A stretch of 64,000 bases of DNA from Chondrocystis sp. NIES-4102 (lineage in GTDB: Bacteria; Cyanobacteriota; Cyanobacteriia; Cyanobacteriales; Xenococcaceae). Positions 1 to 64,000 of this stretch are shown here, one piece after another. Within the stretch, counting starts at the first letter, position 1. Each line of letters opens with the position of its first letter. Under the pieces are notes generated by a model that saw only the letters and a list, made by a program, of their open reading frames with translations, was not told the origin of the DNA and did not search any database. The translations under genes and the position numbers were made by a program. The DNA is taken from assembly GCA_002368355.1 (NCBI GenBank), contig AP018281.1, forward strand, positions 1,426,001 to 1,490,000, given 5' to 3'.

Positions 1-260
1 GTTTCCTGCTTATCAAACACAAAATCTACTAGTGAGTCAAAAGATTTCTTAGTTAAATTATTACTACTTAAACGTAGATAATCTAAGTGAATAAAATTCT
101 TGAGAAATTTAAATTGGGAGTAAGTTTTAGTAGGTAAAAGATAGTTAAAGCTATTAGTAGTAAGAGAAAGAGTATTATGAAGGGATAGCGTGGTATTACT
201 AGAACAATTTTCTACAACTAATAACTGCTTGTTGCTGCTTTGGATATTTGGTTTTATCAT
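1..260 (-). CDS. Partial hypothetical protein at left window edge
   Basis: An open frame of 86 codons runs from an ATG at 258-260 to the window edge without a stop. It begins MIKPNIQSSNKQLL and is rich in Asn, Ser, Leu and Thr. I recognise no family or motif, and no clear Shine-Dalgarno sequence precedes the ATG. The start overlaps the 10-mer TTATCATGAT (254-263), which recurs at the sfnG junction, so the gene may belong to a second element or a neighbouring cassette. Codon choice (TTA, ACT, AAT) fits an AT-rich cyanobacterial gene, but a chance open frame cannot be excluded. The rest lies outside the window. Confidence 0.4.
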   Translation of the reverse strand, partial: MIKPNIQSSNKQLLVVENCSSNTTLSLHNTLSLTTNSFNYLLPTKTYSQFKFLKNFIHLDYLRLSSNNLTKKSFDSLVDFVFDKQE

Positions 261-263
261 GAT
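254..263 (+). repeat. Candidate attachment core, left copy (TTATCATGAT)
   Basis: This is an exact 10-bp match, same orientation, to 2955-2964 at the sfnG junction. Joining the two copies does not restore an SfnG-like protein: the frame would read WLDHDKTKYPKQQQ and soon stop. If real, it is more likely a junction between two elements than the original gene boundary. Confidence 0.35.
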
Positions 264-428
264 GCTTAGTGATTAAAAGTGAGTTCTCTTGACAGGGCTT
301 ATTTTTTTTTGTCTGTTTACCCTAACCTAGTATTCCTGTACTGTTATAGCTGCTTAACTTTAAGCTGTCGAATTAGGATACAAGTACTCGTAGAAATTGG
401 AACTAAGCTTTACTTACAGTTACCCTAT

Positions 429-469
429 ACCCGTTACCTAAAACGTAATATAAAAACGTATTACGTTTT
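429..469 (+). repeat. Hairpin 1 with shared 14-nt lead-in
   Basis: ACCCGTTACCTAAA at 429-442 runs into a perfect 10-bp inverted repeat: AAAACGTAAT at 440-449 and ATTACGTTTT at 460-469, loop 450-459. The same 14-mer leads into hairpin 2, and with one change into hairpin 3 on the other strand, although the three stems differ in sequence. Confidence 0.6.
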
Positions 470-564
470 TAGATACCCTCCCTTACTCACTAATTACCTT
501 AGTTAGATTCTCTTGGGTATGTATAAAAAAATACTTATTTACTTTGTAGATTAACCACTAGTGT

Positions 565-605
565 ACCCGTTACCTAAATAGTGACACTTTAAAGTGACAC
601 TATTT
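565..605 (+). repeat. Hairpin 2 with shared 14-nt lead-in
   Basis: ACCCGTTACCTAAA at 565-578 is identical to 429-442. Its last bases start the stem: AAATAGTG at 576-583 pairs with CACTATTT at 598-605. Between them CACTTTAAAGTG (585-596) is itself a perfect palindrome, giving a long, nearly continuous stem with single unpaired A residues. The lead-in is conserved but the stem sequence is not that of hairpin 1. Confidence 0.6.
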
Positions 606-1032
606 TATATATGCCCCCTTACATTGACTTGAGATGAATTTAAGCTTTTTGTTAGGTTACAGACTGTAGGTATTTCAGATAACATTCTTTAGGGGCTTGT
701 TATTGGTTATTTTACGTCTTCGCTCTCGTTCGTCCAGTATCTCCGTTTCACCTCGACTCTACGAGCTAGTACTTGACTAACTATCGCTTAGACTATTTTT
801 TTATTTAGGCAGCCCTCAAGGAATATTATCACTCATTATATATGCGACCTATAGGACGTAATTTGATTAGAACGTACTTTAGCAGTCACAACTATTAGCA
901 TCAGTATAATGATTATTGATTATCTGATGTATTTTAGTATTATCGTTTGTTACTAGCTTGAGATGATTGAGCAACTAATAATTGAAACTAAAAAAGAACT
1001 TAGTACTGTTTTGGGTGAGTTGGTAGGCGTAT

Positions 1033-1076
1033 CTAAAATAGTTGCACGTTTTTGTGCAACTATTTAGGTAATGGGT
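1033..1076 (-). repeat. Hairpin 3, inverted orientation
   Basis: ATAGTTGCAC (1038-1047) pairs with GTGCAACTAT (1054-1063) around a GTTTTT loop; flanking CTAAA and TTTAG extend the stem imperfectly. Read on the minus strand, the lead-in is ACCCATTACCTAAA (1076-1063), one base different from the lead-in of hairpins 1 and 2. The stem is again different in sequence but fully paired. Confidence 0.6.
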
Positions 1077-1240
1077 AATGCTCGTAAATAATCTTATAAA
1101 AATAACTCTCTATTACTCAAGCTTTGCTGTTGACGCAGCCCTAGTATATATATCCTGCCGAGGGTAGCTAATTTAAAATTATTAGTTGTGCTTTATGTTT
1201 ATAGTAGCTATTAGTGTAATGTTTACTATTGTCAGAAAAA

Positions 1241-1271
1241 AATCAAAGACTCTTATAAGGAATCTTTGATT
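1241..1271 (-). terminator. Probable terminator of the recombinase gene
   Basis: AATCAAAGA at 1241-1249 and TCTTTGATT at 1263-1271 are perfect inverted arms; the intervening bases also pair almost completely. On the minus strand the palindrome is followed by a run of T (A residues at 1236-1242 on the plus strand). It lies about 110 bp downstream of the recombinase stop codon. The stem is AT-rich, so strength is uncertain. Confidence 0.55.
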
Positions 1272-1380
1272 AGCTTGGTTACTTGTATTTAAGATTTGAT
1301 TACTTTATTTGTTTATATTCGTTTTGATATATCTCTATCGTTCTCGTGTAAGCTATCTGACAGCAAACGGCTATTAGTTC

Positions 1381-2862
1381 TTATTTCTGTTTCCTGCTAT
1401 CTTCTATCGCTTCATACATTTTGAGCTTAGTCTTGAGCATTTCGTTTTCATTTTCAAGATGACTTATTTTGTCTTTTAAGGCTTTGATTTCTATGTTGGC
1501 TTTATCTAGTTCAGAACGGCTTTCTTTGTCCTTAGAAATCGAATCTAGCATTCCCTGTAGCTTTACTTCGGTACTCATGTGTCGCAGGTAGTTGTTACTG
1601 TTCATCTGTAGCGAATGACCTAAGCTGTCAGCTAAAACTTTAGGCTTGTAGCCTAGTAGATGTCCTCTGTGATTATAGGCATGACGCAAAGCGTGAGGTG
1701 TGAATCCGTAACCGCGTCTAATGAACCAGTGGCAGGACTTACCAGTGCAACTGTAAGTTCCCTGACTGTTACCTAATGTCTTCAAAGGATTCTCGATATC
1801 AGGCAGATTAAAAGACTGTAAAAGATTAAATTCTTGTACCCAATCCGAACCCTCTGGAGAAAGAGGCATAGCCATCCTATAGCCAGTTTTAGTAGTGTGC
1901 TTAATACAAAGTATACGGTCTTTGTTTTCTGGGTCTAGTATCGCAGGGATTACCACGTCACCTAATGTATGCTGAGTAGCCGTTTCATCGTCGTCACCAT
2001 CGTCTACTATCACCCAATCCCCACTCTTAAGAGTCACTGGTTTATCCCAATTGGCTATATTCCACGCTTCATGTATTCGTAGTCCATAAGTAGCCAACAG
2101 ACCGTAAAGAAACTGCCATTGAGAGTATCTATGAAGATACCTTCTGTCGCATAGACGACTAGGAATAAACCCAGTTCTATAAACCTCGGCTATACGTTTA
2201 TCGCTAGGTACGTTTTTATCTTCGCGCTTAGGTTTATTATTAGCCTTGTATTCTTTAATGACCGTTTTATAATCACTGTTGTCAAAATACTTGAGGAACG
2301 CTACTAGTCCGTTAAGACAGCGTTTTCTAGCATCACTATTATTTTGGGTTAAATCTACAACCTGCCTGACTACAGATAAAGATATGGGTTTATCTAGTTC
2401 AGTCAGAACCGTTTCAATTTGTCTACAGGTATCATACCAAGTTTTTTGTGGGTTCTTATTACCCTTCCTTTGCTTAAAGTAATGAGCCTTATATTGCTCC
2501 AACATCTCTTTACAGGTAAGTACTTTAGCTCTTTCAGTAGTGTCTTTACCTATTAAGGCGTTATACCAATCCCAAGTGAATTGATTAGCTGCTAATTGAC
2601 CAGTAACTAGTGAAGCTATTCTTTCAGCTTCATCTATTCCTTTAGGGTTTAAAACGATACCACCTAAACCGACATTCTTCTGAGGGCTACCGTTACCATC
2701 ATTAAAATTAAACTGTAACGTTAATGAATTACGTTTAGCTACTATCTTTGCTCTCTTACCTCGTCTCCCTATTTGTTCTAAACGGCTGTTAGCCTCGTCT
2801 ACTAAGCGTTTGACGTGATAACCGCCATCATTAGGCAACTGTTCTGATACTAGTCTAACCAT
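1381..2862 (-). CDS. Tyrosine recombinase / phage-type integrase
   Basis: A 493-aa site-specific recombinase of the tyrosine class. The catalytic set is visible: Arg262 in TYGLRIHEAW, a possible box-II Lys near residue 325 (TTKTGY), His390 and Arg393 in HALRHAY, His416 in SLGHS and nucleophile Tyr425 in NNYLRH. The size and the GLRIHEAW and LRHAY motifs recall the large cyanobacterial recombinases related to XisA and XisC, which excise elements from nifD and hupL; that kinship is from memory. After the catalytic Tyr there is an unusual C-terminal coiled coil (about 447-486) with leucines at heptad spacing. AAGGAA precedes the ATG at a usable distance. The gene sits at the right edge of the element, next to the broken sfnG. 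No xisH, xisI or excisionase-like gene is seen in the window. Confidence 0.88.
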   Translation of the reverse strand: MVRLVSEQLPNDGGYHVKRLVDEANSRLEQIGRRGKRAKIVAKRNSLTLQFNFNDGNGSPQKNVGLGGIVLNPKGIDEAERIASLVTGQLAANQFTWDWYNALIGKDTTERAKVLTCKEMLEQYKAHYFKQRKGNKNPQKTWYDTCRQIETVLTELDKPISLSVVRQVVDLTQNNSDARKRCLNGLVAFLKYFDNSDYKTVIKEYKANNKPKREDKNVPSDKRIAEVYRTGFIPSRLCDRRYLHRYSQWQFLYGLLATYGLRIHEAWNIANWDKPVTLKSGDWVIVDDGDDDETATQHTLGDVVIPAILDPENKDRILCIKHTTKTGYRMAMPLSPEGSDWVQEFNLLQSFNLPDIENPLKTLGNSQGTYSCTGKSCHWFIRRGYGFTPHALRHAYNHRGHLLGYKPKVLADSLGHSLQMNSNNYLRHMSTEVKLQGMLDSISKDKESRSELDKANIEIKALKDKISHLENENEMLKTKLKMYEAIEDSRKQK

Positions 2863-2911
2863 TCCTTATTCGTTCCTTAAAACTATAACTGTAGTATGTT
2901 TGTATAAGGCT

Positions 2912-3361
2912 CTAATCCTTATATAGAGAGTATAGCACAAGACGGTGCAGGATCTTATCATGATCTAGCCAAGGTTCGCCATAAATAGTAAATTCATTCT
3001 TGAACCAACCGCTCACTACATTGAGGCAAAAACGACCTTTGGAGAGAAAGTCAATTGTCGCACCCATCTTGGCAACCACCCCTGGATGCCATAACCCTGG
3101 ATGCACTGCTGCAATTAATTTGAGTTTTTTAGTCACAGGAGCTAAGGCTGCTACTGTAGTTAATGCTTCTAGTTGATATTCAGCACCATAACTTGCAATA
3201 AATCTAGCTTGTGCTAGGGCATAGTCGAAGCCTACATTTTCGGCAATTCTAACTATTTTGGCATTGTAATCGTAAGTCCAATTAGTATGTTGAGGGATCT
3301 TGCTTACGACCAAACCACCGCTTACATTAGGAATCCAGTAAGCAAACTTGATATCTACCAT
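2912..3361 (-). pseudogene. sfnG: 5' fragment of dimethyl-sulfone monooxygenase gene, cut by an insertion
   Basis: A 149-codon frame with good initiation (AAGGAG before the ATG). Residues 1 to about 135 read as the N-terminus of an FMNH2-dependent group C flavin monooxygenase, closest in my recollection to SfnG, which converts dimethyl sulfone to methanesulfinate. Such proteins are about 360 aa. Resemblance stops after GEPWLDHD; the last 13 residues (ILHRLVLYSLYKD) and the stop codon come from the inserted element. Most of the TIM barrel is missing, so this form should be inactive. It is the last gene of the ssu operon, 58 bp after ssuE. If the element can excise, the gene would be rebuilt; the remaining 3' part is not in the window. 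Confidence 0.8.
2955..2964 (+). repeat. Candidate attachment core at the sfnG junction (TTATCATGAT)
   Basis: This 10-mer lies where the SfnG match ends (minus-strand codons for HD then AAG). The identical 10-mer is found at 254-263. The recombinase start codon is about 90 bp inside. Whether recombination truly happens here is inference. Confidence 0.45.
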
Positions 3362-3418
3362 AGTTACTCCTTAATGATGAATGTAAATTGGCAAAAAACT
3401 GTTATAGATCTAAACTTT

Positions 3419-3985
3419 TTAAGTTGTTTTAACTAATTCTTGAGAAATTGCTGGCAAACCGTTGCTAACTGCCACCAACTCTTGTAAGGCTGCTTTAAGG
3501 CGTTGATCGCTATCTTCGTTGAGTTGAACCTCGCCATTTGCCTGGAGTTGAATTTGTTTGTCTACTAAATAAATCGTCCCTAAAATATATCTTGCTCCTA
3601 ACTCAGACAAAACTGGTTTAAGAGCGTAATCAACTGATAACAAATGCGCCAGCGATCCGCCTGTAGCTAAAGGCAGAATAACTTTGCCAGAAAAGGCTTT
3701 TTGAGGGAGCAAGTCTAAGAACGCCTTTAATAGCCCTGTATAGGCAGCTTTATATATGGGGGTAGCAATAATTAAAGCATTGGCATTAGCAACTATAGCT
3801 TTTGTCGGTTCAAAGGTAGGACTATCATATTGCCCAAAAATCAAATCTTCAGGCGTTAAATCCCGAATAGAAATAATTTCGGTTTGAATTTTTTGTTGCT
3901 GTAAAATTTTAGTAGCATACTCTAAAATAGCGTAACTTTTAGATGGATAAGAAGGACTTCCAGCGATCGCCACTACATAAACCAT
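3419..3985 (-). CDS. ssuE: NAD(P)H-dependent FMN reductase
   Basis: A 188-aa flavodoxin-fold protein of the SsuE group. It reduces FMN with NAD(P)H and hands FMNH2 to two-component flavin monooxygenases. The N-terminal AIAGSPSYPSKS is the FMN-phosphate loop, and ATPIYKAAYTGLLKAFLDLLP (about 93-113) is the usual second flavin-binding segment. Length matches the family. It lies 13 bp after ssuB and upstream of the sfnG fragment, so it was placed to serve both SsuD (6255-7418) and the former SfnG. Cytoplasmic. Confidence 0.9.
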   Translation of the reverse strand: MVYVVAIAGSPSYPSKSYAILEYATKILQQQKIQTEIISIRDLTPEDLIFGQYDSPTFEPTKAIVANANALIIATPIYKAAYTGLLKAFLDLLPQKAFSGKVILPLATGGSLAHLLSVDYALKPVLSELGARYILGTIYLVDKQIQLQANGEVQLNEDSDQRLKAALQELVAVSNGLPAISQELVKTT

Positions 3986-3998
3986 AGATAAATCTCCT

Positions 3999-4772
3999 TT
4001 ATTTAATCTTTGAGGAAGTTAATTGTTTGTTTGAAGTTAGTTTTTTAGAAGTAGTTGGACTAATCAGTACTCGCTCTAAAATACGTTCTACTAAAGCTGC
4101 AAACATAGCATTACCGCGTTGACGAGGGCGAGGTAAAGGCACAGGTATATCTAACTGCACTCGACCTGCTTCTAATAAGATGACGCGATCGGCTAAAATT
4201 ACTGCTTCTTCAACATCATGGGTGATTAACAAAGTTGTAAATCGTTGTTTTTGCCAAAGATGCTCGATCAATCGTTGCATTTCGATACGGGTTAAAGCAT
4301 CTAACGCCCCTAAAGGTTCATCCAATAGTAGTAAACGCGGTTGACTAACTAAAGCTCTAGCTAGAGCAACTCGTTGACGTTGTCCACCAGAAAGTGAGGT
4401 AATCCAATCATTAGAGCGATCTCGTAAGCCGACCTGTTCTAATGCCCACATAGCTTGGGATACCCAATTACCTTTTTGTCCTATACCGACGTTTTCTAAA
4501 ACTCGTTTCCATAGTAATAACCGCTCATCCTGAAACATCATACGGGCGGATTGATTCAGCTTCTTTAAGGGTTTACCGTCAATCAAGATGCCACCACTAC
4601 TGGGAATTTCCAGCCCAGCAATTAGTCTTAATAGGGTGCTTTTACCACACCCACTACGTCCAACAATTGCCACAAATTCGCCACTGGCAATTTCTAAATC
4701 TAATTTTTCTAAAACCTGTTGTTGATTATAGGATTTGCTTAACTCTAAAATTTTTAGGTCTGCTGCTTGCAT
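3999..4772 (-). CDS. ssuB: Aliphatic sulfonate ABC transporter, ATP-binding subunit
   Basis: A 257-aa ABC ATPase of the nitrate/sulfonate/taurine class. Walker [10 protein letters not shown] is near residues 38-46, the signature LSGGQRQR near 128, Walker [13 protein letters not shown] near 148 and the switch His in [10 protein letters not shown]. It would energise import of alkanesulfonates with SsuC and SsuA. The C-terminus ends in a Ser/Thr/Lys-rich tail. It is 36 bp downstream of ssuC and 13 bp upstream of ssuE. The organosulfur genes around it favour sulfonate over nitrate or taurine. Confidence 0.92.
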
Positions 4773-4808
4773 TATAAATTTTCTGCTCCTAACCTTTAAG
4801 TAGGTTAA

Positions 4809-5588
4809 TTAAAGTTGATAACTGGGATGCCACTGAAGCAACTTTGTTTCCAGTTGACGGGCGATGACATCTGCAAATTTTCCTAATAGGGCGTACAGTA
4901 AGATAGCAAACACCACCACATCCGTTTGCATAAACTCACGAGCATTCATTGCCAGATAGCCGATTCCTGAGTTGGCTGCGATCGTTTCGGCTACAATTAA
5001 GGTCAGCCACATAATTCCTAACGCATAACGTACTCCAACTAAGATTGATGGTAATGCGCCTGGAAGAATGATTTGCCAAAATAGATCCCAAAATGAAAGT
5101 CCATAAATTTTGCCCATTTCTAGTAGACCTCGATCAATAGTACGAATTCCCAAATAAGTATTTATATAAATGGGAAATAAAACCCCGATCGCAACTAAGA
5201 AAATTCTGCCACTATCGCCAATACCAAACCAAAGGATTACTAGAGGTATCATGGCTAGATGGGGAATGTTTCGCAACATCTGGACGGAAGTATCTAAAAG
5301 AAGTTCTGACCATCGAAAGACACCGTTTAACAGACCTAAAATGAAGCCTATCGCACCACCGATAATGAATCCCCATATCGCCCGAACAGCACTAATATAA
5401 ATATGTTTGTATAATTCACCTGTGCTAGCTAAATGAATACCTGCCCTGACTACAGCAATAGGTGTCGGTAAAACTTTAGTAGAAATTAAACCTACCTGTG
5501 CCAATACTTGCCAAATAAGCAACAGTAAAATGGGTAGTATCCAAGGGGCAACTAGTCTTAATTGTTTTTTGTTTAAGATCTTATTCAT
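4809..5588 (-). CDS. ssuC: Aliphatic sulfonate ABC transporter, permease
   Basis: A 259-aa inner-membrane permease of the BPD_transp_1 family, with about six hydrophobic segments; the first is at 12-31. The EAA-type loop for contact with the ATPase is seen around 150-175 (MGKIYGLSFWDLFWQIILPGALPSILVG in part). Its ATG (5586-5588) lies inside the last codons of the carbonic-anhydrase-like gene, an 8-bp overlap that suggests translational coupling. It forms the membrane channel for SsuA-delivered sulfonates. Confidence 0.92.
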   Translation of the reverse strand: MNKILNKKQLRLVAPWILPILLLLIWQVLAQVGLISTKVLPTPIAVVRAGIHLASTGELYKHIYISAVRAIWGFIIGGAIGFILGLLNGVFRWSELLLDTSVQMLRNIPHLAMIPLVILWFGIGDSGRIFLVAIGVLFPIYINTYLGIRTIDRGLLEMGKIYGLSFWDLFWQIILPGALPSILVGVRYALGIMWLTLIVAETIAANSGIGYLAMNAREFMQTDVVVFAILLYALLGKFADVIARQLETKLLQWHPSYQL

Positions 5589-6219
5589 CAGCAGAATTAG
5601 TTAAAGATGCCAAAACTGATTTCTCTTGCCTTATTTTCATGGCTTCTGCTGTATTAACTTGCTCACTTAAGCGTTCAAAAGGACGGCGCAAACTTTGTGT
5701 TTCTACTTCCCATATATAACTATGAATTTTTACCTTATCTGGAATTAAAGGTGATTTTTTCAACAATTCCACTTGTTTGAGCGCGATCGCATCTACATTA
5801 GTAAAGGTTTTAATCCAATTGGAAAAAACTCCTTGATTTAGCTTCAAATCTGGTAGAGATGGGTCTAAATCGACTTGATCAACATTAATACCTCTATCTT
5901 TCAAAACTTGGGTGATCAAATCCCCAGAAGCCGTCATCATACCGCACTCAGTATGATTGAGAACAATAATTTCTTGAGTTCCAAAAAACTGTGTTGTCAG
6001 CATAGCTGAACGAATTGCATCATCTGTCACTAGTCCGCCAGCATTACGAAAAATATGAGCATCTCCTAGTTCAATTCCTAACGCTTTTTCTACAGGTAAT
6101 CGTTCATCCATACAGGCTAAAACCCATAAACGTTTATTGTTTGGAATGCCCAATTGTCTGCGCAGCGACCAATTACGTCTTTCTTCAAGCTTATGCTCGA
6201 TTTGCTTATATAAACTCAT
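5581..6219 (-). CDS. Beta-carbonic-anhydrase-like zinc enzyme in the sulfonate operon
   Basis: A 212-aa protein with the beta-carbonic anhydrase zinc site: Cys36, Asp38 and Arg40 in CMDER, then His89 and Cys92 in LNHTECGMM, plus FRNAGG at 57-62. The family hydrates CO2, but close relatives hydrolyse carbonyl sulfide or carbon disulfide to H2S and CO2. It sits between ssuD and ssuC and overlaps ssuC by 8 bp, so it is made with sulfonate-uptake proteins. That placement makes a role on COS, CS2 or another sulfur one-carbon compound plausible, though pH or CO2 balance is also possible. No signal peptide, so cytoplasmic. The fold is sure; the substrate is not. Confidence 0.85.
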   Translation of the reverse strand: MSLYKQIEHKLEERRNWSLRRQLGIPNNKRLWVLACMDERLPVEKALGIELGDAHIFRNAGGLVTDDAIRSAMLTTQFFGTQEIIVLNHTECGMMTASGDLITQVLKDRGINVDQVDLDPSLPDLKLNQGVFSNWIKTFTNVDAIALKQVELLKKSPLIPDKVKIHSYIWEVETQSLRRPFERLSEQVNTAEAMKIRQEKSVLASLTNSADE

Positions 6220-6254
6220 AGCTTATTTCCCTATAATTACAAATCAACTTTTCT

Positions 6255-7418
6255 TCAATCTACAAAGGTAGCTATTTGATCTTTAAATTCCTGTTGAGGA
6301 AAATGATGATTAGCTATTATTTCGCCAAAAGGACTAAACATCACTTGCTCTGGAAGTGCTGGCAAGTTTTCCAAGGGTAAACGGGGAAATAATAATTCTG
6401 CTACACGGTAGGCTTCTTCTAAATGAGGATAACCAGATAAAATAAAATTCTCTATTCCTAAATTTGCATACTCTAACATCCTGGCTGCTACAGTATCAGG
6501 ATCGCCAACTAAAGCAGTTCCAGCCCCGCCTCTAACTAAACCAATCCCAGCCCATAAATTAGGACTTATTTCTAGCGTCTCACGCTTACCTTGATGTAGT
6601 GAACTCATACGCCTTTGTCCTTCCGAATCCATACGAGCATATGCCTTTTGAGCCGTGGCGATCGCTTGCTCATCCACATATCTAATTAGTTGATTAGCTG
6701 CATCCCAGGCTTGGCTTGCTGTTTCTCGCACAATTACGTGTAAACGAATTCCAAAGCGTAATTTCCGTCCCTGTTGTTCCGCTAAATGACGAACTTGAGC
6801 AATTTTTTGAGCTACTTGATCTGGGGTTTCTCCCCAAGTTAAATAGACATCTATATGTTTAGCTGCAACTTCTTGAGCGATCGCTGAAGAACCACCAAAC
6901 CATAAAGGAGGGTAGGGTTTTTGTAGAGAAGAAAACATTAATTTTCCACCACGAATGTTTAGATGTTCACCTTGAAAATGAGTTTCTGCTTCACAATTTA
7001 GCGATCGCCATGCAGTTAAAAATTCATCTGTTAGTTGATAACGTTCTGTATGATTTAAATGCAATCCATCTCCTGCTAATTCAATCGGATCGCCACCCGT
7101 AACAACGTTAATTAACAAGCGTCCCCCAGACAAGCGATCAAAAGTAGCAGCCATACGTGCAGCAACTGCGGGTGAAACTAATCCAGGACGCACCGCTACC
7201 AGAAAGCGCATCCGTTGGGTATGTGCCATCAGGGTTGCAGCGACTATCCAGGCATCTTCACAGGATCTTCCTGTCGGTAGTAACGCTCCCGTATACCCCA
7301 AGCGATCGACAGCTTGAGCAATTTGTGTCAGATAAGTGATATCGGTTGCTCGTCCACCAATTGTCGTACCTAAATAATGACCATCTCCATGAGTGGGAAT
7401 AAACCAAAGAACTTGCAT
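6255..7418 (-). CDS. ssuD: FMNH2-dependent alkanesulfonate monooxygenase
   Basis: A 387-aa bacterial luciferase-like flavin monooxygenase. It cleaves alkanesulfonates with FMNH2 and O2 to an aldehyde and sulfite. The N-terminus [26 protein letters not shown] near 104-111, the WFGGSS segment and [18 protein letters not shown] near the C-terminal third are typical of SsuD. Length is close to that of E. coli SsuD. It is 20 bp after ssuA and 35 bp before the carbonic-anhydrase-like gene; reduced flavin would come from SsuE in the same operon. Product sulfite feeds sulfite reductase. Confidence 0.93.
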
Positions 7419-7438
7419 AATATGTATCTCCCTACATT

Positions 7439-8518
7439 TTAGTTGTTTGTTTGAGCTACTTCTTGAACTTGAACTGGTTTGGGTAATAGTTTTAGTTGAT
7501 AAAATGTATCCGCTATTTGCTGTTGCTCCTTAATTACCTCTGGTTTGATAGTTTCAATACCACTAGGACGACGTTGTAAGACTTCTTCTAATACCGCTAC
7601 GTCAATACCTAATTCAGGTGATAAAAGCTGTGCTGCTTCTGTAACATGGGTATTTGCCCAGATATCCGCTTTTTCCGTTTCTTCTAAAATTATTTGGATT
7701 CTTTCCCAATGGCGATCGGCGAAAGATTGATCTGCTAAATAAAACTCTCGATTTGCGACTAATCCCTCTCCATCTTCCAATATGCGGGCATTTGTCGCCT
7801 GTTTTGCTGCTGTATAGAAAGGATCCCAAATCGCCCAAGCATCTACACTACCTTGCTCGAAGGCAGCCCTGGCATCGGCAGGAGGCAAAAACACTGTTTC
7901 CACCTCTTCATATTTAATATTTGCTGCTTCTAAAGCCTTGACTAGCAGGTAATGTACATTAGAACCCTTATTTAAAGCAATTTTTTTACCTTTAAGATCC
8001 TTTACTGTTTTGATGGTTGAGTCTTGATGGACTAAGATGCCTTCAGCTTTGGGGTTGGGTGTTTGATTGGCAATATATTTTAAGGGTACTCCAGCAGCTT
8101 GAGCAAATAAAGGAGGTGCTTCTCCCGTGTGTCCAAAGTCGATACTACCTGCATTAATAGCTTCTAATAGTTGAGGTCCTGCAGGAAAGAGAACCCACTG
8201 TACCGTAATACCTTGACTTTTGAAACGTTGTTCTAAATTTTCTCTGGCTTTAAGGATTGATAGTGTTCCAAACTTCTGATATCCAATCCGAATAACTCGA
8301 TTTTCAACTTCGTCACCAGAATTACTTGTACCCACAGAAGAAGTAACTGGGGAAATGGCATTAGTTGAGTTGACAGAATCGCTAGGAATACAGGCTGTTA
8401 AAGTCGTACTTAATCCCAAACCTATTATAAGTAGAAGCGAACTAGGTCGAAGATAGAAGCAAAACGTAGGGAAATAACTTGAAATATTTTTGAAAAATAA
8501 TGTTGAGCGAAAAACCAC
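7439..8518 (-). CDS. ssuA: Aliphatic sulfonate-binding lipoprotein
   Basis: A 359-aa periplasmic binding protein of the SsuA/NMT1-like family. A lipoprotein signal peptide ends in the lipobox LTAC with Cys43. The mature part has the [15 protein letters not shown] start and a [12 protein letters not shown] segment typical of sulfonate binders. It starts at GTG (8516-8518), with GAGGG about eight bases upstream. It is the first gene of the minus-strand operon to sfnG', and diverges from the NIL-domain gene, so the operon promoter should lie in 8519-8665. Confidence 0.9.
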
Positions 8519-8665
8519 GATTTAACCCTCTTTTATTTGGAGAGTGGAAGTAGACTGTTTTATATTAAAACACAAATTAATCAAAAATGTATTTTATTTC
8601 ATTTACAAATCACACAAGATCGAAATATAATTCAAAAAAGTTAAAAGTCAAAGCAATATGAATTT
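8519..8665. promoter_or_regulatory. Divergent regulatory region between ssuA and the NIL-domain gene
   Basis: A 147-bp AT-rich spacer separates two divergent sulfur gene groups. It must carry both promoters, and a shared sulfur-responsive operator (for example for a CysR- or LysR-type regulator) is likely. I could not assign a specific motif. Confidence 0.5.
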
Positions 8666-8977
8666 ATGAGCAAAGCGAACTTAGCCAAGATCTCTAACGA
8701 TTCTCCTAATCAAAATGACTTTACTCAGGTACGACTACAGATTTTCTTTCCTAATTACTACCAGCAACCTCTGTTATCACTCTTAACTAGTAATTGCGCT
8801 GTAGCTTTTAACGTTACTAAATCGAGACTAGACAGCGATTATGAATTTAGGGGGCAATTAGATCTTGAACTGCGAGGTACGATTCCACAAATTTGTTGTG
8901 GACTTGCTTATTTAGAATCTCTCGACCTCAAAATTATTGGTAAAGCCAATAGCGATCGCGATAGTTGGTATTACTAA
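8666..8977 (+). CDS. NIL-domain protein, sulfur-linked
   Basis: A 103-aa soluble protein of the NIL ligand-binding fold, the ferredoxin-like domain also found at the C-terminus of methionine ABC ATPases. Residues 21-100 match the cyanobacterial NIL proteins that usually lie beside sulfate or methionine uptake genes: VRLQIFFPNYYQQPLLS, then LDLELRGTIPQICCGLAYLESLDLKI and the terminal DSWYY. No DNA-binding or membrane part is seen. It lies 41 bp before serine acetyltransferase and diverges from ssuA, so a role in sensing or handling a sulfur amino acid is likely. CC at about 78-79 could be redox-active, which is speculation. Confidence 0.85.
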   Translation: MSKANLAKISNDSPNQNDFTQVRLQIFFPNYYQQPLLSLLTSNCAVAFNVTKSRLDSDYEFRGQLDLELRGTIPQICCGLAYLESLDLKIIGKANSDRDSWYY

Positions 8978-9018
8978 AACCTGATAGTTGCATTTATATA
9001 ATAAGCTCCTTCTAAATT

Positions 9019-9807
9019 ATGAACCTTAGTCCACTTCCAACCAATCCTCAAGAAGATAATGTTGTCCAGACTACTAGCATTTTTCAACTGTTAAAATCAG
9101 ATCTCCTCACGACTAAAAAACTCTCAAACCAAAACCTTTTAGAATTATTATTTTGCTCACCTGGATTGCAAGCATTATTTCTGCATCGGGGAGCTAATTG
9201 GCTTGAGGGTTTAAAAATTCCGCTTCTGCCTCGGTTCATTTCTGCCTTAAAACGTTTTATGACAGGAATTGAAATTCATCCTGGGGCTAAAATAGGTAAG
9301 GGTGTTTTGATTTGTCATGGTTCTGGAGTTGTAATCGGTGAAACAGCGATTATTGGCGATGGAAGTCTTATCTATCAAGATGTTACTTTGGGCGGAACTG
9401 GTAAAGAGGCAGGCAAACGTCATCCAACTCTTGGGAAAAATGTGATAGTTGAGCCTGGGGCTAAAGTTTTAGGCAACATTAAAATTGGTGATAATGTTCG
9501 TATCTGCGCAGGTGCAGTTGTACTGCGAAATGTTCCAGATAATAGTGTAGTTGCGGGTGTACCTGGAAGAATAATCTATTCAGACTGGAATCTTAATTCT
9601 CAATCTGAGCAAGAATTAAAAATAGATCGGCAAGCTCAAATTATCCAAAATTTATTCAAACGAATTAAGCTACTTGAAAATCAAGTGGAAAATTGGAAAT
9701 CAAAATCTAATTGTTTGTCAGATGCCTGCATAGTAGATGTTCAAGCTAATCTCCACTCTGAATCGGATGATCTGATTGAAGAATTTTTAGAAGGTGCTGG
9801 AATTTAA
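9019..9807 (+). CDS. cysE: Serine O-acetyltransferase
   Basis: A 262-aa acetyltransferase that makes O-acetyl-L-serine from serine and acetyl-CoA, the carbon acceptor for sulfide in cysteine synthesis. After an N-terminal helical part comes a left-handed beta-helix of hexapeptide repeats (about 92-190), with the SAT motifs GIEIHPGAKIGKG, HGSGVVIGE, DVTLGGTGK and AGVPGRII. A coiled segment follows, and the chain ends EGAGI. A C-terminal Ile is the residue that docks into O-acetylserine sulfhydrylase in the cysteine synthase complex. Its form is like the short EpsC or SrpH type; srpH is the name used for a sulfur-regulated plasmid copy in Synechococcus. Its place in the sulfur island suggests it is the sulfur-regulated copy. 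Confidence 0.92.
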   Translation: MNLSPLPTNPQEDNVVQTTSIFQLLKSDLLTTKKLSNQNLLELLFCSPGLQALFLHRGANWLEGLKIPLLPRFISALKRFMTGIEIHPGAKIGKGVLICHGSGVVIGETAIIGDGSLIYQDVTLGGTGKEAGKRHPTLGKNVIVEPGAKVLGNIKIGDNVRICAGAVVLRNVPDNSVVAGVPGRIIYSDWNLNSQSEQELKIDRQAQIIQNLFKRIKLLENQVENWKSKSNCLSDACIVDVQANLHSESDDLIEEFLEGAGI

Positions 9808-9901
9808 GTAACTAAGCACAATTGCTAATAAAACTTGTATCCAGATTAATTGTCAGTGTTTTAGATAAATTAAGCGAAATAAAAAAATGTCTTCGTAGCT
9901 C

Positions 9902-10393
9902 ATGTTTATTGCTGCTTCTGATTGGAAACAAATTATATTTAGACTGACGTTAGCACTAATAATTGGGTGTGTGATCGGTATTAATCGTCAGCAAGGAGGT
10001 AGACCTGCAGGGATGAGAACATTCATGTTAGTCTCTATGGGATCTGCTTTGTTTGTGATGATTCCTTTATTAGTAGAAGGAGAAAGTCCTTATGCAACAA
10101 CCAATGCCTTAAGTCGGACTATTCAAGGAGTGACAACAGGAGTTGGTTTTCTGGGAGCGGGACTAATCTTACAGGAATCTTCTCCAAAATCCAAAATACC
10201 AAAAATTAAGGGTTTGACCACTGCAGCATCGATTTGGGTAGCTGCTGCATTAGGGGCAGCAATGGGCTGTGGTTTATGGCAAATAGGCTTATACGGGGCT
10301 TTTTTAACTGCGGTCGCAGTGACGGAAGCCACGGGATTTCACATCCCGTGGTCGCATCACTTTAATAACCTTGAGTGGCGAAAGAGCGGATGA
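9902..10393 (+). CDS. MgtC/SapB-family membrane protein with altered C-terminus
   Basis: A 163-aa protein with the MgtC N-terminal domain: four or so membrane helices and the motifs RLTLALIIGCVIGINRQ, RPAGMRTFMLVSMGSALF, GVGFLGAGLI and KGLTTAASIWVAAALG. In this family the last helix is followed by a short charged tail. Here helix five breaks into TEATGFHIPWSHHFNNLEWRKSG, which is encoded over a 9-bp perfect hairpin (10329-10351). The natural tail thus seems to have been replaced by an inserted palindrome. The function (Mg or phosphate homeostasis, or acid response) is only known in general. It is 94 bp after cysE. Confidence 0.8.
   Translation: MFIAASDWKQIIFRLTLALIIGCVIGINRQQGGRPAGMRTFMLVSMGSALFVMIPLLVEGESPYATTNALSRTIQGVTTGVGFLGAGLILQESSPKSKIPKIKGLTTAASIWVAAALGAAMGCGLWQIGLYGAFLTAVAVTEATGFHIPWSHHFNNLEWRKSG
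10329..10351 (+). repeat. Palindrome inside the 3' end of the MgtC-like gene
   Basis: CCACGGGAT (10329-10337) and ATCCCGTGG (10343-10351) form a perfect 9-bp stem with loop TTCAC. The preceding GGAAG gives GGAAGCC-stem, a form often seen at right ends of IS200/IS605-type elements. It is not followed by a T run, so it is not a normal terminator. Read as a relic or mini-element inserted in the gene. Confidence 0.5.
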
Positions 10394-10490
10394 GACGTTC
10401 CCACTTACTGCGGAAAAATCAATTTAAGAAAATGTCAACTTTGAGTCAAATAGATATTCATTCTAATCAAAAAAATAATCGGGAAAAACT

Positions 10491-10679
10491 ATGATTAAAA
10501 AAGATTTTTTATTCCCCTCAACTTGCCGTTTCTGTCAGTTTTACCAGTTTAATGGAGGTCAAGGCAGAGGTAATTGTGGTCAACTAAATGTTGGCGTTTA
10601 TGGTCATTGGCATTCCTGCCGTTTAGCTTTACCACCTTTTGCACCATCCTGGGAAAAAGCTAATCAGGAAATGATCTAA
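10491..10679 (+). CDS. Small cysteine-containing protein
   Basis: A 62-aa protein with four Cys in a C-x2-C...C...C layout (CRFC near 12-15, NCGQL near 29, SCRL near 43) that could bind zinc or iron. It starts MIKKDFLFPSTC and ends in a Pro- and Trp-rich segment, PPFAPSWEKA. I recall similar small proteins as conserved hypotheticals in cyanobacteria, with no known function. It lies alone between the MgtC-like gene and methanethiol oxidase. No transmembrane part. Confidence 0.7.
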   Translation: MIKKDFLFPSTCRFCQFYQFNGGQGRGNCGQLNVGVYGHWHSCRLALPPFAPSWEKANQEMI

Positions 10680-10994
10680 TAATGATTACCATTGGATTAT
10701 ATAGAGGACAATAAAAGTTATAGGAGTGATAGACTCAATATATAGTAGTTATTACTCAACAGTAGAAAGGTCAAAGCTAATATCATCATCCCATCAGGGT
10801 ATTAACCAGCACATAGGGTGTATCCTGCAATTTATCAGGATATTGATATTGCTATGTAAAATCACAACCAGAATTACACATTTCCAAATGGGGTTACTTG
10901 AGGATTTGAAACAAAATTTAATTGTATTTCAGGTTTTCGGTGATTTTAAATCATATTAAATATAGACAAAAAAACTTTTAAAGGAAATAAAAAT
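10680..10994. other. Leader region upstream of methanethiol oxidase
   Basis: 315 bp without a convincing gene. A GTG-initiated 77-codon frame across it has no ribosome site and no family resemblance. It contains TATCCTG (10821-10827) and CAGGATA (10836-10842), an inverted repeat with an 8-nt spacer, about 155 bp before the next ATG. This could be an operator or RNA stem; I see no known riboswitch consensus. Confidence 0.45.
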
Positions 10995-12344
10995 ATGGCA
11001 CATTCATGTTGTGGTCCTGGCTATGCGTCTCCTCAAATAGCAATGCAAGCAGAACCAGAGAAAATTCTATACGCGATCGCACTTTATACTGGAACAGGAA
11101 TCGAACAACCCGATTATTTAGCTACTATAGATGTTGATCCAAATTCCTCTACTTATTCTCAGATAATCCATCGTCTCCCTATGCCTTATATTGGGGATGA
11201 ATTACATCATTTTGGTTGGAATGCCTGTAGTTCTTGTCATGGAGATAGCAGTAAATCTCGTAGATTTTTAGTTATACCAGGAATTCGTTCTAGTCGCATC
11301 TATATTTTGGACACAGCAGACCCCAAAGCCCCTAAAATTCATAAAATAATTGAGCCAGAAACTATCAAATCTAAGACTAATCTCAGTGCGCCCCACACTG
11401 TTCATTGTTTAGCCAATAGTGAAATTATGATTTCTATGTTGGGAGATAGTCAGGGTAATGCCCCAGGAGGCTTTTTGCTTCTAAATGATAATTTTGAAAT
11501 TATCGGTAGATGGGAAGAAAATAACGACCTAAAATTTAACTATGATTTTTGGTATCAGCCTCGTCACAACGTTATGGTAAGCAGTGAGTGGGCTGCGCCT
11601 AAAACCTTTTATCCAGGCTTTGATTTAAATGATGTTCAAGCTGGTAATTATGGTCAACGATTACATTTTTGGGATTGGCAACAACAGAAAATTATTCAAA
11701 CTACTGATTTAGGAGAAGAAGGTCTAATCCCCCTAGAAGTTCGTTTCCATCATAATCCTGATAGTATGCACGGATATGTTGGTGCTGCTTTGGCTAGTAA
11801 TATTTGGCACTGGTACAAAAATGATACACAATGGCAAGTAGAAAAAGTTATTGATGTGCCTGCGGTTGAACTTGAAGGCTGGTCTTTTCCTGTTCCCTCT
11901 TTAATTACAGACATACTTATCTCCCTTGACGATCGCTATCTTTATTTTTCTAATTGGTTACACGGTGATATACGTCAGTATGACATTAGCGATCCTGCTC
12001 AACCTAAGCTGACAGGACAGGTTTGGTGTGGAGGATTATTAGGCAAAACAATTGAGGTTAAGGGACAGCAGCTATATGGAGGTCCACAAATGCTGCAACT
12101 AAGTCTAGATGGCAAACGTCTATATGTTACCAATTCACTTTTTAGCACTTGGGATAATCAGTTTTATCCAGATTTAGCTTCCAAAGGTTCTTATATGCTG
12201 CAAATTGATTGTAATCTTGAGGAGGGAGGACTGGAAATTAATCAAGATTTTTATATAGACTTTGGGAAAGAACCTAACGGAGCAGCCCGCGCCCATGAGA
12301 TGCGCTATCCAGGCGGAGATTGCACATCCGATATTTGGCTCTAA
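10995..12344 (+). CDS. Methanethiol oxidase / selenium-binding protein SBP56 family
   Basis: A 449-aa protein of the SELENBP1/SBP56 family. Bacterial members oxidise methanethiol to formaldehyde, sulfide and H2O2. It starts [13 protein letters not shown], has the conserved [11 protein letters not shown] motif (about 74-84) and the His-rich segments [25 protein letters not shown] and [17 protein letters not shown] at the C-terminus, which carry the presumed copper ligands of the beta-propeller. Length matches the family. No signal peptide is visible, unlike some periplasmic methanethiol oxidases. AAAGGAAATAAAAAT precedes the ATG. The ferredoxin gene follows after 19 bp, and nearby ssu and sfnG genes support a role in organic sulfur breakdown. 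Confidence 0.9.
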
Positions 12345-12363
12345 TCTTGAAAACAGATGAAAT

Positions 12364-12675
12364 ATGAAAACTTATCGCATTGAATTAATCAATCGAGATA
12401 ATTTTACCCTAGAGATAACAGCAGATAAATATATTTTAGAAGGGATTGAACAGGCTGGATTATCCTTACCTGTAGGCTGCCGTTATGGAGCTTGTATTAC
12501 CTGTGCTGCCAAATTAATTAAAGGCAAGGTAGATCAATCCCAAGCCATTTGTCTGAAACCAGAACAAATCAAAGCTGGATATGTTTTACTGTGTATTGCC
12601 AAAGCCCGCTCCTCTTGTACGTTTGAAGTTGGCTTGGAATCTCAAGCAGGTTTATATTTCAATCCTTTCCTTTGA
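12364..12675 (+). CDS. Plant-type [2Fe-2S] ferredoxin
   Basis: A 103-aa electron carrier. The cluster ligands are Cys39, Cys44 and Cys47 in GCRYGACITC and Cys77 in YVLLCIA, the normal C-x4-C-x2-C...C order. The protein differs from photosynthetic PetF in its longer C-terminus (SQAGLYFNPFL) and in a less acidic surface, so it is probably a specialised isoform. It is 19 bp after the methanethiol oxidase gene and its end overlaps the convergent cupin-flavoprotein gene by 24 bp. Possible partners are that flavoprotein or an oxygenase; this is inferred from position only. Confidence 0.9.
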   Translation: MKTYRIELINRDNFTLEITADKYILEGIEQAGLSLPVGCRYGACITCAAKLIKGKVDQSQAICLKPEQIKAGYVLLCIAKARSSCTFEVGLESQAGLYFNPFL

Positions 12676-14604
12676 TTGCAGGGTAAGCAATTGCTGTGCT
12701 AATGTTTGAGCCTGTTGACGAATCTCAGCTACTGCAGTGGTTTCCCACAGGCAACCTTTTAGAGGTGAACCTAAAGTAAAGAGTAAATTGGATATTTCAC
12801 CTGCACTATTAATGAGTGCGCCATTGGCAGCTACTTCTAAACCGAGATTAAGAGGATCTGGTTTAATTAGACCTGAATTGAGTAAATTGTTAACTAAAGG
12901 ATGCTCTAGTTGCCGATAATTGGATTGTGAACCTGCACAATTAATAACTACTCCTACTGGTAAATTCAAAATATCTTTACTACATCGCTGGCGAATTGAG
13001 ACATTTACCCCCTGACTATTCTCGTTATAGGCTTGAATACGCCCTGCTATTAAATGTAATTGTCCTGCTGCCATTTTAAGATCAAGACGTTGATGAATAA
13101 CACTAGAGACTCGATGACGATGAATTTCCCAATAAGATCGAAGATGACGTAAAAATCTTTGTTTTTCAGCGATCGCTAGAGATTGCCAGATTACTTGAGT
13201 ATGGGGACGAAGTGAATTGATTACAGATTGCCAGTTGCTTCCTTCTATTTGGGCAGTAGCTATTTCTTGTCTAATTTGACGCATTAGAGAACTAATTTTT
13301 GTCGGTAAGGCTTGGGACTCGAACAAAAATGGATAAGGAGTTGTTGAGGTATGGGCTTGAGGAAATAAACCATGACGCGAAACAACATAAATTTGACCTC
13401 GATGTTTTTGTTCTTCTAATGCCAAGATCGCATCTATAGCACTTAATCCCGAACCAATAATCAAAATCCCTTGATCAGCAGGTATGGCAGCTAATCGAGA
13501 TGGTGTAGACCAAAAGCGAAAGTAACGATTACTTTGATAAAAAGCAGGATCGGCGACTTGAGGATCTGCTGGTGGAAAATTTCCCCAAGCCAAGACAACT
13601 TGGTCAGCTTCAATACTTTTACCATTATTAAAGTAAATAGTAGCCTGTTGGGCATCTGTTTTTAGAGCGATCGCATTACAAGTTAATCTCTCTAAATTAA
13701 CACCTATCGCCCCTGCTTCTGCTTTGGCTAAAATTGAACGAATATACTCACCGTAAACTTTTCTAGATACAAAATCATCTTTGCTGATACCTGATTCTCG
13801 CGTTTGCAACCAATCCCAAAAATGATCTTGCTCTTTGGCAAAAGCACTCATCTTACCAGTGGGAACATTTAGCAGATGACCATCCCAATTAGTACTGTAA
13901 GCAATTCCCTCCCCAACTAAAGGACGACTTTCGATTAACTTAATTTGAAGATTAGAGACGGCGTTTTTAAGTAGATGTACCGCCACCATCGACCCACTAA
14001 AACCTCCACCTATAATTGCAATGGTTTTTTTCTTTGAGGGAAATCCCTTACTTTGAGCGGGGTTATCAATTAGTCTTTTTTGATTGTTGGCTGTAACATT
14101 AGAAAATTGCCATTGTTTCTGGGTTAAATCATAGACTTTCATCTGTTGTAATGGTTTTACATAGACATTAAGAGTAATGAGATTTTGGTTAGAAGTATTA
14201 GCAAGTTGATGAATTTGAGCGTAATCTACTCCCACTAATTCATTTGCTTGTAGATCTTTTTCTTCCTCCAGTAGGGGAAAAAATTTATTGTTGAGAATAT
14301 AAGTTCTAGAAGTAAGCGTCCCTCGATATACACGCGTTACATTCAAACAATCACCATGATCATGAATTGGACTTGATTGTCCTGGCTGCCAACAAACTAC
14401 AATAATCTCACAGTTAGAATCACGATAGAGAATTTGACGTTGATAATTTTCGCATCTAAAGCAAATATAATCCTCAATTGCCAGATCTCTTAAATCTAGT
14501 CTCGCTACCCAGTCTTGTAATTGAGTTAATTTAAGATCCTTTGTAGCAACTTTCTCAAGCTCCATAATTAAGTCCTTGAGATTTAATATTGTAAGATTTT
14601 GCAT
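12652..14604 (-). CDS. Cysteine-dioxygenase-like cupin fused to FAD/NAD(P)-binding protein
   Basis: A 650-aa fusion. Residues 1 to about 165 form a cupin of the cysteine dioxygenase type: His81 and His83 in PIHDHGDC, a third ligand His132 and Tyr148 in NVYVKPL. Residues about 193-640 are an FAD/NAD(P)-binding protein of the YdhS/NAD_binding_9 type: IAIIGGGFSGSM, LLNVPTGKMSAFA, ILIIGSGLSAIDA and INCAGSQSNY. The first half would oxidise cysteine or another thiol to a sulfinate; the second is a flavoprotein of unknown reaction. A second start at Met14 (MELEKV) with AAGGA upstream fits cysteine-dioxygenase N-termini better. It converges on the ferredoxin gene with 24 bp overlap. Confidence 0.85.
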   Translation of the reverse strand: MQNLTILNLKDLIMELEKVATKDLKLTQLQDWVARLDLRDLAIEDYICFRCENYQRQILYRDSNCEIIVVCWQPGQSSPIHDHGDCLNVTRVYRGTLTSRTYILNNKFFPLLEEEKDLQANELVGVDYAQIHQLANTSNQNLITLNVYVKPLQQMKVYDLTQKQWQFSNVTANNQKRLIDNPAQSKGFPSKKKTIAIIGGGFSGSMVAVHLLKNAVSNLQIKLIESRPLVGEGIAYSTNWDGHLLNVPTGKMSAFAKEQDHFWDWLQTRESGISKDDFVSRKVYGEYIRSILAKAEAGAIGVNLERLTCNAIALKTDAQQATIYFNNGKSIEADQVVLAWGNFPPADPQVADPAFYQSNRYFRFWSTPSRLAAIPADQGILIIGSGLSAIDAILALEEQKHRGQIYVVSRHGLFPQAHTSTTPYPFLFESQALPTKISSLMRQIRQEIATAQIEGSNWQSVINSLRPHTQVIWQSLAIAEKQRFLRHLRSYWEIHRHRVSSVIHQRLDLKMAAGQLHLIAGRIQAYNENSQGVNVSIRQRCSKDILNLPVGVVINCAGSQSNYRQLEHPLVNNLLNSGLIKPDPLNLGLEVAANGALINSAGEISNLLFTLGSPLKGCLWETTAVAEIRQQAQTLAQQLLTLQSKERIEI

Positions 14605-14643
14605 ATATTCACCACAGTAACTTTTAATTTATTTTCAACTGTA

Positions 14644-14665
14644 TTGTATTCGCATTTAAATACAA
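14644..14665. promoter_or_regulatory. Inverted repeat upstream of the cupin-flavoprotein gene
   Basis: TTGTATT (14644-14650) and AATACAA (14659-14665) are perfect 7-bp arms with an 8-bp spacer, 40 bp upstream of the first ATG of the minus-strand gene. Size and position fit an operator for a dimeric regulator. The rest of the 14605-14895 spacer shows no gene. Confidence 0.4.
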
Positions 14666-14895
14666 TTGCCCAGATGCTAATTGCTACAAAAGATACAAAA
14701 ATCAGACAAAATGATTAAAAGTCCATAATTAAGCAAGTCGAAAAGACTATAAATTAATTTCTTACGGATAAAATAAGATAATAAGCATGAGATCTAAACC
14801 CCTACCCTGGTTTTGGTAACGTTAATGACCATCAGGAGGCTTGATTTAAGCTAGTTTCAAAATATATTATCTTTAAAATTAATCTAGGAAAATTT

Positions 14896-16038
14896 ATGAC
14901 AGCAACATTTTGTGAATATAAGGCAGGACTAGAAGGTATACCTGTTACAAAATCTAGTATTAGTTTTGTTGACGGTCAACAAGGTATTTTAGAATATCGC
15001 GGAATTGCCATAGAAGAATTAGCAAAACACGGTAGCTTTCTAGAAACTGCATATTTACTTATCTGGGGAGAGTTGCCTAACGAGCAACAATTACTAGAAT
15101 TTGAAACAGATATTATAAATCATCGTCGAATTAAATATCGTATTCGGGACATGATGAAATGTTGTCCTGAAACTGGACATCCTATGGATGCTCTTCAAAC
15201 ATCCGCAGCAGCGTTAGGGTTATTTTACTCCCGTCGTGCCTTAGATGACCCAGAATATATTAGAAAAGCAGTAGTAAGAATTTTAGCGAAAATACCTACT
15301 ATGGTAGCTGCCTTTCATCAAATGCGTCGGGGTAATGATGCAGTAAAACCCAACGATAATCTAGATTATGCTGCAAATTTTTTGTATATGCTGACGGAGA
15401 GAAAACCCCATCCCCTAGAAGCTCAAATCTTTGATGTATGTTTAACTCTTCATGCAGAACACACCATTAATGCCTCAACTTTCTCGGCAATGGTAACAGC
15501 TTCAACTTTAACCGATCCTTATGCAGTAGTAGCTTCGGCGGTGGGAACTTTAGCAGGACCCCTTCACGGAGGCGCAAACGAAGAAGTGTTAACTATGCTT
15601 GAGGAAATTGGTTCTGTTGGTAATGTTCAGTCCTATGTAGATAATCTTATTGCCAATAAACAAAAAATTATGGGTTTTGGGCATCGAGTTTATAAAGTTA
15701 AAGATCCTAGAGCCACTATCTTACAGCAGTTGGCAGAACAATTATTTAATGAAACAGGACATGACCTTTATTATGATGTCGCTTTGGAATTAGAAAAAGT
15801 CATAGAAGCAAAATTAGGACATAAGGGGATTTATCCCAATGTCGATTTTTACTCTGGATTAGTATATCGCAAATTAGGTATTCCGAGTGATTTATTCACT
15901 CCCATTTTTGCGATCGCTCGTGTGGCAGGTTGGTTAGCCCATTGGAAAGAACAAATCGCTGTTAATCGTATCTTCCGTCCCACGCAGATTTATACAGGGG
16001 AGCGCAATGCTACTTATATTCCTATGACACAAAGATAA
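14896..16038 (+). CDS. gltA: Citrate synthase
   Basis: A 380-aa citrate synthase that condenses acetyl-CoA and oxaloacetate. The N-terminal KSSISFVDGQQGILEYRGI is typical, and the catalytic regions are visible as LHAEHTINASTF, GPLHGGANEEV and MGFGHRVYKVKDPRA. The length is that of the compact type without the long N-terminal domain of the E. coli enzyme. It supplies 2-oxoglutarate skeletons for nitrogen assimilation in the cyanobacterial TCA pathway. It stands alone with 290 bp upstream. No oddity seen. Confidence 0.96.
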   Translation: MTATFCEYKAGLEGIPVTKSSISFVDGQQGILEYRGIAIEELAKHGSFLETAYLLIWGELPNEQQLLEFETDIINHRRIKYRIRDMMKCCPETGHPMDALQTSAAALGLFYSRRALDDPEYIRKAVVRILAKIPTMVAAFHQMRRGNDAVKPNDNLDYAANFLYMLTERKPHPLEAQIFDVCLTLHAEHTINASTFSAMVTASTLTDPYAVVASAVGTLAGPLHGGANEEVLTMLEEIGSVGNVQSYVDNLIANKQKIMGFGHRVYKVKDPRATILQQLAEQLFNETGHDLYYDVALELEKVIEAKLGHKGIYPNVDFYSGLVYRKLGIPSDLFTPIFAIARVAGWLAHWKEQIAVNRIFRPTQIYTGERNATYIPMTQR

Positions 16039-16198
16039 ATTTAAATACTTGCACTAGTTATAGTTAAACGTTCCAATATAGTCTGGGTAATAATTTTTGT
16101 AAATCAAGATGTCCAAAATCATGACAAATAAAATAAATTATGCGATACCCGAAAAACGACTATAACCAAAACGCGCAACTTTACCGTTTTTATCGACT

Positions 16199-17635
16199 AT
16201 GCAAGTACCTTTTTTAGGTAAGCTGTCATTGTTTATTACAATTTTCGCCTTACCACAATTAATGACCACAACCTCAACCCCTCAAGCATTTCTCTGTTCT
16301 AGCGTTCTTGCAGCAGATACCAGTACTTTAGGGGATGCAGGAGATAGTGGTGAAGAAGGAGTAAAAGGCAACAATGGTCGTAATAGTGACAATTTGACCA
16401 TATTTGCCGATGGCTCACCCATGACTTTAGACTTGACTGGGGGCAATGGTAGCCCAGGGCAACAGGGAGTTAAAGGTTATGATGCTCTTTGTGATCAACC
16501 TTCAGAACCAGTTAACAACAATCTTAAAGGTGCTGACGGTGGTAACGGCGGTGATGGTGGTGATGGTGGTATTGGTGGCAACGGTGGAGCTTTAACCGTT
16601 TATACTACCAACAAGGAAGACCTCAAACAAATTTATGTAATTGCTGCTGGCGGTGAAGGTGGGATGCCAGGCAAAGGAGGAGAGGGAGGAGAAGGTTGCA
16701 AATGCGATCGCCCTTACTGGAATGAAAAAACTTGCTTTGGCGAACCTGGAAGTTCTAATTATAGCTGTACCACCGAAGAATTTCAGTGCAGTGATGGATA
16801 TGTAGGTAGGAAGGGGCGCAGTGGCAGAAAAGGGAGAGATGGTAAGCTGGGTAATCTGACTTTGATTAATTTGGATAAGTCATTAGAGCCTGATTCTCCT
16901 GAAGTTACTGCTCCTATTAGTGAGTTACAAGGTCGAGGTTTTACTTTATCAAGAAATATTTGGCAGAGTAAAAACAATGCTTCAGCTTTATTTGCTCCAG
17001 GCTCAGTTATTGCTAATCAATATAAGGAATTGGTAGCACGTCACGAACATACTGTCTTGGTAGTTTGGGAAGCACCCCAGCCAGTAGAGAATTTTAATGA
17101 TCAACAAATCACCTTAAGTTTAAAAGGCGAAAATGATGCCAATGTGTTCTTACCTGATGATCTATGGTTGGAAAGTAAAACAGTAAAACAAGGTAAATTA
17201 ACCCAATTATTTGTCTTTAATGCTGTTCCTAAAAAAGAGGTAGATGATTTAGTGATCGATGGTTTATTTGGACAAGGAGCAGGTTTACAATTAGATATCT
17301 TTGATGAAGCGGAGAAGTCTAATTTAATTGCTACCAACTTTTCAATCGATTATCGAGTAGGTGAAAAGTCGGAAGAAAAAAATATTTTTGGTGGTAGTAA
17401 AACTATCTATAAAACCAAATATGAAGGAGCAATTCCCCCCGAAGCGATCGCCAGAAACGGCAACTTATTTACTTTGCAACTAGGTAAGTTACCTATTCCC
17501 CCCGAATATCTCCAGCCAGACTTAGAGGTAGAAATAGAAGTAGTTGCTAAAAGATCTCTTGGGGACAATTCCCAAATGAAAACTTTATCTACCCGCACTA
17601 CTATTGAAAATCCTAATTCTCAGTCGGCAAAATAA
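16199..17635 (+). CDS. Secreted collagen-like glycine-rich protein
   Basis: A 478-aa protein with a probable signal peptide (hydrophobic 7-30, possible cleavage near VLAADT). Residues about 44-215 are glycine-rich with Gly-X-Y-like runs: GDSGEEGVKGNNG, GADGGNGGDGGDGGIGGNGG and GRKGRSGRKGRDGKLG, interrupted by a Cys-rich patch (CKCDRPYWNEKTC, with further Cys near 190-197). The C-terminal half (220-478) is a non-repetitive, beta-rich domain I do not recognise. It looks like a surface or sheath structural protein. No clear ribosome site before this ATG. Function unknown. Confidence 0.75.
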   Translation: MQVPFLGKLSLFITIFALPQLMTTTSTPQAFLCSSVLAADTSTLGDAGDSGEEGVKGNNGRNSDNLTIFADGSPMTLDLTGGNGSPGQQGVKGYDALCDQPSEPVNNNLKGADGGNGGDGGDGGIGGNGGALTVYTTNKEDLKQIYVIAAGGEGGMPGKGGEGGEGCKCDRPYWNEKTCFGEPGSSNYSCTTEEFQCSDGYVGRKGRSGRKGRDGKLGNLTLINLDKSLEPDSPEVTAPISELQGRGFTLSRNIWQSKNNASALFAPGSVIANQYKELVARHEHTVLVVWEAPQPVENFNDQQITLSLKGENDANVFLPDDLWLESKTVKQGKLTQLFVFNAVPKKEVDDLVIDGLFGQGAGLQLDIFDEAEKSNLIATNFSIDYRVGEKSEEKNIFGGSKTIYKTKYEGAIPPEAIARNGNLFTLQLGKLPIPPEYLQPDLEVEIEVVAKRSLGDNSQMKTLSTRTTIENPNSQSAK

Positions 17636-17668
17636 CCGCAGTATCTTTAAACTACGATACTAATTACT

Positions 17669-18433
17669 TTAATTGCTGTTTATAGTTTCAATAGCCACCT
17701 GAATAGCTCTTTTTACCGCCGTATCTTTATCAGCGACTAATATATTCTCAGATTCAGTGCGTTGTGCTATAACTGCACTCAAAGCAGCAGCAGTAAAACC
17801 ATAAACTCCCGCCATCTTAAAAAGCGTGCCTGTTTCCATTTCGTAGTTTAAAATATTAAGCTGACGATAACTATCAGTAATCCCTAATAGCCAGGGTTGT
17901 AGATGAGAATTGGCAGAAGATTCGGTTCTTTCTTGTCCTTCATAAAAGGTATCTACCGAAGCAGTAATACCCAAATGGCAAGGAATATCCAAACGACGAG
18001 CAGTTTCCATCAAAGCCACCGTTAGATAGGGATCAGCCACCGCAGGATATTCCACTGGAGCTATATCTAAAGCTGCTCCTTGACGACATAGGGCTGCTTG
18101 AGAGACAACAATACTACCTACAAGCACCGTAGGCTGAATTGAACCACAAGTACCGATCCGAATAAACTGCTTAATTCCTACCTGCACCAACTCATTTACT
18201 ACAATACTTAAAGAAGACGCGCCCATGCCACTAGTAGCGACTAAAATAGGTTTGCCAGTAGCTAGAAAACCTAAATAACTATGAAGTCCTCGATATTCTG
18301 AAAGCAGTTGGACATTGTTTAAATAAGTATGGGCGATATAGTGCGATCGCTCTGGCTCTCCAGATAATAGTACGGTTTGGGGCGCACCAACTCCGAGATC
18401 TGACTGGCTAAACCCAATATGATGAAGTTTCAT
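17669..18433 (-). CDS. udp: Uridine phosphorylase family nucleoside phosphorylase
   Basis: A 254-aa purine/uridine phosphorylase superfamily protein. It cleaves uridine (or a related nucleoside) with phosphate. Motifs follow bacterial Udp: HIGFSQSDLG at the N-terminus, LSGEPERSHYIA, ATSGMGASSLSIVVNELVQVG, RIGTCGSIQP (phosphate site) and NYEMETGTLFKM (ribose-binding MExx). The order of these motifs matches E. coli Udp. It stands alone and diverges from the methyltransferase gene. Substrate specificity cannot be fixed from sequence. Confidence 0.88.
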   Translation of the reverse strand: MKLHHIGFSQSDLGVGAPQTVLLSGEPERSHYIAHTYLNNVQLLSEYRGLHSYLGFLATGKPILVATSGMGASSLSIVVNELVQVGIKQFIRIGTCGSIQPTVLVGSIVVSQAALCRQGAALDIAPVEYPAVADPYLTVALMETARRLDIPCHLGITASVDTFYEGQERTESSANSHLQPWLLGITDSYRQLNILNYEMETGTLFKMAGVYGFTAAALSAVIAQRTESENILVADKDTAVKRAIQVAIETINSN

Positions 18434-18546
18434 CTTGAAAATCTGATTTTAAACTTAAGACTATTAGGTACTAATAAATAAAGTAGACAAATGTTAGATT
18501 AGCACTTATTTATCCCTCACCCATTACTATTGACTGATACTGAACG

Positions 18547-20541
18547 ATGGTAACTCTCGAAAAATTTTCCGCAATTATCTCCAGTTGTAAAAATAGTACA
18601 GTCGGCAAACATTTACCAACCGCGCTGTACGTTCATACTGCTGCTTTATCTCATCTTGAGCCTCTGCTGCAAGACTATGAGCGTCTGGCTAGAAGTTTGG
18701 TTAATAGTAATGAGCCTGCAACAATTGTTAAATTTGCCACTGATCAACCAAAAGTTTCATATTTATATTACCCTGATTTTGATCGCGACCCTCATCCGCA
18801 GTTACATCAAAGTATCGTGGTTGATTTAATAGATCAGCAAGTTTCTGTCAGACATTATTATAATTCTCAAAACCCCCCTATTCTCCATCGCAAAGAAACC
18901 TTTGTCACTAAAGATTATCCTCTCTATGAAACCTTCGCTCAATTAACAACAGTTGAAGTAGCATTAGGATTATTAGATAACTCTCGCCATATAGGTACAC
19001 TACAAGAATGGACACGCTGGTTATCACAACAGGGTATATCTTTAGTAGATCACCACCTAGTTTGTCCCCTAGATTCTCCTATGGCACTTAAACAAAATAT
19101 TGTGATAGAAAGACACCGAGCAGCAATTAAACGCCTTGAATTATCTCGTCCGATTAAAGTTGCTATTGATGCGAATTTATTTGAGGAAGGTACAACATTT
19201 TTTGATTATGGATGCGGTCATGGAGAAGATCTAGAACGCCTAGAAGAACTTGGGTACACTTGTTATGGTTGGGATCCTTTTTATCGTGCTGATGCACCCT
19301 TGGTAGCTGCCGATATCGTTAATCTTGGTTATATTATTAACGTTATTGAAGATATAGTTGAACGTCGAGAGGCTTTAATTAAGGCTTGGGAATTAACTCG
19401 TAAAGTATTAATTGTCTCTGCACAAGTATTAGTAGACGATCGCCGTCGTGGTTTAATTGCCTATGGAGATGGAATTGTAACCAATCGTAATACGTTTCAA
19501 AAATATTATGAGCAAGAAGAGTTAAAGTTATATATCGAACAGGTACTTGGTAATGAATCGATTCCTGCGGGGTTAGGAATATATCTAATCTTTCGGGATG
19601 AAGTAGCAGCAGAATCTTTCCGCGCTTCTCGTTTATATTCTCGTTTAAGTACACCCAGAATTCAAACCAAAGTTAGGAATTTTGAAGATTATCGTCAATT
19701 ACTAACTCCGTTGATGGATTTTTATACACAAAGGGGGCGTTTACCAGTTAAAGGCGAATTAAAATCAGAAAATGCTATTAAAGAGGAATTTCGCAGCTAT
19801 CAAAGGGCGTTTAAATTAGTTCAACTAGCTACGGATGCTAATGAGTGGGAAGCGATCGCCGAAAAACGTCGTCAAGATCTTTTAGTTTATTTGGCTTTAG
19901 GTAAATTTAGTGGTCGTCCTACTGTTAGAAAACTCGCCCCTGAAGTTAAAGCAGATGTTAAGGCTTTGTTTGGTAATTATAAACAAGCTTGTATGATTGC
20001 AGATATGTTATTAGTAAATGTTGGCGATCTTGATAAAATTGCTAATCTCTGCAAAGCTAGTAAAATCGGTAAACAACTTAATGATGCCCTAGCTGTTCAT
20101 ATTAGTGCGTTAGAAAAACTACCTCCCTTATTAAGATTATATGAGGGTTGTGCTAGTCGTAATTTTTATCGTTTAGAAAATGCCAATATTATTAAGCTTT
20201 ATTATAATAAGCCCAAAATAACCTATTTAGTTTATCCTGAATTTGACACCCAAGCTCACCCCACTTTACAAGCAACTTTAGAGGTTGATTTACATAATTT
20301 ATCTGTTACCTATCACGATATTTCTGATGAGACTAATCCTTTAATTTTGCATCAAAAAGATGCTTTAGTTGCTCCTGATTATCCGAGTTATGAAAAGTTT
20401 GTTCGTCTTACTCAAATAGAACAAAAATCAGGTTTATTGGAAAATCAAGAAGCTATTCGTCGTTTGCACGGTTGGTTGCGTTGTTTGAGGGAACATGAAG
20501 TAAAAATTGAAGGACATCAATTAAGTACTGGTATGAAATAA
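18547..20541 (+). CDS. DNA-phosphorothioation-associated-type methyltransferase with duplicated flanking domain
   Basis: A 664-aa protein. The central part (about 188-480) matches the putative SAM methyltransferase annotated as associated with DNA phosphorothioation (Dnd) loci: IERHRAAIKRLELSRP, SAM motif FDYGCGHG at 219-226, then ADIVNLGYIINVIED. Flanking it are two copies of one ~155-aa domain: residues 13-171 and 501-660 align almost end to end (CKNSTVGKHLPTALYVH with CKASKIGKQLNDALAVH; YYPDFDRDPHPQL with VYPEFDTQAHPTL). No dnd, pbe or ssp genes are in the window. A DNA-modification or defence role is possible but unproven; the target is unknown. Confidence 0.82.
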   Translation: MVTLEKFSAIISSCKNSTVGKHLPTALYVHTAALSHLEPLLQDYERLARSLVNSNEPATIVKFATDQPKVSYLYYPDFDRDPHPQLHQSIVVDLIDQQVSVRHYYNSQNPPILHRKETFVTKDYPLYETFAQLTTVEVALGLLDNSRHIGTLQEWTRWLSQQGISLVDHHLVCPLDSPMALKQNIVIERHRAAIKRLELSRPIKVAIDANLFEEGTTFFDYGCGHGEDLERLEELGYTCYGWDPFYRADAPLVAADIVNLGYIINVIEDIVERREALIKAWELTRKVLIVSAQVLVDDRRRGLIAYGDGIVTNRNTFQKYYEQEELKLYIEQVLGNESIPAGLGIYLIFRDEVAAESFRASRLYSRLSTPRIQTKVRNFEDYRQLLTPLMDFYTQRGRLPVKGELKSENAIKEEFRSYQRAFKLVQLATDANEWEAIAEKRRQDLLVYLALGKFSGRPTVRKLAPEVKADVKALFGNYKQACMIADMLLVNVGDLDKIANLCKASKIGKQLNDALAVHISALEKLPPLLRLYEGCASRNFYRLENANIIKLYYNKPKITYLVYPEFDTQAHPTLQATLEVDLHNLSVTYHDISDETNPLILHQKDALVAPDYPSYEKFVRLTQIEQKSGLLENQEAIRRLHGWLRCLREHEVKIEGHQLSTGMK

Positions 20542-20818
20542 TGCTGTCAAAGGTGGAATTATTTGCTAGAGAAATTTATCTTCTGTTATTAATTCCAGTG
20601 ATTTTAATATTTAAGCTAGTCTAACTAATAAAATATCTAATCAATCACAACAATTATCTGGCATAAAAGAAAATTACTAAAGCGTTAATCCTAACTTAAT
20701 TAACATTTAATTTATCCATACTTAGATAAGTATATAGTCAGCTTGGGGTAATCAAAACCCAGTAAAACTATAGATATCTCAATAAAATAAATCCTATTAA
20801 ACTTATCTAGGGGTGGTT

Positions 20819-22057
20819 ATGTTATTGTTAAAAAAACTTAGAAAAAAAACACTAACATTTCTGAGTATTGCCTTTTTTGTACTGACTTTTGTCTTTTATC
20901 CTGCTCTTTTACATCCAAACTCAACATTAAAAATAATTGCATCAGAGATTAATATAGCTCAGAAATCAGAGCAATTTACTCAATTAAACATTGCCCAAGC
21001 CAGTGCAACTGCAAAAAGCAGCCAATCAACACAACAAGAAGAAAAAGTGATTGATTTTTTTCAAATGGCAATGGGTGCTTTAGCTGGGTTAGTACTCTTT
21101 ATCTTTGGAGTTACTCGTCTGTCTGAAGGTTTAGAAGACTTGGGGACAGAGAGAATGAAGAGTTTTTTAAGCAAATGTACTACTAACCGTTTGGCTGGAA
21201 TTCTAACGGGAGCAGTTGCCACAACTTTCTTAGAATCTTCCTCCGTCACCATTATTATGGTTATCGCTATGGTTAGTGCAGGGGTTTTAACTTTCGTACA
21301 GTCCCTCGGCGTTGTCTTAGGCTCAAATATTGGTACAGCAGTTGGGGCGCAAATAATTTCCCTCAATATTGAATTATATGTTCCCCTGTTAATGTTTGCT
21401 GGACTATTAATGTTATTTTTAGGTAAAACCAAGAGGCAAAAAACCCTTGGGATCATTCTTCTGGGATTTGGCTTGATGTTTTATGGGCTAGAAGCCATTG
21501 ACGAAGCGATGAAGCCCTTTAGAGACTATCAACCCTTCATTAGCTTAATGAAACGATTAGGTGATAATCCAGTGCTAGGGGCATTAGTAGGAGCGATTTT
21601 TACCATTATCATTCAATCATCTTCGGCGACTGTGGCGATCGTAATTACCTTAGCAAGTTCTGGTTTAATTGCTTTACCTGCGGGTATTGCCATAATGTTG
21701 GGTGCAGAAGTGGGTACTTGCGCCGATACCCTATTGGCTACTATTGGTCGAGGTAGTGCAGCTTTACGCACAGGTGTTTTTCACCTCTTATTTAACTTAA
21801 TCAGTGCTGCTTTAGGAATTGTCTTTGCTCCTCAATTAGTCCAATTAGCTCAAGCAATTTCGGGGGATGGAGGAGTGGGACGACAAGTTGCCAATGCTCA
21901 AATGCTATTTAATATTTTGGGTGTTGTTTTAGTAATTGGTTTTTTACCTGCCGTAGCGCGGATCTTAACCCGTCTTATACCTGATAAGCAAGCTGACTTA
22001 GAACGAAGACAAAGACAAGAGGAAAAGCACAAGCAGAAGGAAACCGTAGGTATTTAA
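20819..22057 (+). CDS. Na+/phosphate cotransporter family membrane protein
   Basis: A 412-aa membrane protein with two inverted Na/Pi-cotransporter repeats. Each has a Gln/Glu-Ser-Ser motif: FLESSSVTIIMVIAM (first) and IIQSSSATVAIVITLASS (second). Eight or so membrane segments follow a poorly conserved, signal-like N-terminus (first ~75 residues). A GTG at 20813 is in frame, but AGGGGTG at 20809-20815 is the ribosome site itself, so I prefer the ATG at 20819. It lacks the PhoU-like C-terminal domain of longer homologues. Likely transports phosphate or a similar anion with sodium. Confidence 0.88.
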   Translation: MLLLKKLRKKTLTFLSIAFFVLTFVFYPALLHPNSTLKIIASEINIAQKSEQFTQLNIAQASATAKSSQSTQQEEKVIDFFQMAMGALAGLVLFIFGVTRLSEGLEDLGTERMKSFLSKCTTNRLAGILTGAVATTFLESSSVTIIMVIAMVSAGVLTFVQSLGVVLGSNIGTAVGAQIISLNIELYVPLLMFAGLLMLFLGKTKRQKTLGIILLGFGLMFYGLEAIDEAMKPFRDYQPFISLMKRLGDNPVLGALVGAIFTIIIQSSSATVAIVITLASSGLIALPAGIAIMLGAEVGTCADTLLATIGRGSAALRTGVFHLLFNLISAALGIVFAPQLVQLAQAISGDGGVGRQVANAQMLFNILGVVLVIGFLPAVARILTRLIPDKQADLERRQRQEEKHKQKETVGI

Positions 22058-22131
22058 TCGAGATATATCTTCTGTTGACTATTTAACTTATAATTGCTGT
22101 GAGCTAAAAAATATCCCTTGAGTTATCTCCT

Positions 22132-22269
22132 ATGGAATCTGAAGCTCAACGCCAGGGGTTAGAAATTAGTAAATCTAAACTAGCAGAACTACAACCTTTA
22201 GCAGGTAGAAATCCGATGTTAGCTAAAAAAATTATCAAAAACGAAGCCCTCGGACTAAGGACGTGGTGA
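22132..22269 (+). CDS. Candidate small soluble peptide (45 aa)
   Basis: A 45-codon frame, MESEAQRQGLEISKSKLAEL and onward, ending LGLRTW. It is charged and predicted helical, with no known motif. It lies 74 bp after the Na/Pi transporter gene. Its stop codon overlaps the GTG of the next small frame in a GTGA arrangement, typical of translationally coupled gene pairs. No good Shine-Dalgarno sequence is seen. It could be a real small gene or chance. Confidence 0.4.
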   Translation: MESEAQRQGLEISKSKLAELQPLAGRNPMLAKKIIKNEALGLRTW

Positions 22270-22397
22270 TTGTGCCAATTATCATCGCTGCATTATTTAG
22301 TTTTGCTGTAGTTAGGTTTATGGGGATGGGTATAAGGAGTAAAGGGCTTTATATTACATTACTGGCGGTGTTTGTTTGGTGTGTGCGATGGCATTGA
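22266..22397 (+). CDS. Candidate small membrane peptide (43 aa)
   Basis: Starts at GTG within the overlap GTGA with the preceding 45-aa frame. The sequence has two hydrophobic stretches, VPIIIAALFSFAVVRFMG and LYITLLAVFVWCVRW, joined by a short basic turn. It looks like a tiny two-helix membrane protein. Function unknown; small toxins, transporter subunits and regulators can all look like this. Confidence 0.4.
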   Translation: MIVPIIIAALFSFAVVRFMGMGIRSKGLYITLLAVFVWCVRWH

Positions 22398-22450
22398 AAT
22401 AGTTAGGGAATGTTAGAGAAGGGAGGAAGAGGTTAGTACAGTAGAAAAAA

Positions 22451-23323
22451 TTATTCTCTTACACTTAGCTGTAATAGAGCAATTTGCTTACTAATACATT
22501 CGATTCCTAAAATTAGCGATCGCATCAGTTCGGAATCTTGATGATAGTTAGCTGGTACTAAATTAGTTATTTGCTGACTATTAGTTATCTCGTCGCGATG
22601 ATCCCACTCTTTTGCAGTCGAGTCATCTTTAAAGATACCGAGAGCGATACCGCCATATTGATTGATTACTGTAAAACAGGGAATATCCGATGTACCATCA
22701 CCGACATAAATCACTTGGTTAATAGGAACGTGCAATTCTTTAATTGGAATATCGCGGTAGTTGTACATCAAATCTTGCTGATTATTTTTATCGATACCAA
22801 TAGAAAGATAATATAAATAATGAGTTTTTTCTGTATGGCTCATTAGCTGTTTGAGAAATTGAATTTCTCCTTTCTCATCATAAGCCAATTCGCAACCCCA
22901 CATTCGAGTAAAGTATTTGGCAATAGAAGTATTACGAGCAATATCGACAAAGCCACCGCTAATTAAATAGAACTCCACTTCTACTTCTGGAACTATTTCT
23001 ACCGCTCGTTTTCTCAAGCACTCAAACATAGAAGTTACTCCTTCAATCATGTGCAATTTTTTACCTAAATTAGCTAATCTTTCATAAGTAATTTTGTCTT
23101 TTTCCTCTCTATTTAAAGACTCTTGAATTAAACAATAAGTTCTAGCTAAATACTTGTGCCAACCTTGTTCTACTAAAGGATCAACCCTCTCTCGCTCAAA
23201 AACTTGAACATCAAGCTGACAATCTTCTAATAAAATTTTAAAGCTATCTTCTGAAATTAAAGTCTCATCAAAATCGAAAACAACTGCAATACGATTGGAA
23301 AGTGGTTTAGTGGCGTAGCTCAT
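22451..23323 (-). CDS. HAD-superfamily phosphatase
   Basis: A 290-aa HAD hydrolase. Motif I is DFDETLISEDS (Asp17 nucleophile), motif II the SGG in FYLISGGFVDIA and motif IV VGDGTSDIPCF. It resembles the SerB/HAD-IB type with a helical cap between motifs I and II. Length is longer than typical phosphoserine phosphatases. The substrate is unknown. It stands alone between the small-peptide pair and a decayed gene. Confidence 0.8.
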   Translation of the reverse strand: MSYATKPLSNRIAVVFDFDETLISEDSFKILLEDCQLDVQVFERERVDPLVEQGWHKYLARTYCLIQESLNREEKDKITYERLANLGKKLHMIEGVTSMFECLRKRAVEIVPEVEVEFYLISGGFVDIARNTSIAKYFTRMWGCELAYDEKGEIQFLKQLMSHTEKTHYLYYLSIGIDKNNQQDLMYNYRDIPIKELHVPINQVIYVGDGTSDIPCFTVINQYGGIALGIFKDDSTAKEWDHRDEITNSQQITNLVPANYHQDSELMRSLILGIECISKQIALLQLSVRE

Positions 23324-23384
23324 AGATTGAATAGTTCTCTATTGTCGATCTAATTGTTGTTTATTTTACAATCTCTCATGCTCC

Positions 23385-23851
23385 CTTCTTCTTGGCATCG
23401 CTGCTTATGCTTTTGTCAATGCCAGCAATACCAATGTTATAGTCACTGAAGAACCAACCTAGCCCAAATGGTCACACCATTATTCCTACTCTCAATGAAT
23501 TATCAGATCTTAAGGTATAAGAAGGTACTAGAATTAATGTCGGCAATATCAAATGAGATCGCACCTCCGAAAAAGCCAACCTAGAAGCTAAAAAACAGCG
23601 ATTAGTAGACTCGATCAACAAAGCTAAATTATCCCTGGGGGAATTAAAACCCGTCCCAGTACCTAAGTTTCAAACAGAACTAGTCAACCTCAGACAAGCT
23701 CAGTTTAATTTAGATGCCATTGTGAAACAGATAAATAATTTCGATAATAATTTCTACCATATAAAACCCTTGGCACGTTCAAGTATTTGAATCTGAAAAA
23801 GTACAACAGTTAGCCGACTGGAAACTCAGAGAGCATCGCTACATAAATTAA
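23385..23851 (+). pseudogene. Decayed gene resembling a secretion/efflux adaptor
   Basis: Protein-like sequence is spread over shifting frames with internal stops. One frame gives LLGIAAYAFVNASN, the next NGHTIIPTLNELSDLKV-stop-EGTRINVGNIK-stop-DRTSEKANLEAKKQRLVDSI, then FQTELVNLRQAQFNLDAIVKQI, and after a further shift PWHVQVFESEKVQQLAD. The order of a hydrophobic N-terminus, a lipoyl-like EGTRINVG and a coiled LEAKKQRLV segment recalls membrane-fusion/adaptor proteins; this is a guess. At least two frameshifts and three stops show it is not functional. The rest of the 23324-24054 spacer holds no gene. Confidence 0.65.
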
Positions 23852-24054
23852 TGGGACTTACACCATCAGATATCAAGGTAATTGTCTTTTTTTTAGCAGA
23901 CCAGTCTCGATTTAATATCTAATACTAAGGGTGGGAAAATAACGAAAGACTTAGAATATCTTTTAGTTTCGCGCCTATATAGATATTTAAGCCTTTTCAT
24001 TAAACTTAATAAATATTTTTTTTGATCTTTCCAGCTAATGCTTGGCAATTGGTA

Positions 24055-25716
24055 TTAGCTAGTGGATGATTGTTTTTTAATAGTCCAAAAAGGAAAATTT
24101 TGACTAGGATTAATTACAACACCGTTAATCGTATTTTGAGCAAAAGCATAATCTTTAGTTTGCCATAAAGGGACATAGGGGACATCTTGAGCTACTAGTT
24201 CTTGTAATTGAGTAAAGATAGATTGACGTTTACTAGCATCTTGTTCTCGTCGTGATTGTTCGATTAATTGATTAGCGCGATCGCTATAGTAAAAAGAACC
24301 TCGACTTTGAGCAACACCTTCTTCACAACCAAGACTAGATGAACCTTTAGCACAACTTAAAAAGGGTTGAATATAGTTATCTGCATCAAGAAAATCAGGA
24401 TACCAATCTGCCAATGCAGCAGGATATATTCCCTGACTTAAATTACCAAAAAAGGAAGCAGATTCAACGCTATTAGGAATAAATTGAATCATTCCTCCTA
24501 ATGCTTGTTCAGCATAGGCTTTGATCGTATCAGCTACAATACCACGGGTAATTGAACCTGAAGGATGCCAAATTTCGATAATAGCGGGATTTTCAACTGA
24601 ATACCCAGCTTTGGTTAATAATTCTTTAGCTCTATCTGTATTAGCGTCACCATACAATTCTTCAAAAGTGGGTTTATAGCTACTAAAAGCGGTAGGAATA
24701 AGACTATAAAGTGGTTCTGCTTGACCTTTTAATACTCTTTCATTAATTAAAGCTCGATTAATAATTGAAGCTACCGCCTGACGTACCTCTAGTTGATTTA
24801 GGGGTTCTTGCTGTAAATTAAGCACTAGATAATTAACTACTGTTCCTGATCCTTCTATTACCTGCCATTTATCCCCTGCATTATTGATTAAAGTCTCAAT
24901 TTGCTGTGGATCAAGGGACTGATAAGCTACTTCTATTTCTCCTGTCTTAAAACTATTAAATAAGTTAGCAGAATTACCTGTATAAACCTGGATGTTAATA
25001 CCTTTATTAGCTGGCTTCTCCCCCCAGTATTGATCATTAATATCTAAACTAATAGAATCACTCTTAAACTGCGCTAACTTATATTTACCAGTACCTACTA
25101 AAATATTAGGGTTAAATTGTCCAGCCCCCAAGGTATAAGCCTGGGGAGAAACAGCACAAGCACCAGGAAAAGCAAGTAAAGCCTCCAAGGCTGCAAATGG
25201 TTGAGAGAGAGTAATTTTTAATTCATATTCTCCTGTGGCTTCGATCTTATTAATTACATCTGCTAGTAAAAAAGAAGGTTTCCCACCATTTTCTATAAAG
25301 CGTTGTAAGGAAAAGACCATAGCTTTAGCATTAAAAGCAGTCCCATCATGAAATACTACCCCCTGCCGTACAGGAATAGTATAGATTAAGCCATCTGCGC
25401 TAATTTTAGGCATTGCTGTTGCCAGCAAGGGTTTAATTTCGGTTGTTCCAACTGCATAGGTATAAAGACTTTCCCCGACGTTATAAACAATGTTTAAACC
25501 TGCTAATTCATAATTATCCGCAGGATCGAGGGTGCGAGGTTTGAGGGTAGTTCCTACGGAAATTCGATGATTATCTGTAGTATTAGTAGTTTTTGGTTGA
25601 GTTTGATTGCTATTACATCCTACAACTAAAGTAAAACAAACTAAAAATAGGATGATATATTTACTTATTTGGCGTAATTGTTGCCCTAGGTGAAAAAAAT
25701 TCTTGCTACTACTCAT
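24055..25716 (-). CDS. Oligopeptide-type ABC transporter substrate-binding lipoprotein
   Basis: A 553-aa family 5 solute-binding protein, as in peptide or nickel import. The signal peptide ends in lipobox VVGC. Typical segments are KPRTLDPADNYELAG, the FHDGTAFNAKAMVFSLQR motif and VGTGKYKLAQF. A longer form could start at TTG 25735-25737, but MSSSKNFF at 25716 is a better start because the hydrophobic core then begins about 20 residues in. No permease or ATPase genes are adjacent, which is common for such proteins in cyanobacteria. Ligand unknown. Confidence 0.88.
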   Translation of the reverse strand: MSSSKNFFHLGQQLRQISKYIILFLVCFTLVVGCNSNQTQPKTTNTTDNHRISVGTTLKPRTLDPADNYELAGLNIVYNVGESLYTYAVGTTEIKPLLATAMPKISADGLIYTIPVRQGVVFHDGTAFNAKAMVFSLQRFIENGGKPSFLLADVINKIEATGEYELKITLSQPFAALEALLAFPGACAVSPQAYTLGAGQFNPNILVGTGKYKLAQFKSDSISLDINDQYWGEKPANKGINIQVYTGNSANLFNSFKTGEIEVAYQSLDPQQIETLINNAGDKWQVIEGSGTVVNYLVLNLQQEPLNQLEVRQAVASIINRALINERVLKGQAEPLYSLIPTAFSSYKPTFEELYGDANTDRAKELLTKAGYSVENPAIIEIWHPSGSITRGIVADTIKAYAEQALGGMIQFIPNSVESASFFGNLSQGIYPAALADWYPDFLDADNYIQPFLSCAKGSSSLGCEEGVAQSRGSFYYSDRANQLIEQSRREQDASKRQSIFTQLQELVAQDVPYVPLWQTKDYAFAQNTINGVVINPSQNFPFWTIKKQSSTS

Positions 25717-25958
25717 TGCCCAGTAAGATGATTCCAAAGTCTATTTCGCATCATAAAGGGTAATTGATCAGATTACTTTTGTGGCAAGATAAACTGTAAA
25801 ACTTAACCTAATTGATTTAAATTCTTTCCAAGAGCGATCGCGCTGTCTTGGTTTTTTCAATTTCTCGCTTCAATATTAATGTCTTAGTCTCGATCCTACC
25901 TTCATGGGTATTAAGACTCTAAGACTAAAACATTATTTAATGTAGCCAAACATGACAA

Positions 25959-26297
25959 TTATCCTTTAATTTCTGCTTGAAAAGCATCCTTATTTTCAAA
26001 AATCTCAAACGCTTTATCTAACTGCGTTAATTCAAACATAATACGTACAGAAGGAGCTAAAGAGCAAATACCAAATCTGCGTCCCAAACTTTCTGATAAA
26101 CGAAAAGCTTTAATCAAAGCCATTAAGCCTGCACTATCCATAAATTCCACCGCTTCCATATCGACTAATAAAGCGGAATCTACAGAAGATTTTACTTCAG
26201 TACTTAAACTTTCTAGAAATTCCGAGGCATTAGCTGCACTAACAAATCCTTCAGGTCGGAAAGTCTTAAACTCGGTACGTAGTTTTGTGCTACTCAT
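25959..26297 (-). CDS. STAS-domain anti-sigma factor antagonist
   Basis: A 112-aa single STAS domain. The phosphorylatable serine lies in EFMDSAGLMALI, the usual SpoIIAA-type position, so the protein can take part in partner switching with a serine kinase and PP2C phosphatase. It is not beside such partners here; the nearest set is at 44.5-47.3 kb. It begins MSSTKLRTEFKTFRPEG. Single gene with 556 bp of non-coding DNA upstream. Confidence 0.88.
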   Translation of the reverse strand: MSSTKLRTEFKTFRPEGFVSAANASEFLESLSTEVKSSVDSALLVDMEAVEFMDSAGLMALIKAFRLSESLGRRFGICSLAPSVRIMFELTQLDKAFEIFENKDAFQAEIKG

Positions 26298-26853
26298 TTT
26301 TATTGTTTCTCACTCTAGATATTACTTAAAAAATTTACTTTTATGTCCCCAGAATAATCGGTAAATTCACGATTATCTACTATTACAGACCTAACTTTAC
26401 AAAATCTTGATAAGAAGATGAAGTATTGCTAAATTTTGTTCCTAATGGTGTTTAAAATTAACTAGATTTAATGAGAAAACACACTTCTCTTAATTTGTCT
26501 TCTACACCTAAAACCATTTGTTAATTATTACCGATAATCAACACTATACTTTTATAATCAATTTTTAGCTCTTCTATATCAGGGAGATTACTGATCTTTA
26601 AATAAAACATCCGTATAAATCTGGTTATTGGTTGTCTTTAACATCGATTTATTATGGTTTAAGTTTCGTAAATAGTTGGTATTATAATTTACTGAATTTT
26701 AAAATAGTTACTTGCTTATCTTTAAATTTTATAGTAAATAAGGCTATTACATAAAAGTAAAAAACTAGAGGAAAATTATAACTATAAGCCAAATCATTAA
26801 TTTAAGTAAATTTTACAATTCTTTATTGTAATATAACTATAGTATTCATATAT
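26298..26853. other. AT-rich intergenic region
   Basis: 556 bp between two minus-strand genes. Very AT-rich with many stops in all frames; I see no gene, strong hairpin or known RNA. It must include the promoter of the STAS gene. Confidence 0.5.
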
Positions 26854-27240
26854 TTAAAACTTATCTAGATTTGCTTGCCAAACTTGTTGAATAAATTCAC
26901 TTAAATATTTTTGAGTAGGTATTTTAGAAGTAGATAATTCATGCGCATTATTAAATTCAGCCAAAAATTCAACTACTTCCATATCTAAAGCGGGTCTAAA
27001 CAAGCTAATTGGCCACAACAAATCAGAACCCGAACTGACATTGATTACTTGTCGAGAATCTTGAGACTGATTATTCTCATAATTTGTTGTGACTATACAT
27101 ACGGGTCTAAACCAACATAATTTTCTTTGAGGAAGCAATTGAATTACTTCACCGTAAAGGCAAGTATCTTGATGTGCCAAACAAAGAATTTGATTCACCT
27201 CAAAGTGTAAATCTGATTTACTGGAAACAATTTTATCCAT
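26854..27240 (-). CDS. Conserved-looking hypothetical protein
   Basis: A 128-aa soluble protein beginning MDKIVSSKSDLHFEVNQILCLAHQDTCLYGEVIQLLPQ in part. The pattern suggests a small N-terminal beta-barrel (LCLAHQDTCLYGEVIQ, KLCWFRPVCIV, DLLWPISLFRPALD), followed by a helical C-terminus. I recall similar cyanobacterial proteins without function. It lies 99 bp downstream of cysC on the same strand and may be co-transcribed. Confidence 0.65.
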   Translation of the reverse strand: MDKIVSSKSDLHFEVNQILCLAHQDTCLYGEVIQLLPQRKLCWFRPVCIVTTNYENNQSQDSRQVINVSSGSDLLWPISLFRPALDMEVVEFLAEFNNAHELSTSKIPTQKYLSEFIQQVWQANLDKF

Positions 27241-27339
27241 ACACAGTTTCTCAAGGAATAGTTAACAGACAATTAAGTTCTATATTTCTAATTCCTTATT
27301 TTAAAACTTTCGTCATGACCCAATGTGATGCGAGGCTGA

Positions 27340-27870
27340 CTAAGAAATATATCCCAATTCTTCTAATTTACTATATATTTTAGCAACACTTTCGTCTAAT
27401 TCTTCAACATCAGTACGACATTCAACTTCAGGATTAGTAGGTGGCTCATAAGGATCATCAATACCAGTAAACTGTTTGATTTCTCCTGCTCTTACTTTTT
27501 TATATAATCCTTTAACATCCCTTTCTTCACATACAGATATAGGAGCATTGACAAAAACTTCTACAAATTCTGATATATTGGCTCGCATTTCCTCTCGAAT
27601 AGAGCGGTATGGACTAATGACAGGGACTAAAACAATTATACCATTGCGTACCAGTAATTTAGCGACAAAGCCAATACGACGTATATTTGTATCTCTGTCT
27701 TCTTTAGAAAACCCTAAGTCTTTAGTTAAATTTTCCCTGATTTCGTCTCCATCTAAAACCTCTATTTGATATCCGTGGGATTTTAACTTTTCTGTCAGTG
27801 CTTCAGCAATAGTACTTTTGCCTGCACCACTAAATCCTGTAAACCAAACAGCAACTCCACGTTGATTCAT
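27340..27870 (-). CDS. cysC: Adenylylsulfate kinase
   Basis: A 176-aa APS kinase that phosphorylates adenosine 5'-phosphosulfate to PAPS, the substrate of PAPS reductase. Walker A GFSGAGKST lies at 12-20, followed by EVLDGDEIRENL, DLGFSKEDRDTNIRRIG, PVISPYRSIREEMR and the lid region DVKGLYKKVRAGEIKQFTGIDDPYEPP. Length matches stand-alone CysC without a sulfurylase fusion. Inorganic sulfate assimilation would complement the organosulfur island at 3-14 kb. Confidence 0.95.
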   Translation of the reverse strand: MNQRGVAVWFTGFSGAGKSTIAEALTEKLKSHGYQIEVLDGDEIRENLTKDLGFSKEDRDTNIRRIGFVAKLLVRNGIIVLVPVISPYRSIREEMRANISEFVEVFVNAPISVCEERDVKGLYKKVRAGEIKQFTGIDDPYEPPTNPEVECRTDVEELDESVAKIYSKLEELGYIS

Positions 27871-28007
27871 ATTTCGTTAATATTCCTTAATGTTTTTTTA
27901 TGCCTCTCAGTATTTTACTTGCTTAATTTATTTTTTTAATTTTTATAACAGAATATCAATAAATAAATTATGGCTACAATAAAAGTTACTGTTATGGTAA
28001 AGCAATA

Positions 28008-28484
28008 ATGAACCGCTCAGCTATTTTCCATTTAGCCATTCCCATTAACGATATAGTTCTTGCAAAAGAGTTTTATGCTGATAGCCTTGGTTGTCAAGTA
28101 GGAAGACAAAACAAGGTAGCAGTAATCTTTGATTTCTATGGTGTTCAGCTAGTTGGTCATCTTACCAATGAACCTTTGGTTAAGCAAGCAGGAATTTATC
28201 CTAGACACTTTGGCTTAATTTTACCTACTCAATCTGATTGGCAAGCAATATGCGATCGCGCTATCGAACAACAGCTTACTTTTTTTCAGCAACCTAAGTT
28301 ACGTTTTCCTCAGCAAGTTTTGGAACATTACAGTTTTTTTCTTGCTGATCCTTTTGATAATTTGTTGGAATTTAAATATTACAGTAATCCAGTAGTGATT
28401 TTTGACGCTCAAGAATTTAATTCTATCGGGGAAACTGTTGTCTCAGATTCAGTTTTAGAAGAAGCTGAAAGAGGTTTTAATTAA
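28008..28484 (+). CDS. VOC (glyoxalase/dioxygenase superfamily) protein
   Basis: A 158-aa vicinal oxygen chelate fold protein. It has the beta-alpha-beta start FHLAIPINDIVLAKEFYADSLG, a middle metal-ligand candidate His (HFGLIL) and the C-terminal LADPFDNLLEFKYY, where Glu is the usual last metal ligand. Such proteins act as glyoxalases, dioxygenases or resistance proteins; the substrate here cannot be inferred. No operon partner. Confidence 0.82.
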   Translation: MNRSAIFHLAIPINDIVLAKEFYADSLGCQVGRQNKVAVIFDFYGVQLVGHLTNEPLVKQAGIYPRHFGLILPTQSDWQAICDRAIEQQLTFFQQPKLRFPQQVLEHYSFFLADPFDNLLEFKYYSNPVVIFDAQEFNSIGETVVSDSVLEEAERGFN

Positions 28485-29460
28485 TAATTTTCTTCCCCTA
28501 ATATTTTTAATTTATTTTTATCTTAACTATCTGTTAAAGTTTTGTATCCATCCTCTTATTTTGGTTGCTGATTATAATAGACACAATGGATTTTTACAGT
28601 TGTGTCATAGTTGATAATAATCAAGTTTATTTCTCTAGTTATAATTGATTTTTTAGTATGTAATATAAAACCTAGAACTACAAATAGAGTTTAATTGATC
28701 TAGAAAATATCATTAAATATAATAAATAGATTAATTTTAAAAGTTATCAACGGCATCAGCTTCTGGTCTAACTATTATTTACAATAGCTTGAAACCAATC
28801 CCAAACATAAAATAAGGCAATTTATGAAATTATAGCCAGCAAGCGAATAAGATTACATAATTTATTTGATCAAGACAACATAATATTTTTGCTTCGTTAT
28901 TTAATATAAAATTTTAAATTACCAAATACAGATCAACGTGTTTTTAATCCTTGGGCTTAATATAATATCCAAATGATCACAATTAAATAAGCTTAAAACA
29001 AAACAATATAGACAGTAATTTTAGGGTAAAACTTAGGATGTAAGTAAGACAAAATTATAGATCAATTAACAAATACGAGGCAGTATATACCCAAGTAAAA
29101 CAACATATATAAAAAATAAATCAACAATAACTAAATATCCCTCACTCAAATTTGACCCGTATAGGGTGAGGGAAGCCACGAGATGTAAAATACCGATCTG
29201 CGCCTCACAGCTATATAACTTATTTAGCACTATGCAAAACAATATTAATCGACTTTTGACAACCACCTAATTTAGTAAAAGCTCACAATGATTTCCAGAT
29301 CAAAATAAAACAAATCGCCAAATAATAGAAAAAATTATAAAAATTACTGCTTGTAATCTTAATCACGAACCATATAATAGAAGTCAGACAAAAAATGTAA
29401 CAAAAATCAACAAAACAAAATACTTACCCAGGTACAGAAAAAAAATATAGGAGAAAGTTA
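28485..29460. other. Long AT-rich intergenic region
   Basis: 976 bp without a credible gene. One feature stands out: CCCTCAC (29139-29145) and GTGAGGG (29166-29172) are perfect arms around a loop that contains TCAAATTTGA and CCC-GTATA-GGG. Directly after comes GAAGCCACGAGATG, resembling the GAAGCCACGGGATT found at the palindrome in the MgtC-like gene. This may be a worn copy of the same kind of element. The last ~60 bp carry the promoter and the AGGAG ribosome site of the ABC-F gene. Confidence 0.45.
29139..29172. repeat. Nested inverted repeat in the 28.5-29.5 kb spacer
   Basis: Outer arms CCCTCAC and GTGAGGG; inner palindrome TCAAATTTGA at 29146-29155 and a CCC/GGG mini-stem. Not followed by a T run on the plus strand. 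Could be an RNA structure, a regulator site or a relic of a palindromic element. Confidence 0.4.
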
Positions 29461-31173
29461 ATGTTAAGACTAGAACATATTAGTAAAATTTACGCTACAG
29501 GGGAAGTTCTCAAAGATGTAACCTGGGAAGTTAAATCAGGAGAAAGAGTAGGTTTAGTTGGGGTAAATGGGGCTGGAAAATCTACACAATTAAGAATTAT
29601 CAATGGCGAAATAGAAGCAACATCAGGAGAAATAATTCGCCCTGCTAATTTAAAAATCGCCTATTTAACTCAAGAATTTGAAGTAGAACCCACAAGAACA
29701 GTTTATGAAGAGTTTTGGACGGTTTTTACAGAAGCGAACTTGATTCAACAGCAGATGGGGCAAATACAGCAATCGATGGAAACAGCCCAACCTGAAGAAT
29801 TAGAGAGGTTAATTGACAAACTAGATAAACTACAACGTAAATTTGAAGCCATAGATGGTTACAGTTTAGATGCTCAAATAGAAAAAATCCTACCAGAGAT
29901 GGGGTTTACTAGTGAGGATGGCGATCGCCTTGTTAGTTCTTTTAGTGGTGGTTGGCAGATGCGGATGAGTTTGGGAAAAATATTGTTACAAGCACCTGAC
30001 TTACTACTATTAGATGAGCCGACAAACCATTTAGATTTAGCAACGATTGAATGGTTAGAAAACTATTTACGGGGTATTAATACTCCTATGGTGATTATCT
30101 CCCACGATCGCGAATTTTTAGATCGTCTGTGTACCAAAATAGTAGAAACAGAAAGGGGTGTTGCCACAACTTATCTAGGTAATTATTCCGCTTATCTTCA
30201 ACAAAAAGCCGAAATTCGTTTAGCTCAAGGAGCGACTTACGAGAGACAGCAGAAGGAAATAGCCAAGCAGCAAGAATTTATTGAAAAATTCAGAGCTAGT
30301 GCAACTCGTAGTACTCAAGCAAAAAGCCGAGAAAAACAATTAGATAAAGTAGAATTAGTCGAAGCACCAATTGCTAGCTTAAGAACCCTAAAATTCCGTT
30401 TCCCCCCATCTCCTAGAAGTGGTAGAGAAGTAGTTAAGATTGAAGATCTAGTTCACACTTTCAATAACGACATCCTGTTTTTAGGAGCAAATTTAACCAT
30501 AGAAAGAGGCGATCGCATTGCTATTTTAGGCCCAAACGGCGCAGGAAAATCTACTCTTCTACGGATGATTATGGGGATGGAACAATTTGACGAGGGGAAG
30601 GTAGAATTAGGTAATCATAATGTTATCCCTGGTTATTTTGAGCAAAATCAAGCAGAAGCTTTAAACCTAGATAAAACTGTGATTGATACTATCCATGATG
30701 AAGTTCCAGAGTGGAAAAATGAAGAGGTTCGGACTTTATTAGGGCAATTTCTTTTCAGTGGTGAGACAGTTTTTAAACAAGTTGCAGCCCTCAGTGGTGG
30801 GGAGAAAGCCCGTTTAGCTTTAGCCAAAATGCTACTAACACCTGCTAACCTTTTGATTTTAGATGAGCCGACTAATCACTTAGATATCCCTGCTAAGGAA
30901 ATGCTGGAATCCGCCTTAAAAGATTACGATGGTACAGTAGTAATTGTCTCTCACGATCGCTATTTTATTTCTCAAGTTGCCAACAAAATTGTCGAAATTC
31001 GCGATGGAGAATTAATTGCTTACAGTGGAGATTATCACTACTATTTAGATAAAATTGCCGAAGAAGCGGAAAAAGCGCGACAAAAAGCCGAACTAGAGCT
31101 TAAAGAAGCCAAACAAGCTGCTAAAAGAGCTAAACAAGCAGAAAAGAAGAAAAGTAAATCTAAATCTAAATAA
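29461..31173 (+). CDS. ABC-F family ATPase (ribosome-associated type)
   Basis: A 570-aa protein with two ABC ATPase domains and no membrane part. Walker A sequences are GVNGAGKST (about 36-44) and GPNGAGKST (about 353-361); signatures are SFSGGWQMR and LSGGEKAR; both domains have LLLDEPTNHLD or LILDEPTNHLD. A ~75-residue helical linker lies between them, as in Uup, EttA and related translation factors. The C-terminus ends in a short Lys/Ala-rich helix (KEAKQAAKRAKQAEKKK), shorter than the coiled-coil DNA-binding arm of Uup. AGGAG precedes the ATG. A small gene follows after 20 bp. Confidence 0.92.
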   Translation: MLRLEHISKIYATGEVLKDVTWEVKSGERVGLVGVNGAGKSTQLRIINGEIEATSGEIIRPANLKIAYLTQEFEVEPTRTVYEEFWTVFTEANLIQQQMGQIQQSMETAQPEELERLIDKLDKLQRKFEAIDGYSLDAQIEKILPEMGFTSEDGDRLVSSFSGGWQMRMSLGKILLQAPDLLLLDEPTNHLDLATIEWLENYLRGINTPMVIISHDREFLDRLCTKIVETERGVATTYLGNYSAYLQQKAEIRLAQGATYERQQKEIAKQQEFIEKFRASATRSTQAKSREKQLDKVELVEAPIASLRTLKFRFPPSPRSGREVVKIEDLVHTFNNDILFLGANLTIERGDRIAILGPNGAGKSTLLRMIMGMEQFDEGKVELGNHNVIPGYFEQNQAEALNLDKTVIDTIHDEVPEWKNEEVRTLLGQFLFSGETVFKQVAALSGGEKARLALAKMLLTPANLLILDEPTNHLDIPAKEMLESALKDYDGTVVIVSHDRYFISQVANKIVEIRDGELIAYSGDYHYYLDKIAEEAEKARQKAELELKEAKQAAKRAKQAEKKKSKSKSK

Positions 31174-31193
31174 GCAAACGCTTAATTTTATAT

Positions 31194-31655
31194 ATGGAAT
31201 TGGAGCAACAACTAGCAGTATTAATTAGTGAAGCAGCAGATAATGGTATACCACCTGTAATAATTGAACAAGCGATCGCTCCAATTATCAAGTTATTTGC
31301 CCAACAACTAAAGCATTTAGAATATTATGTCCTACAAAATTTAGAATCAGACTGGGTATTAACTACTATTAGTAATTCCCAACTACAACAAGAAAAGCAA
31401 GTAATTTACGCTTTTGTATCGGTGCAGGATGCTGCTACTTTTCAAAGAAAAACTAATCCAGATTTGATTGCTGTGCCAATTTCTATTGTGCAGCTTTTGT
31501 TTCAATTGTTTTCTTTTGAGCAAGTCGATAGCATCATTTTTTTAGAGAATTCCCAAAACCTTAATCAAGCCAGTGAGGTAAAACGCAGTTATCTCGTCGA
31601 AGCAATTTCTCAGCAACTCCAACAATTAAATTCCCCTCCCAATAATCTTGCTTAA
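31194..31655 (+). CDS. Hypothetical protein downstream of the ABC-F gene
   Basis: A 153-aa soluble protein, helical N-terminus (EQQLAVLISEAADNGIPPVIIEQAIAPI in part) and a mixed C-terminal half. No known motif and no signal or membrane segment. It starts 20 bp after the ABC-F stop on the same strand, so the two are likely co-transcribed. I recall proteins of this form as cyanobacterial conserved hypotheticals, without certainty. Confidence 0.65.
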   Translation: MELEQQLAVLISEAADNGIPPVIIEQAIAPIIKLFAQQLKHLEYYVLQNLESDWVLTTISNSQLQQEKQVIYAFVSVQDAATFQRKTNPDLIAVPISIVQLLFQLFSFEQVDSIIFLENSQNLNQASEVKRSYLVEAISQQLQQLNSPPNNLA

Positions 31656-31852
31656 ATTAATTGGTACTTTTTATTGAAGTTATAAGCTTTGTTTGCAAAT
31701 TAATATTGATATTTATATCGAAACTAGATCTATTAGTCACTGATTCATCTATAGCTCGTTATAATGACACTTTGAACAGAGCTACCCTCAATACCGATTA
31801 AGCATTGAGATTTTAAGCCAGATATAAACAGTATCGCGACATTGTAAGATAT

Positions 31853-32398
31853 ATGTCTAACGCTCGTAATTTACACAATTTTTCCCAAGATTCTGGAGTA
31901 GATCTTTTACAGCAAGAATGGACACAATTTAATCGCTTTGATGTTGACGGAGAATATCCTTGTCCTGTTTGCCGTCATGGTAAAGTTTCCGAAATGCTGA
32001 TGATGGAAACCTTTGCTTGTAATTTTTGCCAGCATATTTTTACGGCAAATTTTGAAAAGCAATTATTAAAAATGGCAGATAGTCAACTACCATTAACTTG
32101 GTACTGGAATGGTAAAACTTGGAAAGGAATTCAACGAGAGGGAGCAGAAGTAGGTTGGGCTTATTTGCTATTTGCCATAGGGTTTATCTGTATTCCTACA
32201 TCCATTATCGGTTTAGGAACATACTTTTTCCCTCCCATAAGTGGTAGCTTCTTATCTTGGTTTCCTGTAGCTTGGACTATCCTAACTTTTTGTACTCATT
32301 TATTTTGCGTCATTTGGCTAATAATTGAATATTATCAGTTTCCAATTTTTCTTTATGTTAGAGCTTTGAGAAGAAAACTTTTACTCAGTGATAGATAG
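31853..32398 (+). CDS. Zinc-ribbon membrane protein
   Basis: A 181-aa protein. A zinc ribbon with Cys pairs CPVC (about 36-39) and CNFC (about 55-58) is followed by a WYWNGKTWKG segment and two membrane helices (about 104-124 and 138-160). It ends in a basic juxtamembrane tail. It probably sits in the cytoplasmic or thylakoid membrane with the ribbon in the cytosol. I know of no defined function; similar proteins occur in cyanobacteria. Confidence 0.7.
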   Translation: MSNARNLHNFSQDSGVDLLQQEWTQFNRFDVDGEYPCPVCRHGKVSEMLMMETFACNFCQHIFTANFEKQLLKMADSQLPLTWYWNGKTWKGIQREGAEVGWAYLLFAIGFICIPTSIIGLGTYFFPPISGSFLSWFPVAWTILTFCTHLFCVIWLIIEYYQFPIFLYVRALRRKLLLSDR

Positions 32399-32451
32399 TC
32401 TAACAATTAAACTCATTAAAACTAGAAATTTGGCGTTGTGCTGCATAACTT

Positions 32452-33981
32452 CTATTGCATTCGATCAATAGTACGATATTGAATAGCTTCTGCCAGATGG
32501 TGACTTTGTAAATGGCGATCGCCTGCCAAATCGGCAATAGTTCGAGATACCTTTAATACCCTATCCATCGCTCTAGCAGACAAACCAAGTTTACGAATAG
32601 CTGTTTCTAATAGGTTTCGACTACCATCATCTAAAATACAAAACTCTCGTAAATGAAGCGATCGCATTTGGGCATTGCAGCTAACGTTTGCTACTCCTTG
32701 AAAACGTGCTTGTGCTAATTGACGTGCAGCGATCACCCTGGCTCGAACTATGGCAGATTCTTCACCTGTAGTCTGTCTTGTCATTTCTTCTGGTTTGAGG
32801 CGGTTAACTGCCACTTGCAGGTCAATACGATCCATTAATGGGCCAGATAGTTTGGAAAAATAGCTTTCCCTCTGCCTAGGGGAACAACTACAATGTTGAA
32901 TGGAATCACCAAAATAACCACAGGGGCAAGGATTAGTACTAGCTATTAAAGTAAACTGAGCAGGAAATACTACGGATTGTCGGGTGCGAGAAATTGTGAC
33001 CAGACCATCTTCTAAAGGCTGCCGTAAATATTCTAAAACAGTCCGCTTAAACTCAGTCAATTCGTCGAGAAACAGCACACCTTTATGAGCCAAGGAAATC
33101 TCTCCTGGACGAGGATAACTACCCCCACCAACCAATGATGGGCCAGAGGCAGAATGATGAGGGCTACGAAAGGGTCTAGATCTAATTAATCTACCCTGAT
33201 CTTTTAATAACCCTGCTACCGAATGAATTTGTGAAACCTCTAAAGCTTCAGGAAAAGAGAGACTGGGTAATATCCCTGGTAAACGCTTGGCTAGCATAGT
33301 TTTGCCACTCCCTGGAGGTCCGACGAAGATCAAGTTATGTCCTCCTGCTGCTGCTATTTCTAAGGCTCGGCGAGCTTGAACTTGTCCTTTTACATCCCGA
33401 AGATTAGGTATCTGTTGCCAATCTTGTATATTATTATTCTCTGCTTCTGCCTCTACAGGTTGATATTTATTTGGGCAATTGAGAAAGTCCGCAACTTGTT
33501 TTAAACTACCAAATCCATATACTGCTAAATTTTTGACTACCGCAGCTTCTTGGGCATTACCCACGGGGACAATTAAACCTGCAATTCCCATTTTTTCAGC
33601 AGCAGCAGCAATAGGTAACACTCCTGATACAGATCTTAAAGATCCGTCAAGGGAAACTTCACCATAGAATAAATAATCTCCCAACAACTGCGGATCTACT
33701 TGCTCTGAGGCTGCTAAGATTCCTACGCTAATGGGTAAATCAAAACAAGGCCCTTCTTTACGTAGATCTGCGGGGGTAAGATTTATCACAATTTTACGCA
33801 CAGGAAAAGCAAAACCAGCATTCTTTAGTGCAGCCTTCACCCTTTCTTTTGATTCTTGTATTGCCATATCGGGTAAACCGACAATAGTAATTTTCGGCAA
33901 ACCTCCAGATACATCAACTTCAACCCCTACTTTAATAGCATCAATGCCAGCGATCGCAGCACTCCAAACCCTTGCTAACAT
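32452..33981 (-). CDS. comM: YifB/ComM-family Mg-chelatase-like AAA+ ATPase
   Basis: A 509-aa protein with the ComM order. The N-terminal Lon-protease-like (ChlI) domain shows VEVDVSGGLPKITIVGLPD, the central AAA+ domain has Walker A GPPGSGKTML and Walker B GVLFLDEL, a Cys-rich insert reads NPCPCGYFGDSIQHCSCSP and the C-terminal domain ends in HLAEAIQYRTIDR. ComM is a hexameric helicase that promotes branch migration during natural transformation. The symbol follows that homology. It stands alone. Confidence 0.9.
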   Translation of the reverse strand: MLARVWSAAIAGIDAIKVGVEVDVSGGLPKITIVGLPDMAIQESKERVKAALKNAGFAFPVRKIVINLTPADLRKEGPCFDLPISVGILAASEQVDPQLLGDYLFYGEVSLDGSLRSVSGVLPIAAAAEKMGIAGLIVPVGNAQEAAVVKNLAVYGFGSLKQVADFLNCPNKYQPVEAEAENNNIQDWQQIPNLRDVKGQVQARRALEIAAAGGHNLIFVGPPGSGKTMLAKRLPGILPSLSFPEALEVSQIHSVAGLLKDQGRLIRSRPFRSPHHSASGPSLVGGGSYPRPGEISLAHKGVLFLDELTEFKRTVLEYLRQPLEDGLVTISRTRQSVVFPAQFTLIASTNPCPCGYFGDSIQHCSCSPRQRESYFSKLSGPLMDRIDLQVAVNRLKPEEMTRQTTGEESAIVRARVIAARQLAQARFQGVANVSCNAQMRSLHLREFCILDDGSRNLLETAIRKLGLSARAMDRVLKVSRTIADLAGDRHLQSHHLAEAIQYRTIDRMQ

Positions 33982-34389
33982 GAATTAATATTAATTCACT
34001 ATTTATTTTCTTCCCTAGCCTATTCTTGAACGAGCTAATTAGCTAACCGCAAATTTACTGGTATTTACTACTGACATATATAAATAAAAACTACACAAGT
34101 AATAGTATTATCTGTAGTTGTGTCAAAGGCTTTTAATTATCAGTTGATATTTTCTTGTGGCTTTCGGGAACAATATGACAATAATCTAATAATCTAATGT
34201 TAAGGTTATTGGCGTTGATTGATCAGCTTCTTTGGTTTTAGTTGATGGTGTTTGAATATGTTGTAACAATTTAAAAGATAATTAGTTGATGCTTAAATGT
34301 TTAATTATCCGATAACATTTTGATAGAGAAGTTAGTTGCTAATTATGAAGAAAGTTTAACTAAATACCTAAGACAAATACGACAAGACG
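33982..34389. other. Promoter region between comM and the FHA gene
   Basis: 408 bp between divergent genes, AT-rich, with no credible gene. It must carry both promoters; I found no distinct operator or structured RNA. Confidence 0.45.
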
Positions 34390-36852
34390 ATGGATAATTC
34401 CGAATCAGTTTACCATGTACTAGTAATTGATGATCCCTCCTTTGAAAGAGAGATACCACTTGATGCTGCCACTTATTCTATTGGTCGTCATTCTAGTAAT
34501 GATATTGTTCTTTCCTGTCAAAAAACTTCCCGTAATCACGCCACACTTTTAAGAAGAACTGACGTTAAGACTAATAAATGTTCCTATTGGATATTAGATG
34601 GTGATCTACAGGGAAATAGAAGTCGTAATGGAATTTTTATTAATGGTAAAAAAAGTTTAGTACATGAATTAAAAGCAGGAGACGTTATTCAATTTAGTGG
34701 TGATGCCCATGCAAAATATAAAAATCATTATGGTGTAGATAAGGCAGTTAATAAATCGCCTATTCTCAATTCTAATGAATCACCATCGAATCTAGGGGTA
34801 AAAACAATTGATAAAGAAACAATCATTACTCCCAATTCAGAAATTGTTGTTAATAATCGTAGTAAATATCAAGAAAGTGGGCAATATAATTCTTTAGCAG
34901 ATTTAAGTCCACACCCAATTATTGAAATAGATTTCTATGGCAATGTAACATATATAAATTCTGCTGGTTTAGCAAGTTTTAAAGATATACAATATCAAAA
35001 GCTTAATCATCCTTTATTGGATAATTTGATTGCTCAATATCATCAAGGTAGCGATAAAATAGTAGAGCGCGAAGTAACAATTGAAGATAAAACTTTTCAA
35101 CAAACGGCTCATTATTTACCAGAAAAAATAGTAATTAGAAATTATATTATTGATATTACTCAACAAAAAACAATTGCTACTCAACTCGAACGGCAGATAT
35201 TTTTATATAATCAAATTACTCAACAAATTTCTGAGGGTATTATTATCTTTGAATTGGCAACTAAACAAATAGTTGAAGTCAATTCTTCTTGTACCCACTG
35301 GCTCGGATATTCTGGTGATGAAATGCTTCAGATGAATATTTATGAGCTATTAAGTGAATCACAAAGGTTCGCTGCAATTTTACGCAAAATAGTTACAGAG
35401 AAAAATAGTTTTTGGGGAGAATATCCTTTAAGTCATAAAAACGGCAATATAGTTAATGCTAAAATAAAAATTGATTTAATTAATTTGCCTCATCAAGAAA
35501 GAATTTGTCTAGTTATTCATAATGTTCTAGAAGAACAAGAATCGCCCACAAACTCTTCAAAAGCAGTAGATTATCTCAGTCAAAGAAAAATATTTAAGCA
35601 ACAATTAATAACAGCGATCGCTAATGCTAAAAGAAGTCAGAAATTGCTGGCAGTTATGTTTTGTCAGCTTGGTTTTTTACCTGATATTCGCCTTACCATT
35701 GGCACTGATAAAAGTAAAAAATTACTCTTAGCTCTTGGGGAAAGATTAAGCACTTGTTTACGGGGTGGAGATACTATAATTCCTTGGGAGGAAGATAAAT
35801 TTGCCCTATTATTACCTCAAATTAGCGGTGCAGAAGAAGTAGCCAAGATTAATCAAAGAATTCAAAAGTCTATTGAGCAATCTTTCAAAATTGGCGATAC
35901 TCAAGTTACTATTAGTAGTACTATTGGCATTGCTATTTATCCTCAAGATGGAGATGAGGAGGCAATTCTACTCGCTAGTGCTAATACTGCATCTATAAGA
36001 GCATCTCAAAATAAAACTAGTTATCAATTCTATGATGAATCGATGAATGCTCAATCTCTCGTTGCTTTGGAAATGGAGAGTCTGTTACAAAAAGCTATAG
36101 ATCAACAGGAATTTAAACTTTATTATCAACCTCAAATTAACATAGATAGTGGTAAGCCAGAAGCCATAGAAGCTATATTACACTGGCAACATCCAGAATT
36201 AGGTGTAGTTACTTTCAAAAACTTTATTAAGTCGGCTGAACAATCTAAATTGATTTTGCCCATCGGCGAGTGGTTAATTCGTCAAGCCTGCAATCAAATT
36301 AAAGTATGGCAATCTGATGAACTTCCATCATTAAAGATTATTATAAGTTTGTCTTCGGTACAATTTCGACAAGCAAATATAGTTCAGACAATTGCAGCAA
36401 TTTTAACTGAGATTGATATCGATGCTCACTTGTTGGAACTAGAAATTAGTGCCACTAGTTTAATGGAAAATATAGACTATAGCAGACATTTGTTAGAACA
36501 ATTAAAGGAATTAGGAGTATGTATTGCTATTGATGGTTTTACGGCTGGATTTTCTAGTTTGGAATATCTTAAACAATTTTCTTTAGATACTTTAAAGATA
36601 GATCATTCTTTAATTGCACAGCTAACTGATGATCCTCAAAATATAGCCATTGTTACGGCTTTAATTCAATTAGGTAAAGGATTTAATTTAAGAGTGGTAG
36701 CAGAAGGAGTAGAGACTCAAGAACAATTTGAGATTTTACGTCGTTTAAACTGTCAACATATGCAAGGGGCTTGGTTTTCTAATCCTCTACAAGCAGAATC
36801 CGCAAGTAAACTATTGCAATTGAATTTTTTAGAACCAGCACAAGATAGTTAA
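34390..36852 (+). CDS. FHA-PAS-PAS-GGDEF-EAL protein with degenerate catalytic sites
   Basis: An 820-aa signalling protein. Residues ~22-110 form an FHA domain (YSIGRHSSNDIVL, SRNHA, NGIFING) that binds phosphothreonine. Two PAS-like domains follow (~165-255 and ~285-385). The GGDEF region (~400-550) reads WEEDKFALLL where active enzymes have GGDEF. The EAL region (~565-815) reads EAILHW at the signature, ISLSSVQF where Asn is expected, and IDGFTAGFSSL in place of DDFGTGYSSL, so key metal-binding Asn and Asp are missing. It is likely a c-di-GMP or GTP sensor or scaffold rather than an enzyme. The FHA link to Ser/Thr kinases suggests crosstalk. Confidence 0.88.
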   Translation: MDNSESVYHVLVIDDPSFEREIPLDAATYSIGRHSSNDIVLSCQKTSRNHATLLRRTDVKTNKCSYWILDGDLQGNRSRNGIFINGKKSLVHELKAGDVIQFSGDAHAKYKNHYGVDKAVNKSPILNSNESPSNLGVKTIDKETIITPNSEIVVNNRSKYQESGQYNSLADLSPHPIIEIDFYGNVTYINSAGLASFKDIQYQKLNHPLLDNLIAQYHQGSDKIVEREVTIEDKTFQQTAHYLPEKIVIRNYIIDITQQKTIATQLERQIFLYNQITQQISEGIIIFELATKQIVEVNSSCTHWLGYSGDEMLQMNIYELLSESQRFAAILRKIVTEKNSFWGEYPLSHKNGNIVNAKIKIDLINLPHQERICLVIHNVLEEQESPTNSSKAVDYLSQRKIFKQQLITAIANAKRSQKLLAVMFCQLGFLPDIRLTIGTDKSKKLLLALGERLSTCLRGGDTIIPWEEDKFALLLPQISGAEEVAKINQRIQKSIEQSFKIGDTQVTISSTIGIAIYPQDGDEEAILLASANTASIRASQNKTSYQFYDESMNAQSLVALEMESLLQKAIDQQEFKLYYQPQINIDSGKPEAIEAILHWQHPELGVVTFKNFIKSAEQSKLILPIGEWLIRQACNQIKVWQSDELPSLKIIISLSSVQFRQANIVQTIAAILTEIDIDAHLLELEISATSLMENIDYSRHLLEQLKELGVCIAIDGFTAGFSSLEYLKQFSLDTLKIDHSLIAQLTDDPQNIAIVTALIQLGKGFNLRVVAEGVETQEQFEILRRLNCQHMQGAWFSNPLQAESASKLLQLNFLEPAQDS

Positions 36853-37510
36853 TTAAAATAAGTAAGGAGTATTTTAAATACTAAAAAACGACTATGACTG
36901 CAATAAGTCATAAATCGCCAGCACGCTTTTTAATTAGTTTAACTATTATGGAGATTATTGGGTGGAGAGGTTAGGACTAGTATAAAACAAACCTCCTTTA
37001 GGATTCTAGAGACATAATCTTAAAAAAACTAGTCTAATATACGAATACCTCTCCCGTGTCTTTTGCAAATCTAATAAGACTTCCCAATGAAGTTTCTTGT
37101 AAAGTTGAATTCGATATTAAAGTGTTCAAGAAGTTTCTTACTAATGTGTTAACTTAATATGGCACAACAACTTAAATTACTATTTAAACGCAGTAATAAA
37201 CCAATATTGGCTAAAATTATGATGATTCTTAATGCTATTTGCTTCGGAACTATTGCATAATAACAAAGAATAACTCACCTTGTTTCTTTTACCTTTGTTT
37301 ATTAACAAGCCGTTGTGTAGATTCCTAGCAGAAGGTACTGGCTAGAATCTGCTTTGGAAGAAGATTGGTGTGCTTCTTTAGTACCTGATAAATAAAATAA
37401 CACTATTGTTTTTTATAGATCAAGATGTGTTTACTAATGTTTACAGATATCCATAAACTGTAATATTAGCTTCATTTAGATATACTATTTAAAATTTCTC
37501 AAAAAAGTTT
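36853..37510. other. Intergenic region with inverted repeats and gene debris
   Basis: 658 bp before polA. AGTATTT-T-AAATACT at 36868-36882 is an AT-only palindrome after the FHA gene. A nested inverted repeat spans 36964-37054. A 33-codon frame at 37159-37260 (MAQQLKLLFKRSNKPILAKI and onward) and a later open piece reading YWLESALEEDWCASLVPDK, ending near 37400, look like fragments of one or more lost genes, but I cannot name them. The polA promoter lies at the end. Confidence 0.4.
36964..37054. repeat. Nested inverted repeat, possible miniature element
   Basis: GGAGAGGT (36964-36971) pairs with ACCTCTCC (37047-37054), and inside them GACTAGT (36975-36981) pairs with ACTAGTC (37028-37034). 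The ~90-bp unit has no coding capacity. The shape fits a miniature inverted-repeat element or a folded RNA. Confidence 0.45.
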
Positions 37511-40468
37511 ATGTCCTCAACTATAGTCTCTAATTCAGTTAATACTAATCATTCCAAACCCTTATTAATTTTAGTTGATGGTCATTCTTTAGCCTTTCGT
37601 GCTTATCATGCTTTAAATGGTACTCGTCAAAGTCCATTAATGACTTCTACAGGAATTCCTACAAGTATTTGTTTAGGATTTATCAATTCACTGTTACAAG
37701 TATTAGCAACAGAATCACCTCAATTTATGGCGATCGCATTTGATTTAGGTGAGCCTACTTTCCGTCATCAAGCTGATGTAAACTATAAGAGCGATCGCGC
37801 AAAAACTCCTGACGATTTTATAATTGATATGCAGAATTTGCAGCAATTATTACAAGCATTTAATTTAACGATCGCAACTCAAGCAGGGTATGAAGCGGAT
37901 GATGTTTTAGGTACTTTAGCCACCCAAGCAGTTGCAGCAGGTTATCGCGTTAAAATTATCACTGGCGATCGTGATTTGTTTCAATTAGTAGACGATCAAA
38001 AGGGGATTAGTGTTTTATATTTACACAATCAAATGTATAGGAAAACAGCCCAAAGTTATACAGAATTTGATCAAGCTGGGGTAACTAGTAAAATGGGAAT
38101 AACTCCGACACAAATTGTTGATTATAAAGCCCTGTGTGGTGATAAATCTGATTGTATTCCTGGAGTTAAAGGGATTGGTGATAAGACAGCCGTAAAACTT
38201 TTAAATGACTACCAAACTTTAGAAGATATTTATCAAAATTTAGACAAGATTACAGGTGCAACTAAAAATAAATTAGAAACTGGGGAAGCTGAGGCAAAAC
38301 ATTCACAGTTTTTAGCACAAATAGATATTAATGTTCCCCTAAATATAGATTTAGCTAATTGCCAATTGGTAGGATTTGAAGAGGATACAGTCTTACCTTT
38401 ATTAAAAAGATTAGAACTAAAAAAAATAATTAGTAATTTACCTCAATTACAGTTAAAACTTGGAGGAAAATCAGAAACCGATACTGATACTAAAAATAAT
38501 AATAATAAATTAGAACAACAAGATCAATTATCTTTATTTAGCGATCATAATATTGACCAAAAGCAGCAAAAACCCAGCAAAAACAATAAGAATACAGAGA
38601 AATATCTCCCTCAACTTCAAACCCAAATAATTGATACAGAGGCAAAACTCAAACAGCTAGTTAAAACCTTAAAACAACACAAAGATCCTCAAAAACCTAT
38701 AGCCTGGGATACAGAAACCACTTCTTTAGAAACCCATGTAGCCAAGTTAGTAGGAATTGGGTGTTGCTGGGGAAATAAAGATACAGATATCGCTTATATT
38801 CCCATAGCTCATACAGAAGGTGAACAGTTAGAACAACAAGTCATTCTTGAGACTTTAAAACCTATTTTAGAGAGTGAAACTTATCCTAAAGCATTTCAAA
38901 ATACCAAATTTGATCGATTAGTTTTAGCTAATCAAGGAATTGAGTTAAAAGGGGTAGTTTTTGATACAATGCTGGCAAGCTATGTACTAAATCCTGAACT
39001 AACTCATAATTTAGGAGACTTATCAGAACGCTATGGATTAAAAATAAAAGCAAAAAGTTATACAGATTTAGGTATTCCTAAAGGTAAAACTATTGCCGAC
39101 TTAGACATAGCAATTGTAGCAGACTACTGTGGGTTAGATGCTTACGCCACCTATTATTTGGTAGAGAAATTAAAAGCCGAATTAGCAAAATTTCCGCAAT
39201 TAGAAAAACTACTATTAGAAGTAGAATTACCTTTAGAACCTGTTCTAGCAGCAATGGAACAGACAGGGATTAATTTAAATACTGAATATCTCAAACAATT
39301 TTCCTTAAAATTAGACAAAGATCTTCAAGCAATAGAACAAGCAACCTATGAAGCTGCGGGAGAAAAATTTAACTTAGGTTCTCCTAAACAATTGAGTGTA
39401 ATTTTATTTGAAAAATTAGGTTTAGATCGTCAAAAAACCCGTAAAACTAAAACAGGTTACTCCACAAATCAACAAGTATTAGAAAAACTCAAAGGAGATC
39501 ATCCTGTAATAGATTCAATGCTGGAATATCGCACTTTAGCAAAACTAAAATCAACTTATGTTGATGCCTTACCAGCCTTAGTTAGGGACAATACCTATAG
39601 ATTACATACAGATCTAAACCAGACAGTTGTAGCGACTGGTAGATTATCTTCTTCTAATCCTAATTTACAAAATATTCCCATTCGTACAGAATTTTCTCGT
39701 CAAATAAGACAAGCTTTCATTCCTCAATCAGAATGGTTATTAGTTGCAGCAGACTATTCACAAATTGAACTTAGAATTTTAGCCCATTTAAGTCAAGAAC
39801 CAGTTCTAATTAATGCTTATCGTCACGATTTAGATGTACATAACGTTACCGCAAAATTACTCTTTGAAAAAGATGATATAACTTCAGAAGAAAGACGTTT
39901 AGGAAAGATAATTAATTTTGGAGTAATCTATGGAATGGGAGCGCATAGATTCTCAAGAGAATCAGGTTTTAAAATAGAAATAGGTCAAGAATTCATTAAC
40001 AAATATCGTCAAACCTATGCCAAAGTATTCGATTACCTAGAGGGAGTTAAAAAACAAGCGATCGCCCTAGGATATGTTAATACAATTTTAGGTAGAAGAC
40101 GTTATATAAATCTAGTTAGCGATAGTCTGCAACAGTTACGTGGTGCTGATCCAGAAACAATTAATTTAGAAGAGCTTAAATACAGTTATCTTGATGCTCA
40201 AACCTTAAGAGCAGCAGCCAATTCACCCATCCAAGGTTCGAGTGCCGATATTATCAAAATTGCCATGATCAAACTGCATCAAATCTTACAAAATTATCAA
40301 GCAAGATTACTATTACAAGTACATGATGAATTAATCTTAGAAGTTCCTCCCGAAGAATGGTCAGAATTACAGCCAATTATTAAATCCACTATGGAAAATG
40401 CTGTTGAATTAACTATTCCTTTGGTTGTGGATATCAATGCAGGTAAAAACTGGATGGAAGCTAAATAA
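37511..40468 (+). CDS. polA: DNA polymerase I
   Basis: A 985-aa family A polymerase for Okazaki-fragment processing and repair. The 5'-3' exonuclease covers ~15-300 (LVDGHSLAFRAYHAL, AGYEADDVLGT, ITGDRDLFQLV, PGVKGIGDKTA). A variable, Asn/Gln-rich linker (~318-370) follows. The 3'-5' exonuclease (~385-560) keeps its acidic residues: WDTETTS, QNTKFDRLV and DYCGLDAYATYYL, so proofreading is probably intact. The polymerase domain has DYSQIELRILAHLS, RRLGKIINFGVIYGM and LLQVHDELILEVP. Length is normal for a cyanobacterial PolA. Single gene. Confidence 0.97.
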   Translation: MSSTIVSNSVNTNHSKPLLILVDGHSLAFRAYHALNGTRQSPLMTSTGIPTSICLGFINSLLQVLATESPQFMAIAFDLGEPTFRHQADVNYKSDRAKTPDDFIIDMQNLQQLLQAFNLTIATQAGYEADDVLGTLATQAVAAGYRVKIITGDRDLFQLVDDQKGISVLYLHNQMYRKTAQSYTEFDQAGVTSKMGITPTQIVDYKALCGDKSDCIPGVKGIGDKTAVKLLNDYQTLEDIYQNLDKITGATKNKLETGEAEAKHSQFLAQIDINVPLNIDLANCQLVGFEEDTVLPLLKRLELKKIISNLPQLQLKLGGKSETDTDTKNNNNKLEQQDQLSLFSDHNIDQKQQKPSKNNKNTEKYLPQLQTQIIDTEAKLKQLVKTLKQHKDPQKPIAWDTETTSLETHVAKLVGIGCCWGNKDTDIAYIPIAHTEGEQLEQQVILETLKPILESETYPKAFQNTKFDRLVLANQGIELKGVVFDTMLASYVLNPELTHNLGDLSERYGLKIKAKSYTDLGIPKGKTIADLDIAIVADYCGLDAYATYYLVEKLKAELAKFPQLEKLLLEVELPLEPVLAAMEQTGINLNTEYLKQFSLKLDKDLQAIEQATYEAAGEKFNLGSPKQLSVILFEKLGLDRQKTRKTKTGYSTNQQVLEKLKGDHPVIDSMLEYRTLAKLKSTYVDALPALVRDNTYRLHTDLNQTVVATGRLSSSNPNLQNIPIRTEFSRQIRQAFIPQSEWLLVAADYSQIELRILAHLSQEPVLINAYRHDLDVHNVTAKLLFEKDDITSEERRLGKIINFGVIYGMGAHRFSRESGFKIEIGQEFINKYRQTYAKVFDYLEGVKKQAIALGYVNTILGRRRYINLVSDSLQQLRGADPETINLEELKYSYLDAQTLRAAANSPIQGSSADIIKIAMIKLHQILQNYQARLLLQVHDELILEVPPEEWSELQPIIKSTMENAVELTIPLVVDINAGKNWMEAK

Positions 40469-40760
40469 GCAGAATTTAGGATCTATATCTGATACTAAAG
40501 ACGCAAAAATAAAGAGAGACTTAGGACGGGTTTAGTTTTTAACTTTCAACTTTTCACTATTTCCAGACTCCAGACTTTATTTTAAATTTAAAGCATTACA
40601 CAAAAACTTGTGACACGGCTTTTAAAACTTATTGATAGCAACAATCATGATAGATCTAGACATATCGTGAAACGTCTTTGCGTGAGCCTAATATCAATTG
40701 TCTTAACCTTGGCTGTCATCTGCTAGAAAAGTTTAAATTGTCCGTGTCAAAGAATCAAAT

Positions 40761-42020
40761 TTAAAGACTAGACTTAAGAATAGAAATATAAGGCTTAGTC
40801 AAATAACGATTAGCAACTTCTTGAGCGATCGCTGGTGTAATAGGAGGAATGGCTGCTTGAAAAGTCTGATCAAACTCCACTCCTAAACCTAGTGTTTCGT
40901 ACCAACCAAAAGTTTGAGCAATTTCCCCATTGGTTTGTTTACCTAAAGCATACTGTCCCAAAAGTTTGTTTTTCGCCCCTTGTAATTCCTCATCACTTAA
41001 ACTTTGCTCGCTTAAACGTGCGACTTCCGAACTCAAACCCTCAATGGCAATTTCAGTATTACTGGGAGCAGTTCCCATATAGGTAACAAAAGGAGCAATT
41101 TCAAGACGAGTAGGGAAGAATGCCGAGACATCGTAAGCTAGTCCGCGTTTTTCCCGCAATTCCACAAATAAGCGACTAGAAAGCCCATTACCCAAATAAG
41201 TACTCAATAATTTTAAAACAGGATAATCCTCATGACTGACATTAGTACCCAAATAACCCAGCATCACAATAGATTGTTGAGTATCCTGAATAATCTCTCC
41301 AAACTCAGGTTCAGAAATGGGTGAATTTAATAGCAAATTAGCACAAGGAGTAGAAGGATTTTGCCAGTCACCAAACAATTCAGTAATTAAAGCTACTGCA
41401 TTTTCCAGAGTAATACGCCCAGATAAACTAATTACCAAATTATCAGGACGAAAATAAGTCTGATGATAATCTTGTAAATCCTCTCTGGTAAGATTTGCGA
41501 CACTAGTTTCTGTTCCCAAAATAGAAACACCATAGGGATGTTGGGGATACATTTGCTGGCGTAATTGATTAAAAGCAATATTAAAAGGTTGCTCTTGCTG
41601 AGAACGAATTCCTTGAAGGGTTAATTTACGTTCCAATTCCACCTCTAATTCTGGAAAAATAGGCGATCGCATAATCTCAGCTAACAACTTTAGCATGGCT
41701 GGAAAATCGCTAGAGACAGTTTTTAAACTAAGAGAAAAATAATCAGTCGAAGCGTCTGCACCCAAGCCAGCCCCAATCGATTCCACTTGTTCAGCAATTT
41801 GTAGGGCTGAGAAATGTTTTGTTCCTTTAGTCATTACCGCAGCAGCTAAATTAACTAATCCTGCTTTATCTGGTTTTTCAATTAAAGTACCTGCACCCTT
41901 AATAAAGAAACGACCTGAAATAATGTCTGCTGCTTGATTTTCGACTAATAGTAGGGTAATACCATTGTCAAGTATTAAACGATGCAAATTAGGAATAATA
42001 ATAGTGGAATTAGAAGCCAT
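40761..42020 (-). CDS. M16 peptidase homologue lacking the zinc motif
   Basis: A 419-aa protein with the two-domain pitrilysin (M16B) fold. The N-terminal LDNGITLLLVEN and C-terminal STYLGNGLSSRLFVELREKRGLAYDVSAFF are diagnostic. Where active members have HxxEH after the glycine-rich loop, this one reads AGLVNLAAAVMTKGT, without either His. It should be the non-catalytic partner of a heterodimer, as is common for paired M16 genes in cyanobacteria. The catalytic partner is not next to it in this window. Substrate unknown. Confidence 0.9.
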   Translation of the reverse strand: MASNSTIIIPNLHRLILDNGITLLLVENQAADIISGRFFIKGAGTLIEKPDKAGLVNLAAAVMTKGTKHFSALQIAEQVESIGAGLGADASTDYFSLSLKTVSSDFPAMLKLLAEIMRSPIFPELEVELERKLTLQGIRSQQEQPFNIAFNQLRQQMYPQHPYGVSILGTETSVANLTREDLQDYHQTYFRPDNLVISLSGRITLENAVALITELFGDWQNPSTPCANLLLNSPISEPEFGEIIQDTQQSIVMLGYLGTNVSHEDYPVLKLLSTYLGNGLSSRLFVELREKRGLAYDVSAFFPTRLEIAPFVTYMGTAPSNTEIAIEGLSSEVARLSEQSLSDEELQGAKNKLLGQYALGKQTNGEIAQTFGWYETLGLGVEFDQTFQAAIPPITPAIAQEVANRYLTKPYISILKSSL

Positions 42021-42178
42021 TTAGATACCTAAAATAATAAACTTTTAGCAGACTGAAACTGTATTTAAATAATATATTTAATTTAACCTGCCTTTAGATT
42101 AAGCATATAAATTGATTAAGATAGCTGTAAATTTCTCCACTAGGGTTTGAGCGATCACCCCCAGGGAATGTTCAAAGT

Positions 42179-43405
42179 TTAGGGTTGTATTGCTGCAATG
42201 GCTGCTTCAAGAGCGATCGCAATATGTGTCCAATGTGTTCCCCCTTGACAAAAGGCAATATACGGCGATCTTAATGGGCCATCAGCAGAAAACTCTGAGG
42301 TGCTACCATCAACAAATGTCCCTCCAGCCATCACCAATTCGCTCTCATAGCCTGGCATTTCGGCAGGGATAGGTTCTAAATAGGAATCCACAGGAGAATG
42401 CTGTTGAATCGCTTTACAAAACGCAATCAGTTTAGCTGGAGAACCCAATTGCACCGCCTGAATAATATCTCGACGGGGAACTAATGGTAGGGGATTAACA
42501 GGATACCCCAATTGCTCAAAAACATAGGCAATTAAATGACTACCTTTGATTGCTTCCCCTACCATTTGCGGGGCGAGAAATAAACCCTGAAACATCAGAC
42601 GATTTTGATCCAATGTTGCACCTCCACTACTGCCAATACCTGGTGCTGTTAAACGACAAGTTGCTGCTTCTACTAATTCCGCCGAACCTGCCACATATCC
42701 CCCAGTAGTTACAATTGTTCCCCCAGGATTTTTAATCAAAGAACCTGCCATCAAATCCGCCCCTACTGCGGTAGGCTCAAGATCAAATACAAACTCTCCA
42801 TAACAATTATCCACAAAACAGATTGTGTTAGGGTTTTGCTGCTTAACCATCTCTACAATTCGACGGATATCTTCTATCGATAAACTTTCTCGCCAAGAAT
42901 AACCACAAGAACGTTGAATCAAAACTAAACGAGTTTTTTTGCTAACTGCTGTATTTAGGGCAGACCAATCAATAGAACCTGTTGGAGTTAAAGCCAGTTG
43001 ACGATAAGTAATCCCAAAATCCTTAAGAGAACCTTGATTATTACCTCGCAACCCAATAACTTCTTCTAAAGTGTCATAGGGCGCACCAGCTACTGCTAAC
43101 ATTTCATCACCTGGGCGTAGTACACCATATAAAGCACAAGCGATCGCATGAGTACCAGATACAAATTGAACCCTTACCGCAGCTTTCTCGGCCCCCATAA
43201 TTTGGGCAAATACTTGGTCAAGAGTTTCTCGTCCTAAGTCACTGTGTCCATACCCACTAACGCTAGCAAAATGCTGTACTCCCACTCGATAGTGGCGAAA
43301 GGCATCTAAAACTTTTGTTAGATTTTGCTTGACCTGAGTGTCAATACCAGAAAAAATCGGTATTAGTGCTTTTTCTGCTTCTATTAGCAGATTTTTGGTG
43401 TTCAT
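42179..43405 (-). CDS. Methionine gamma-lyase-like PLP enzyme (aluminium-resistance family)
   Basis: A 408-aa PLP-dependent protein of the family annotated as methionine gamma-lyase-like or aluminium resistance. It has FVSGTHAIACALYGVLRPGDEML, the PLP-Asp segment TICFVDNCYGEFV and the PLP-Lys region GSLIKNPGGTI. The reaction is not established; relatives are thought to act on C-S bonds of sulfur amino acids, and if so it could release methanethiol, the substrate of the SBP56 protein at 11-12.3 kb. That link is inference. It diverges from the desaturase gene at 43637. Confidence 0.88.
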   Translation of the reverse strand: MNTKNLLIEAEKALIPIFSGIDTQVKQNLTKVLDAFRHYRVGVQHFASVSGYGHSDLGRETLDQVFAQIMGAEKAAVRVQFVSGTHAIACALYGVLRPGDEMLAVAGAPYDTLEEVIGLRGNNQGSLKDFGITYRQLALTPTGSIDWSALNTAVSKKTRLVLIQRSCGYSWRESLSIEDIRRIVEMVKQQNPNTICFVDNCYGEFVFDLEPTAVGADLMAGSLIKNPGGTIVTTGGYVAGSAELVEAATCRLTAPGIGSSGGATLDQNRLMFQGLFLAPQMVGEAIKGSHLIAYVFEQLGYPVNPLPLVPRRDIIQAVQLGSPAKLIAFCKAIQQHSPVDSYLEPIPAEMPGYESELVMAGGTFVDGSTSEFSADGPLRSPYIAFCQGGTHWTHIAIALEAAIAAIQP

Positions 43406-43636
43406 ACCTTCGATGGAGTCCTTAATTTTGTATTTAATTGGTTATCAAAAAAGCTTTTTATTGTTGATGTCAGTATCGACATATCTTGATTATCAATTGC
43501 AGACAAATCCCTTGAATTACATTATCAAACAAGCCTTAATAAAAAAACTAGTTATTTTTGCTTGCTATTGTCTGCTTTTTCAAATATTTGCACGCACAGT
43601 ACAAAAGTATTGCACATTACAATTTTAGGTTATTAA

Positions 43637-44458
43637 ATGACAGTTGCTACATCAGAAAAAATTCCTCCTGCTTGGGGAACAATAATTTATCTAGCTGGGA
43701 TACATTCGGTGGCTTTATTAGCTTTACTTCCTAGTAATTTTAATTGGCGTGCTGTGGGAGTAGGTTTTATACTTTACATTATTACCGCAGGTATCGGCAT
43801 AACCCTAGGATTTCATCGTCTGGTTGCCCATCGCAGCTACGAAGTACCAAAATTATTAGAATATATTTTAATTTTTTGTGGCACTCTTGCTGGTCAAGGT
43901 GGTCCTTTAGATTGGATTGGTTTACATCGTATTCACCATAAATATTCTGACACTCAATTAGATCCTCATAATTCTCTCAAAGGCTTTTATTGGAGTCATT
44001 TGGGTTGGATGTTATGCCAAAATCCAGCTAATAGCATGATTTCCCGTTATACCAAAGATTTAGCAAGCGATCGCTTTTATCAATTTTGCCAATATGGTAT
44101 GATTCCCATTCAAGTTATTTTAGGCTTAATTCTTTATTTTTTAGGTGGGTGGCCTTTCGTAATTTGGGGTATTTTTGTCCGTTTAGTTGTAGTTTTCCAC
44201 TGCACTTGGTTTGTCAATAGTGCAACTCATAAATTCGGATATAAAAGTTACGAATCTCATGATACATCTCTTAATTGCTGGTGGGTTGCTTTATTAACTT
44301 TTGGCGAAGGCTGGCATAACAATCATCACGCCTTTCAATATTCTGCACGTCATGGTTTGGAATGGTGGGAAATTGACCTTACTTGGATGATGATTAAAAC
44401 TTTATCCTTCTTTGGTTTAGCTAAAAATATCAAACTACCACCCAGTAAAATTTCTTAG
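43637..44458 (+). CDS. desC: Acyl-lipid desaturase, delta-9 type
   Basis: A 273-aa membrane di-iron desaturase. The three His boxes are HRLVAH, HRIHH and HNNHH, in the pattern of stearoyl-type delta-9 desaturases. There are four or so membrane helices. In cyanobacteria DesC puts the first double bond in acyl chains of membrane lipids, important in cold adaptation; ferredoxin is the electron donor. Length fits the family. The gene starts 15 bp after a spurious frame and about 230 bp from the divergent PLP-enzyme gene. Confidence 0.92.
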   Translation: MTVATSEKIPPAWGTIIYLAGIHSVALLALLPSNFNWRAVGVGFILYIITAGIGITLGFHRLVAHRSYEVPKLLEYILIFCGTLAGQGGPLDWIGLHRIHHKYSDTQLDPHNSLKGFYWSHLGWMLCQNPANSMISRYTKDLASDRFYQFCQYGMIPIQVILGLILYFLGGWPFVIWGIFVRLVVVFHCTWFVNSATHKFGYKSYESHDTSLNCWWVALLTFGEGWHNNHHAFQYSARHGLEWWEIDLTWMMIKTLSFFGLAKNIKLPPSKIS

Positions 44459-44466
44459 GATAGTAT

Positions 44467-44504
44467 TAATTAGTACCTGGCTTTTAATAAATAAATACTA
44501 ATTA
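44467..44504. terminator. Inverted repeat between convergent genes
   Basis: TAATTAGTA (44467-44475) and TACTAATTA (44496-44504) are perfect 9-bp arms with a 20-nt loop, lying between the convergent desC and STAS genes. The stem is AT-rich and lacks a clean T run, so a weak bidirectional terminator is only a proposal. Confidence 0.35.
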
Positions 44505-44535
44505 TTGAAAAACCCGCCTGAGTAATTATTTATAT

Positions 44536-44886
44536 CTATTCAAAATCCAATTCTAAAGTAGGCATTAATCTTTGTAAATTCTTGAGGGATTTTCCCTGCC
44601 AAGGATTTTTTTTTGCCCCAATTACTACCATCTGAATATTTTTTCGCTTACGAACGTTAATTACAAATTTAGATAAAATGCCAATTCCTGAACTATTGAG
44701 AAAACTTAATTCTTTGAGATCTAAAACAATTTTTTCAGGTTCTTGTTGAGCAACTTGATCGAGTAACTGGGAAATTTCAGCATATTCCTCATTACCATTG
44801 AGGCGAAGTGAACCATCAAAGATAATATGGTGGGATGCTTGATTATAAATAATATTGTAATTTTCAGTCTTAATCTCCATACTCAT
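44536..44886 (-). CDS. STAS-domain anti-sigma antagonist, last gene of signalling operon
   Basis: A 116-aa single STAS domain. The central strand-helix IVLDLKELSFLNSSGIGILSKFV carries the serine that a partner kinase can phosphorylate. In partner switching, the unphosphorylated form binds the ATPase-type kinase and frees its other target. It follows the ATPase-like gene by 78 bp and the PP2C gene by two places, so kinase, phosphatase and antagonist are all encoded together. Cytoplasmic. Confidence 0.9.
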   Translation of the reverse strand: MSMEIKTENYNIIYNQASHHIIFDGSLRLNGNEEYAEISQLLDQVAQQEPEKIVLDLKELSFLNSSGIGILSKFVINVRKRKNIQMVVIGAKKNPWQGKSLKNLQRLMPTLELDFE

Positions 44887-44964
44887 CGTTTAAAATATGT
44901 TAGTTAATTTGTTACTCTTTGCCACTTCAAAATCGCTCTTTAAAAGACTAACTATTAGTTACCA

Positions 44965-45567
44965 CTAAATTGCTAATTGTACCATTGTTGTTACAGCCAT
45001 TTCTGCTGACTCTGCTGACAAAGGTTCAAACTTCCAACCTAGTTTTGCCCCGTAATCATTCAACATAGTTAATAGCCCTAAGCCAGATTCTTCTTGCTCG
45101 TTTTCTATGGCATTTTTCTCTAGTTGGGTAATATATAACTCATTAGGGTCACAATTTAACAAGGTATGAATATGAGTTTGAAATTTCTCAGTTTGGTGAG
45201 TAGGAATACTATTAGTTAACTGAAAAATAATTAAGTCTGGGTTTAAATGAATTTGAATACTAATAGGGAAAGGCGACATTTCTACCCCATATTTCATAGC
45301 ATTTTCTAGCAGTTCATTAGCTATATAGCTTACCGCACTTTTAACTTCTGCCCGTTTATTCTCATTAATATCTTTAGATTCGTTAGCTAGAAAAAAAGTA
45401 CTCAAATAATCAGCTAAAAAATCTGCTGATAAACAATTATTACGCCATCTTTGACGCAAAGGAATCGATCCTGGAGAAAAACTGAAAATTAAATATTCCT
45501 GACTAGGAGGTAAATGCTCTATAAAGTCCCCTAATATATGCTCGACAGCGAGATTACTATAATTCAT
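44965..45567 (-). CDS. HATPase-like protein, probable anti-sigma serine kinase
   Basis: A 200-aa protein with a degenerate GHKL ATPase domain. The N-box is SYIANELLENAMKYGVE (about 81-97) and a glycine-containing G-box, ESGLGLLTMLNDYGA, lies near 158-172; a canonical DxGxG is not clear. Such proteins resemble SpoIIAB/RsbW kinases that phosphorylate STAS antagonists. It is 13 bp after the PP2C gene and 78 bp before the STAS gene. I recall similar cyanobacterial proteins always beside PP2C and STAS genes. The true partner is unknown. Confidence 0.8.
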   Translation of the reverse strand: MNYSNLAVEHILGDFIEHLPPSQEYLIFSFSPGSIPLRQRWRNNCLSADFLADYLSTFFLANESKDINENKRAEVKSAVSYIANELLENAMKYGVEMSPFPISIQIHLNPDLIIFQLTNSIPTHQTEKFQTHIHTLLNCDPNELYITQLEKNAIENEQEESGLGLLTMLNDYGAKLGWKFEPLSAESAEMAVTTMVQLAI

Positions 45568-45580
45568 ATTGCTTCAAAAT

Positions 45581-47320
45581 TTATTTTTGTTTGAGAACAA
45601 CTAAAGTTATATCGTCGTAAACTTTTTCCACGCCAATATGCGATCGCAAATCCTCAATTACCGCTTGTCTAATATCATGAGCGGAGTGTTGCCAGTTTTG
45701 TTGAACTATGGTGCATAATTGGTCTAATCCATAATGTTTGCCTAAGTTATTTTCCGCTTCAGTAATGCCATCGGTATACAAGATAACTACGTCTCCTGGA
45801 TGTAAATGAACTTCTAACTGAAAAATAAAATCTTGAATGGTTTCTTCTAACCCTATGGGAAATCCCAAATCAATTGTGTCTACCCGTTCAATTTCTCCCC
45901 CAGCACGCACTATTAAGATCTCTTCATGTTGTCCACTTAAACTTAGAACCCCTTCGTGATAATCAACTAAACATAGAGAAAGATTTTTATCCGAGTTCAT
46001 GCGTTGAACATTTTTATAAATCGTACGATTTAATACCTCAAAGAACTTTTTGGGATCAGTTTCATTGTTTTCCATCAGAGTTCGCACCGCAGTTTGCACC
46101 ATCAACATCAAAACTCCACTCTCTAAACCATGTCCTGTAACATCACCAATGCCAATAGTAATTCTTCCATGATGTTGTAGAACATCATAATAATCCCCTC
46201 CCACTTCATCAGCAGGTTCCATAAATCCTGCAATTTCCAACCCTTCTATCTGACTAAGTTCCTTTTCTTTGGGTAATAGCATCATTTGTAGACGTTGAGT
46301 AACTTCCAATTCAGCACTCAGACGCATATTTTCAGCTTGTAAACAATGATTTAACTTCCTAATTTCTTGATTAGCTTTCCCCAACTGTTCTAAATAAGAA
46401 GACTCTTGATCTCGCAAGCGTTTTTGCTCCAAACAAGCCCCCAATCTAGCTTTAAGCAAAGTAGGATTAAAAGGTTTAGCCAGATAATCAGCAGCACCCA
46501 TTTCAATACACTTAACCACGCTATCAATTTCATCTAGAGCAGAGATCATAATTGTTGGAATATGTCGCCAAGGGCTAGCATGAATCCACTTCAACACTTT
46601 ATACCCGTTAATTTCTGGCATAATAATGTCGAGCAAAATCAGATCATAAGCTCCTGTTTGAATCATGGCGATCGCTTCCCTACCATCGACAGCAGTAGCC
46701 ACTTGATACCCTTGAAGTTTAATCTGACGGGAAAGTAATTCGCGGTTGCTCGCACTATCATCAACAATTAAAATGGTGTAGTTACCACTTTCATAGGAGG
46801 CTTGGGTATCAATTTCTATAAGCTCACCTGTATCGACGATTAAATCAATCTCTGGTAATTGACTATCTCTAACTTCGTAAACCGCCTCTTCTATCTCAGG
46901 TTTAGTTTCAACTAAATTTGCAATTTCGTTCAATAATTTATTAGCAGCCTTATTAATTTTTTCTAAATCATTAATAAAATCCGCTTCCATCACAGAAATT
47001 AACTGTTGACAATTACTAATGACTAAAAGAGTCGATTGTTCTAATTCTGTTTTTAAAATGGGATTAGCAATAATTTCTTGTAGATTAAATTGGGTATTAG
47101 CTATTGCAGCAGGATTTAAAAAAGTATTAATTGAAACTAATAATTGATTACCACAATTGCGGATCTGCTCTAATTCACTAAGATAGACAACATTTTGATC
47201 TATTTGAGCAATTTCCTCCATCAGCATTTCACTGTAGCCAATAATGGCATTAATCGGCGTACGAAGTTCGTGACGTAAATGAGATAGTATAGATAATTGC
47301 GATTGACTATCTGTAGTCAT
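45581..47320 (-). CDS. HisKA-REC-PP2C (SpoIIE-type) phosphatase
   Basis: A 579-aa multidomain regulator. Residues ~8-35 are a histidine-kinase H-box ([19 protein letters not shown]) with no ATPase domain after it. A receiver domain occupies ~182-300, with phospho-acceptor Asp in LILLDIIMPEINGY. After a coiled coil (~300-345) comes a SpoIIE-type PP2C domain (~370-578) with its metal Asp residues in EVGGDYYDV, GIGDVTGHG, LYTDGITEAEN and YDDITLVVL. The phosphatase should be active on the STAS protein and be controlled by phosphorylation of the receiver. The lone H-box may act as a dimerisation and phosphotransfer site. Confidence 0.9.
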   Translation of the reverse strand: MTTDSQSQLSILSHLRHELRTPINAIIGYSEMLMEEIAQIDQNVVYLSELEQIRNCGNQLLVSINTFLNPAAIANTQFNLQEIIANPILKTELEQSTLLVISNCQQLISVMEADFINDLEKINKAANKLLNEIANLVETKPEIEEAVYEVRDSQLPEIDLIVDTGELIEIDTQASYESGNYTILIVDDSASNRELLSRQIKLQGYQVATAVDGREAIAMIQTGAYDLILLDIIMPEINGYKVLKWIHASPWRHIPTIMISALDEIDSVVKCIEMGAADYLAKPFNPTLLKARLGACLEQKRLRDQESSYLEQLGKANQEIRKLNHCLQAENMRLSAELEVTQRLQMMLLPKEKELSQIEGLEIAGFMEPADEVGGDYYDVLQHHGRITIGIGDVTGHGLESGVLMLMVQTAVRTLMENNETDPKKFFEVLNRTIYKNVQRMNSDKNLSLCLVDYHEGVLSLSGQHEEILIVRAGGEIERVDTIDLGFPIGLEETIQDFIFQLEVHLHPGDVVILYTDGITEAENNLGKHYGLDQLCTIVQQNWQHSAHDIRQAVIEDLRSHIGVEKVYDDITLVVLKQK

Positions 47321-47341
47321 GGGTAATAAATGGAGTAAAAG

Positions 47342-47710
47342 TTAGCTAGGGGTAAGAAAAGTCTCAATTTTAGTTAATAAACGTGGTAAATCTATAGGTT
47401 TTGTATCATAATCATCACAACCAGCCTGTAAAGCTTTTTCGCGATCGCCAGACATAGCATGAGCAGTTAAGGCAATCACAGGAATTGAGGCAGTGCTAGT
47501 ATTAGCTTTAATATTCTTAGTTGCTTCCCAACCGTCCATTACTGGTAAACTCATATCCATCAAAATTAAGTCGGGAATTTCTAACATAGCCTTAGCTATC
47601 CCCTCGGCCCCATCAACTGCAATGATTACTTCAAAACCTCGGCGTTGTAACCTACGGGAAAGCATATCTCGATTCATTTCATTGTCTTCGACTAATAGAA
47701 TTTTGGGCAT
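47342..47710 (-). CDS. Single-domain response regulator
   Basis: A 122-aa CheY-like receiver. VEDNEMNRDML holds the acidic pair, DLILMDMSLPVMDGW the phospho-acceptor Asp, VIALTAH the switch Thr and DYDTKPID the conserved Lys. No output domain. It lies 21 bp before the PP2C gene and 18 bp after the hybrid kinase gene, so it can shuttle phosphate from the kinases to the phosphatase or lone H-box. ATG start, family length. Confidence 0.93.
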   Translation of the reverse strand: MPKILLVEDNEMNRDMLSRRLQRRGFEVIIAVDGAEGIAKAMLEIPDLILMDMSLPVMDGWEATKNIKANTSTASIPVIALTAHAMSGDREKALQAGCDDYDTKPIDLPRLLTKIETFLTPS

Positions 47711-47728
47711 ATCATTGATTATTAATTA

Positions 47729-49909
47729 CTAAATATTTTTATCCTGATGAGTGGTACGAGCGATCGCATCACTGAGTAATCTCTCCAATTCGTTAAGTAA
47801 AATAGAACGTTGATAAGAACCCTTTTCAAAAATTTTGCTAACTTGTCCATTCAACTTGTGACGATCTTCTGTCGTGATACTTTTTGCGGTTAAAATCACC
47901 ACAGGGATCGAACGCCATCGCTCATCGTGTTTTAATCGATGAACTAGTTCAAAACCATCCATTTCTGGCATCATTAGATCGGATAAAATTAAGCCTGGAG
48001 TATGATTTTGTAATTTAATTAATGCTTCTATACCATTTTCGGCTTCTATAACTTGCCAGTTTTTAGCTTTTAATTGACGAGACAGCATCTCTCGAATACC
48101 AGGATCATCCTCTACGACTAAAATTGAGTCGGAATTAAAAATTGGCTTAAATTTTTCGACAATGGTTTCTAATTTTTTACTGTCAATTGGTTTTAATAAG
48201 TATTCCGTAGCCCCCAAAGCATAACCCAAATTCTGATCATCGATCATAGTCATCATAATTACTGGAATATCCGCCGTCTGAGGATGTGCCTTGAGAGATG
48301 TTAAAACAGACCACCCATCCATTCCAGGCATCATCACATCTAAGGTAATAGCTTCAGGCTGTAATGTTTTAGCTAACTGTATGCCTTCTTCACCAGTACT
48401 AGCTGTTTTTACTTCAAACCCTTTTTTACCTAAAAATCTTCTTAATAAATCATGAATTGTAGGATCATCATCAATCACTAAAATAGTGTTGCAATTAACA
48501 GACTTGTTATTTACTTCGGGTTCTAAAATTTGGTTCGGTTGATTAGCTGGCTGTTTATTTCGCTCTATCACCTCTATTGGTAGATTAATTGTAAAACAAG
48601 ATCCCGCGCCCAATTCACTAACAACACTAATATCTCCCCCCATCATCTGACAAAACTTTTTAGTGATAGCTAACCCTAAACCTGTCCCCCCATATTTGCG
48701 AGTTGTTGAAGCATCAGCTTGAGTAAACGCCTGAAATAGTTTGCTAACCTGTTCAGAGTTCATACCAATACCTGTATCAGTCACTTGGAAAATGACATCA
48801 GAGTGATCTTCAATAGTATCCACTGAAATATCTAAAGTAATTGTGCCATTGTGGGTAAATTTACTGGCATTGCTAAGAAGATTAAATAAACTTTGACGCA
48901 CCTTAGTAACATCGGCGTGCATCATAGGCAAATTCTCTGCTATGTTGCATTTTAAAGTATTACTATTTTTTTCAATCAATGGTTCGATAGTACAAACCGT
49001 CTCAGCAATCAAACTCTTAATTTCAAAGGTTTCTAAATACAATTCCATCCGACCAGCTTCGATCTTCGAGAGGTCGAGAATATCATTAATTAAAGTTAAA
49101 AGGTGTTTACCTGCGCCATGTATTTTCTGAAGATCTGGAATAAAATCATCCTGTCCAATATCTTCAGCTTCTTCCATGAGCATTTCACTGTAGCCAATAA
49201 TGGCATTCATGGGGGTACGCAATTCATGACTCATATTAGCTAGAAACTGGCTTTTTGCCTGATTAGCCTTTTCTGCTTCGGTCATACTTTTGGCAAGATC
49301 AGCAGTCCGCTCTTTCACCCGAACTTCTAATTCTTTTTTTTGTGCAATTAACTCTACTTGTGTCTGGCGTAGGCTTTTGAGGGTATGAGATAATTTTTCA
49401 GTTCTTTCCTCGACTCTTTTTTCTAATTCTTGGTTAAGTTTAATTAGCGAACTTTCTACTCGCTCTCGTTGTAAAATTTCTTTTTTCAGCATTCTATTCT
49501 GCCCTTCCAAAGTGCGAGCCAAATTACGCAACTGTAACTGAACTCTAACCCTTGCTAGTACCTCCTCTCGTTGGAAAGGCTTAGTTATATAATCAACCGC
49601 TCCCAAGGTAAAACCTCTAACTTTATGCTCAGTATCCGAAAGAGCAGTCATAAAAATAATCGGAATATCAAAGGTATCAGGATTACTTTTAATCTGTTTA
49701 CAGGTTTGATACCCATCCATCCCAGGCATCATCACGTCTAGGAGAACTAATTCTGGTTTATAATACTGTATTTGCTCTAAAGCCGTCTCGCCATCAATAG
49801 CTACAGCGACTTGAAATCCAGATCTAGTTAAAGTTTCTGAAAGTACTTCTAAATTATTGTGATTGTCATCAACAATTAAAATGCTGTCGTAACTAAGATG
49901 GTCGGTCAC
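47729..49909 (-). CDS. Multi-receiver hybrid histidine kinase (REC-HisKA-HATPase-REC-REC)
   Basis: A 726-aa cytoplasmic hybrid kinase. REC1 is at ~8-125 ([12 protein letters not shown]), then a long coiled coil (~130-225), HisKA with [21 protein letters not shown] (~228-250), HATPase (~335-455; [22 protein letters not shown]), REC2 (~480-595; [13 protein letters not shown]) and REC3 (~605-720; [13 protein letters not shown]). All receivers retain the Asp. It has no sensor or membrane part, so its REC1 is probably the input, fed by the membrane kinase encoded upstream. It is 54 bp after that kinase gene. Confidence 0.92.
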
Positions 49910-49963
49910 TTATTTTGCTCCTTTAAGCTTAAAAATTCATACTTGCAAACTTCAATCACACAT

Positions 49964-52828
49964 TTATAGATACTGCTCGATAAAAGCTTTAATTTGTCTC
50001 AATTTAAATCCTTTGGCTAAATCCCTCAAAGTTTGAGCAAAATGTTCTACTTTGGGATCTGTTGATTCAATTCTGTCTATTTCTTGTAGTAAATCGTTAA
50101 TCAAACCCTTACGACTCAAATCATAGAGTTTCGTTAGATCATCGGCAGGAGGCGGAATAATTTCTCTTGTTTGAGTGTGGGATAAATCATTTGTAACTAC
50201 ATTGCTTGCTGCTGAATAAGTTGATTGTTCATAAATCCAGTCCAAATTTAAATGTAGCTGTAAACACTGCAAAAGTGCTTCTTGTTGAATTGGTTTAGGT
50301 AAAAAGTCATTTGCTCCTGCTTCAAGACTCTTTTGGCGATCGCTTTGATAGGCATGAGCAGAAGATACTATGATCTTTAAATCAGAAGGTATTTCGTGCG
50401 CCTTACGCAATTGGACAATCATTTCTTGCCCATCCATCACAGGCATATTTAAATCGGCAATTATCAAATCAGGTTGATCCCGAACAGCCTTGAATAATCC
50501 TTCTTCTCCATTTTCGGCTTCTAATACGGTAAATCCTAATGGCTCTAATAAATTAACTACTACCGATCTATTTGACCAGCGATCGTCAACAATTAAAATC
50601 CGTCGTTGTTTTCCTTCAAAACCAATAATCGTACCCTCGACAATCTTAAGATTATTAAAACTGTTCCATTGTGCAGTTTCTTGAAGTTCAATTTCAAACC
50701 AGAAAGTTGTGCCAGTCTGATACACACTCTTGGCTTGCAAAGTTCCCCCCATCATCTCAACAATTTTTTGGCTAATGGCTAACCCTAAACCAGTACCTTC
50801 TGCTTGTTTTTTAACATTTCCTACCTGCTCAAACGGCAGAAAGATTTTATCTAAATCTTCAGGTTGGATGCCAATGCCACTATCTTCAACGGCAAAAAGT
50901 AAACGATGTTTAATAGGTTGCTGTGAAGTTTTTGATATAACCGCAAAGCGGTCATCGCAGACTCCGCCGTTCAACGGCGGAGTACCGATGACTTGAACAA
51001 TTAACTTAACCCCACCCTCTTCGGTAAATTTAATCCCATTACTCAACAAGTTCATCAACACTTGCCGTAACATTTTTTCATCCGCTTCTACTCCCACAGG
51101 TAAATTAAGATCTGCTTGATAAGTAAAGCTAATCCCTTTTTGCTGCGCTTTAATCTGGCAAATCTCTACTACCCCCTGAATAAAAGAAGGAAAATGCAAC
51201 TCTACAGGATGCAGTTCCATTTTTCGGGCTTCAATTTTAGAAAGATCGAGAATATCATTAATCAAAGTTAGTAAATGAGTACCACATTGATTAATAATCT
51301 CTACTCCTTTTTTCTCTTTATCTTCCAAAGAACGAGACTGTTGGAGAATTTGAGCATAGCCTAAAATACCATTTAAAGGAGTTCTCAGTTCATGACTCAT
51401 ATTAGCCAAAAACTCACTTTTAGCTAGATTAGCAGAGTCGGCTATTTCCTTTGCCTCTTGAAGTTCGGCGGTACGTTCTTGAACACGATTTTCCAGTTCA
51501 GTATTAGTTTCGGCTAAAGCAGTAAATGAAGAGCGCAACTGCCCTGCCATACGGTTAAAGGATTGAGCTAAAATACTTAGTTCATCAACTTTAAATTTTT
51601 CGTCTACTTGTTGATCTAATTCACCATTAGCGATCGCTTCTGAAGCCTGATTTAACTGCATAATTGGCTGAGTAATCCAACGAGAAGTATAAAATCCTGA
51701 TGCGATCGCAACTCCTAAAGCCAACAAACACAGCATAATTGTAGAACGAGTGTTTGCATTAATCTGCGCCATAAAGTCAGATTCAGGTACAGCAACAACC
51801 ACTAACCAATCTAAACCTAATTCATCTTGCCAAGGTGATACTTGAATATATTGGCGATCGCCATCAATTTTAAAATCCAGTTGTTGTATTCCTTGAATTT
51901 CTTTTAAGTCATTAAATTCTTTAATTAAATACTGTGCCGTTGCTTTAATTACAGGATCTTTGCTTTTATAAGCTTCAATTCTCTTAGGTTTACCATTAAT
52001 TATTTCAAATGGTTTTTCATTAGCAGAATCTGCGATCAAAAAGCCATTTCTTTCCATGATAAAAGTTTTGCCTGATGAACTAACTTTTGTTTGGCGTAAA
52101 AATTCGCTAATACGAGCCAAACGTTGTTCTACTGCAATTACTCCATGAAGTTTTCCTTGCTTGTTGTAAACAGCGCGACTTGCTGCAACGTTTAAATGAA
52201 AAGGTTCTGTTTCCCAGTTATAAACAGAACTCCATACTATTGTATTTTTTTTAATCGCTTCTGTGTACCAAGCCTCTTTCTGAAACAATGATTCTTCTAG
52301 TTCTATATCTACACCAGCACGATTTCCTTGATTATCGGTTTTATATATATAAAGTTTGGAATCACCATGTAACTCATAAGAAACCTCATCAGTTGTAATA
52401 TGGAGCTCATCAAAGTATCCAGTAGCTAGAAACTTACCAGATTTGAAACCATAAAGTATATATCCAACCTTAAAAGTTTGCAGTTGTTTCCAAAAATAAG
52501 TTCCTAAAGTTTCTGTATCTTCTACATCTAACAATTCCATTTGAACCGCATCCCAGTTATTTTGAACAACCTCAATAGGTGTTACCATATAACTATCTAA
52601 ACGCTGGTCAATTCTTCTACTGACTTCATTTCTTAATTGACTGGCTAAATTATTAACAGCCCTTTGCCCATTACGCAATGATAAATACCCTGTCAATCCT
52701 ACAGCAACAAAAACTTGGGCAACAAAAGGAACAACCAAAATTAAGCGAAGTGGTATATTTTTATTATACCTATTATTAAAACTATTATCTGTCTTGGAAG
52801 TGTGCTTGGTTATAGGTTGGGATGACAT
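49964..52828 (-). CDS. dCache-HAMP hybrid histidine kinase
   Basis: A 954-aa membrane sensor kinase. An N-terminal helix (~28-50), a periplasmic double-Cache domain (~55-355; SSVYNWETEPFHLNVAASR) and a second helix (~365-385) precede HAMP (~386-440) and a coiled coil. HisKA ([21 protein letters not shown]) and HATPase ([36 protein letters not shown]) follow, then a C-terminal receiver (ADLNMPVMDGQ) and a short helical tail. Between HATPase elements the frame contains GTPPLNGGVCDDRF, encoded by a palindromic insertion (50940-50992) that the family normally lacks. It is the first gene of the six-gene operon. Confidence 0.92.
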   Translation of the reverse strand: MSSQPITKHTSKTDNSFNNRYNKNIPLRLILVVPFVAQVFVAVGLTGYLSLRNGQRAVNNLASQLRNEVSRRIDQRLDSYMVTPIEVVQNNWDAVQMELLDVEDTETLGTYFWKQLQTFKVGYILYGFKSGKFLATGYFDELHITTDEVSYELHGDSKLYIYKTDNQGNRAGVDIELEESLFQKEAWYTEAIKKNTIVWSSVYNWETEPFHLNVAASRAVYNKQGKLHGVIAVEQRLARISEFLRQTKVSSSGKTFIMERNGFLIADSANEKPFEIINGKPKRIEAYKSKDPVIKATAQYLIKEFNDLKEIQGIQQLDFKIDGDRQYIQVSPWQDELGLDWLVVVAVPESDFMAQINANTRSTIMLCLLALGVAIASGFYTSRWITQPIMQLNQASEAIANGELDQQVDEKFKVDELSILAQSFNRMAGQLRSSFTALAETNTELENRVQERTAELQEAKEIADSANLAKSEFLANMSHELRTPLNGILGYAQILQQSRSLEDKEKKGVEIINQCGTHLLTLINDILDLSKIEARKMELHPVELHFPSFIQGVVEICQIKAQQKGISFTYQADLNLPVGVEADEKMLRQVLMNLLSNGIKFTEEGGVKLIVQVIGTPPLNGGVCDDRFAVISKTSQQPIKHRLLFAVEDSGIGIQPEDLDKIFLPFEQVGNVKKQAEGTGLGLAISQKIVEMMGGTLQAKSVYQTGTTFWFEIELQETAQWNSFNNLKIVEGTIIGFEGKQRRILIVDDRWSNRSVVVNLLEPLGFTVLEAENGEEGLFKAVRDQPDLIIADLNMPVMDGQEMIVQLRKAHEIPSDLKIIVSSAHAYQSDRQKSLEAGANDFLPKPIQQEALLQCLQLHLNLDWIYEQSTYSAASNVVTNDLSHTQTREIIPPPADDLTKLYDLSRKGLINDLLQEIDRIESTDPKVEHFAQTLRDLAKGFKLRQIKAFIEQYL
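50940..50992. repeat. Palindromic mini-element inside a kinase gene
   Basis: ACCGC-AAA-GCGGT (50940-50952) is followed by GTCATCG (50951-50957) paired with CGATGAC (50986-50992), enclosing ACTCCGCCGT (50961-50970) paired with ACGGCGGAGT (50974-50983). It is GC-rich in an AT-rich gene and in frame, adding about 16 residues to the HATPase domain of the sensor kinase. Confidence 0.7.
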
Positions 52829-53034
52829 ATAGTTTTATATAAAAATTTTCCACCCTATTACTGTTCCCAAAAGCTTATTAGTAATTAACACATTTTTTAA
52901 AATAATAGTTATAAATATATTATTTGTGTATTATTTTAGTTGTCTATTTTTCTGAGATATATTTATTTTTTATATTCCTTCTACATGTTATTTCACATAA
53001 AAAAATAGTTGAAACATTTATTAAAAATCCCTAG

Positions 53035-53634
53035 TTACAAATTATTCATTTTTAACATTTTATAATTTATTTTGTTTCTAATAAGCAAAAACACAATTAT
53101 AATATTTATTGTTAGCATATATATAGGAAATGATGATAAAGCGAATGACCAAGTTTCAATAGCTAAAATCAAAAATATACTAGTAACTAAATATAATACC
53201 CAGGTTAATAGGTTTTCAGATTCTGGATCTTGATAAGATTTTTTAATTGTAGGTAAAATACCGAAAAAGTCAACAATTAAGCTCATAATCAAAGCAATCA
53301 TCGGTGAATTAAAATGCCACCATAAGGCAAGACTCAAACCTACACAAAATAAACATAATTTATCAAATTTGCTCCAACTACCTTCTCCTTTCTTGAGAGC
53401 TAGTAAAACAATAACTGATTGACCCAATATACTGCACACTGGAACCCAAAGTGTATTAAATGCTCCAGCACTATAATAACTAGCACTAATCACAATACTG
53501 AGTATTAACCAAGTTGACCAAGTAGCTATATTTGGACGTGTTTTTCCTTTTATTGTAGTGATAATGTAAGGAATAAAACAAATTATAGAAATAACTCCTG
53601 CTATCAATCCACAAAAAGATTTAAAATCCAACAT
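53035..53634 (-). CDS. PQ-loop-like seven-helix membrane protein
   Basis: A 199-aa membrane protein with about six or seven hydrophobic segments. Two segments look like PQ-loop repeats: ICFIPYIITTIKGKTRPNIATWSTW (in part) and FFGILPTIKKSYQDPESENLLTW, each with Pro, a charged turn and a Trp. That pattern is that of SWEET/SemiSWEET or PQ-loop transporters. It is the last gene of a three-gene cluster, 34 bp after the desaturase. Substrate unknown; a lipid-linked or sugar solute is possible. Very AT-rich. Confidence 0.65.
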   Translation of the reverse strand: MLDFKSFCGLIAGVISIICFIPYIITTIKGKTRPNIATWSTWLILSIVISASYYSAGAFNTLWVPVCSILGQSVIVLLALKKGEGSWSKFDKLCLFCVGLSLALWWHFNSPMIALIMSLIVDFFGILPTIKKSYQDPESENLLTWVLYLVTSIFLILAIETWSFALSSFPIYMLTINIIIVFLLIRNKINYKMLKMNNL

Positions 53635-53668
53635 AATAATTAAAACAGTATAAATTATTAACTTTTAA

Positions 53669-54703
53669 TCAATATAAAAATAAAAATGAAACATCATGTG
53701 CGCCGTAGAACTCATCAAATGTAGGATTTTGGTTTTTATCTATTGCTATTCCTTGTCCTAAAAGAAATCGGGTTATACGAAAACGATGATAATTAATTAA
53801 TTGTTGTCTTAAAGATAGATAACGAATATTACTTGATTGTTCTAATTCTTTGTTTAATTCTGGTAAACTATGCCAAGGACATTTCATAACTGCATGATGT
53901 GCATTGTGATAACCAAAATTAAGTAATAAGACATTTAACCAAGAATAATTACGTGATAGAAGTGTAGAATAAGTATGAGCTTCCTCATGAGCGCGATCGC
54001 GTTTTGGTAATTTTTCACCTGAAGAAAATACTTCATAAGTATGTTGAAAAGCATCTCCAAAACGTAATACTGTAATCATACCAATATAAGCAAGAAAATA
54101 TAGGATTAAAGCTTTTAAAGATATTATTCCTATCAAAGCAAATATTGCCATTCTAATAAATATAATTCCTATAAGACGACCTCTTTCATTACTTCTTTCA
54201 CGGTTATAAAAAGGTGCAAGTATAGAATGCCAGCGCGCCCAAAAACCAATAATAGGAAAATATAACCATTCTAAAGCTAAGATTATGCGACGTAATATTA
54301 AAGGTAAATTTTGCAGTTGTTTTATTGGTTCAAAAGTGAAAACATCACAACGATCAATATGATGAGCGATATGTTGTAAAGTTAAGGGTTGAAATCCATT
54401 ATAGCAGCCACCATTAATCCATAACATTATATTGCCAAAGATAGTATTCCAGCTACGACTTTTAAAAATAGTTCCGTGCATAAATTCATGGGTCAGATAG
54501 GCTGAATAAATTAAACTATGTGTCAAAAGGATTACAGAAAATAAATTAATTATGGCAATAGGTGAAAATAGTAGAATAATTCCACAAACAAAAGCAATTA
54601 TCGTATAAGAAATAGCTAAAAAATTAGATAAAGCTTGATGTTTCTGAATATAAAAATGTGTGTTAACAGGTTGAAGGGAATCAGATTTAATAATAGTGGT
54701 CAT
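53669..54703 (-). CDS. Fatty-acid desaturase-type membrane di-iron protein
   Basis: A 344-aa membrane protein with three His clusters: HEFMH (about 93-97), HIAHH and HNAHH. Several hydrophobic segments flank them. It differs from DesC (43637-44458) in box spacing and closer resembles the DesA/beta-carotene-ketolase-like branch, so it may act on another acyl position or on a non-standard substrate. It lies between the CADD-like gene and the PQ-loop-like gene, all in the same direction. A TGTGA-N6-TCACA palindrome lies just upstream (54759-54774). Substrate unknown. Confidence 0.82.
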   Translation of the reverse strand: MTTIIKSDSLQPVNTHFYIQKHQALSNFLAISYTIIAFVCGIILLFSPIAIINLFSVILLTHSLIYSAYLTHEFMHGTIFKSRSWNTIFGNIMLWINGGCYNGFQPLTLQHIAHHIDRCDVFTFEPIKQLQNLPLILRRIILALEWLYFPIIGFWARWHSILAPFYNRERSNERGRLIGIIFIRMAIFALIGIISLKALILYFLAYIGMITVLRFGDAFQHTYEVFSSGEKLPKRDRAHEEAHTYSTLLSRNYSWLNVLLLNFGYHNAHHAVMKCPWHSLPELNKELEQSSNIRYLSLRQQLINYHRFRITRFLLGQGIAIDKNQNPTFDEFYGAHDVSFLFLY

Positions 54704-54756
54704 GATTTTAAAAAATAGCTACTCTCAACTAGATTATATATGTAAAACAAATAAAA

Positions 54757-54776
54757 GCTGTGACAAGAATCACAGC
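54757..54776. promoter_or_regulatory. Perfect CRP-like palindrome, or terminator stem, before the desaturase gene
   Basis: GCTGTGA-CAAGAA-TCACAGC, a perfect 7-bp inverted repeat with the TGTGA-N6-TCACA core of CRP-type regulators, 54 bp upstream of the desaturase ATG. On the minus strand it is followed by TTTTATTTGTTTT, so it could instead be the intrinsic terminator of the CADD-like gene, which ends 29 bp before it. Both uses are possible. Confidence 0.6.
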
Positions 54777-54804
54777 CTGAGCTAAATTATAATATGTATT
54801 TTAT

Positions 54805-55692
54805 TTATACTAGTGCTAATGATTCAGATTGGTTTACTTTAGATTTTTCATTCATTGCTAAACATTCTTGGAAAATTCTCTTAAACAAATTCTGCTGTAA
54901 ATAAATAAAAGATTTAAATCCTTCTAACACCCACTCATTAATCTGTTCTTCAGATTCAGGACGATAAGCTAATACCATATTAAGAGCATTTAATACATGA
55001 ACAAAGTGCTTTGCTTCTGCGCCAGTACCTTCATATTTACCGTGAATCAAGATATATCCCCAGGGAAGATAACGATGTTTTCCGATTTGAGTGGCTTTAG
55101 TTTCTTGAGTTAAGTAACGATCAAAACCAATTCCCTCATTTTCATAACGGATAATCATGTCAATTAAAGCATATTCGCGATCGCCCATTAATTCCGAAGC
55201 AGCATGAAATCCAATTGATTTGATTAATGATTCGGCATCTCCAGGTGTTCCTTGATATTTTGCCATAGTTTCTTGGCAGATTTCATCTAGCCATTTGGGA
55301 ATGGTAGACATTTGATTACGCTCTCCAGCCGAAAGTTCTGCATAGTCTCCCAAAGTCTTTGTTAGTAGTTGAGCTAATTCACGGTGAGTAATTTCGTGAG
55401 AACCTTCATCAGCAGCAGCAATCATTACTTCAGCAGAGATTTGAAACCCTCTATCAGCCTCTTCCGTAACAAAAACAGTTGGATCGTTAAATAGATACCG
55501 AGACATTGCAATTGAACTTGCTAAACGAGCAATTACCGAGGAAGCATAACCATTAAAATAAATATATCTTTGAAAAAATTGATATAAAGCTCTTGGATCT
55601 TTAGCAGCTAATCTAATTGTCGCAGACACTGTATTATCTAACTCTGCAAAATTAAATAATTCTTCAAAATAACTTTCGGTAAACTGTGCCAT
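54805..55692 (-). CDS. CADD-like haem-oxygenase-fold protein (DUF3865-type)
   Basis: A 295-aa all-helical protein. I recall a Nostoc homologue solved as a CADD-like protein of unknown function. A di-metal haem-oxygenase-like oxidase is therefore likely. Candidate ligands are Glu96 and His103 (EGSHEITH, spaced Glu-x6-His as in CADD), Glu167 in FHAASELMGD and His229/His232 in AKHFVH; assignment is tentative. Related di-iron oxidases make alkenes from fatty acids or modify amino acids. It is the first gene of a cluster with a desaturase and a membrane protein. Two CRP-like palindromes lie upstream. Confidence 0.75.
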   Translation of the reverse strand: MAQFTESYFEELFNFAELDNTVSATIRLAAKDPRALYQFFQRYIYFNGYASSVIARLASSIAMSRYLFNDPTVFVTEEADRGFQISAEVMIAAADEGSHEITHRELAQLLTKTLGDYAELSAGERNQMSTIPKWLDEICQETMAKYQGTPGDAESLIKSIGFHAASELMGDREYALIDMIIRYENEGIGFDRYLTQETKATQIGKHRYLPWGYILIHGKYEGTGAEAKHFVHVLNALNMVLAYRPESEEQINEWVLEGFKSFIYLQQNLFKRIFQECLAMNEKSKVNQSESLALV

Positions 55693-56058
55693 TTTCTTAT
55701 TTAATATTGAAACATATCGTGGAATCAGAAAGAAGTTATTCGCTTGGTGTAATATCTCTGTTTCTGTATACGTTAATGATCGAATATTTACCTAGTTATT
55801 CATATGACAATAAGCAACTTGCAAAGTGATTTTGATCACAAGTCGATAGTTTTTTAGTGATAATAATTAAATATTTATGAAATTAAAGCTTTGATAAAGT
55901 AAGAATAGGTAAATATATTTTTATCTTAAAATCATCTAGTAAGTGTGATTTAAATCATTAAGAAAAGATCCAAAAAAGTCTTTACAAGCTTTATTTGCAA
56001 AGACCTAATTTACATTGATAAATGACTAACAATAGCGTATAAGCACAGTTGATGATCT
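55693..56058. promoter_or_regulatory. Upstream region of the CADD-like gene with two CRP-like sites
   Basis: 366 bp without a gene. AGTGA-TTTTGA-TCACA at 55825-55840 and TGTGA-TTTAAA-TCATT at 55944-55959 fit the CRP/SyCRP1 half-site spacing; the second has an imperfect right half. They lie about 135 and 255 bp before the CADD-like ATG. The right end of the region is the 3' end of the broken porin gene. Confidence 0.5.
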
Positions 56059-57805
56059 TTAAAAAGTAAAAGTGCTACGCAATGTGCCAATGATCACATC
56101 ATTATTTCGACTGTCATGATCAGGAGCAGTAATTAAGATAGCACCAGGAGTTATACTAAGGTTATCGGTGAGTTGATATTGATAGAAAGCCTCGATGTGC
56201 AAGGAAGTATCAGAATCCGTATTATCAGCGATTTATATTGGAATCTGTAACTTTAGGTTCCATACCAATTACAACCCCAGCTAAATTTCCTTCCTTTAAT
56301 AGATCAGGGAAAGCTAAAGCAACCGCCCAATTCCAAATATCTTGATCCCCACGACTAATACTAATACCATTGTCTCCAGTCACAGATTCTAAAACACGAT
56401 TGGTTGTATATCCACCCCAGCCAGTAATAGTAAAGCGATCGCTGGTGGAAAAAGCTACTGCAACACCATAGGAATTGCTGCTAATAGGTACTGTTTCCCC
56501 AATTGTGTTTTCTACAAAGGAATTGAAATTAGATAGATTACTACCAGTAAAAGTATCACTTTTATTATAAGCATTAATGTAAGTCAGCCCAAGTTTTAAG
56601 CGATCGCTGGGTTTAAAAACCAGTTGTCCCAAGGCGGAATATGCCCCATTGAATAAACCATTGGCTTGATTGGGGTTAGCAGCATCAGGAGCGAGATATC
56701 CTGCACTTAATTCGATTTTATCGCTGATCTGGCTTCTAATACCTATACCTGCACCAGAAACCTGATTATAAATGGGATTACGCACCCCAAAAGCTGAGAT
56801 TGCACCAGTAGCACTATCATTAAATTGATCTAAAGGATTAATAGTATCAGCAAAGTCAAAAGCAATTCCCCCAGACCCCTCCAAAACAATAGTAGTGCGA
56901 TCGCTTAAAGGGAAGGAATAGAAGGCAGCTAATAGGTTAAGATTATTGCCATTATCTGCAATTAGTCCTAAGTCTCCTTCAAAAGTTCCCAAATTATTAC
57001 TGAAAAAAGGAAAGTTGCCAGCAGTAAACTGGGTAAATAGTAAATCCTTCCCTGTAAAACTAGTATTAAATGCTAAACGAGATCTATTACCGAATACAGG
57101 CTCGCTTTCGATTTCTTGACCATTGGCATTTTCTCCTGTAAAAATATGAGCGATATTAAATACTGATTCTCCTGTTAGTTTGGTTGTTGTAGAAAATTGC
57201 TGTTCTTGTAGTAAATCTGTGCGTGTCTTTATTTCTTCCAGGCGTTGGGATAAAGATTCTAATTCTGCTTGAAATTCTTGACTTAATCTTTCCAATTTAG
57301 TTAGATCTTCTGCACTAATTGTTTGACTATCAGTGAGCAAGCGTTCTATTTGATTGAGACAAGCATTTAAACCCGCAGCAAATTCGTAACGAGTCAGAGA
57401 TTGATTACCGCGAAATGTTTGGTCACTAAAGCCAACAATGCAACCATAACGCTCTACTAAGCTACGTAGGGCTTCATAACTCCAATCTGTAGAGGAAACG
57501 TCTTTTAATTGTGAAATATCAGTTAATTGACGAAGTGAACGCAAGCCGCGTCCTTCACGGGCGGGGTACTGTTCACCCAAGGCAGCATCATTTTCTGGCG
57601 TAGAATAGATGTCAATCTGTTTTAGTAGATGAGTCGAATTAACAGCCTGGGCAAGAGAAACACCTGTTGTTGCGTTTAATAGTAAACCAATACTTATAAG
57701 TATACCCGTGTTAATACTTAAATTAGTAATTAGTCGAGAGTAAGAAACATTGTTGCCTGTTTTACTTAGTGTGTCTTGATTTTGATTTATATTAATTACT
57801 TCCAT
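56059..57805 (-). pseudogene. Iron-uptake-type SLH/OprB porin gene with a frameshift near its 3' end
   Basis: Cyanobacterial outer-membrane porin: signal peptide, SLH domain (DVSSTDWSYEALRSLVERYGCIVG), coiled coil (QAELESLSQRLEEI) and a carbohydrate-selective-porin-like beta barrel. The open frame stops at 56225 after SNINR. A second frame then continues DNTDSDTSLHIEAFYQYQL to the normal TFTF C-terminus, stop 56059-56061. One extra base near 56227 explains the break. Porins need the terminal Phe for membrane assembly, so the short form may fail. The ATG at 57805, with GAGGAG upstream, is preferred to the GTG at 57817. A 16-residue insertion (GEQYPAREGRGLRSLR) lies before the SLH domain. The gene is otherwise intact, so a sequencing error is possible. 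Confidence 0.8.
57546..57566. repeat. Imperfect GC-rich palindrome in the porin gene
   Basis: On the plus strand, GCAAGCC-GCGTCC-TTCA-CGGGCGGGG forms an imperfect stem (six of eight pairs) around TTCA. It is GC-rich in an AT-rich gene, in frame, and encodes part of GEQYPAREGRGLRSLR, which family members generally lack. The AAGCC-stem start resembles the palindrome at 10329-10351. Confidence 0.45.
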
Positions 57806-57912
57806 TTTGCTCCTCACCTAAGATGTACCTCTGTGGGAAAACCACTAGTTCATCTTTCCCATTTCTGCTCAAAAAGAAACATTACTCGTGGAAAAAACGG
57901 AAGGAGGGATAA

Positions 57913-57948
57913 GTATGATCAATTACAGCTAATTTGATCAAAATCACA
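57913..57948. promoter_or_regulatory. Candidate NtcA and CRP-like sites upstream of the porin
   Basis: GTA-TGATCAAT-TAC at 57913-57926 has the NtcA GTA-N8-TAC form. TTTGA-TCAAAA-TCACA at 57933-57948 has the CRP form with one weak half. Both lie 105-145 bp before the porin ATG. Neither is proven; both motifs are short. Confidence 0.4.
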
Positions 57949-58086
57949 GCCTTTAGCAGTATTAACATTTAACTTATAAGAATCGTCCTAGTCAGTTTAT
58001 GTTAGGTATGCAAGTAACTTTTACAAAAATAGACAAATGACTGTATTTAATCCCCTAATTTGAATATAAATTGATTGCTAAATAAA

Positions 58087-60606
58087 ATGTTTTACGAAAT
58101 GCAATTCAAGATAGGAAAGGTAGCTCAATTAACTAAAGCTGACTTTTCTCCTAACTATATCTATTTTTTAGATAATATAAATAATGCTGCAATTATTTTT
58201 GATAATAATAGAAATTGCTTATTTATAAATAATTATGCTGAAAATATTTTAGGCGATCGCTCTGATATTTCACTAATTGGGGATTGGATACGTTCAAAAG
58301 TTAAAGATATCGAGCATAAATCTATAGTATTTGAAATTCAGGAATTACCCTTAAAGATTCCGACAGTTGATGAGCAAGATCTTGCAGAAGTTGAAATTTT
58401 ATTAAGTAAATTAGATGTATCTGATGAGTTTTGGCAACAATTAAAGGAGCATAAATCTTTAAATATTCGCGAGCCGAAAATAAAACCTGATTATTCTCCC
58501 AAATTGGAGGAAACCCCTCTTGAATGTTTGCCTGCTACGGCTGTAAATTATGATTTGCTAACAGGCTTACCTAGTTATAATTTATTACTGGAATATATAG
58601 AGCAAGAAATAATATTTTCCCATCAACGCCCAGGATACGAATTTGTCATCTTATTTATTGATATTAATCGTTTTAAAATAATTAATAGTAGTTTAGGTAG
58701 AATATTAGGCGATCACTTATTAATTGCTTTAGCCAATAGATTAAAAAAATGTTTACGTTCCCATGATTTTATCGCTCGCATGGGTAATGATGAATTTGCA
58801 ATTTTATTAAGCAACGTAGAACACTTGGAATATGCAACTAATGTTGCTGATCGAATTTATCGAGAGTTAAGTACACCTTTTAATCTTGATGGTTATGAGG
58901 TTTTTATTGAAGCAAGTATTGGTATTGCTTTAGGTAACAATGAATATAATAAACCTGAAATTCTTTTAAGGGATGCGGAATTAGCAGTATCTAATGCTAA
59001 AAGGCAAAATAAATCTCATTATCAAGTATTTAATTTGTCAATGCGTGGCGAAGCTTTGACTTTATTACAGTTAGAAAATGACTTGAGAAGAGCAATTAAA
59101 AGAGAAGAATTTATTTTACACTATCAACCGATCATCTCGTTAGGTAATAATCAAATAAAAGGGTTTGAAGTATTAGTACGTTGGCGACATCCTGAAAAGG
59201 GTCTAATTTCTCCTGGCGAATTTATTAGTTTGGCTGAAGACACAGGATTGATTATTCCTATCGGCTTTTGGGTGTTAAAAGAAGCTTGTCACCAGATGTA
59301 TTTATGGCAGTTAAAGTTTGGAGGTTTAGCGGATTGGAAAGTAAGTGTTAATATTTCTAGTAAACAGTTAGCTTTACCCAATTTTATTGTTCAGGTTCAA
59401 CAAATTTTACAGGAAACTAATTTAAGTCCTCATAATTTGAAATTAGAGATTACCGAAAGCTGTTTAGTAGAAGATGCCCTTTCTACAGCTATTACCCTTA
59501 AAGAGTTAAAATCCTTGGGTATAGAATTATCTTTAGATGACTTTGGGACGGGATATTCTTCTTTAAGTTATTTACATCAATTTCCTTTTGATACATTAAA
59601 AATTGATCGTTCCTTTGTTAATAGTATTGATAATAATGTAGAAAAACTTAGCATTGTGAGAGCTATTATCTCTTTGGCTTTAAATTTAGGAATGAATACC
59701 ATTGCTGAAGGTATCGAAACAGTAAACCAATTAGCACAATTAAAGGCTTTGAAATGTCAATATGGTCAAGGATATTTTCTATCTAAACCGTTAGATAAGC
59801 AAATTTTAGAGAATATAATTGCTAATGAAATTACGAATCCTACAATCTCAGCCTTAGAAGATTATCATTCCCTTTGGGATGAACATTTAGCCAGGGAACA
59901 ACTATTATTTAAAATAGAACATTTACGTCAAGAATTAGAAGATTTAAAATTAGAAAATGCAGATTTAGAAATCATGTTGGATACTACCACAGAACACGCA
60001 GATCTGGTAGAAGCCCAACTACATAACGAAATATGCGATCGCCAAAAAGCTCAAGCTGCTTTACGTTTGGCAAATAGGGAATTAGAAAAGTTAAGTGTAC
60101 TCGATAGTTTAACTCAAGTGGCTAACCGTCGTCGTTTCGATGATTATCTATTACAAGAGTGGCAGAAGTTAAAACAGGAACAAGCACATCTTGCTTTAAT
60201 TTTATGTGATATTGACTACTTTAAACTTTATAATGATACCTACGGACATCCTATTGGTGATTATTGTTTACAACAAGTAGCTTTAACTATTGAATGTGTA
60301 ATTGAATCAACTCCAGGTTTAGTAGCTCGTTATGGTGGTGAGGAATTTGCAATTATTTTACCCCATTGTGATGGTGTTCAAGCTTTAAAAATAGCACAAA
60401 AGATTGCTGTCAATGTTAATCAGTTACATATTACCCATGAAAATTCTGTAGTTAGCGAATATGTAACTATCAGTTTGGGTGTACATAGTTTAATTCCTAA
60501 CTTTGAATCTTCTCCAGAATTATTAATTACTTTAGCGGATAAAGCACTATATGAAGCTAAAGCTAAAGGAAGAAATCAGGCTTGTTTATATAGTGAGATA
60601 GATTAA
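58087..60606 (+). CDS. GGDEF-EAL-GGDEF cyclic-di-GMP enzyme
   Basis: An 839-aa protein (from ATG 58087; a TTG at 58075 is in frame but less likely). A PAS-like N-terminus (~20-150) is followed by a first GGDEF domain with signature GNDEF, an EAL domain with EVLVRW, NISSKQL, EITES, DDFGTGYSSL and AEGIET (metal ligands kept, so phosphodiesterase activity is likely) and a coiled coil (~610-665). A second GGDEF domain at the C-terminus has an intact GGEEF motif, probably an active diguanylate cyclase. It may both make and break c-di-GMP. It diverges from the porin gene and has no operon partner. Confidence 0.9.
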   Translation: MFYEMQFKIGKVAQLTKADFSPNYIYFLDNINNAAIIFDNNRNCLFINNYAENILGDRSDISLIGDWIRSKVKDIEHKSIVFEIQELPLKIPTVDEQDLAEVEILLSKLDVSDEFWQQLKEHKSLNIREPKIKPDYSPKLEETPLECLPATAVNYDLLTGLPSYNLLLEYIEQEIIFSHQRPGYEFVILFIDINRFKIINSSLGRILGDHLLIALANRLKKCLRSHDFIARMGNDEFAILLSNVEHLEYATNVADRIYRELSTPFNLDGYEVFIEASIGIALGNNEYNKPEILLRDAELAVSNAKRQNKSHYQVFNLSMRGEALTLLQLENDLRRAIKREEFILHYQPIISLGNNQIKGFEVLVRWRHPEKGLISPGEFISLAEDTGLIIPIGFWVLKEACHQMYLWQLKFGGLADWKVSVNISSKQLALPNFIVQVQQILQETNLSPHNLKLEITESCLVEDALSTAITLKELKSLGIELSLDDFGTGYSSLSYLHQFPFDTLKIDRSFVNSIDNNVEKLSIVRAIISLALNLGMNTIAEGIETVNQLAQLKALKCQYGQGYFLSKPLDKQILENIIANEITNPTISALEDYHSLWDEHLAREQLLFKIEHLRQELEDLKLENADLEIMLDTTTEHADLVEAQLHNEICDRQKAQAALRLANRELEKLSVLDSLTQVANRRRFDDYLLQEWQKLKQEQAHLALILCDIDYFKLYNDTYGHPIGDYCLQQVALTIECVIESTPGLVARYGGEEFAIILPHCDGVQALKIAQKIAVNVNQLHITHENSVVSEYVTISLGVHSLIPNFESSPELLITLADKALYEAKAKGRNQACLYSEID

Positions 60607-60879
60607 TTAGTAAATAGTTTTATTATTTATAATTCAGGTGATCGCTGAGTGTAGCTTTGTGGGGTAATCATTTTTTAAATCGCTGGTTTAATACTTTTAT
60701 TTCCCTATTTGATTTATTTAAATTACCTATTACTTCGACCACAAATTACATCTCTACAGGTAATAAGTTACTAATCATTAGAATAGTTAACAAACAATAC
60801 AAGATTATTATTGATTGAAAACCAAAATATGAGTAATGATTAGATTAGTATAAATATAAATTTTTAACCTTAGATTTAT

Positions 60880-62925
60880 TTAATCCTGCTCTAATTTTAA
60901 GCGTTCTTGTTCTAATTGATTAATCTTTTGAATTGCCAAATAGTTTTCTTGAGCATAATACTGCATTACTGCTGCATCTTCCTGATTAATCGGGTTAAGA
61001 TTAGAAAGCTTTTCTTCACAATATAGCTTGCGCTTTTGATAGTTTACTAATTCCAAGGAGGCGATCGCTTTAGCAATTTGTATATCTGCACGAAAAACAT
61101 CTTCTTGGGTTTTGTCATCCAAATTAAATAGTTTGGTGACTTGACTCATTTTTTCAGGAAAATCTAAACTACGATTGTATAATTCCCTTAATAAAGGATT
61201 GGGATCTCCTAATGAGGATATGGGTGCTGAAGCGATCTTTTCCCCGTGAGATATTTGTGAGGATGCGTAAGTTAAAAATCCTTCTACCCCTTGTGTCTTT
61301 TGTGAAGAATCAGATATTTCAGCTTCAATAGTAATTATTTGTTGCCATAAAAAGCGACTGGCTGGGAGATTAAATAATAAATCTTTGGCTTCTAACTGTG
61401 CCACAATTTCTTCCCGATAGCGAGCATTATGGATATAGATTCTTAATAGTAAAGCCTCTGCTTGTTCTAAAAGTTCGTTTTCTGGATTAGTCGCAATGGT
61501 TAAAATAACTGAAGAATGATTATTTTGTTTCTTTAACTGAGGGTGAGGATTTAAATAACGAGAAACATTAGATTTAACTTGAGACTTGAGGGTTGCTAAA
61601 TTCTGAAAAAGTAATCTGGCATCTCCTTGACTAAGTAATTCGGCACAATGGGTTAAATAATGGTTGCGTTGATTAGCATCTTGTAATTTATTTAATAATC
61701 GAATCATTGCTGCTGCTACCTGTTGAAATTCATCGGCAGCTTTAAGATTTCTATCCGCCATTAAACGTTTAATTAACCAATCTAACCACAGTGGCGCATC
61801 TGCCAAGGCTTGATAATATAAAACTGCGCCATCATCTCGACTGCGGATAAATTCATCTGCATCTTTACCATCAGGAAGATTAAGAATACGTAGTTGCACA
61901 ACCCCACTATAAACTAAATCTTCGACAGAGGCGATCGCTCTTTCTGTAGCCTTACCACCTGCATTGTCGGCATCAAAGTTGAGAATTACCTGTTTTGAAG
62001 GGGTGAAGCGTAGTAATTGTTTTAGTTGATCTTGAGTAAAAGCAGTGCCAAGAGAAGCAACCACATTAGTTATCCCTACTTCATGCAGCGCGATCGCATC
62101 GAAATAACCTTCTACTACAATGGCACAATCTTCTTGACTTATACTACTACGAGCAAGATTTAAAGCAAACAAGGTTTTACTTTTATTGAATAGAGGGGTT
62201 TCAGGGGAATTAAGATACTTCGGTTGATCTTCAGAGTTAAGACTACGGCTACCAAAACCAATAACTCTGCCCTGTAAATCCATAATAGGAATCATCACGC
62301 GATCGCGGAAAACATCATAATACCCACTTCCAGTTTTTCTCGGCTTAATTAATCCTGCTTGCTCGACAAAATTAACAGGATAACGTTTAGTTTCCACTAA
62401 ATAACGGTACAGGGTTTCCCATCCTGCTGGGGCATAACCTAATTGGAATTTATTAATAGTTGCATCTTCTAGTTTTCTTGGCGATCGCAGATATGATAAA
62501 GCCTCTTCTCCTGAAGCTTGATACAAAGCGTGCTGATAGAAACTGGCTGTTACTGCCAAAATTCGATATAATTCTTCTCTAACCGTTAGCTGACGCTGAA
62601 TTTCTTGTCTTGCTTCTGGCTCTAAGGTTTTAACTTCTACTTGATAACGACGAGCTAAATCTAAAACAACCTCCGAAAAGGATTGTTTCCCAATCTCCAT
62701 CAGAAACTTATAAGCGTTGCCACCTACCCCACAACCAAAACAGTAATATAACTGTTTATCCTGACTTACAGTAAAGCTAGGAGTTTTTTCATTGTGAAAC
62801 GGGCATAAGCCTAAAAAATCTTTACCTCGCTTACGCAACACTATATGTTCGGAGATGATATCAACTATATCTGTTCTCTGTTGTACTTCTTCAATTGTAT
62901 CTGGATGAAGTCGGGGAACTTTCAC
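60880..62925 (-). CDS. dnaG: DNA primase
   Basis: A 681-aa primase that makes RNA primers for replication. The CHC2 zinc finger is Cys41, His44, Cys62 and Cys65 (CPFH...CFGC). The RNA polymerase core (~110-260) and TOPRIM (~265-350: VVEGYFDAIALHE, FDADNAGG) are intact. The C-terminal DnaB-binding region (~500-681) is divergent, as usual. GTG start at 62923-62925 with AGGAA upstream. 88 bp downstream of the photolyase-like gene, same strand. Confidence 0.96.
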   Translation of the reverse strand: MKVPRLHPDTIEEVQQRTDIVDIISEHIVLRKRGKDFLGLCPFHNEKTPSFTVSQDKQLYYCFGCGVGGNAYKFLMEIGKQSFSEVVLDLARRYQVEVKTLEPEARQEIQRQLTVREELYRILAVTASFYQHALYQASGEEALSYLRSPRKLEDATINKFQLGYAPAGWETLYRYLVETKRYPVNFVEQAGLIKPRKTGSGYYDVFRDRVMIPIMDLQGRVIGFGSRSLNSEDQPKYLNSPETPLFNKSKTLFALNLARSSISQEDCAIVVEGYFDAIALHEVGITNVVASLGTAFTQDQLKQLLRFTPSKQVILNFDADNAGGKATERAIASVEDLVYSGVVQLRILNLPDGKDADEFIRSRDDGAVLYYQALADAPLWLDWLIKRLMADRNLKAADEFQQVAAAMIRLLNKLQDANQRNHYLTHCAELLSQGDARLLFQNLATLKSQVKSNVSRYLNPHPQLKKQNNHSSVILTIATNPENELLEQAEALLLRIYIHNARYREEIVAQLEAKDLLFNLPASRFLWQQIITIEAEISDSSQKTQGVEGFLTYASSQISHGEKIASAPISSLGDPNPLLRELYNRSLDFPEKMSQVTKLFNLDDKTQEDVFRADIQIAKAIASLELVNYQKRKLYCEEKLSNLNPINQEDAAVMQYYAQENYLAIQKINQLEQERLKLEQD

Positions 62926-63013
62926 TCGATTCCTATTATTTTAAATAATCACTGTTTCATATCATAGTAAAACTTTGAGCTTAGAAGCTTTATTCATTTC
63001 AAAAATCATAATC

Positions 63014-64000
63014 TTAAGTTGGCTCACTAGATTTCATTTGCTGATACTGCTTATCCTTAGCTGCCCTATACTTTTCAATGGTTTCCTTTGCCCCGATCGC
63101 CTGTTGATATTCTTCTGTATTTTCTTGCTCTAGACGATCCCTAACTTTGCTTCTCAAATCTGCAACTATTTTACCATTGAGCTTACGTGTTTGCTTAAGA
63201 TCTAAAATAGGTTTGGGATAGGAAGTAGCTGCATATTGTTCGGATAATATCTCTTTCATACTGTAACCTTTAAGCTCAGGTATCCAGTGATAAACAAATT
63301 GTAAATAAGGATCATGTTCTTGCAAATTCTTAGTAGGATTGTAGATTCTAAAGGTTTTAGACATAGGATTAGTTACCCCTGCTTGAGCTTGCCATTGCCA
63401 ATGATTAATAGCAATATCCCCATCTACTAAGCGACTCATAAAATATTCTGCGCCATGATGCCAAGATACACCACAGTTGATACATAAAAATGTGACACAC
63501 ATCGCCCTCATGCGGAAATTCATCCAACCCATAGAATTTAACTGACGCATGGAGGCATCAACCATAGGAAAACCAGTTTTTCCCACACACCAAGCTTGAA
63601 ATAATGCTAATTTTTCCCCCTCTAATTTATCCCAACAGTACCATTGATCAAATTCCCAGTAGCGGTTTTTATATGCCAATTCAGGATGAAAATAGTGTCT
63701 TTGATTAAATTTGTCATGCCAACGTAAACGATCTAAAAATGTCTTAAGGGAAAATCGATCTTTAGATGATGCTGGTAATTGTGTTAATGTTTTTGTTGTC
63801 TCTTGATAAACGGTGCGAGCGGAAATAGTACCAAAATCTAAATGGGGTGAGAGGTGAGAGGTAGCCCCCATCATCGCCATCCAGGGGCGAGACATCTTCC
63901 AGTGGTAGCCTTGGTATCGATTATGAAGAAAACTATTGAGGGTATTTTTTGCTTGATTTTCACCACCAGGGAATTTATTATATGTTTCCTGATCTGGATA
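63014..64000 (-). CDS. Photolyase/cryptochrome family protein, C-terminal part
   Basis: An open frame continues upstream of the ATG at 63895 to the window edge (FPGGENQAKNTLNSFL), so this is the 3' part of a longer gene. The visible 328 residues hold the FAD-binding helical domain: TSHLSPHLDFGTISARTVY, FPMVDASMRQLNSMGWMNFRMRAM, FMSRLVDGDIAINHWQWQ and FRIYNPTKNLQEHDPY. The N-terminal antenna-binding domain is outside the window. It could be a CPD photolyase or a cryptochrome-like FAD protein. The C-terminal ~60 residues are highly charged. Confidence 0.88.
   Translation of the reverse strand, partial: YPDQETYNKFPGGENQAKNTLNSFLHNRYQGYHWKMSRPWMAMMGATSHLSPHLDFGTISARTVYQETTKTLTQLPASSKDRFSLKTFLDRLRWHDKFNQRHYFHPELAYKNRYWEFDQWYCWDKLEGEKLALFQAWCVGKTGFPMVDASMRQLNSMGWMNFRMRAMCVTFLCINCGVSWHHGAEYFMSRLVDGDIAINHWQWQAQAGVTNPMSKTFRIYNPTKNLQEHDPYLQFVYHWIPELKGYSMKEILSEQYAATSYPKPILDLKQTRKLNGKIVADLRSKVRDRLEQENTEEYQQAIGAKETIEKYRAAKDKQYQQMKSSEPT

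Follow-up and report, generated by a model that had tools for sequence, protein, structure and literature searches.

In Chondrocystis sp. NIES-4102, the dimethylsulfone monooxygenase gene sfnG is split by a mobile element (element A) whose unit, measured from repeat to repeat, is 5,407 bp. The two parts of the gene are bordered by direct repeats and can be restored to one reading frame, the insert carries an intact recombinase and a Rep gene, and a near-identical block recurs in three elements of this genome at different sites. We consider it quite likely that element A is a recently active integrative replicon, one of many insertions, and that its movements represent sporadic mobility and not a programmed response to sulfur. 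Positions below refer to the window, which is the whole 64,000-nucleotide stretch of DNA that was analyzed; element A extends beyond its left edge.

The original prediction held that foreign sequence cuts sfnG at about 135 codons, and comparison with the protein family bore this out: the match of the interrupted frame (window 3361-2912, minus strand) to TIGR04021 (E = 9.8e-70) covers model positions 1-134 and stops there, out of 350. The missing 3' part, which had been predicted to lie to the left together with the junction core, was located by a profile search of the genome 5.4 kb leftward and outside the window (C1:1422896-1423558, minus strand); it covers TIGR04021 positions 130-350 without stops, and TTATCATGA is present at both halves. 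The two parts lie on one strand and together make up a whole ortholog. When rejoined with one copy of TTATCATGA, they encode a 363-aa SfnG that is 80-84% identical to 18 cyanobacterial SfnG proteins, with no indel at the joint. All 18 of these proteins continue across the joint position, which argues against the possibility that the family naturally ends at this point. The residue encoded by codon 136, at the joint, is Lys in the rejoined protein and Glu in 18 of 18 homologues. One homologue (L104) has an in-frame stop beyond the joint position.

Table 1. Features of element A and its junctions with sfnG
Feature	Position in window	Strand	Basis or remark
Element A, in-window part	1..2954	.	Continues left to ~window -2443 (genome C1:1423557)
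Rep_trans initiator, N-terminal part (332 aa; whole gene L053:9262-10260)	3..260	-	PF02486; continues left
Terminator-like hairpin, ~110 bp past recombinase stop	1241..1271	-	Consensus scan; pattern match, not evidence of function
Tyrosine recombinase, 493 aa, C-terminal coiled-coil-like tail	1381..2862	-	PHROG_1 integrase, E 1.8e-8
AAGGAACG / AATAAGGAATG repeats overlapping recombinase ATG	2860..2879	-	Recur at other element end
Element-encoded run-on of broken sfnG frame, ~14 foreign codons then stop	2912..2954	-	Reading frame
TGCTATACT, extended -10-like box near edge of sequence shared by A and B	2929..2937	-	Flank alignment
Right copy of 9-bp direct repeat TTATCATGA, element/sfnG junction	2955..2963	.	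Genome 1428955-1428963
sfnG 5' part (dimethylsulfone monooxygenase), codons 1 to ~133	2964..3361	-	TIGR04021, 1-134/135 of 350 with core
Left copy of 9-bp direct repeat TTATCATGA			Genome C1:1423548-1423556, outside window

TTATCATGA is a perfect direct repeat located where each half of sfnG meets the insert. In the comparison of two stretches of 401 and 301 bases in which it was detected, chance alone would give about 0.4 shared 9-mers, and these stretches also share one further 9-mer and a 12-mer (the element's end repeats); thus the 9-bp repeat is not significant by itself. Its position exactly at the gene joint is significant (~4e-6 for one fixed register). Of the limits first proposed for the arrangement (254..3361), the left one is not an edge of element A, which extends to ~window -2443.

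Element A contains the genes for the recombinase and Rep and no other ORF longer than 75 aa, so that a relaxase or transfer gene would not fit in. The recombinase had been placed about 90 bp beyond the sfnG part and reading away from it, and this was confirmed: its ORF begins 92 bp past the joint repeat, inside the element, and runs in the direction of sfnG and away from the 5' part. Residues R262, K325, H390, R393, H416 and Y425 are invariant in an alignment of 15 recombinase homologues, and we take these to be the catalytic R-K-H-R-H-Y set of tyrosine recombinases, a class to which the predicted protein belongs with its catalytic residues intact. Its PDB matches (E 0.001-0.005; XerC-like and Int chains) are weak, searches of Pfam and NCBIfam gave no family at E<=0.001, and at a loose limit there were just weak coiled-coil-type matches. 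The Rep protein matches PF02486 with E 3.1e-7 and 30.6 bits, passing the cut-off of 29.6 by just 1 bit; it also matches a PHROG replication initiation protein (E 7.3e-6) and has no significant match in the PDB at E<=0.001. This putative Rep_trans initiator is of the kind that an integrative rolling-circle replicon would carry.

Two related elements are present in the same genome. Element B encodes a sister recombinase, 84% identical to that of A, and sits in the tail of spoIID; its core is ambiguous, which we counted against the integrative-replicon reading. TTAATAT was considered as the core of B, and the spoIID tail is too poorly conserved to decide. Element C, located at tRNA-Val where it has a direct repeat of ~37 bp, combines the same Rep block with a distant recombinase. 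All three elements have in common a replicon block of 2.5-2.6 kb with an identical or nearly identical sequence: A and B match without a difference across 2,618 bp, A and C across 2,274 plus 252 bp with one difference between these, and the Rep gene shows 0 nucleotide differences whichever two of the three elements are compared; the element ends diverge. Such near-identity points to recent activity or to recent recombination between the copies. Searches of the genome's seven contigs with window DNA 1-3500 and with the recombinase protein placed every match on C1, and neither a circle nor a free copy turned up among the assembled contigs.

Because near-identical blocks are present in three copies, we considered whether a wrong join during assembly had placed one of them inside sfnG. 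A wrong join within the block would pair unrelated flanks; the flanks of element A belong instead to a single gene, whose halves are correctly ordered and oriented and meet the element at matching repeats, and we regard an artefact as extremely improbable. The element could instead be a fixed insertion that is unable to leave, with sfnG a pseudogene, as has a precedent in the decayed relative described below and as a second lesion beside sfnG might suggest. We hold this to be quite unlikely, since both the recombinase and the Rep gene retain intact ORFs, the direct repeats match perfectly, the three copies of the replicon block are near-identical and neither half of sfnG has stops.

Relatives of element A are scattered over many sites. 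In a genome of the same genus (G007), an element whose recombinase and Rep are 57% and 55% identical, respectively, to those of A splits a FAD/Rieske-type oxidoreductase gene at a TTTTTG core; the rejoined gene reads GLFFAKTFPQRSY at the place where five of the six relatives looked at have GLFFAKTYPQRSY. This element has decayed, with a frameshifted Rep and IS-like insertions, and its host gene is cut by transposase-like sequence. The recombinase family (E<=1e-60) is present in 14 of 388 genomes of the order, 10 of the 14 belonging to the window's own family. Its members are mostly from Xenococcaceae, and their sites are many and unrelated, in or beside genes and also intergenic; among 16 recombinase-side flanks, no pair is alike except L060/L061, which share a 27-bp match at 89%. 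The idea that Rep might characterize the recombinase family as a whole was not borne out: a Rep match was found in 5 of the 20 compared stretches (elements A, B and C, the G007 element, and L069 with a partial match at 35%), and there was none in L167-L176, nifD elements included, although several of the contigs end early. A plasmid collection yielded recombinase matches at 23% in two records and one Rep match, at 24% identity, on a 2.2-kb plasmid. Viral contigs contained two distant recombinase relatives and no Rep relative, and phages gave no Rep match.

The original prediction had likened this arrangement to the programmed elements of cyanobacteria. The survey of cyanobacterial interruption elements by Hilton, Meeks and Zehr (2016; PMC4874684) defines such elements structurally by a split ortholog, perfect direct repeats at the overlap and a recombinase at most 3 kb from the junction, and judged by its sequence element A fits this definition: like them, it lies inside a coding gene between perfect direct repeats and has its recombinase at one edge. 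Interruption elements are further characterized by excision that restores the gene when a cell differentiates or is stressed, which for element A would be a prediction. The survey describes nifD elements with tyrosine recombinases inserted near nucleotide 895. Of five elements with nifD split near codon 300, three were compared, which, from their position, presumably represent the survey's "895" variant; as in element A, the recombinase is the first gene of these elements and is oriented like the host gene. The recombinase of A is homologous to those of the three nifD elements (profile E 1e-44 to 1e-50, 26-28% identity) and yet sits on a branch of its own, outside their clade; in the tree the three group together on a long branch of uncertain position, while 100/100 support unites those of A and B as sisters. 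No sequence was identified as XisA or XisC, the recombinases to which the original prediction had pointed; four stretches next to nifD genes in which the match ends near codon 436, their elements not being traced end to end, gave no match to the recombinase family, a weak negative.

Thus homology to the nifD recombinases, placement and a restorable frame uphold the proposed likeness, whereas programmed excision does not follow from it. The host gene of element A is sfnG and not a gene of nitrogen fixation or heterocyst function, and this genome has no nifD match. Element A carries a Rep_trans gene, which the three nifD stretches lack and which receives no mention in the sections of the survey covered here; and unlike the nifD elements, the family of A has sister elements at unrelated places and no known trigger. 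The host gene appears to be new, as had been suggested: sfnG is absent from the 25 interrupted gene groups in Table 1 of the survey, whose main text contains no "sulf-" word, and the literature searched yielded no description of such an element in sfnG. As far as these searches reach, sfnG is a new target and lies in a sulfur-use operon.

The original prediction also suggested that excision might be tied to sulfur supply. As a regulated interruption element, A would leave sfnG under sulfur limitation, enabling dimethyl sulfone use, persist as a Rep-driven plasmid and later reintegrate; the coupling could be simple, with transcription of the sulfonate operon reading through into the recombinase 92 bp past the joint. 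The gene can be restored precisely and in frame, the intact recombinase lies at the edge nearest to the gene and is oriented with the operon, and homologous recombinases have the same placement in three nifD elements, all of which would suit this idea. So would the consensus scan, which found no terminator-like site between joint and recombinase and one ~110 bp after the recombinase; however, the weak terminator-like sites that it found upstream, within the sfnG 5' part and ssuE, would hinder read-through if real. We found no stop or frameshift in either sfnG half, as might also be expected if regular excision kept the gene useful, and upstream of sfnG ssuA, ssuD, ssuC, ssuB and ssuE are open frames with lengths as in a relative (L114). 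In contrast, the acyl-CoA-dehydrogenase-like gene beside sfnG has 184 aa as against 404, a loss of ~220 codons outside the element, so that it would stay damaged even after excision. At 235 sites that are otherwise invariant, the rejoined SfnG carries 12 replacements, whereas the 18 other proteins have 0-6 apiece; these replacements suggested relaxed selection, and they are not decisive because no second sequence represents the lineage of the rejoined SfnG. Presumably, sfnG is silent while element A is in place. The other genomes of the genus contain nothing beyond SsuD-like matches to the sfnG model and thus no conserved arrangement, and family members lie at unrelated genes and intergenic places, with element B in the spoIID tail. 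The scattered targets and the additional damage next to sfnG count against programming, as do the decayed G007 insertion and the lack of a nifD match, and we therefore consider regulated excision unlikely.

The junction itself holds several candidate signals. TGCTATACT may be a promoter element; the sequences of A and B differ upstream of it, and a TATACT-like word, under the script's loose pattern, is present in 15 of 16 aligned recombinase-side flanks. A full promoter across the joint was considered and rejected: the -10-like box recurs, yet there is no convincing -35, and the joint region has 16 promoter-like sites compared with a mean of 22 in its shuffles. The AAGGAACG / AATAAGGAATG repeats are possible arm-type binding sites for the recombinase. 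Between the core and the shared ends, A, B and the G007 element differ from one another over ~16-23 bp; a simple site-specific scheme offers no explanation for this, and like the ambiguous core of B it counts against the integrative-replicon reading. Coupling sequences like those of Tn916 are a possible reason for such a variable ~20 bp beside a core, a reading that is not settled because spacer lengths disagree among the three elements.

Integrative plasmids and elements that combine a rolling-circle type Rep with a tyrosine integrase are a known kind, and element A resembles them in joining a Rep_trans gene and a tyrosine recombinase, here in one 5.4-kb unit. Element C, at tRNA-Val, occupies a classical kind of integration site, whereas A and the G007 element differ from integrative plasmids in their short 6-9-bp cores within protein genes. 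As with SPbeta in spsM and skin in sigK of Bacillus subtilis, excision of the mobile element would rebuild the host gene; those two switches are reported to be developmentally regulated (PMC4191935; PMC5025042), whereas for element A, which has the recombinase and Rep as its sole ORFs over 75 aa, we favour sporadic mobility.

We propose that the integrative replicon moves as follows. The tyrosine recombinase would cut the element out as a circle through short core repeats, presumably acting on the TTATCATGA pair in the case of A; the circle would probably be copied by the Rep_trans initiator through rolling-circle replication and would reinsert at other short, loosely similar sequences. Copy A would have entered sfnG recently in this manner, and its excision at TTATCATGA would restore sfnG, probably as an instance of sporadic element mobility.

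The survey leaves open both the origin of interruption elements and their persistence outside terminal cells (PMC4874684). A reversible sulfur switch, in which ssu-sfn read-through would lead to recombinase production and excision under sulfur limitation and the Rep-kept circle would reinsert when sulfate returns, strikes us as quite improbable; if true, it would answer how an interruption element survives excision in a non-terminal cell. What the present data indicate is that distant relatives of the nifD-element recombinase ride elements of Xenococcaceae whose landing sites, within genes or next to them, are many, at least two of these (sfnG and the G007 oxidoreductase gene) being at short cores allowing clean rejoining. 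Some elements of the family carry a Rep gene, which would let the excised element persist. Mobile elements of this sort could be the origin of interruption elements, having been kept where excision happened to coincide with need.

The original prediction held that the 5′ part of sfnG was interrupted and that a recombinase lay just past the joint, and both statements were borne out. The window spans C1:1426001-1490000 in a 5.0-Mb genome of seven contigs. A profile search placed the end of the 5′ part after about 135 codons (positions 1-134 of the 350-position SfnG profile TIGR04021), and the missing 3′ part, sought leftward, was found on the same contig (table). Copies of TTATCATGA stand at both sides of the joint, 5,407 bp apart, and rejoining the gene with one copy gives a 363-aa product that is 80-84% identical across 360-366 columns to 18 cyanobacterial SfnGs, 17 of them without a stop and one (L104) with one in-frame stop; a 19th (L106) is frameshifted and aligned in two pieces. 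SfnG is rare: among 388 genomes examined from the order, 19 exceed the family cut-off, and the two other genomes of the genus that match the model at E≤1e-40 (G002 and G012) do so in an SsuD-like manner only (157-169 bits over 61-333), as does the SsuD of the window genome. The core repeat may have left a mark in sfnG, seen as the Lys at codon 136. Neither half carries a disabling change, which favors regulated (programmed) excision from sfnG, a process that, in the original prediction, might be tied to sulfur supply; against it, the rejoined SfnG, the sole sequence of its lineage in this comparison, shows 12 replacements among 235 positions where the other 18 do not vary, compared with 0-6 for each of those 18.

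The intervening element (element A) encodes a 493-aa recombinase that starts 92 bp past the repeat, in the direction of sfnG. It matched no Pfam family at E≤0.001 but did match a PHROG integrase family, and the residues that we take to be the tyrosine-recombinase catalytic set are invariant in an alignment of 15 homologues. Also encoded are a 332-aa protein of the Rep_trans replication initiator family (PF02486; 30.6 bits against a cut-off of 29.6) and a 75-aa protein whose weak ribbon-helix-helix matches fall below their cut-offs; there is no further ORF >75 aa. Repeats of the AAGGAACG / AATAAGGAATG type lie at both ends. No terminator-like site separates the sfnG joint from the recombinase (upstream, both ssuE and the 5′ part of sfnG contain weak ones), and the replicon could sustain the element during an excised phase; both points speak for regulated excision.

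On the minus strand, the operon runs leftward as ssuA, ssuD, a carbonic-anhydrase-like gene, ssuC, ssuB, ssuE, and sfnG, where SsuD, SsuE, and SfnG were identified by profile match and the names ssuA, ssuC, and ssuB are our presumption. The carbonic-anhydrase-like gene, so named by assumption and conceivably a COS or CS2 hydrolase, had no match in stretches of the two relatives examined. Genes that we take to be serine-acetyltransferase-like and SBP56-like suggest a wider organic-sulfur cluster. The acyl-CoA-dehydrogenase-like gene adjoining sfnG carries an in-frame internal deletion (184 aa versus 404 aa in stretch L113), a second lesion beside sfnG and a further point against regulated excision.

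Positions of features (L053, L054, and L055 are the stretches holding elements A, B, and C; C1 is the contig of the window)
Feature	Position	Remarks
sfnG 3′ part	C1:1422896-1423558	same strand; TIGR04021 positions 130-350; zero stops
Codon 136 of rejoined sfnG	window 2955-2963	Lys at joint; Glu in 18 of 18 other SfnGs
Acyl-CoA-dehydrogenase-like gene	L053 6290-6844
Presumed carbonic-anhydrase-like gene	window 5581-6219
Presumed serine-acetyltransferase-like / SBP56 (methanethiol-oxidase-like) genes	window 9019-9807 and 10995-12344	beside the sulfonate operon
Element B	L054 about 7,770-13,160	in non-conserved spoIID tail; recombinase 84% identical to A's
Element C	L055 about 6,120-11,560	at tRNA-Val; A's replicon, distant recombinase
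Replicon block	L053 7960-10956; L054 9765-12761; L055 8177-11173	2.5-2.6 kb identical or nearly so
GTTACCTAAA ... TATATATGCC hairpins	L053 about 8034; L054 about 12687; L055 about 11099	constant frame
Further such hairpins	window about 421-480, 564-615, 1029-1073

Two further elements in the same genome, B and C, share the replicon block of A. A and B have 2,618 identical bp, A and C have 2,274 + 252 bp with one difference between the two runs, and the Rep gene shows no nucleotide difference in any of the three pairs. The recombinase of C matches the family profile at E 5.8e-27. Identity drops outside the block, as expected after homologous recombination, and the ends and integration modules differ; the shared block thus appears to reflect recent recombination or homogenisation between copies. 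The stems of the GTTACCTAAA ... TATATATGCC hairpins vary among A, B, and C yet remain palindromic (that is, they covary), and these hairpins may serve as operators, origins, or terminators. A stretch of about 16-23 bp separates the core from the shared ends, and its sequence differs among A, B, and the related element of the same-genus genome G007; on one side of B it is 2 bp if the core is TTAATAT. Most of 16 aligned members have a TATACT/TATGCT-like box 42-77 bp before the recombinase, and the sequence shared by A and B begins at this box.

At E≤1e-60, the recombinase family occurs in 14 of 388 genomes of the order, 10 of them in the window's family. Recombinase-side flanks were usable for 16 of 17 loci (that of L070 was too short), and an all-versus-all comparison of 600 bases each, fewer at contig ends, paired only L060 with L061 (over 27 bp at 89%). 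Ten flank ORFs (10 of 16) were scanned, and seven matched a Pfam family at E≤0.01, the DAO and Cupin matches falling below the curated cut-off. Viewed from the recombinase side, DctP and DUF2780 are met near the 3′ terminus of each gene, a Mg-chelatase/ComM-like gene is cut inside, and a response regulator is reached just at its start. Element A belongs to a mobile element family. The insertion targets of the family are unrelated to each other, and, weighing this with the lesion beside sfnG and the replacements, we consider regulated excision from sfnG unlikely. Rep was matched in five of 20 recombinase-family stretches (A, B, C, G007, and, at 35% and partially, L069) and in none of L167-L176, nifD stretches included, with several contigs ending inside or near the element; Rep as a general trait of the family does not seem to be borne out. 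Separately, L175 and L176 (both on contig C1 of G084) hold two copies of another recombinase of the wider family, sharing several kb at 91-97% with different upstream flanks.

The original prediction likened element A to the xisA and xisC elements in nifD and hupL. The window genome had no nifD match. Five genomes had nifD split near codon 300, and the recombinases of the three elements fetched from them matched the family profile (E 1.5e-50, 2.6e-46, and 1.3e-44), with 26-28% identity to that of element A. All three lie at the element start, and in the two flanks viewed (L171 and L173), the recombinase directly follows nifD in the same direction. In a tree of 28 rows, they form their own long branch, whose placement is not fixed. 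PMC4874684 describes an 895 variant of the nifD element with tyrosine recombinases, 4 of 6 placed at the element start in the nifD direction; from position, we infer that the three elements correspond to this variant. The family had no match in four stretches beside nifD genes whose match ends near codon 436, a weak negative that covers these stretches alone. The likeness to programmed elements is thus real as regards a distant recombinase family and architecture; it does not extend to demonstrated regulation. A title and abstract search, with subscription papers mostly outside its coverage, returned no work on an element in sfnG or on this family.

The G007 element, whose recombinase matches at 57% and whose frameshifted Rep matches at 55%, splits an FAD/Rieske-type oxidoreductase gene (DAO match, E 0.0012; the Rieske part is our presumption). 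Rejoined at TTTTTG, the gene reads GLFFAKTFPQRSY, compared with GLFFAKTYPQRSY in five and GLFFAKAYPKRSY in the sixth of six relatives inspected from eleven loci fetched besides G007. The element holds IS-like insertions, and the host gene is also broken upstream by what we take to be transposase-like sequence. Together with the sfnG case, this makes at least two clean insertions within genes for the family, and one of the two genes has been lost.
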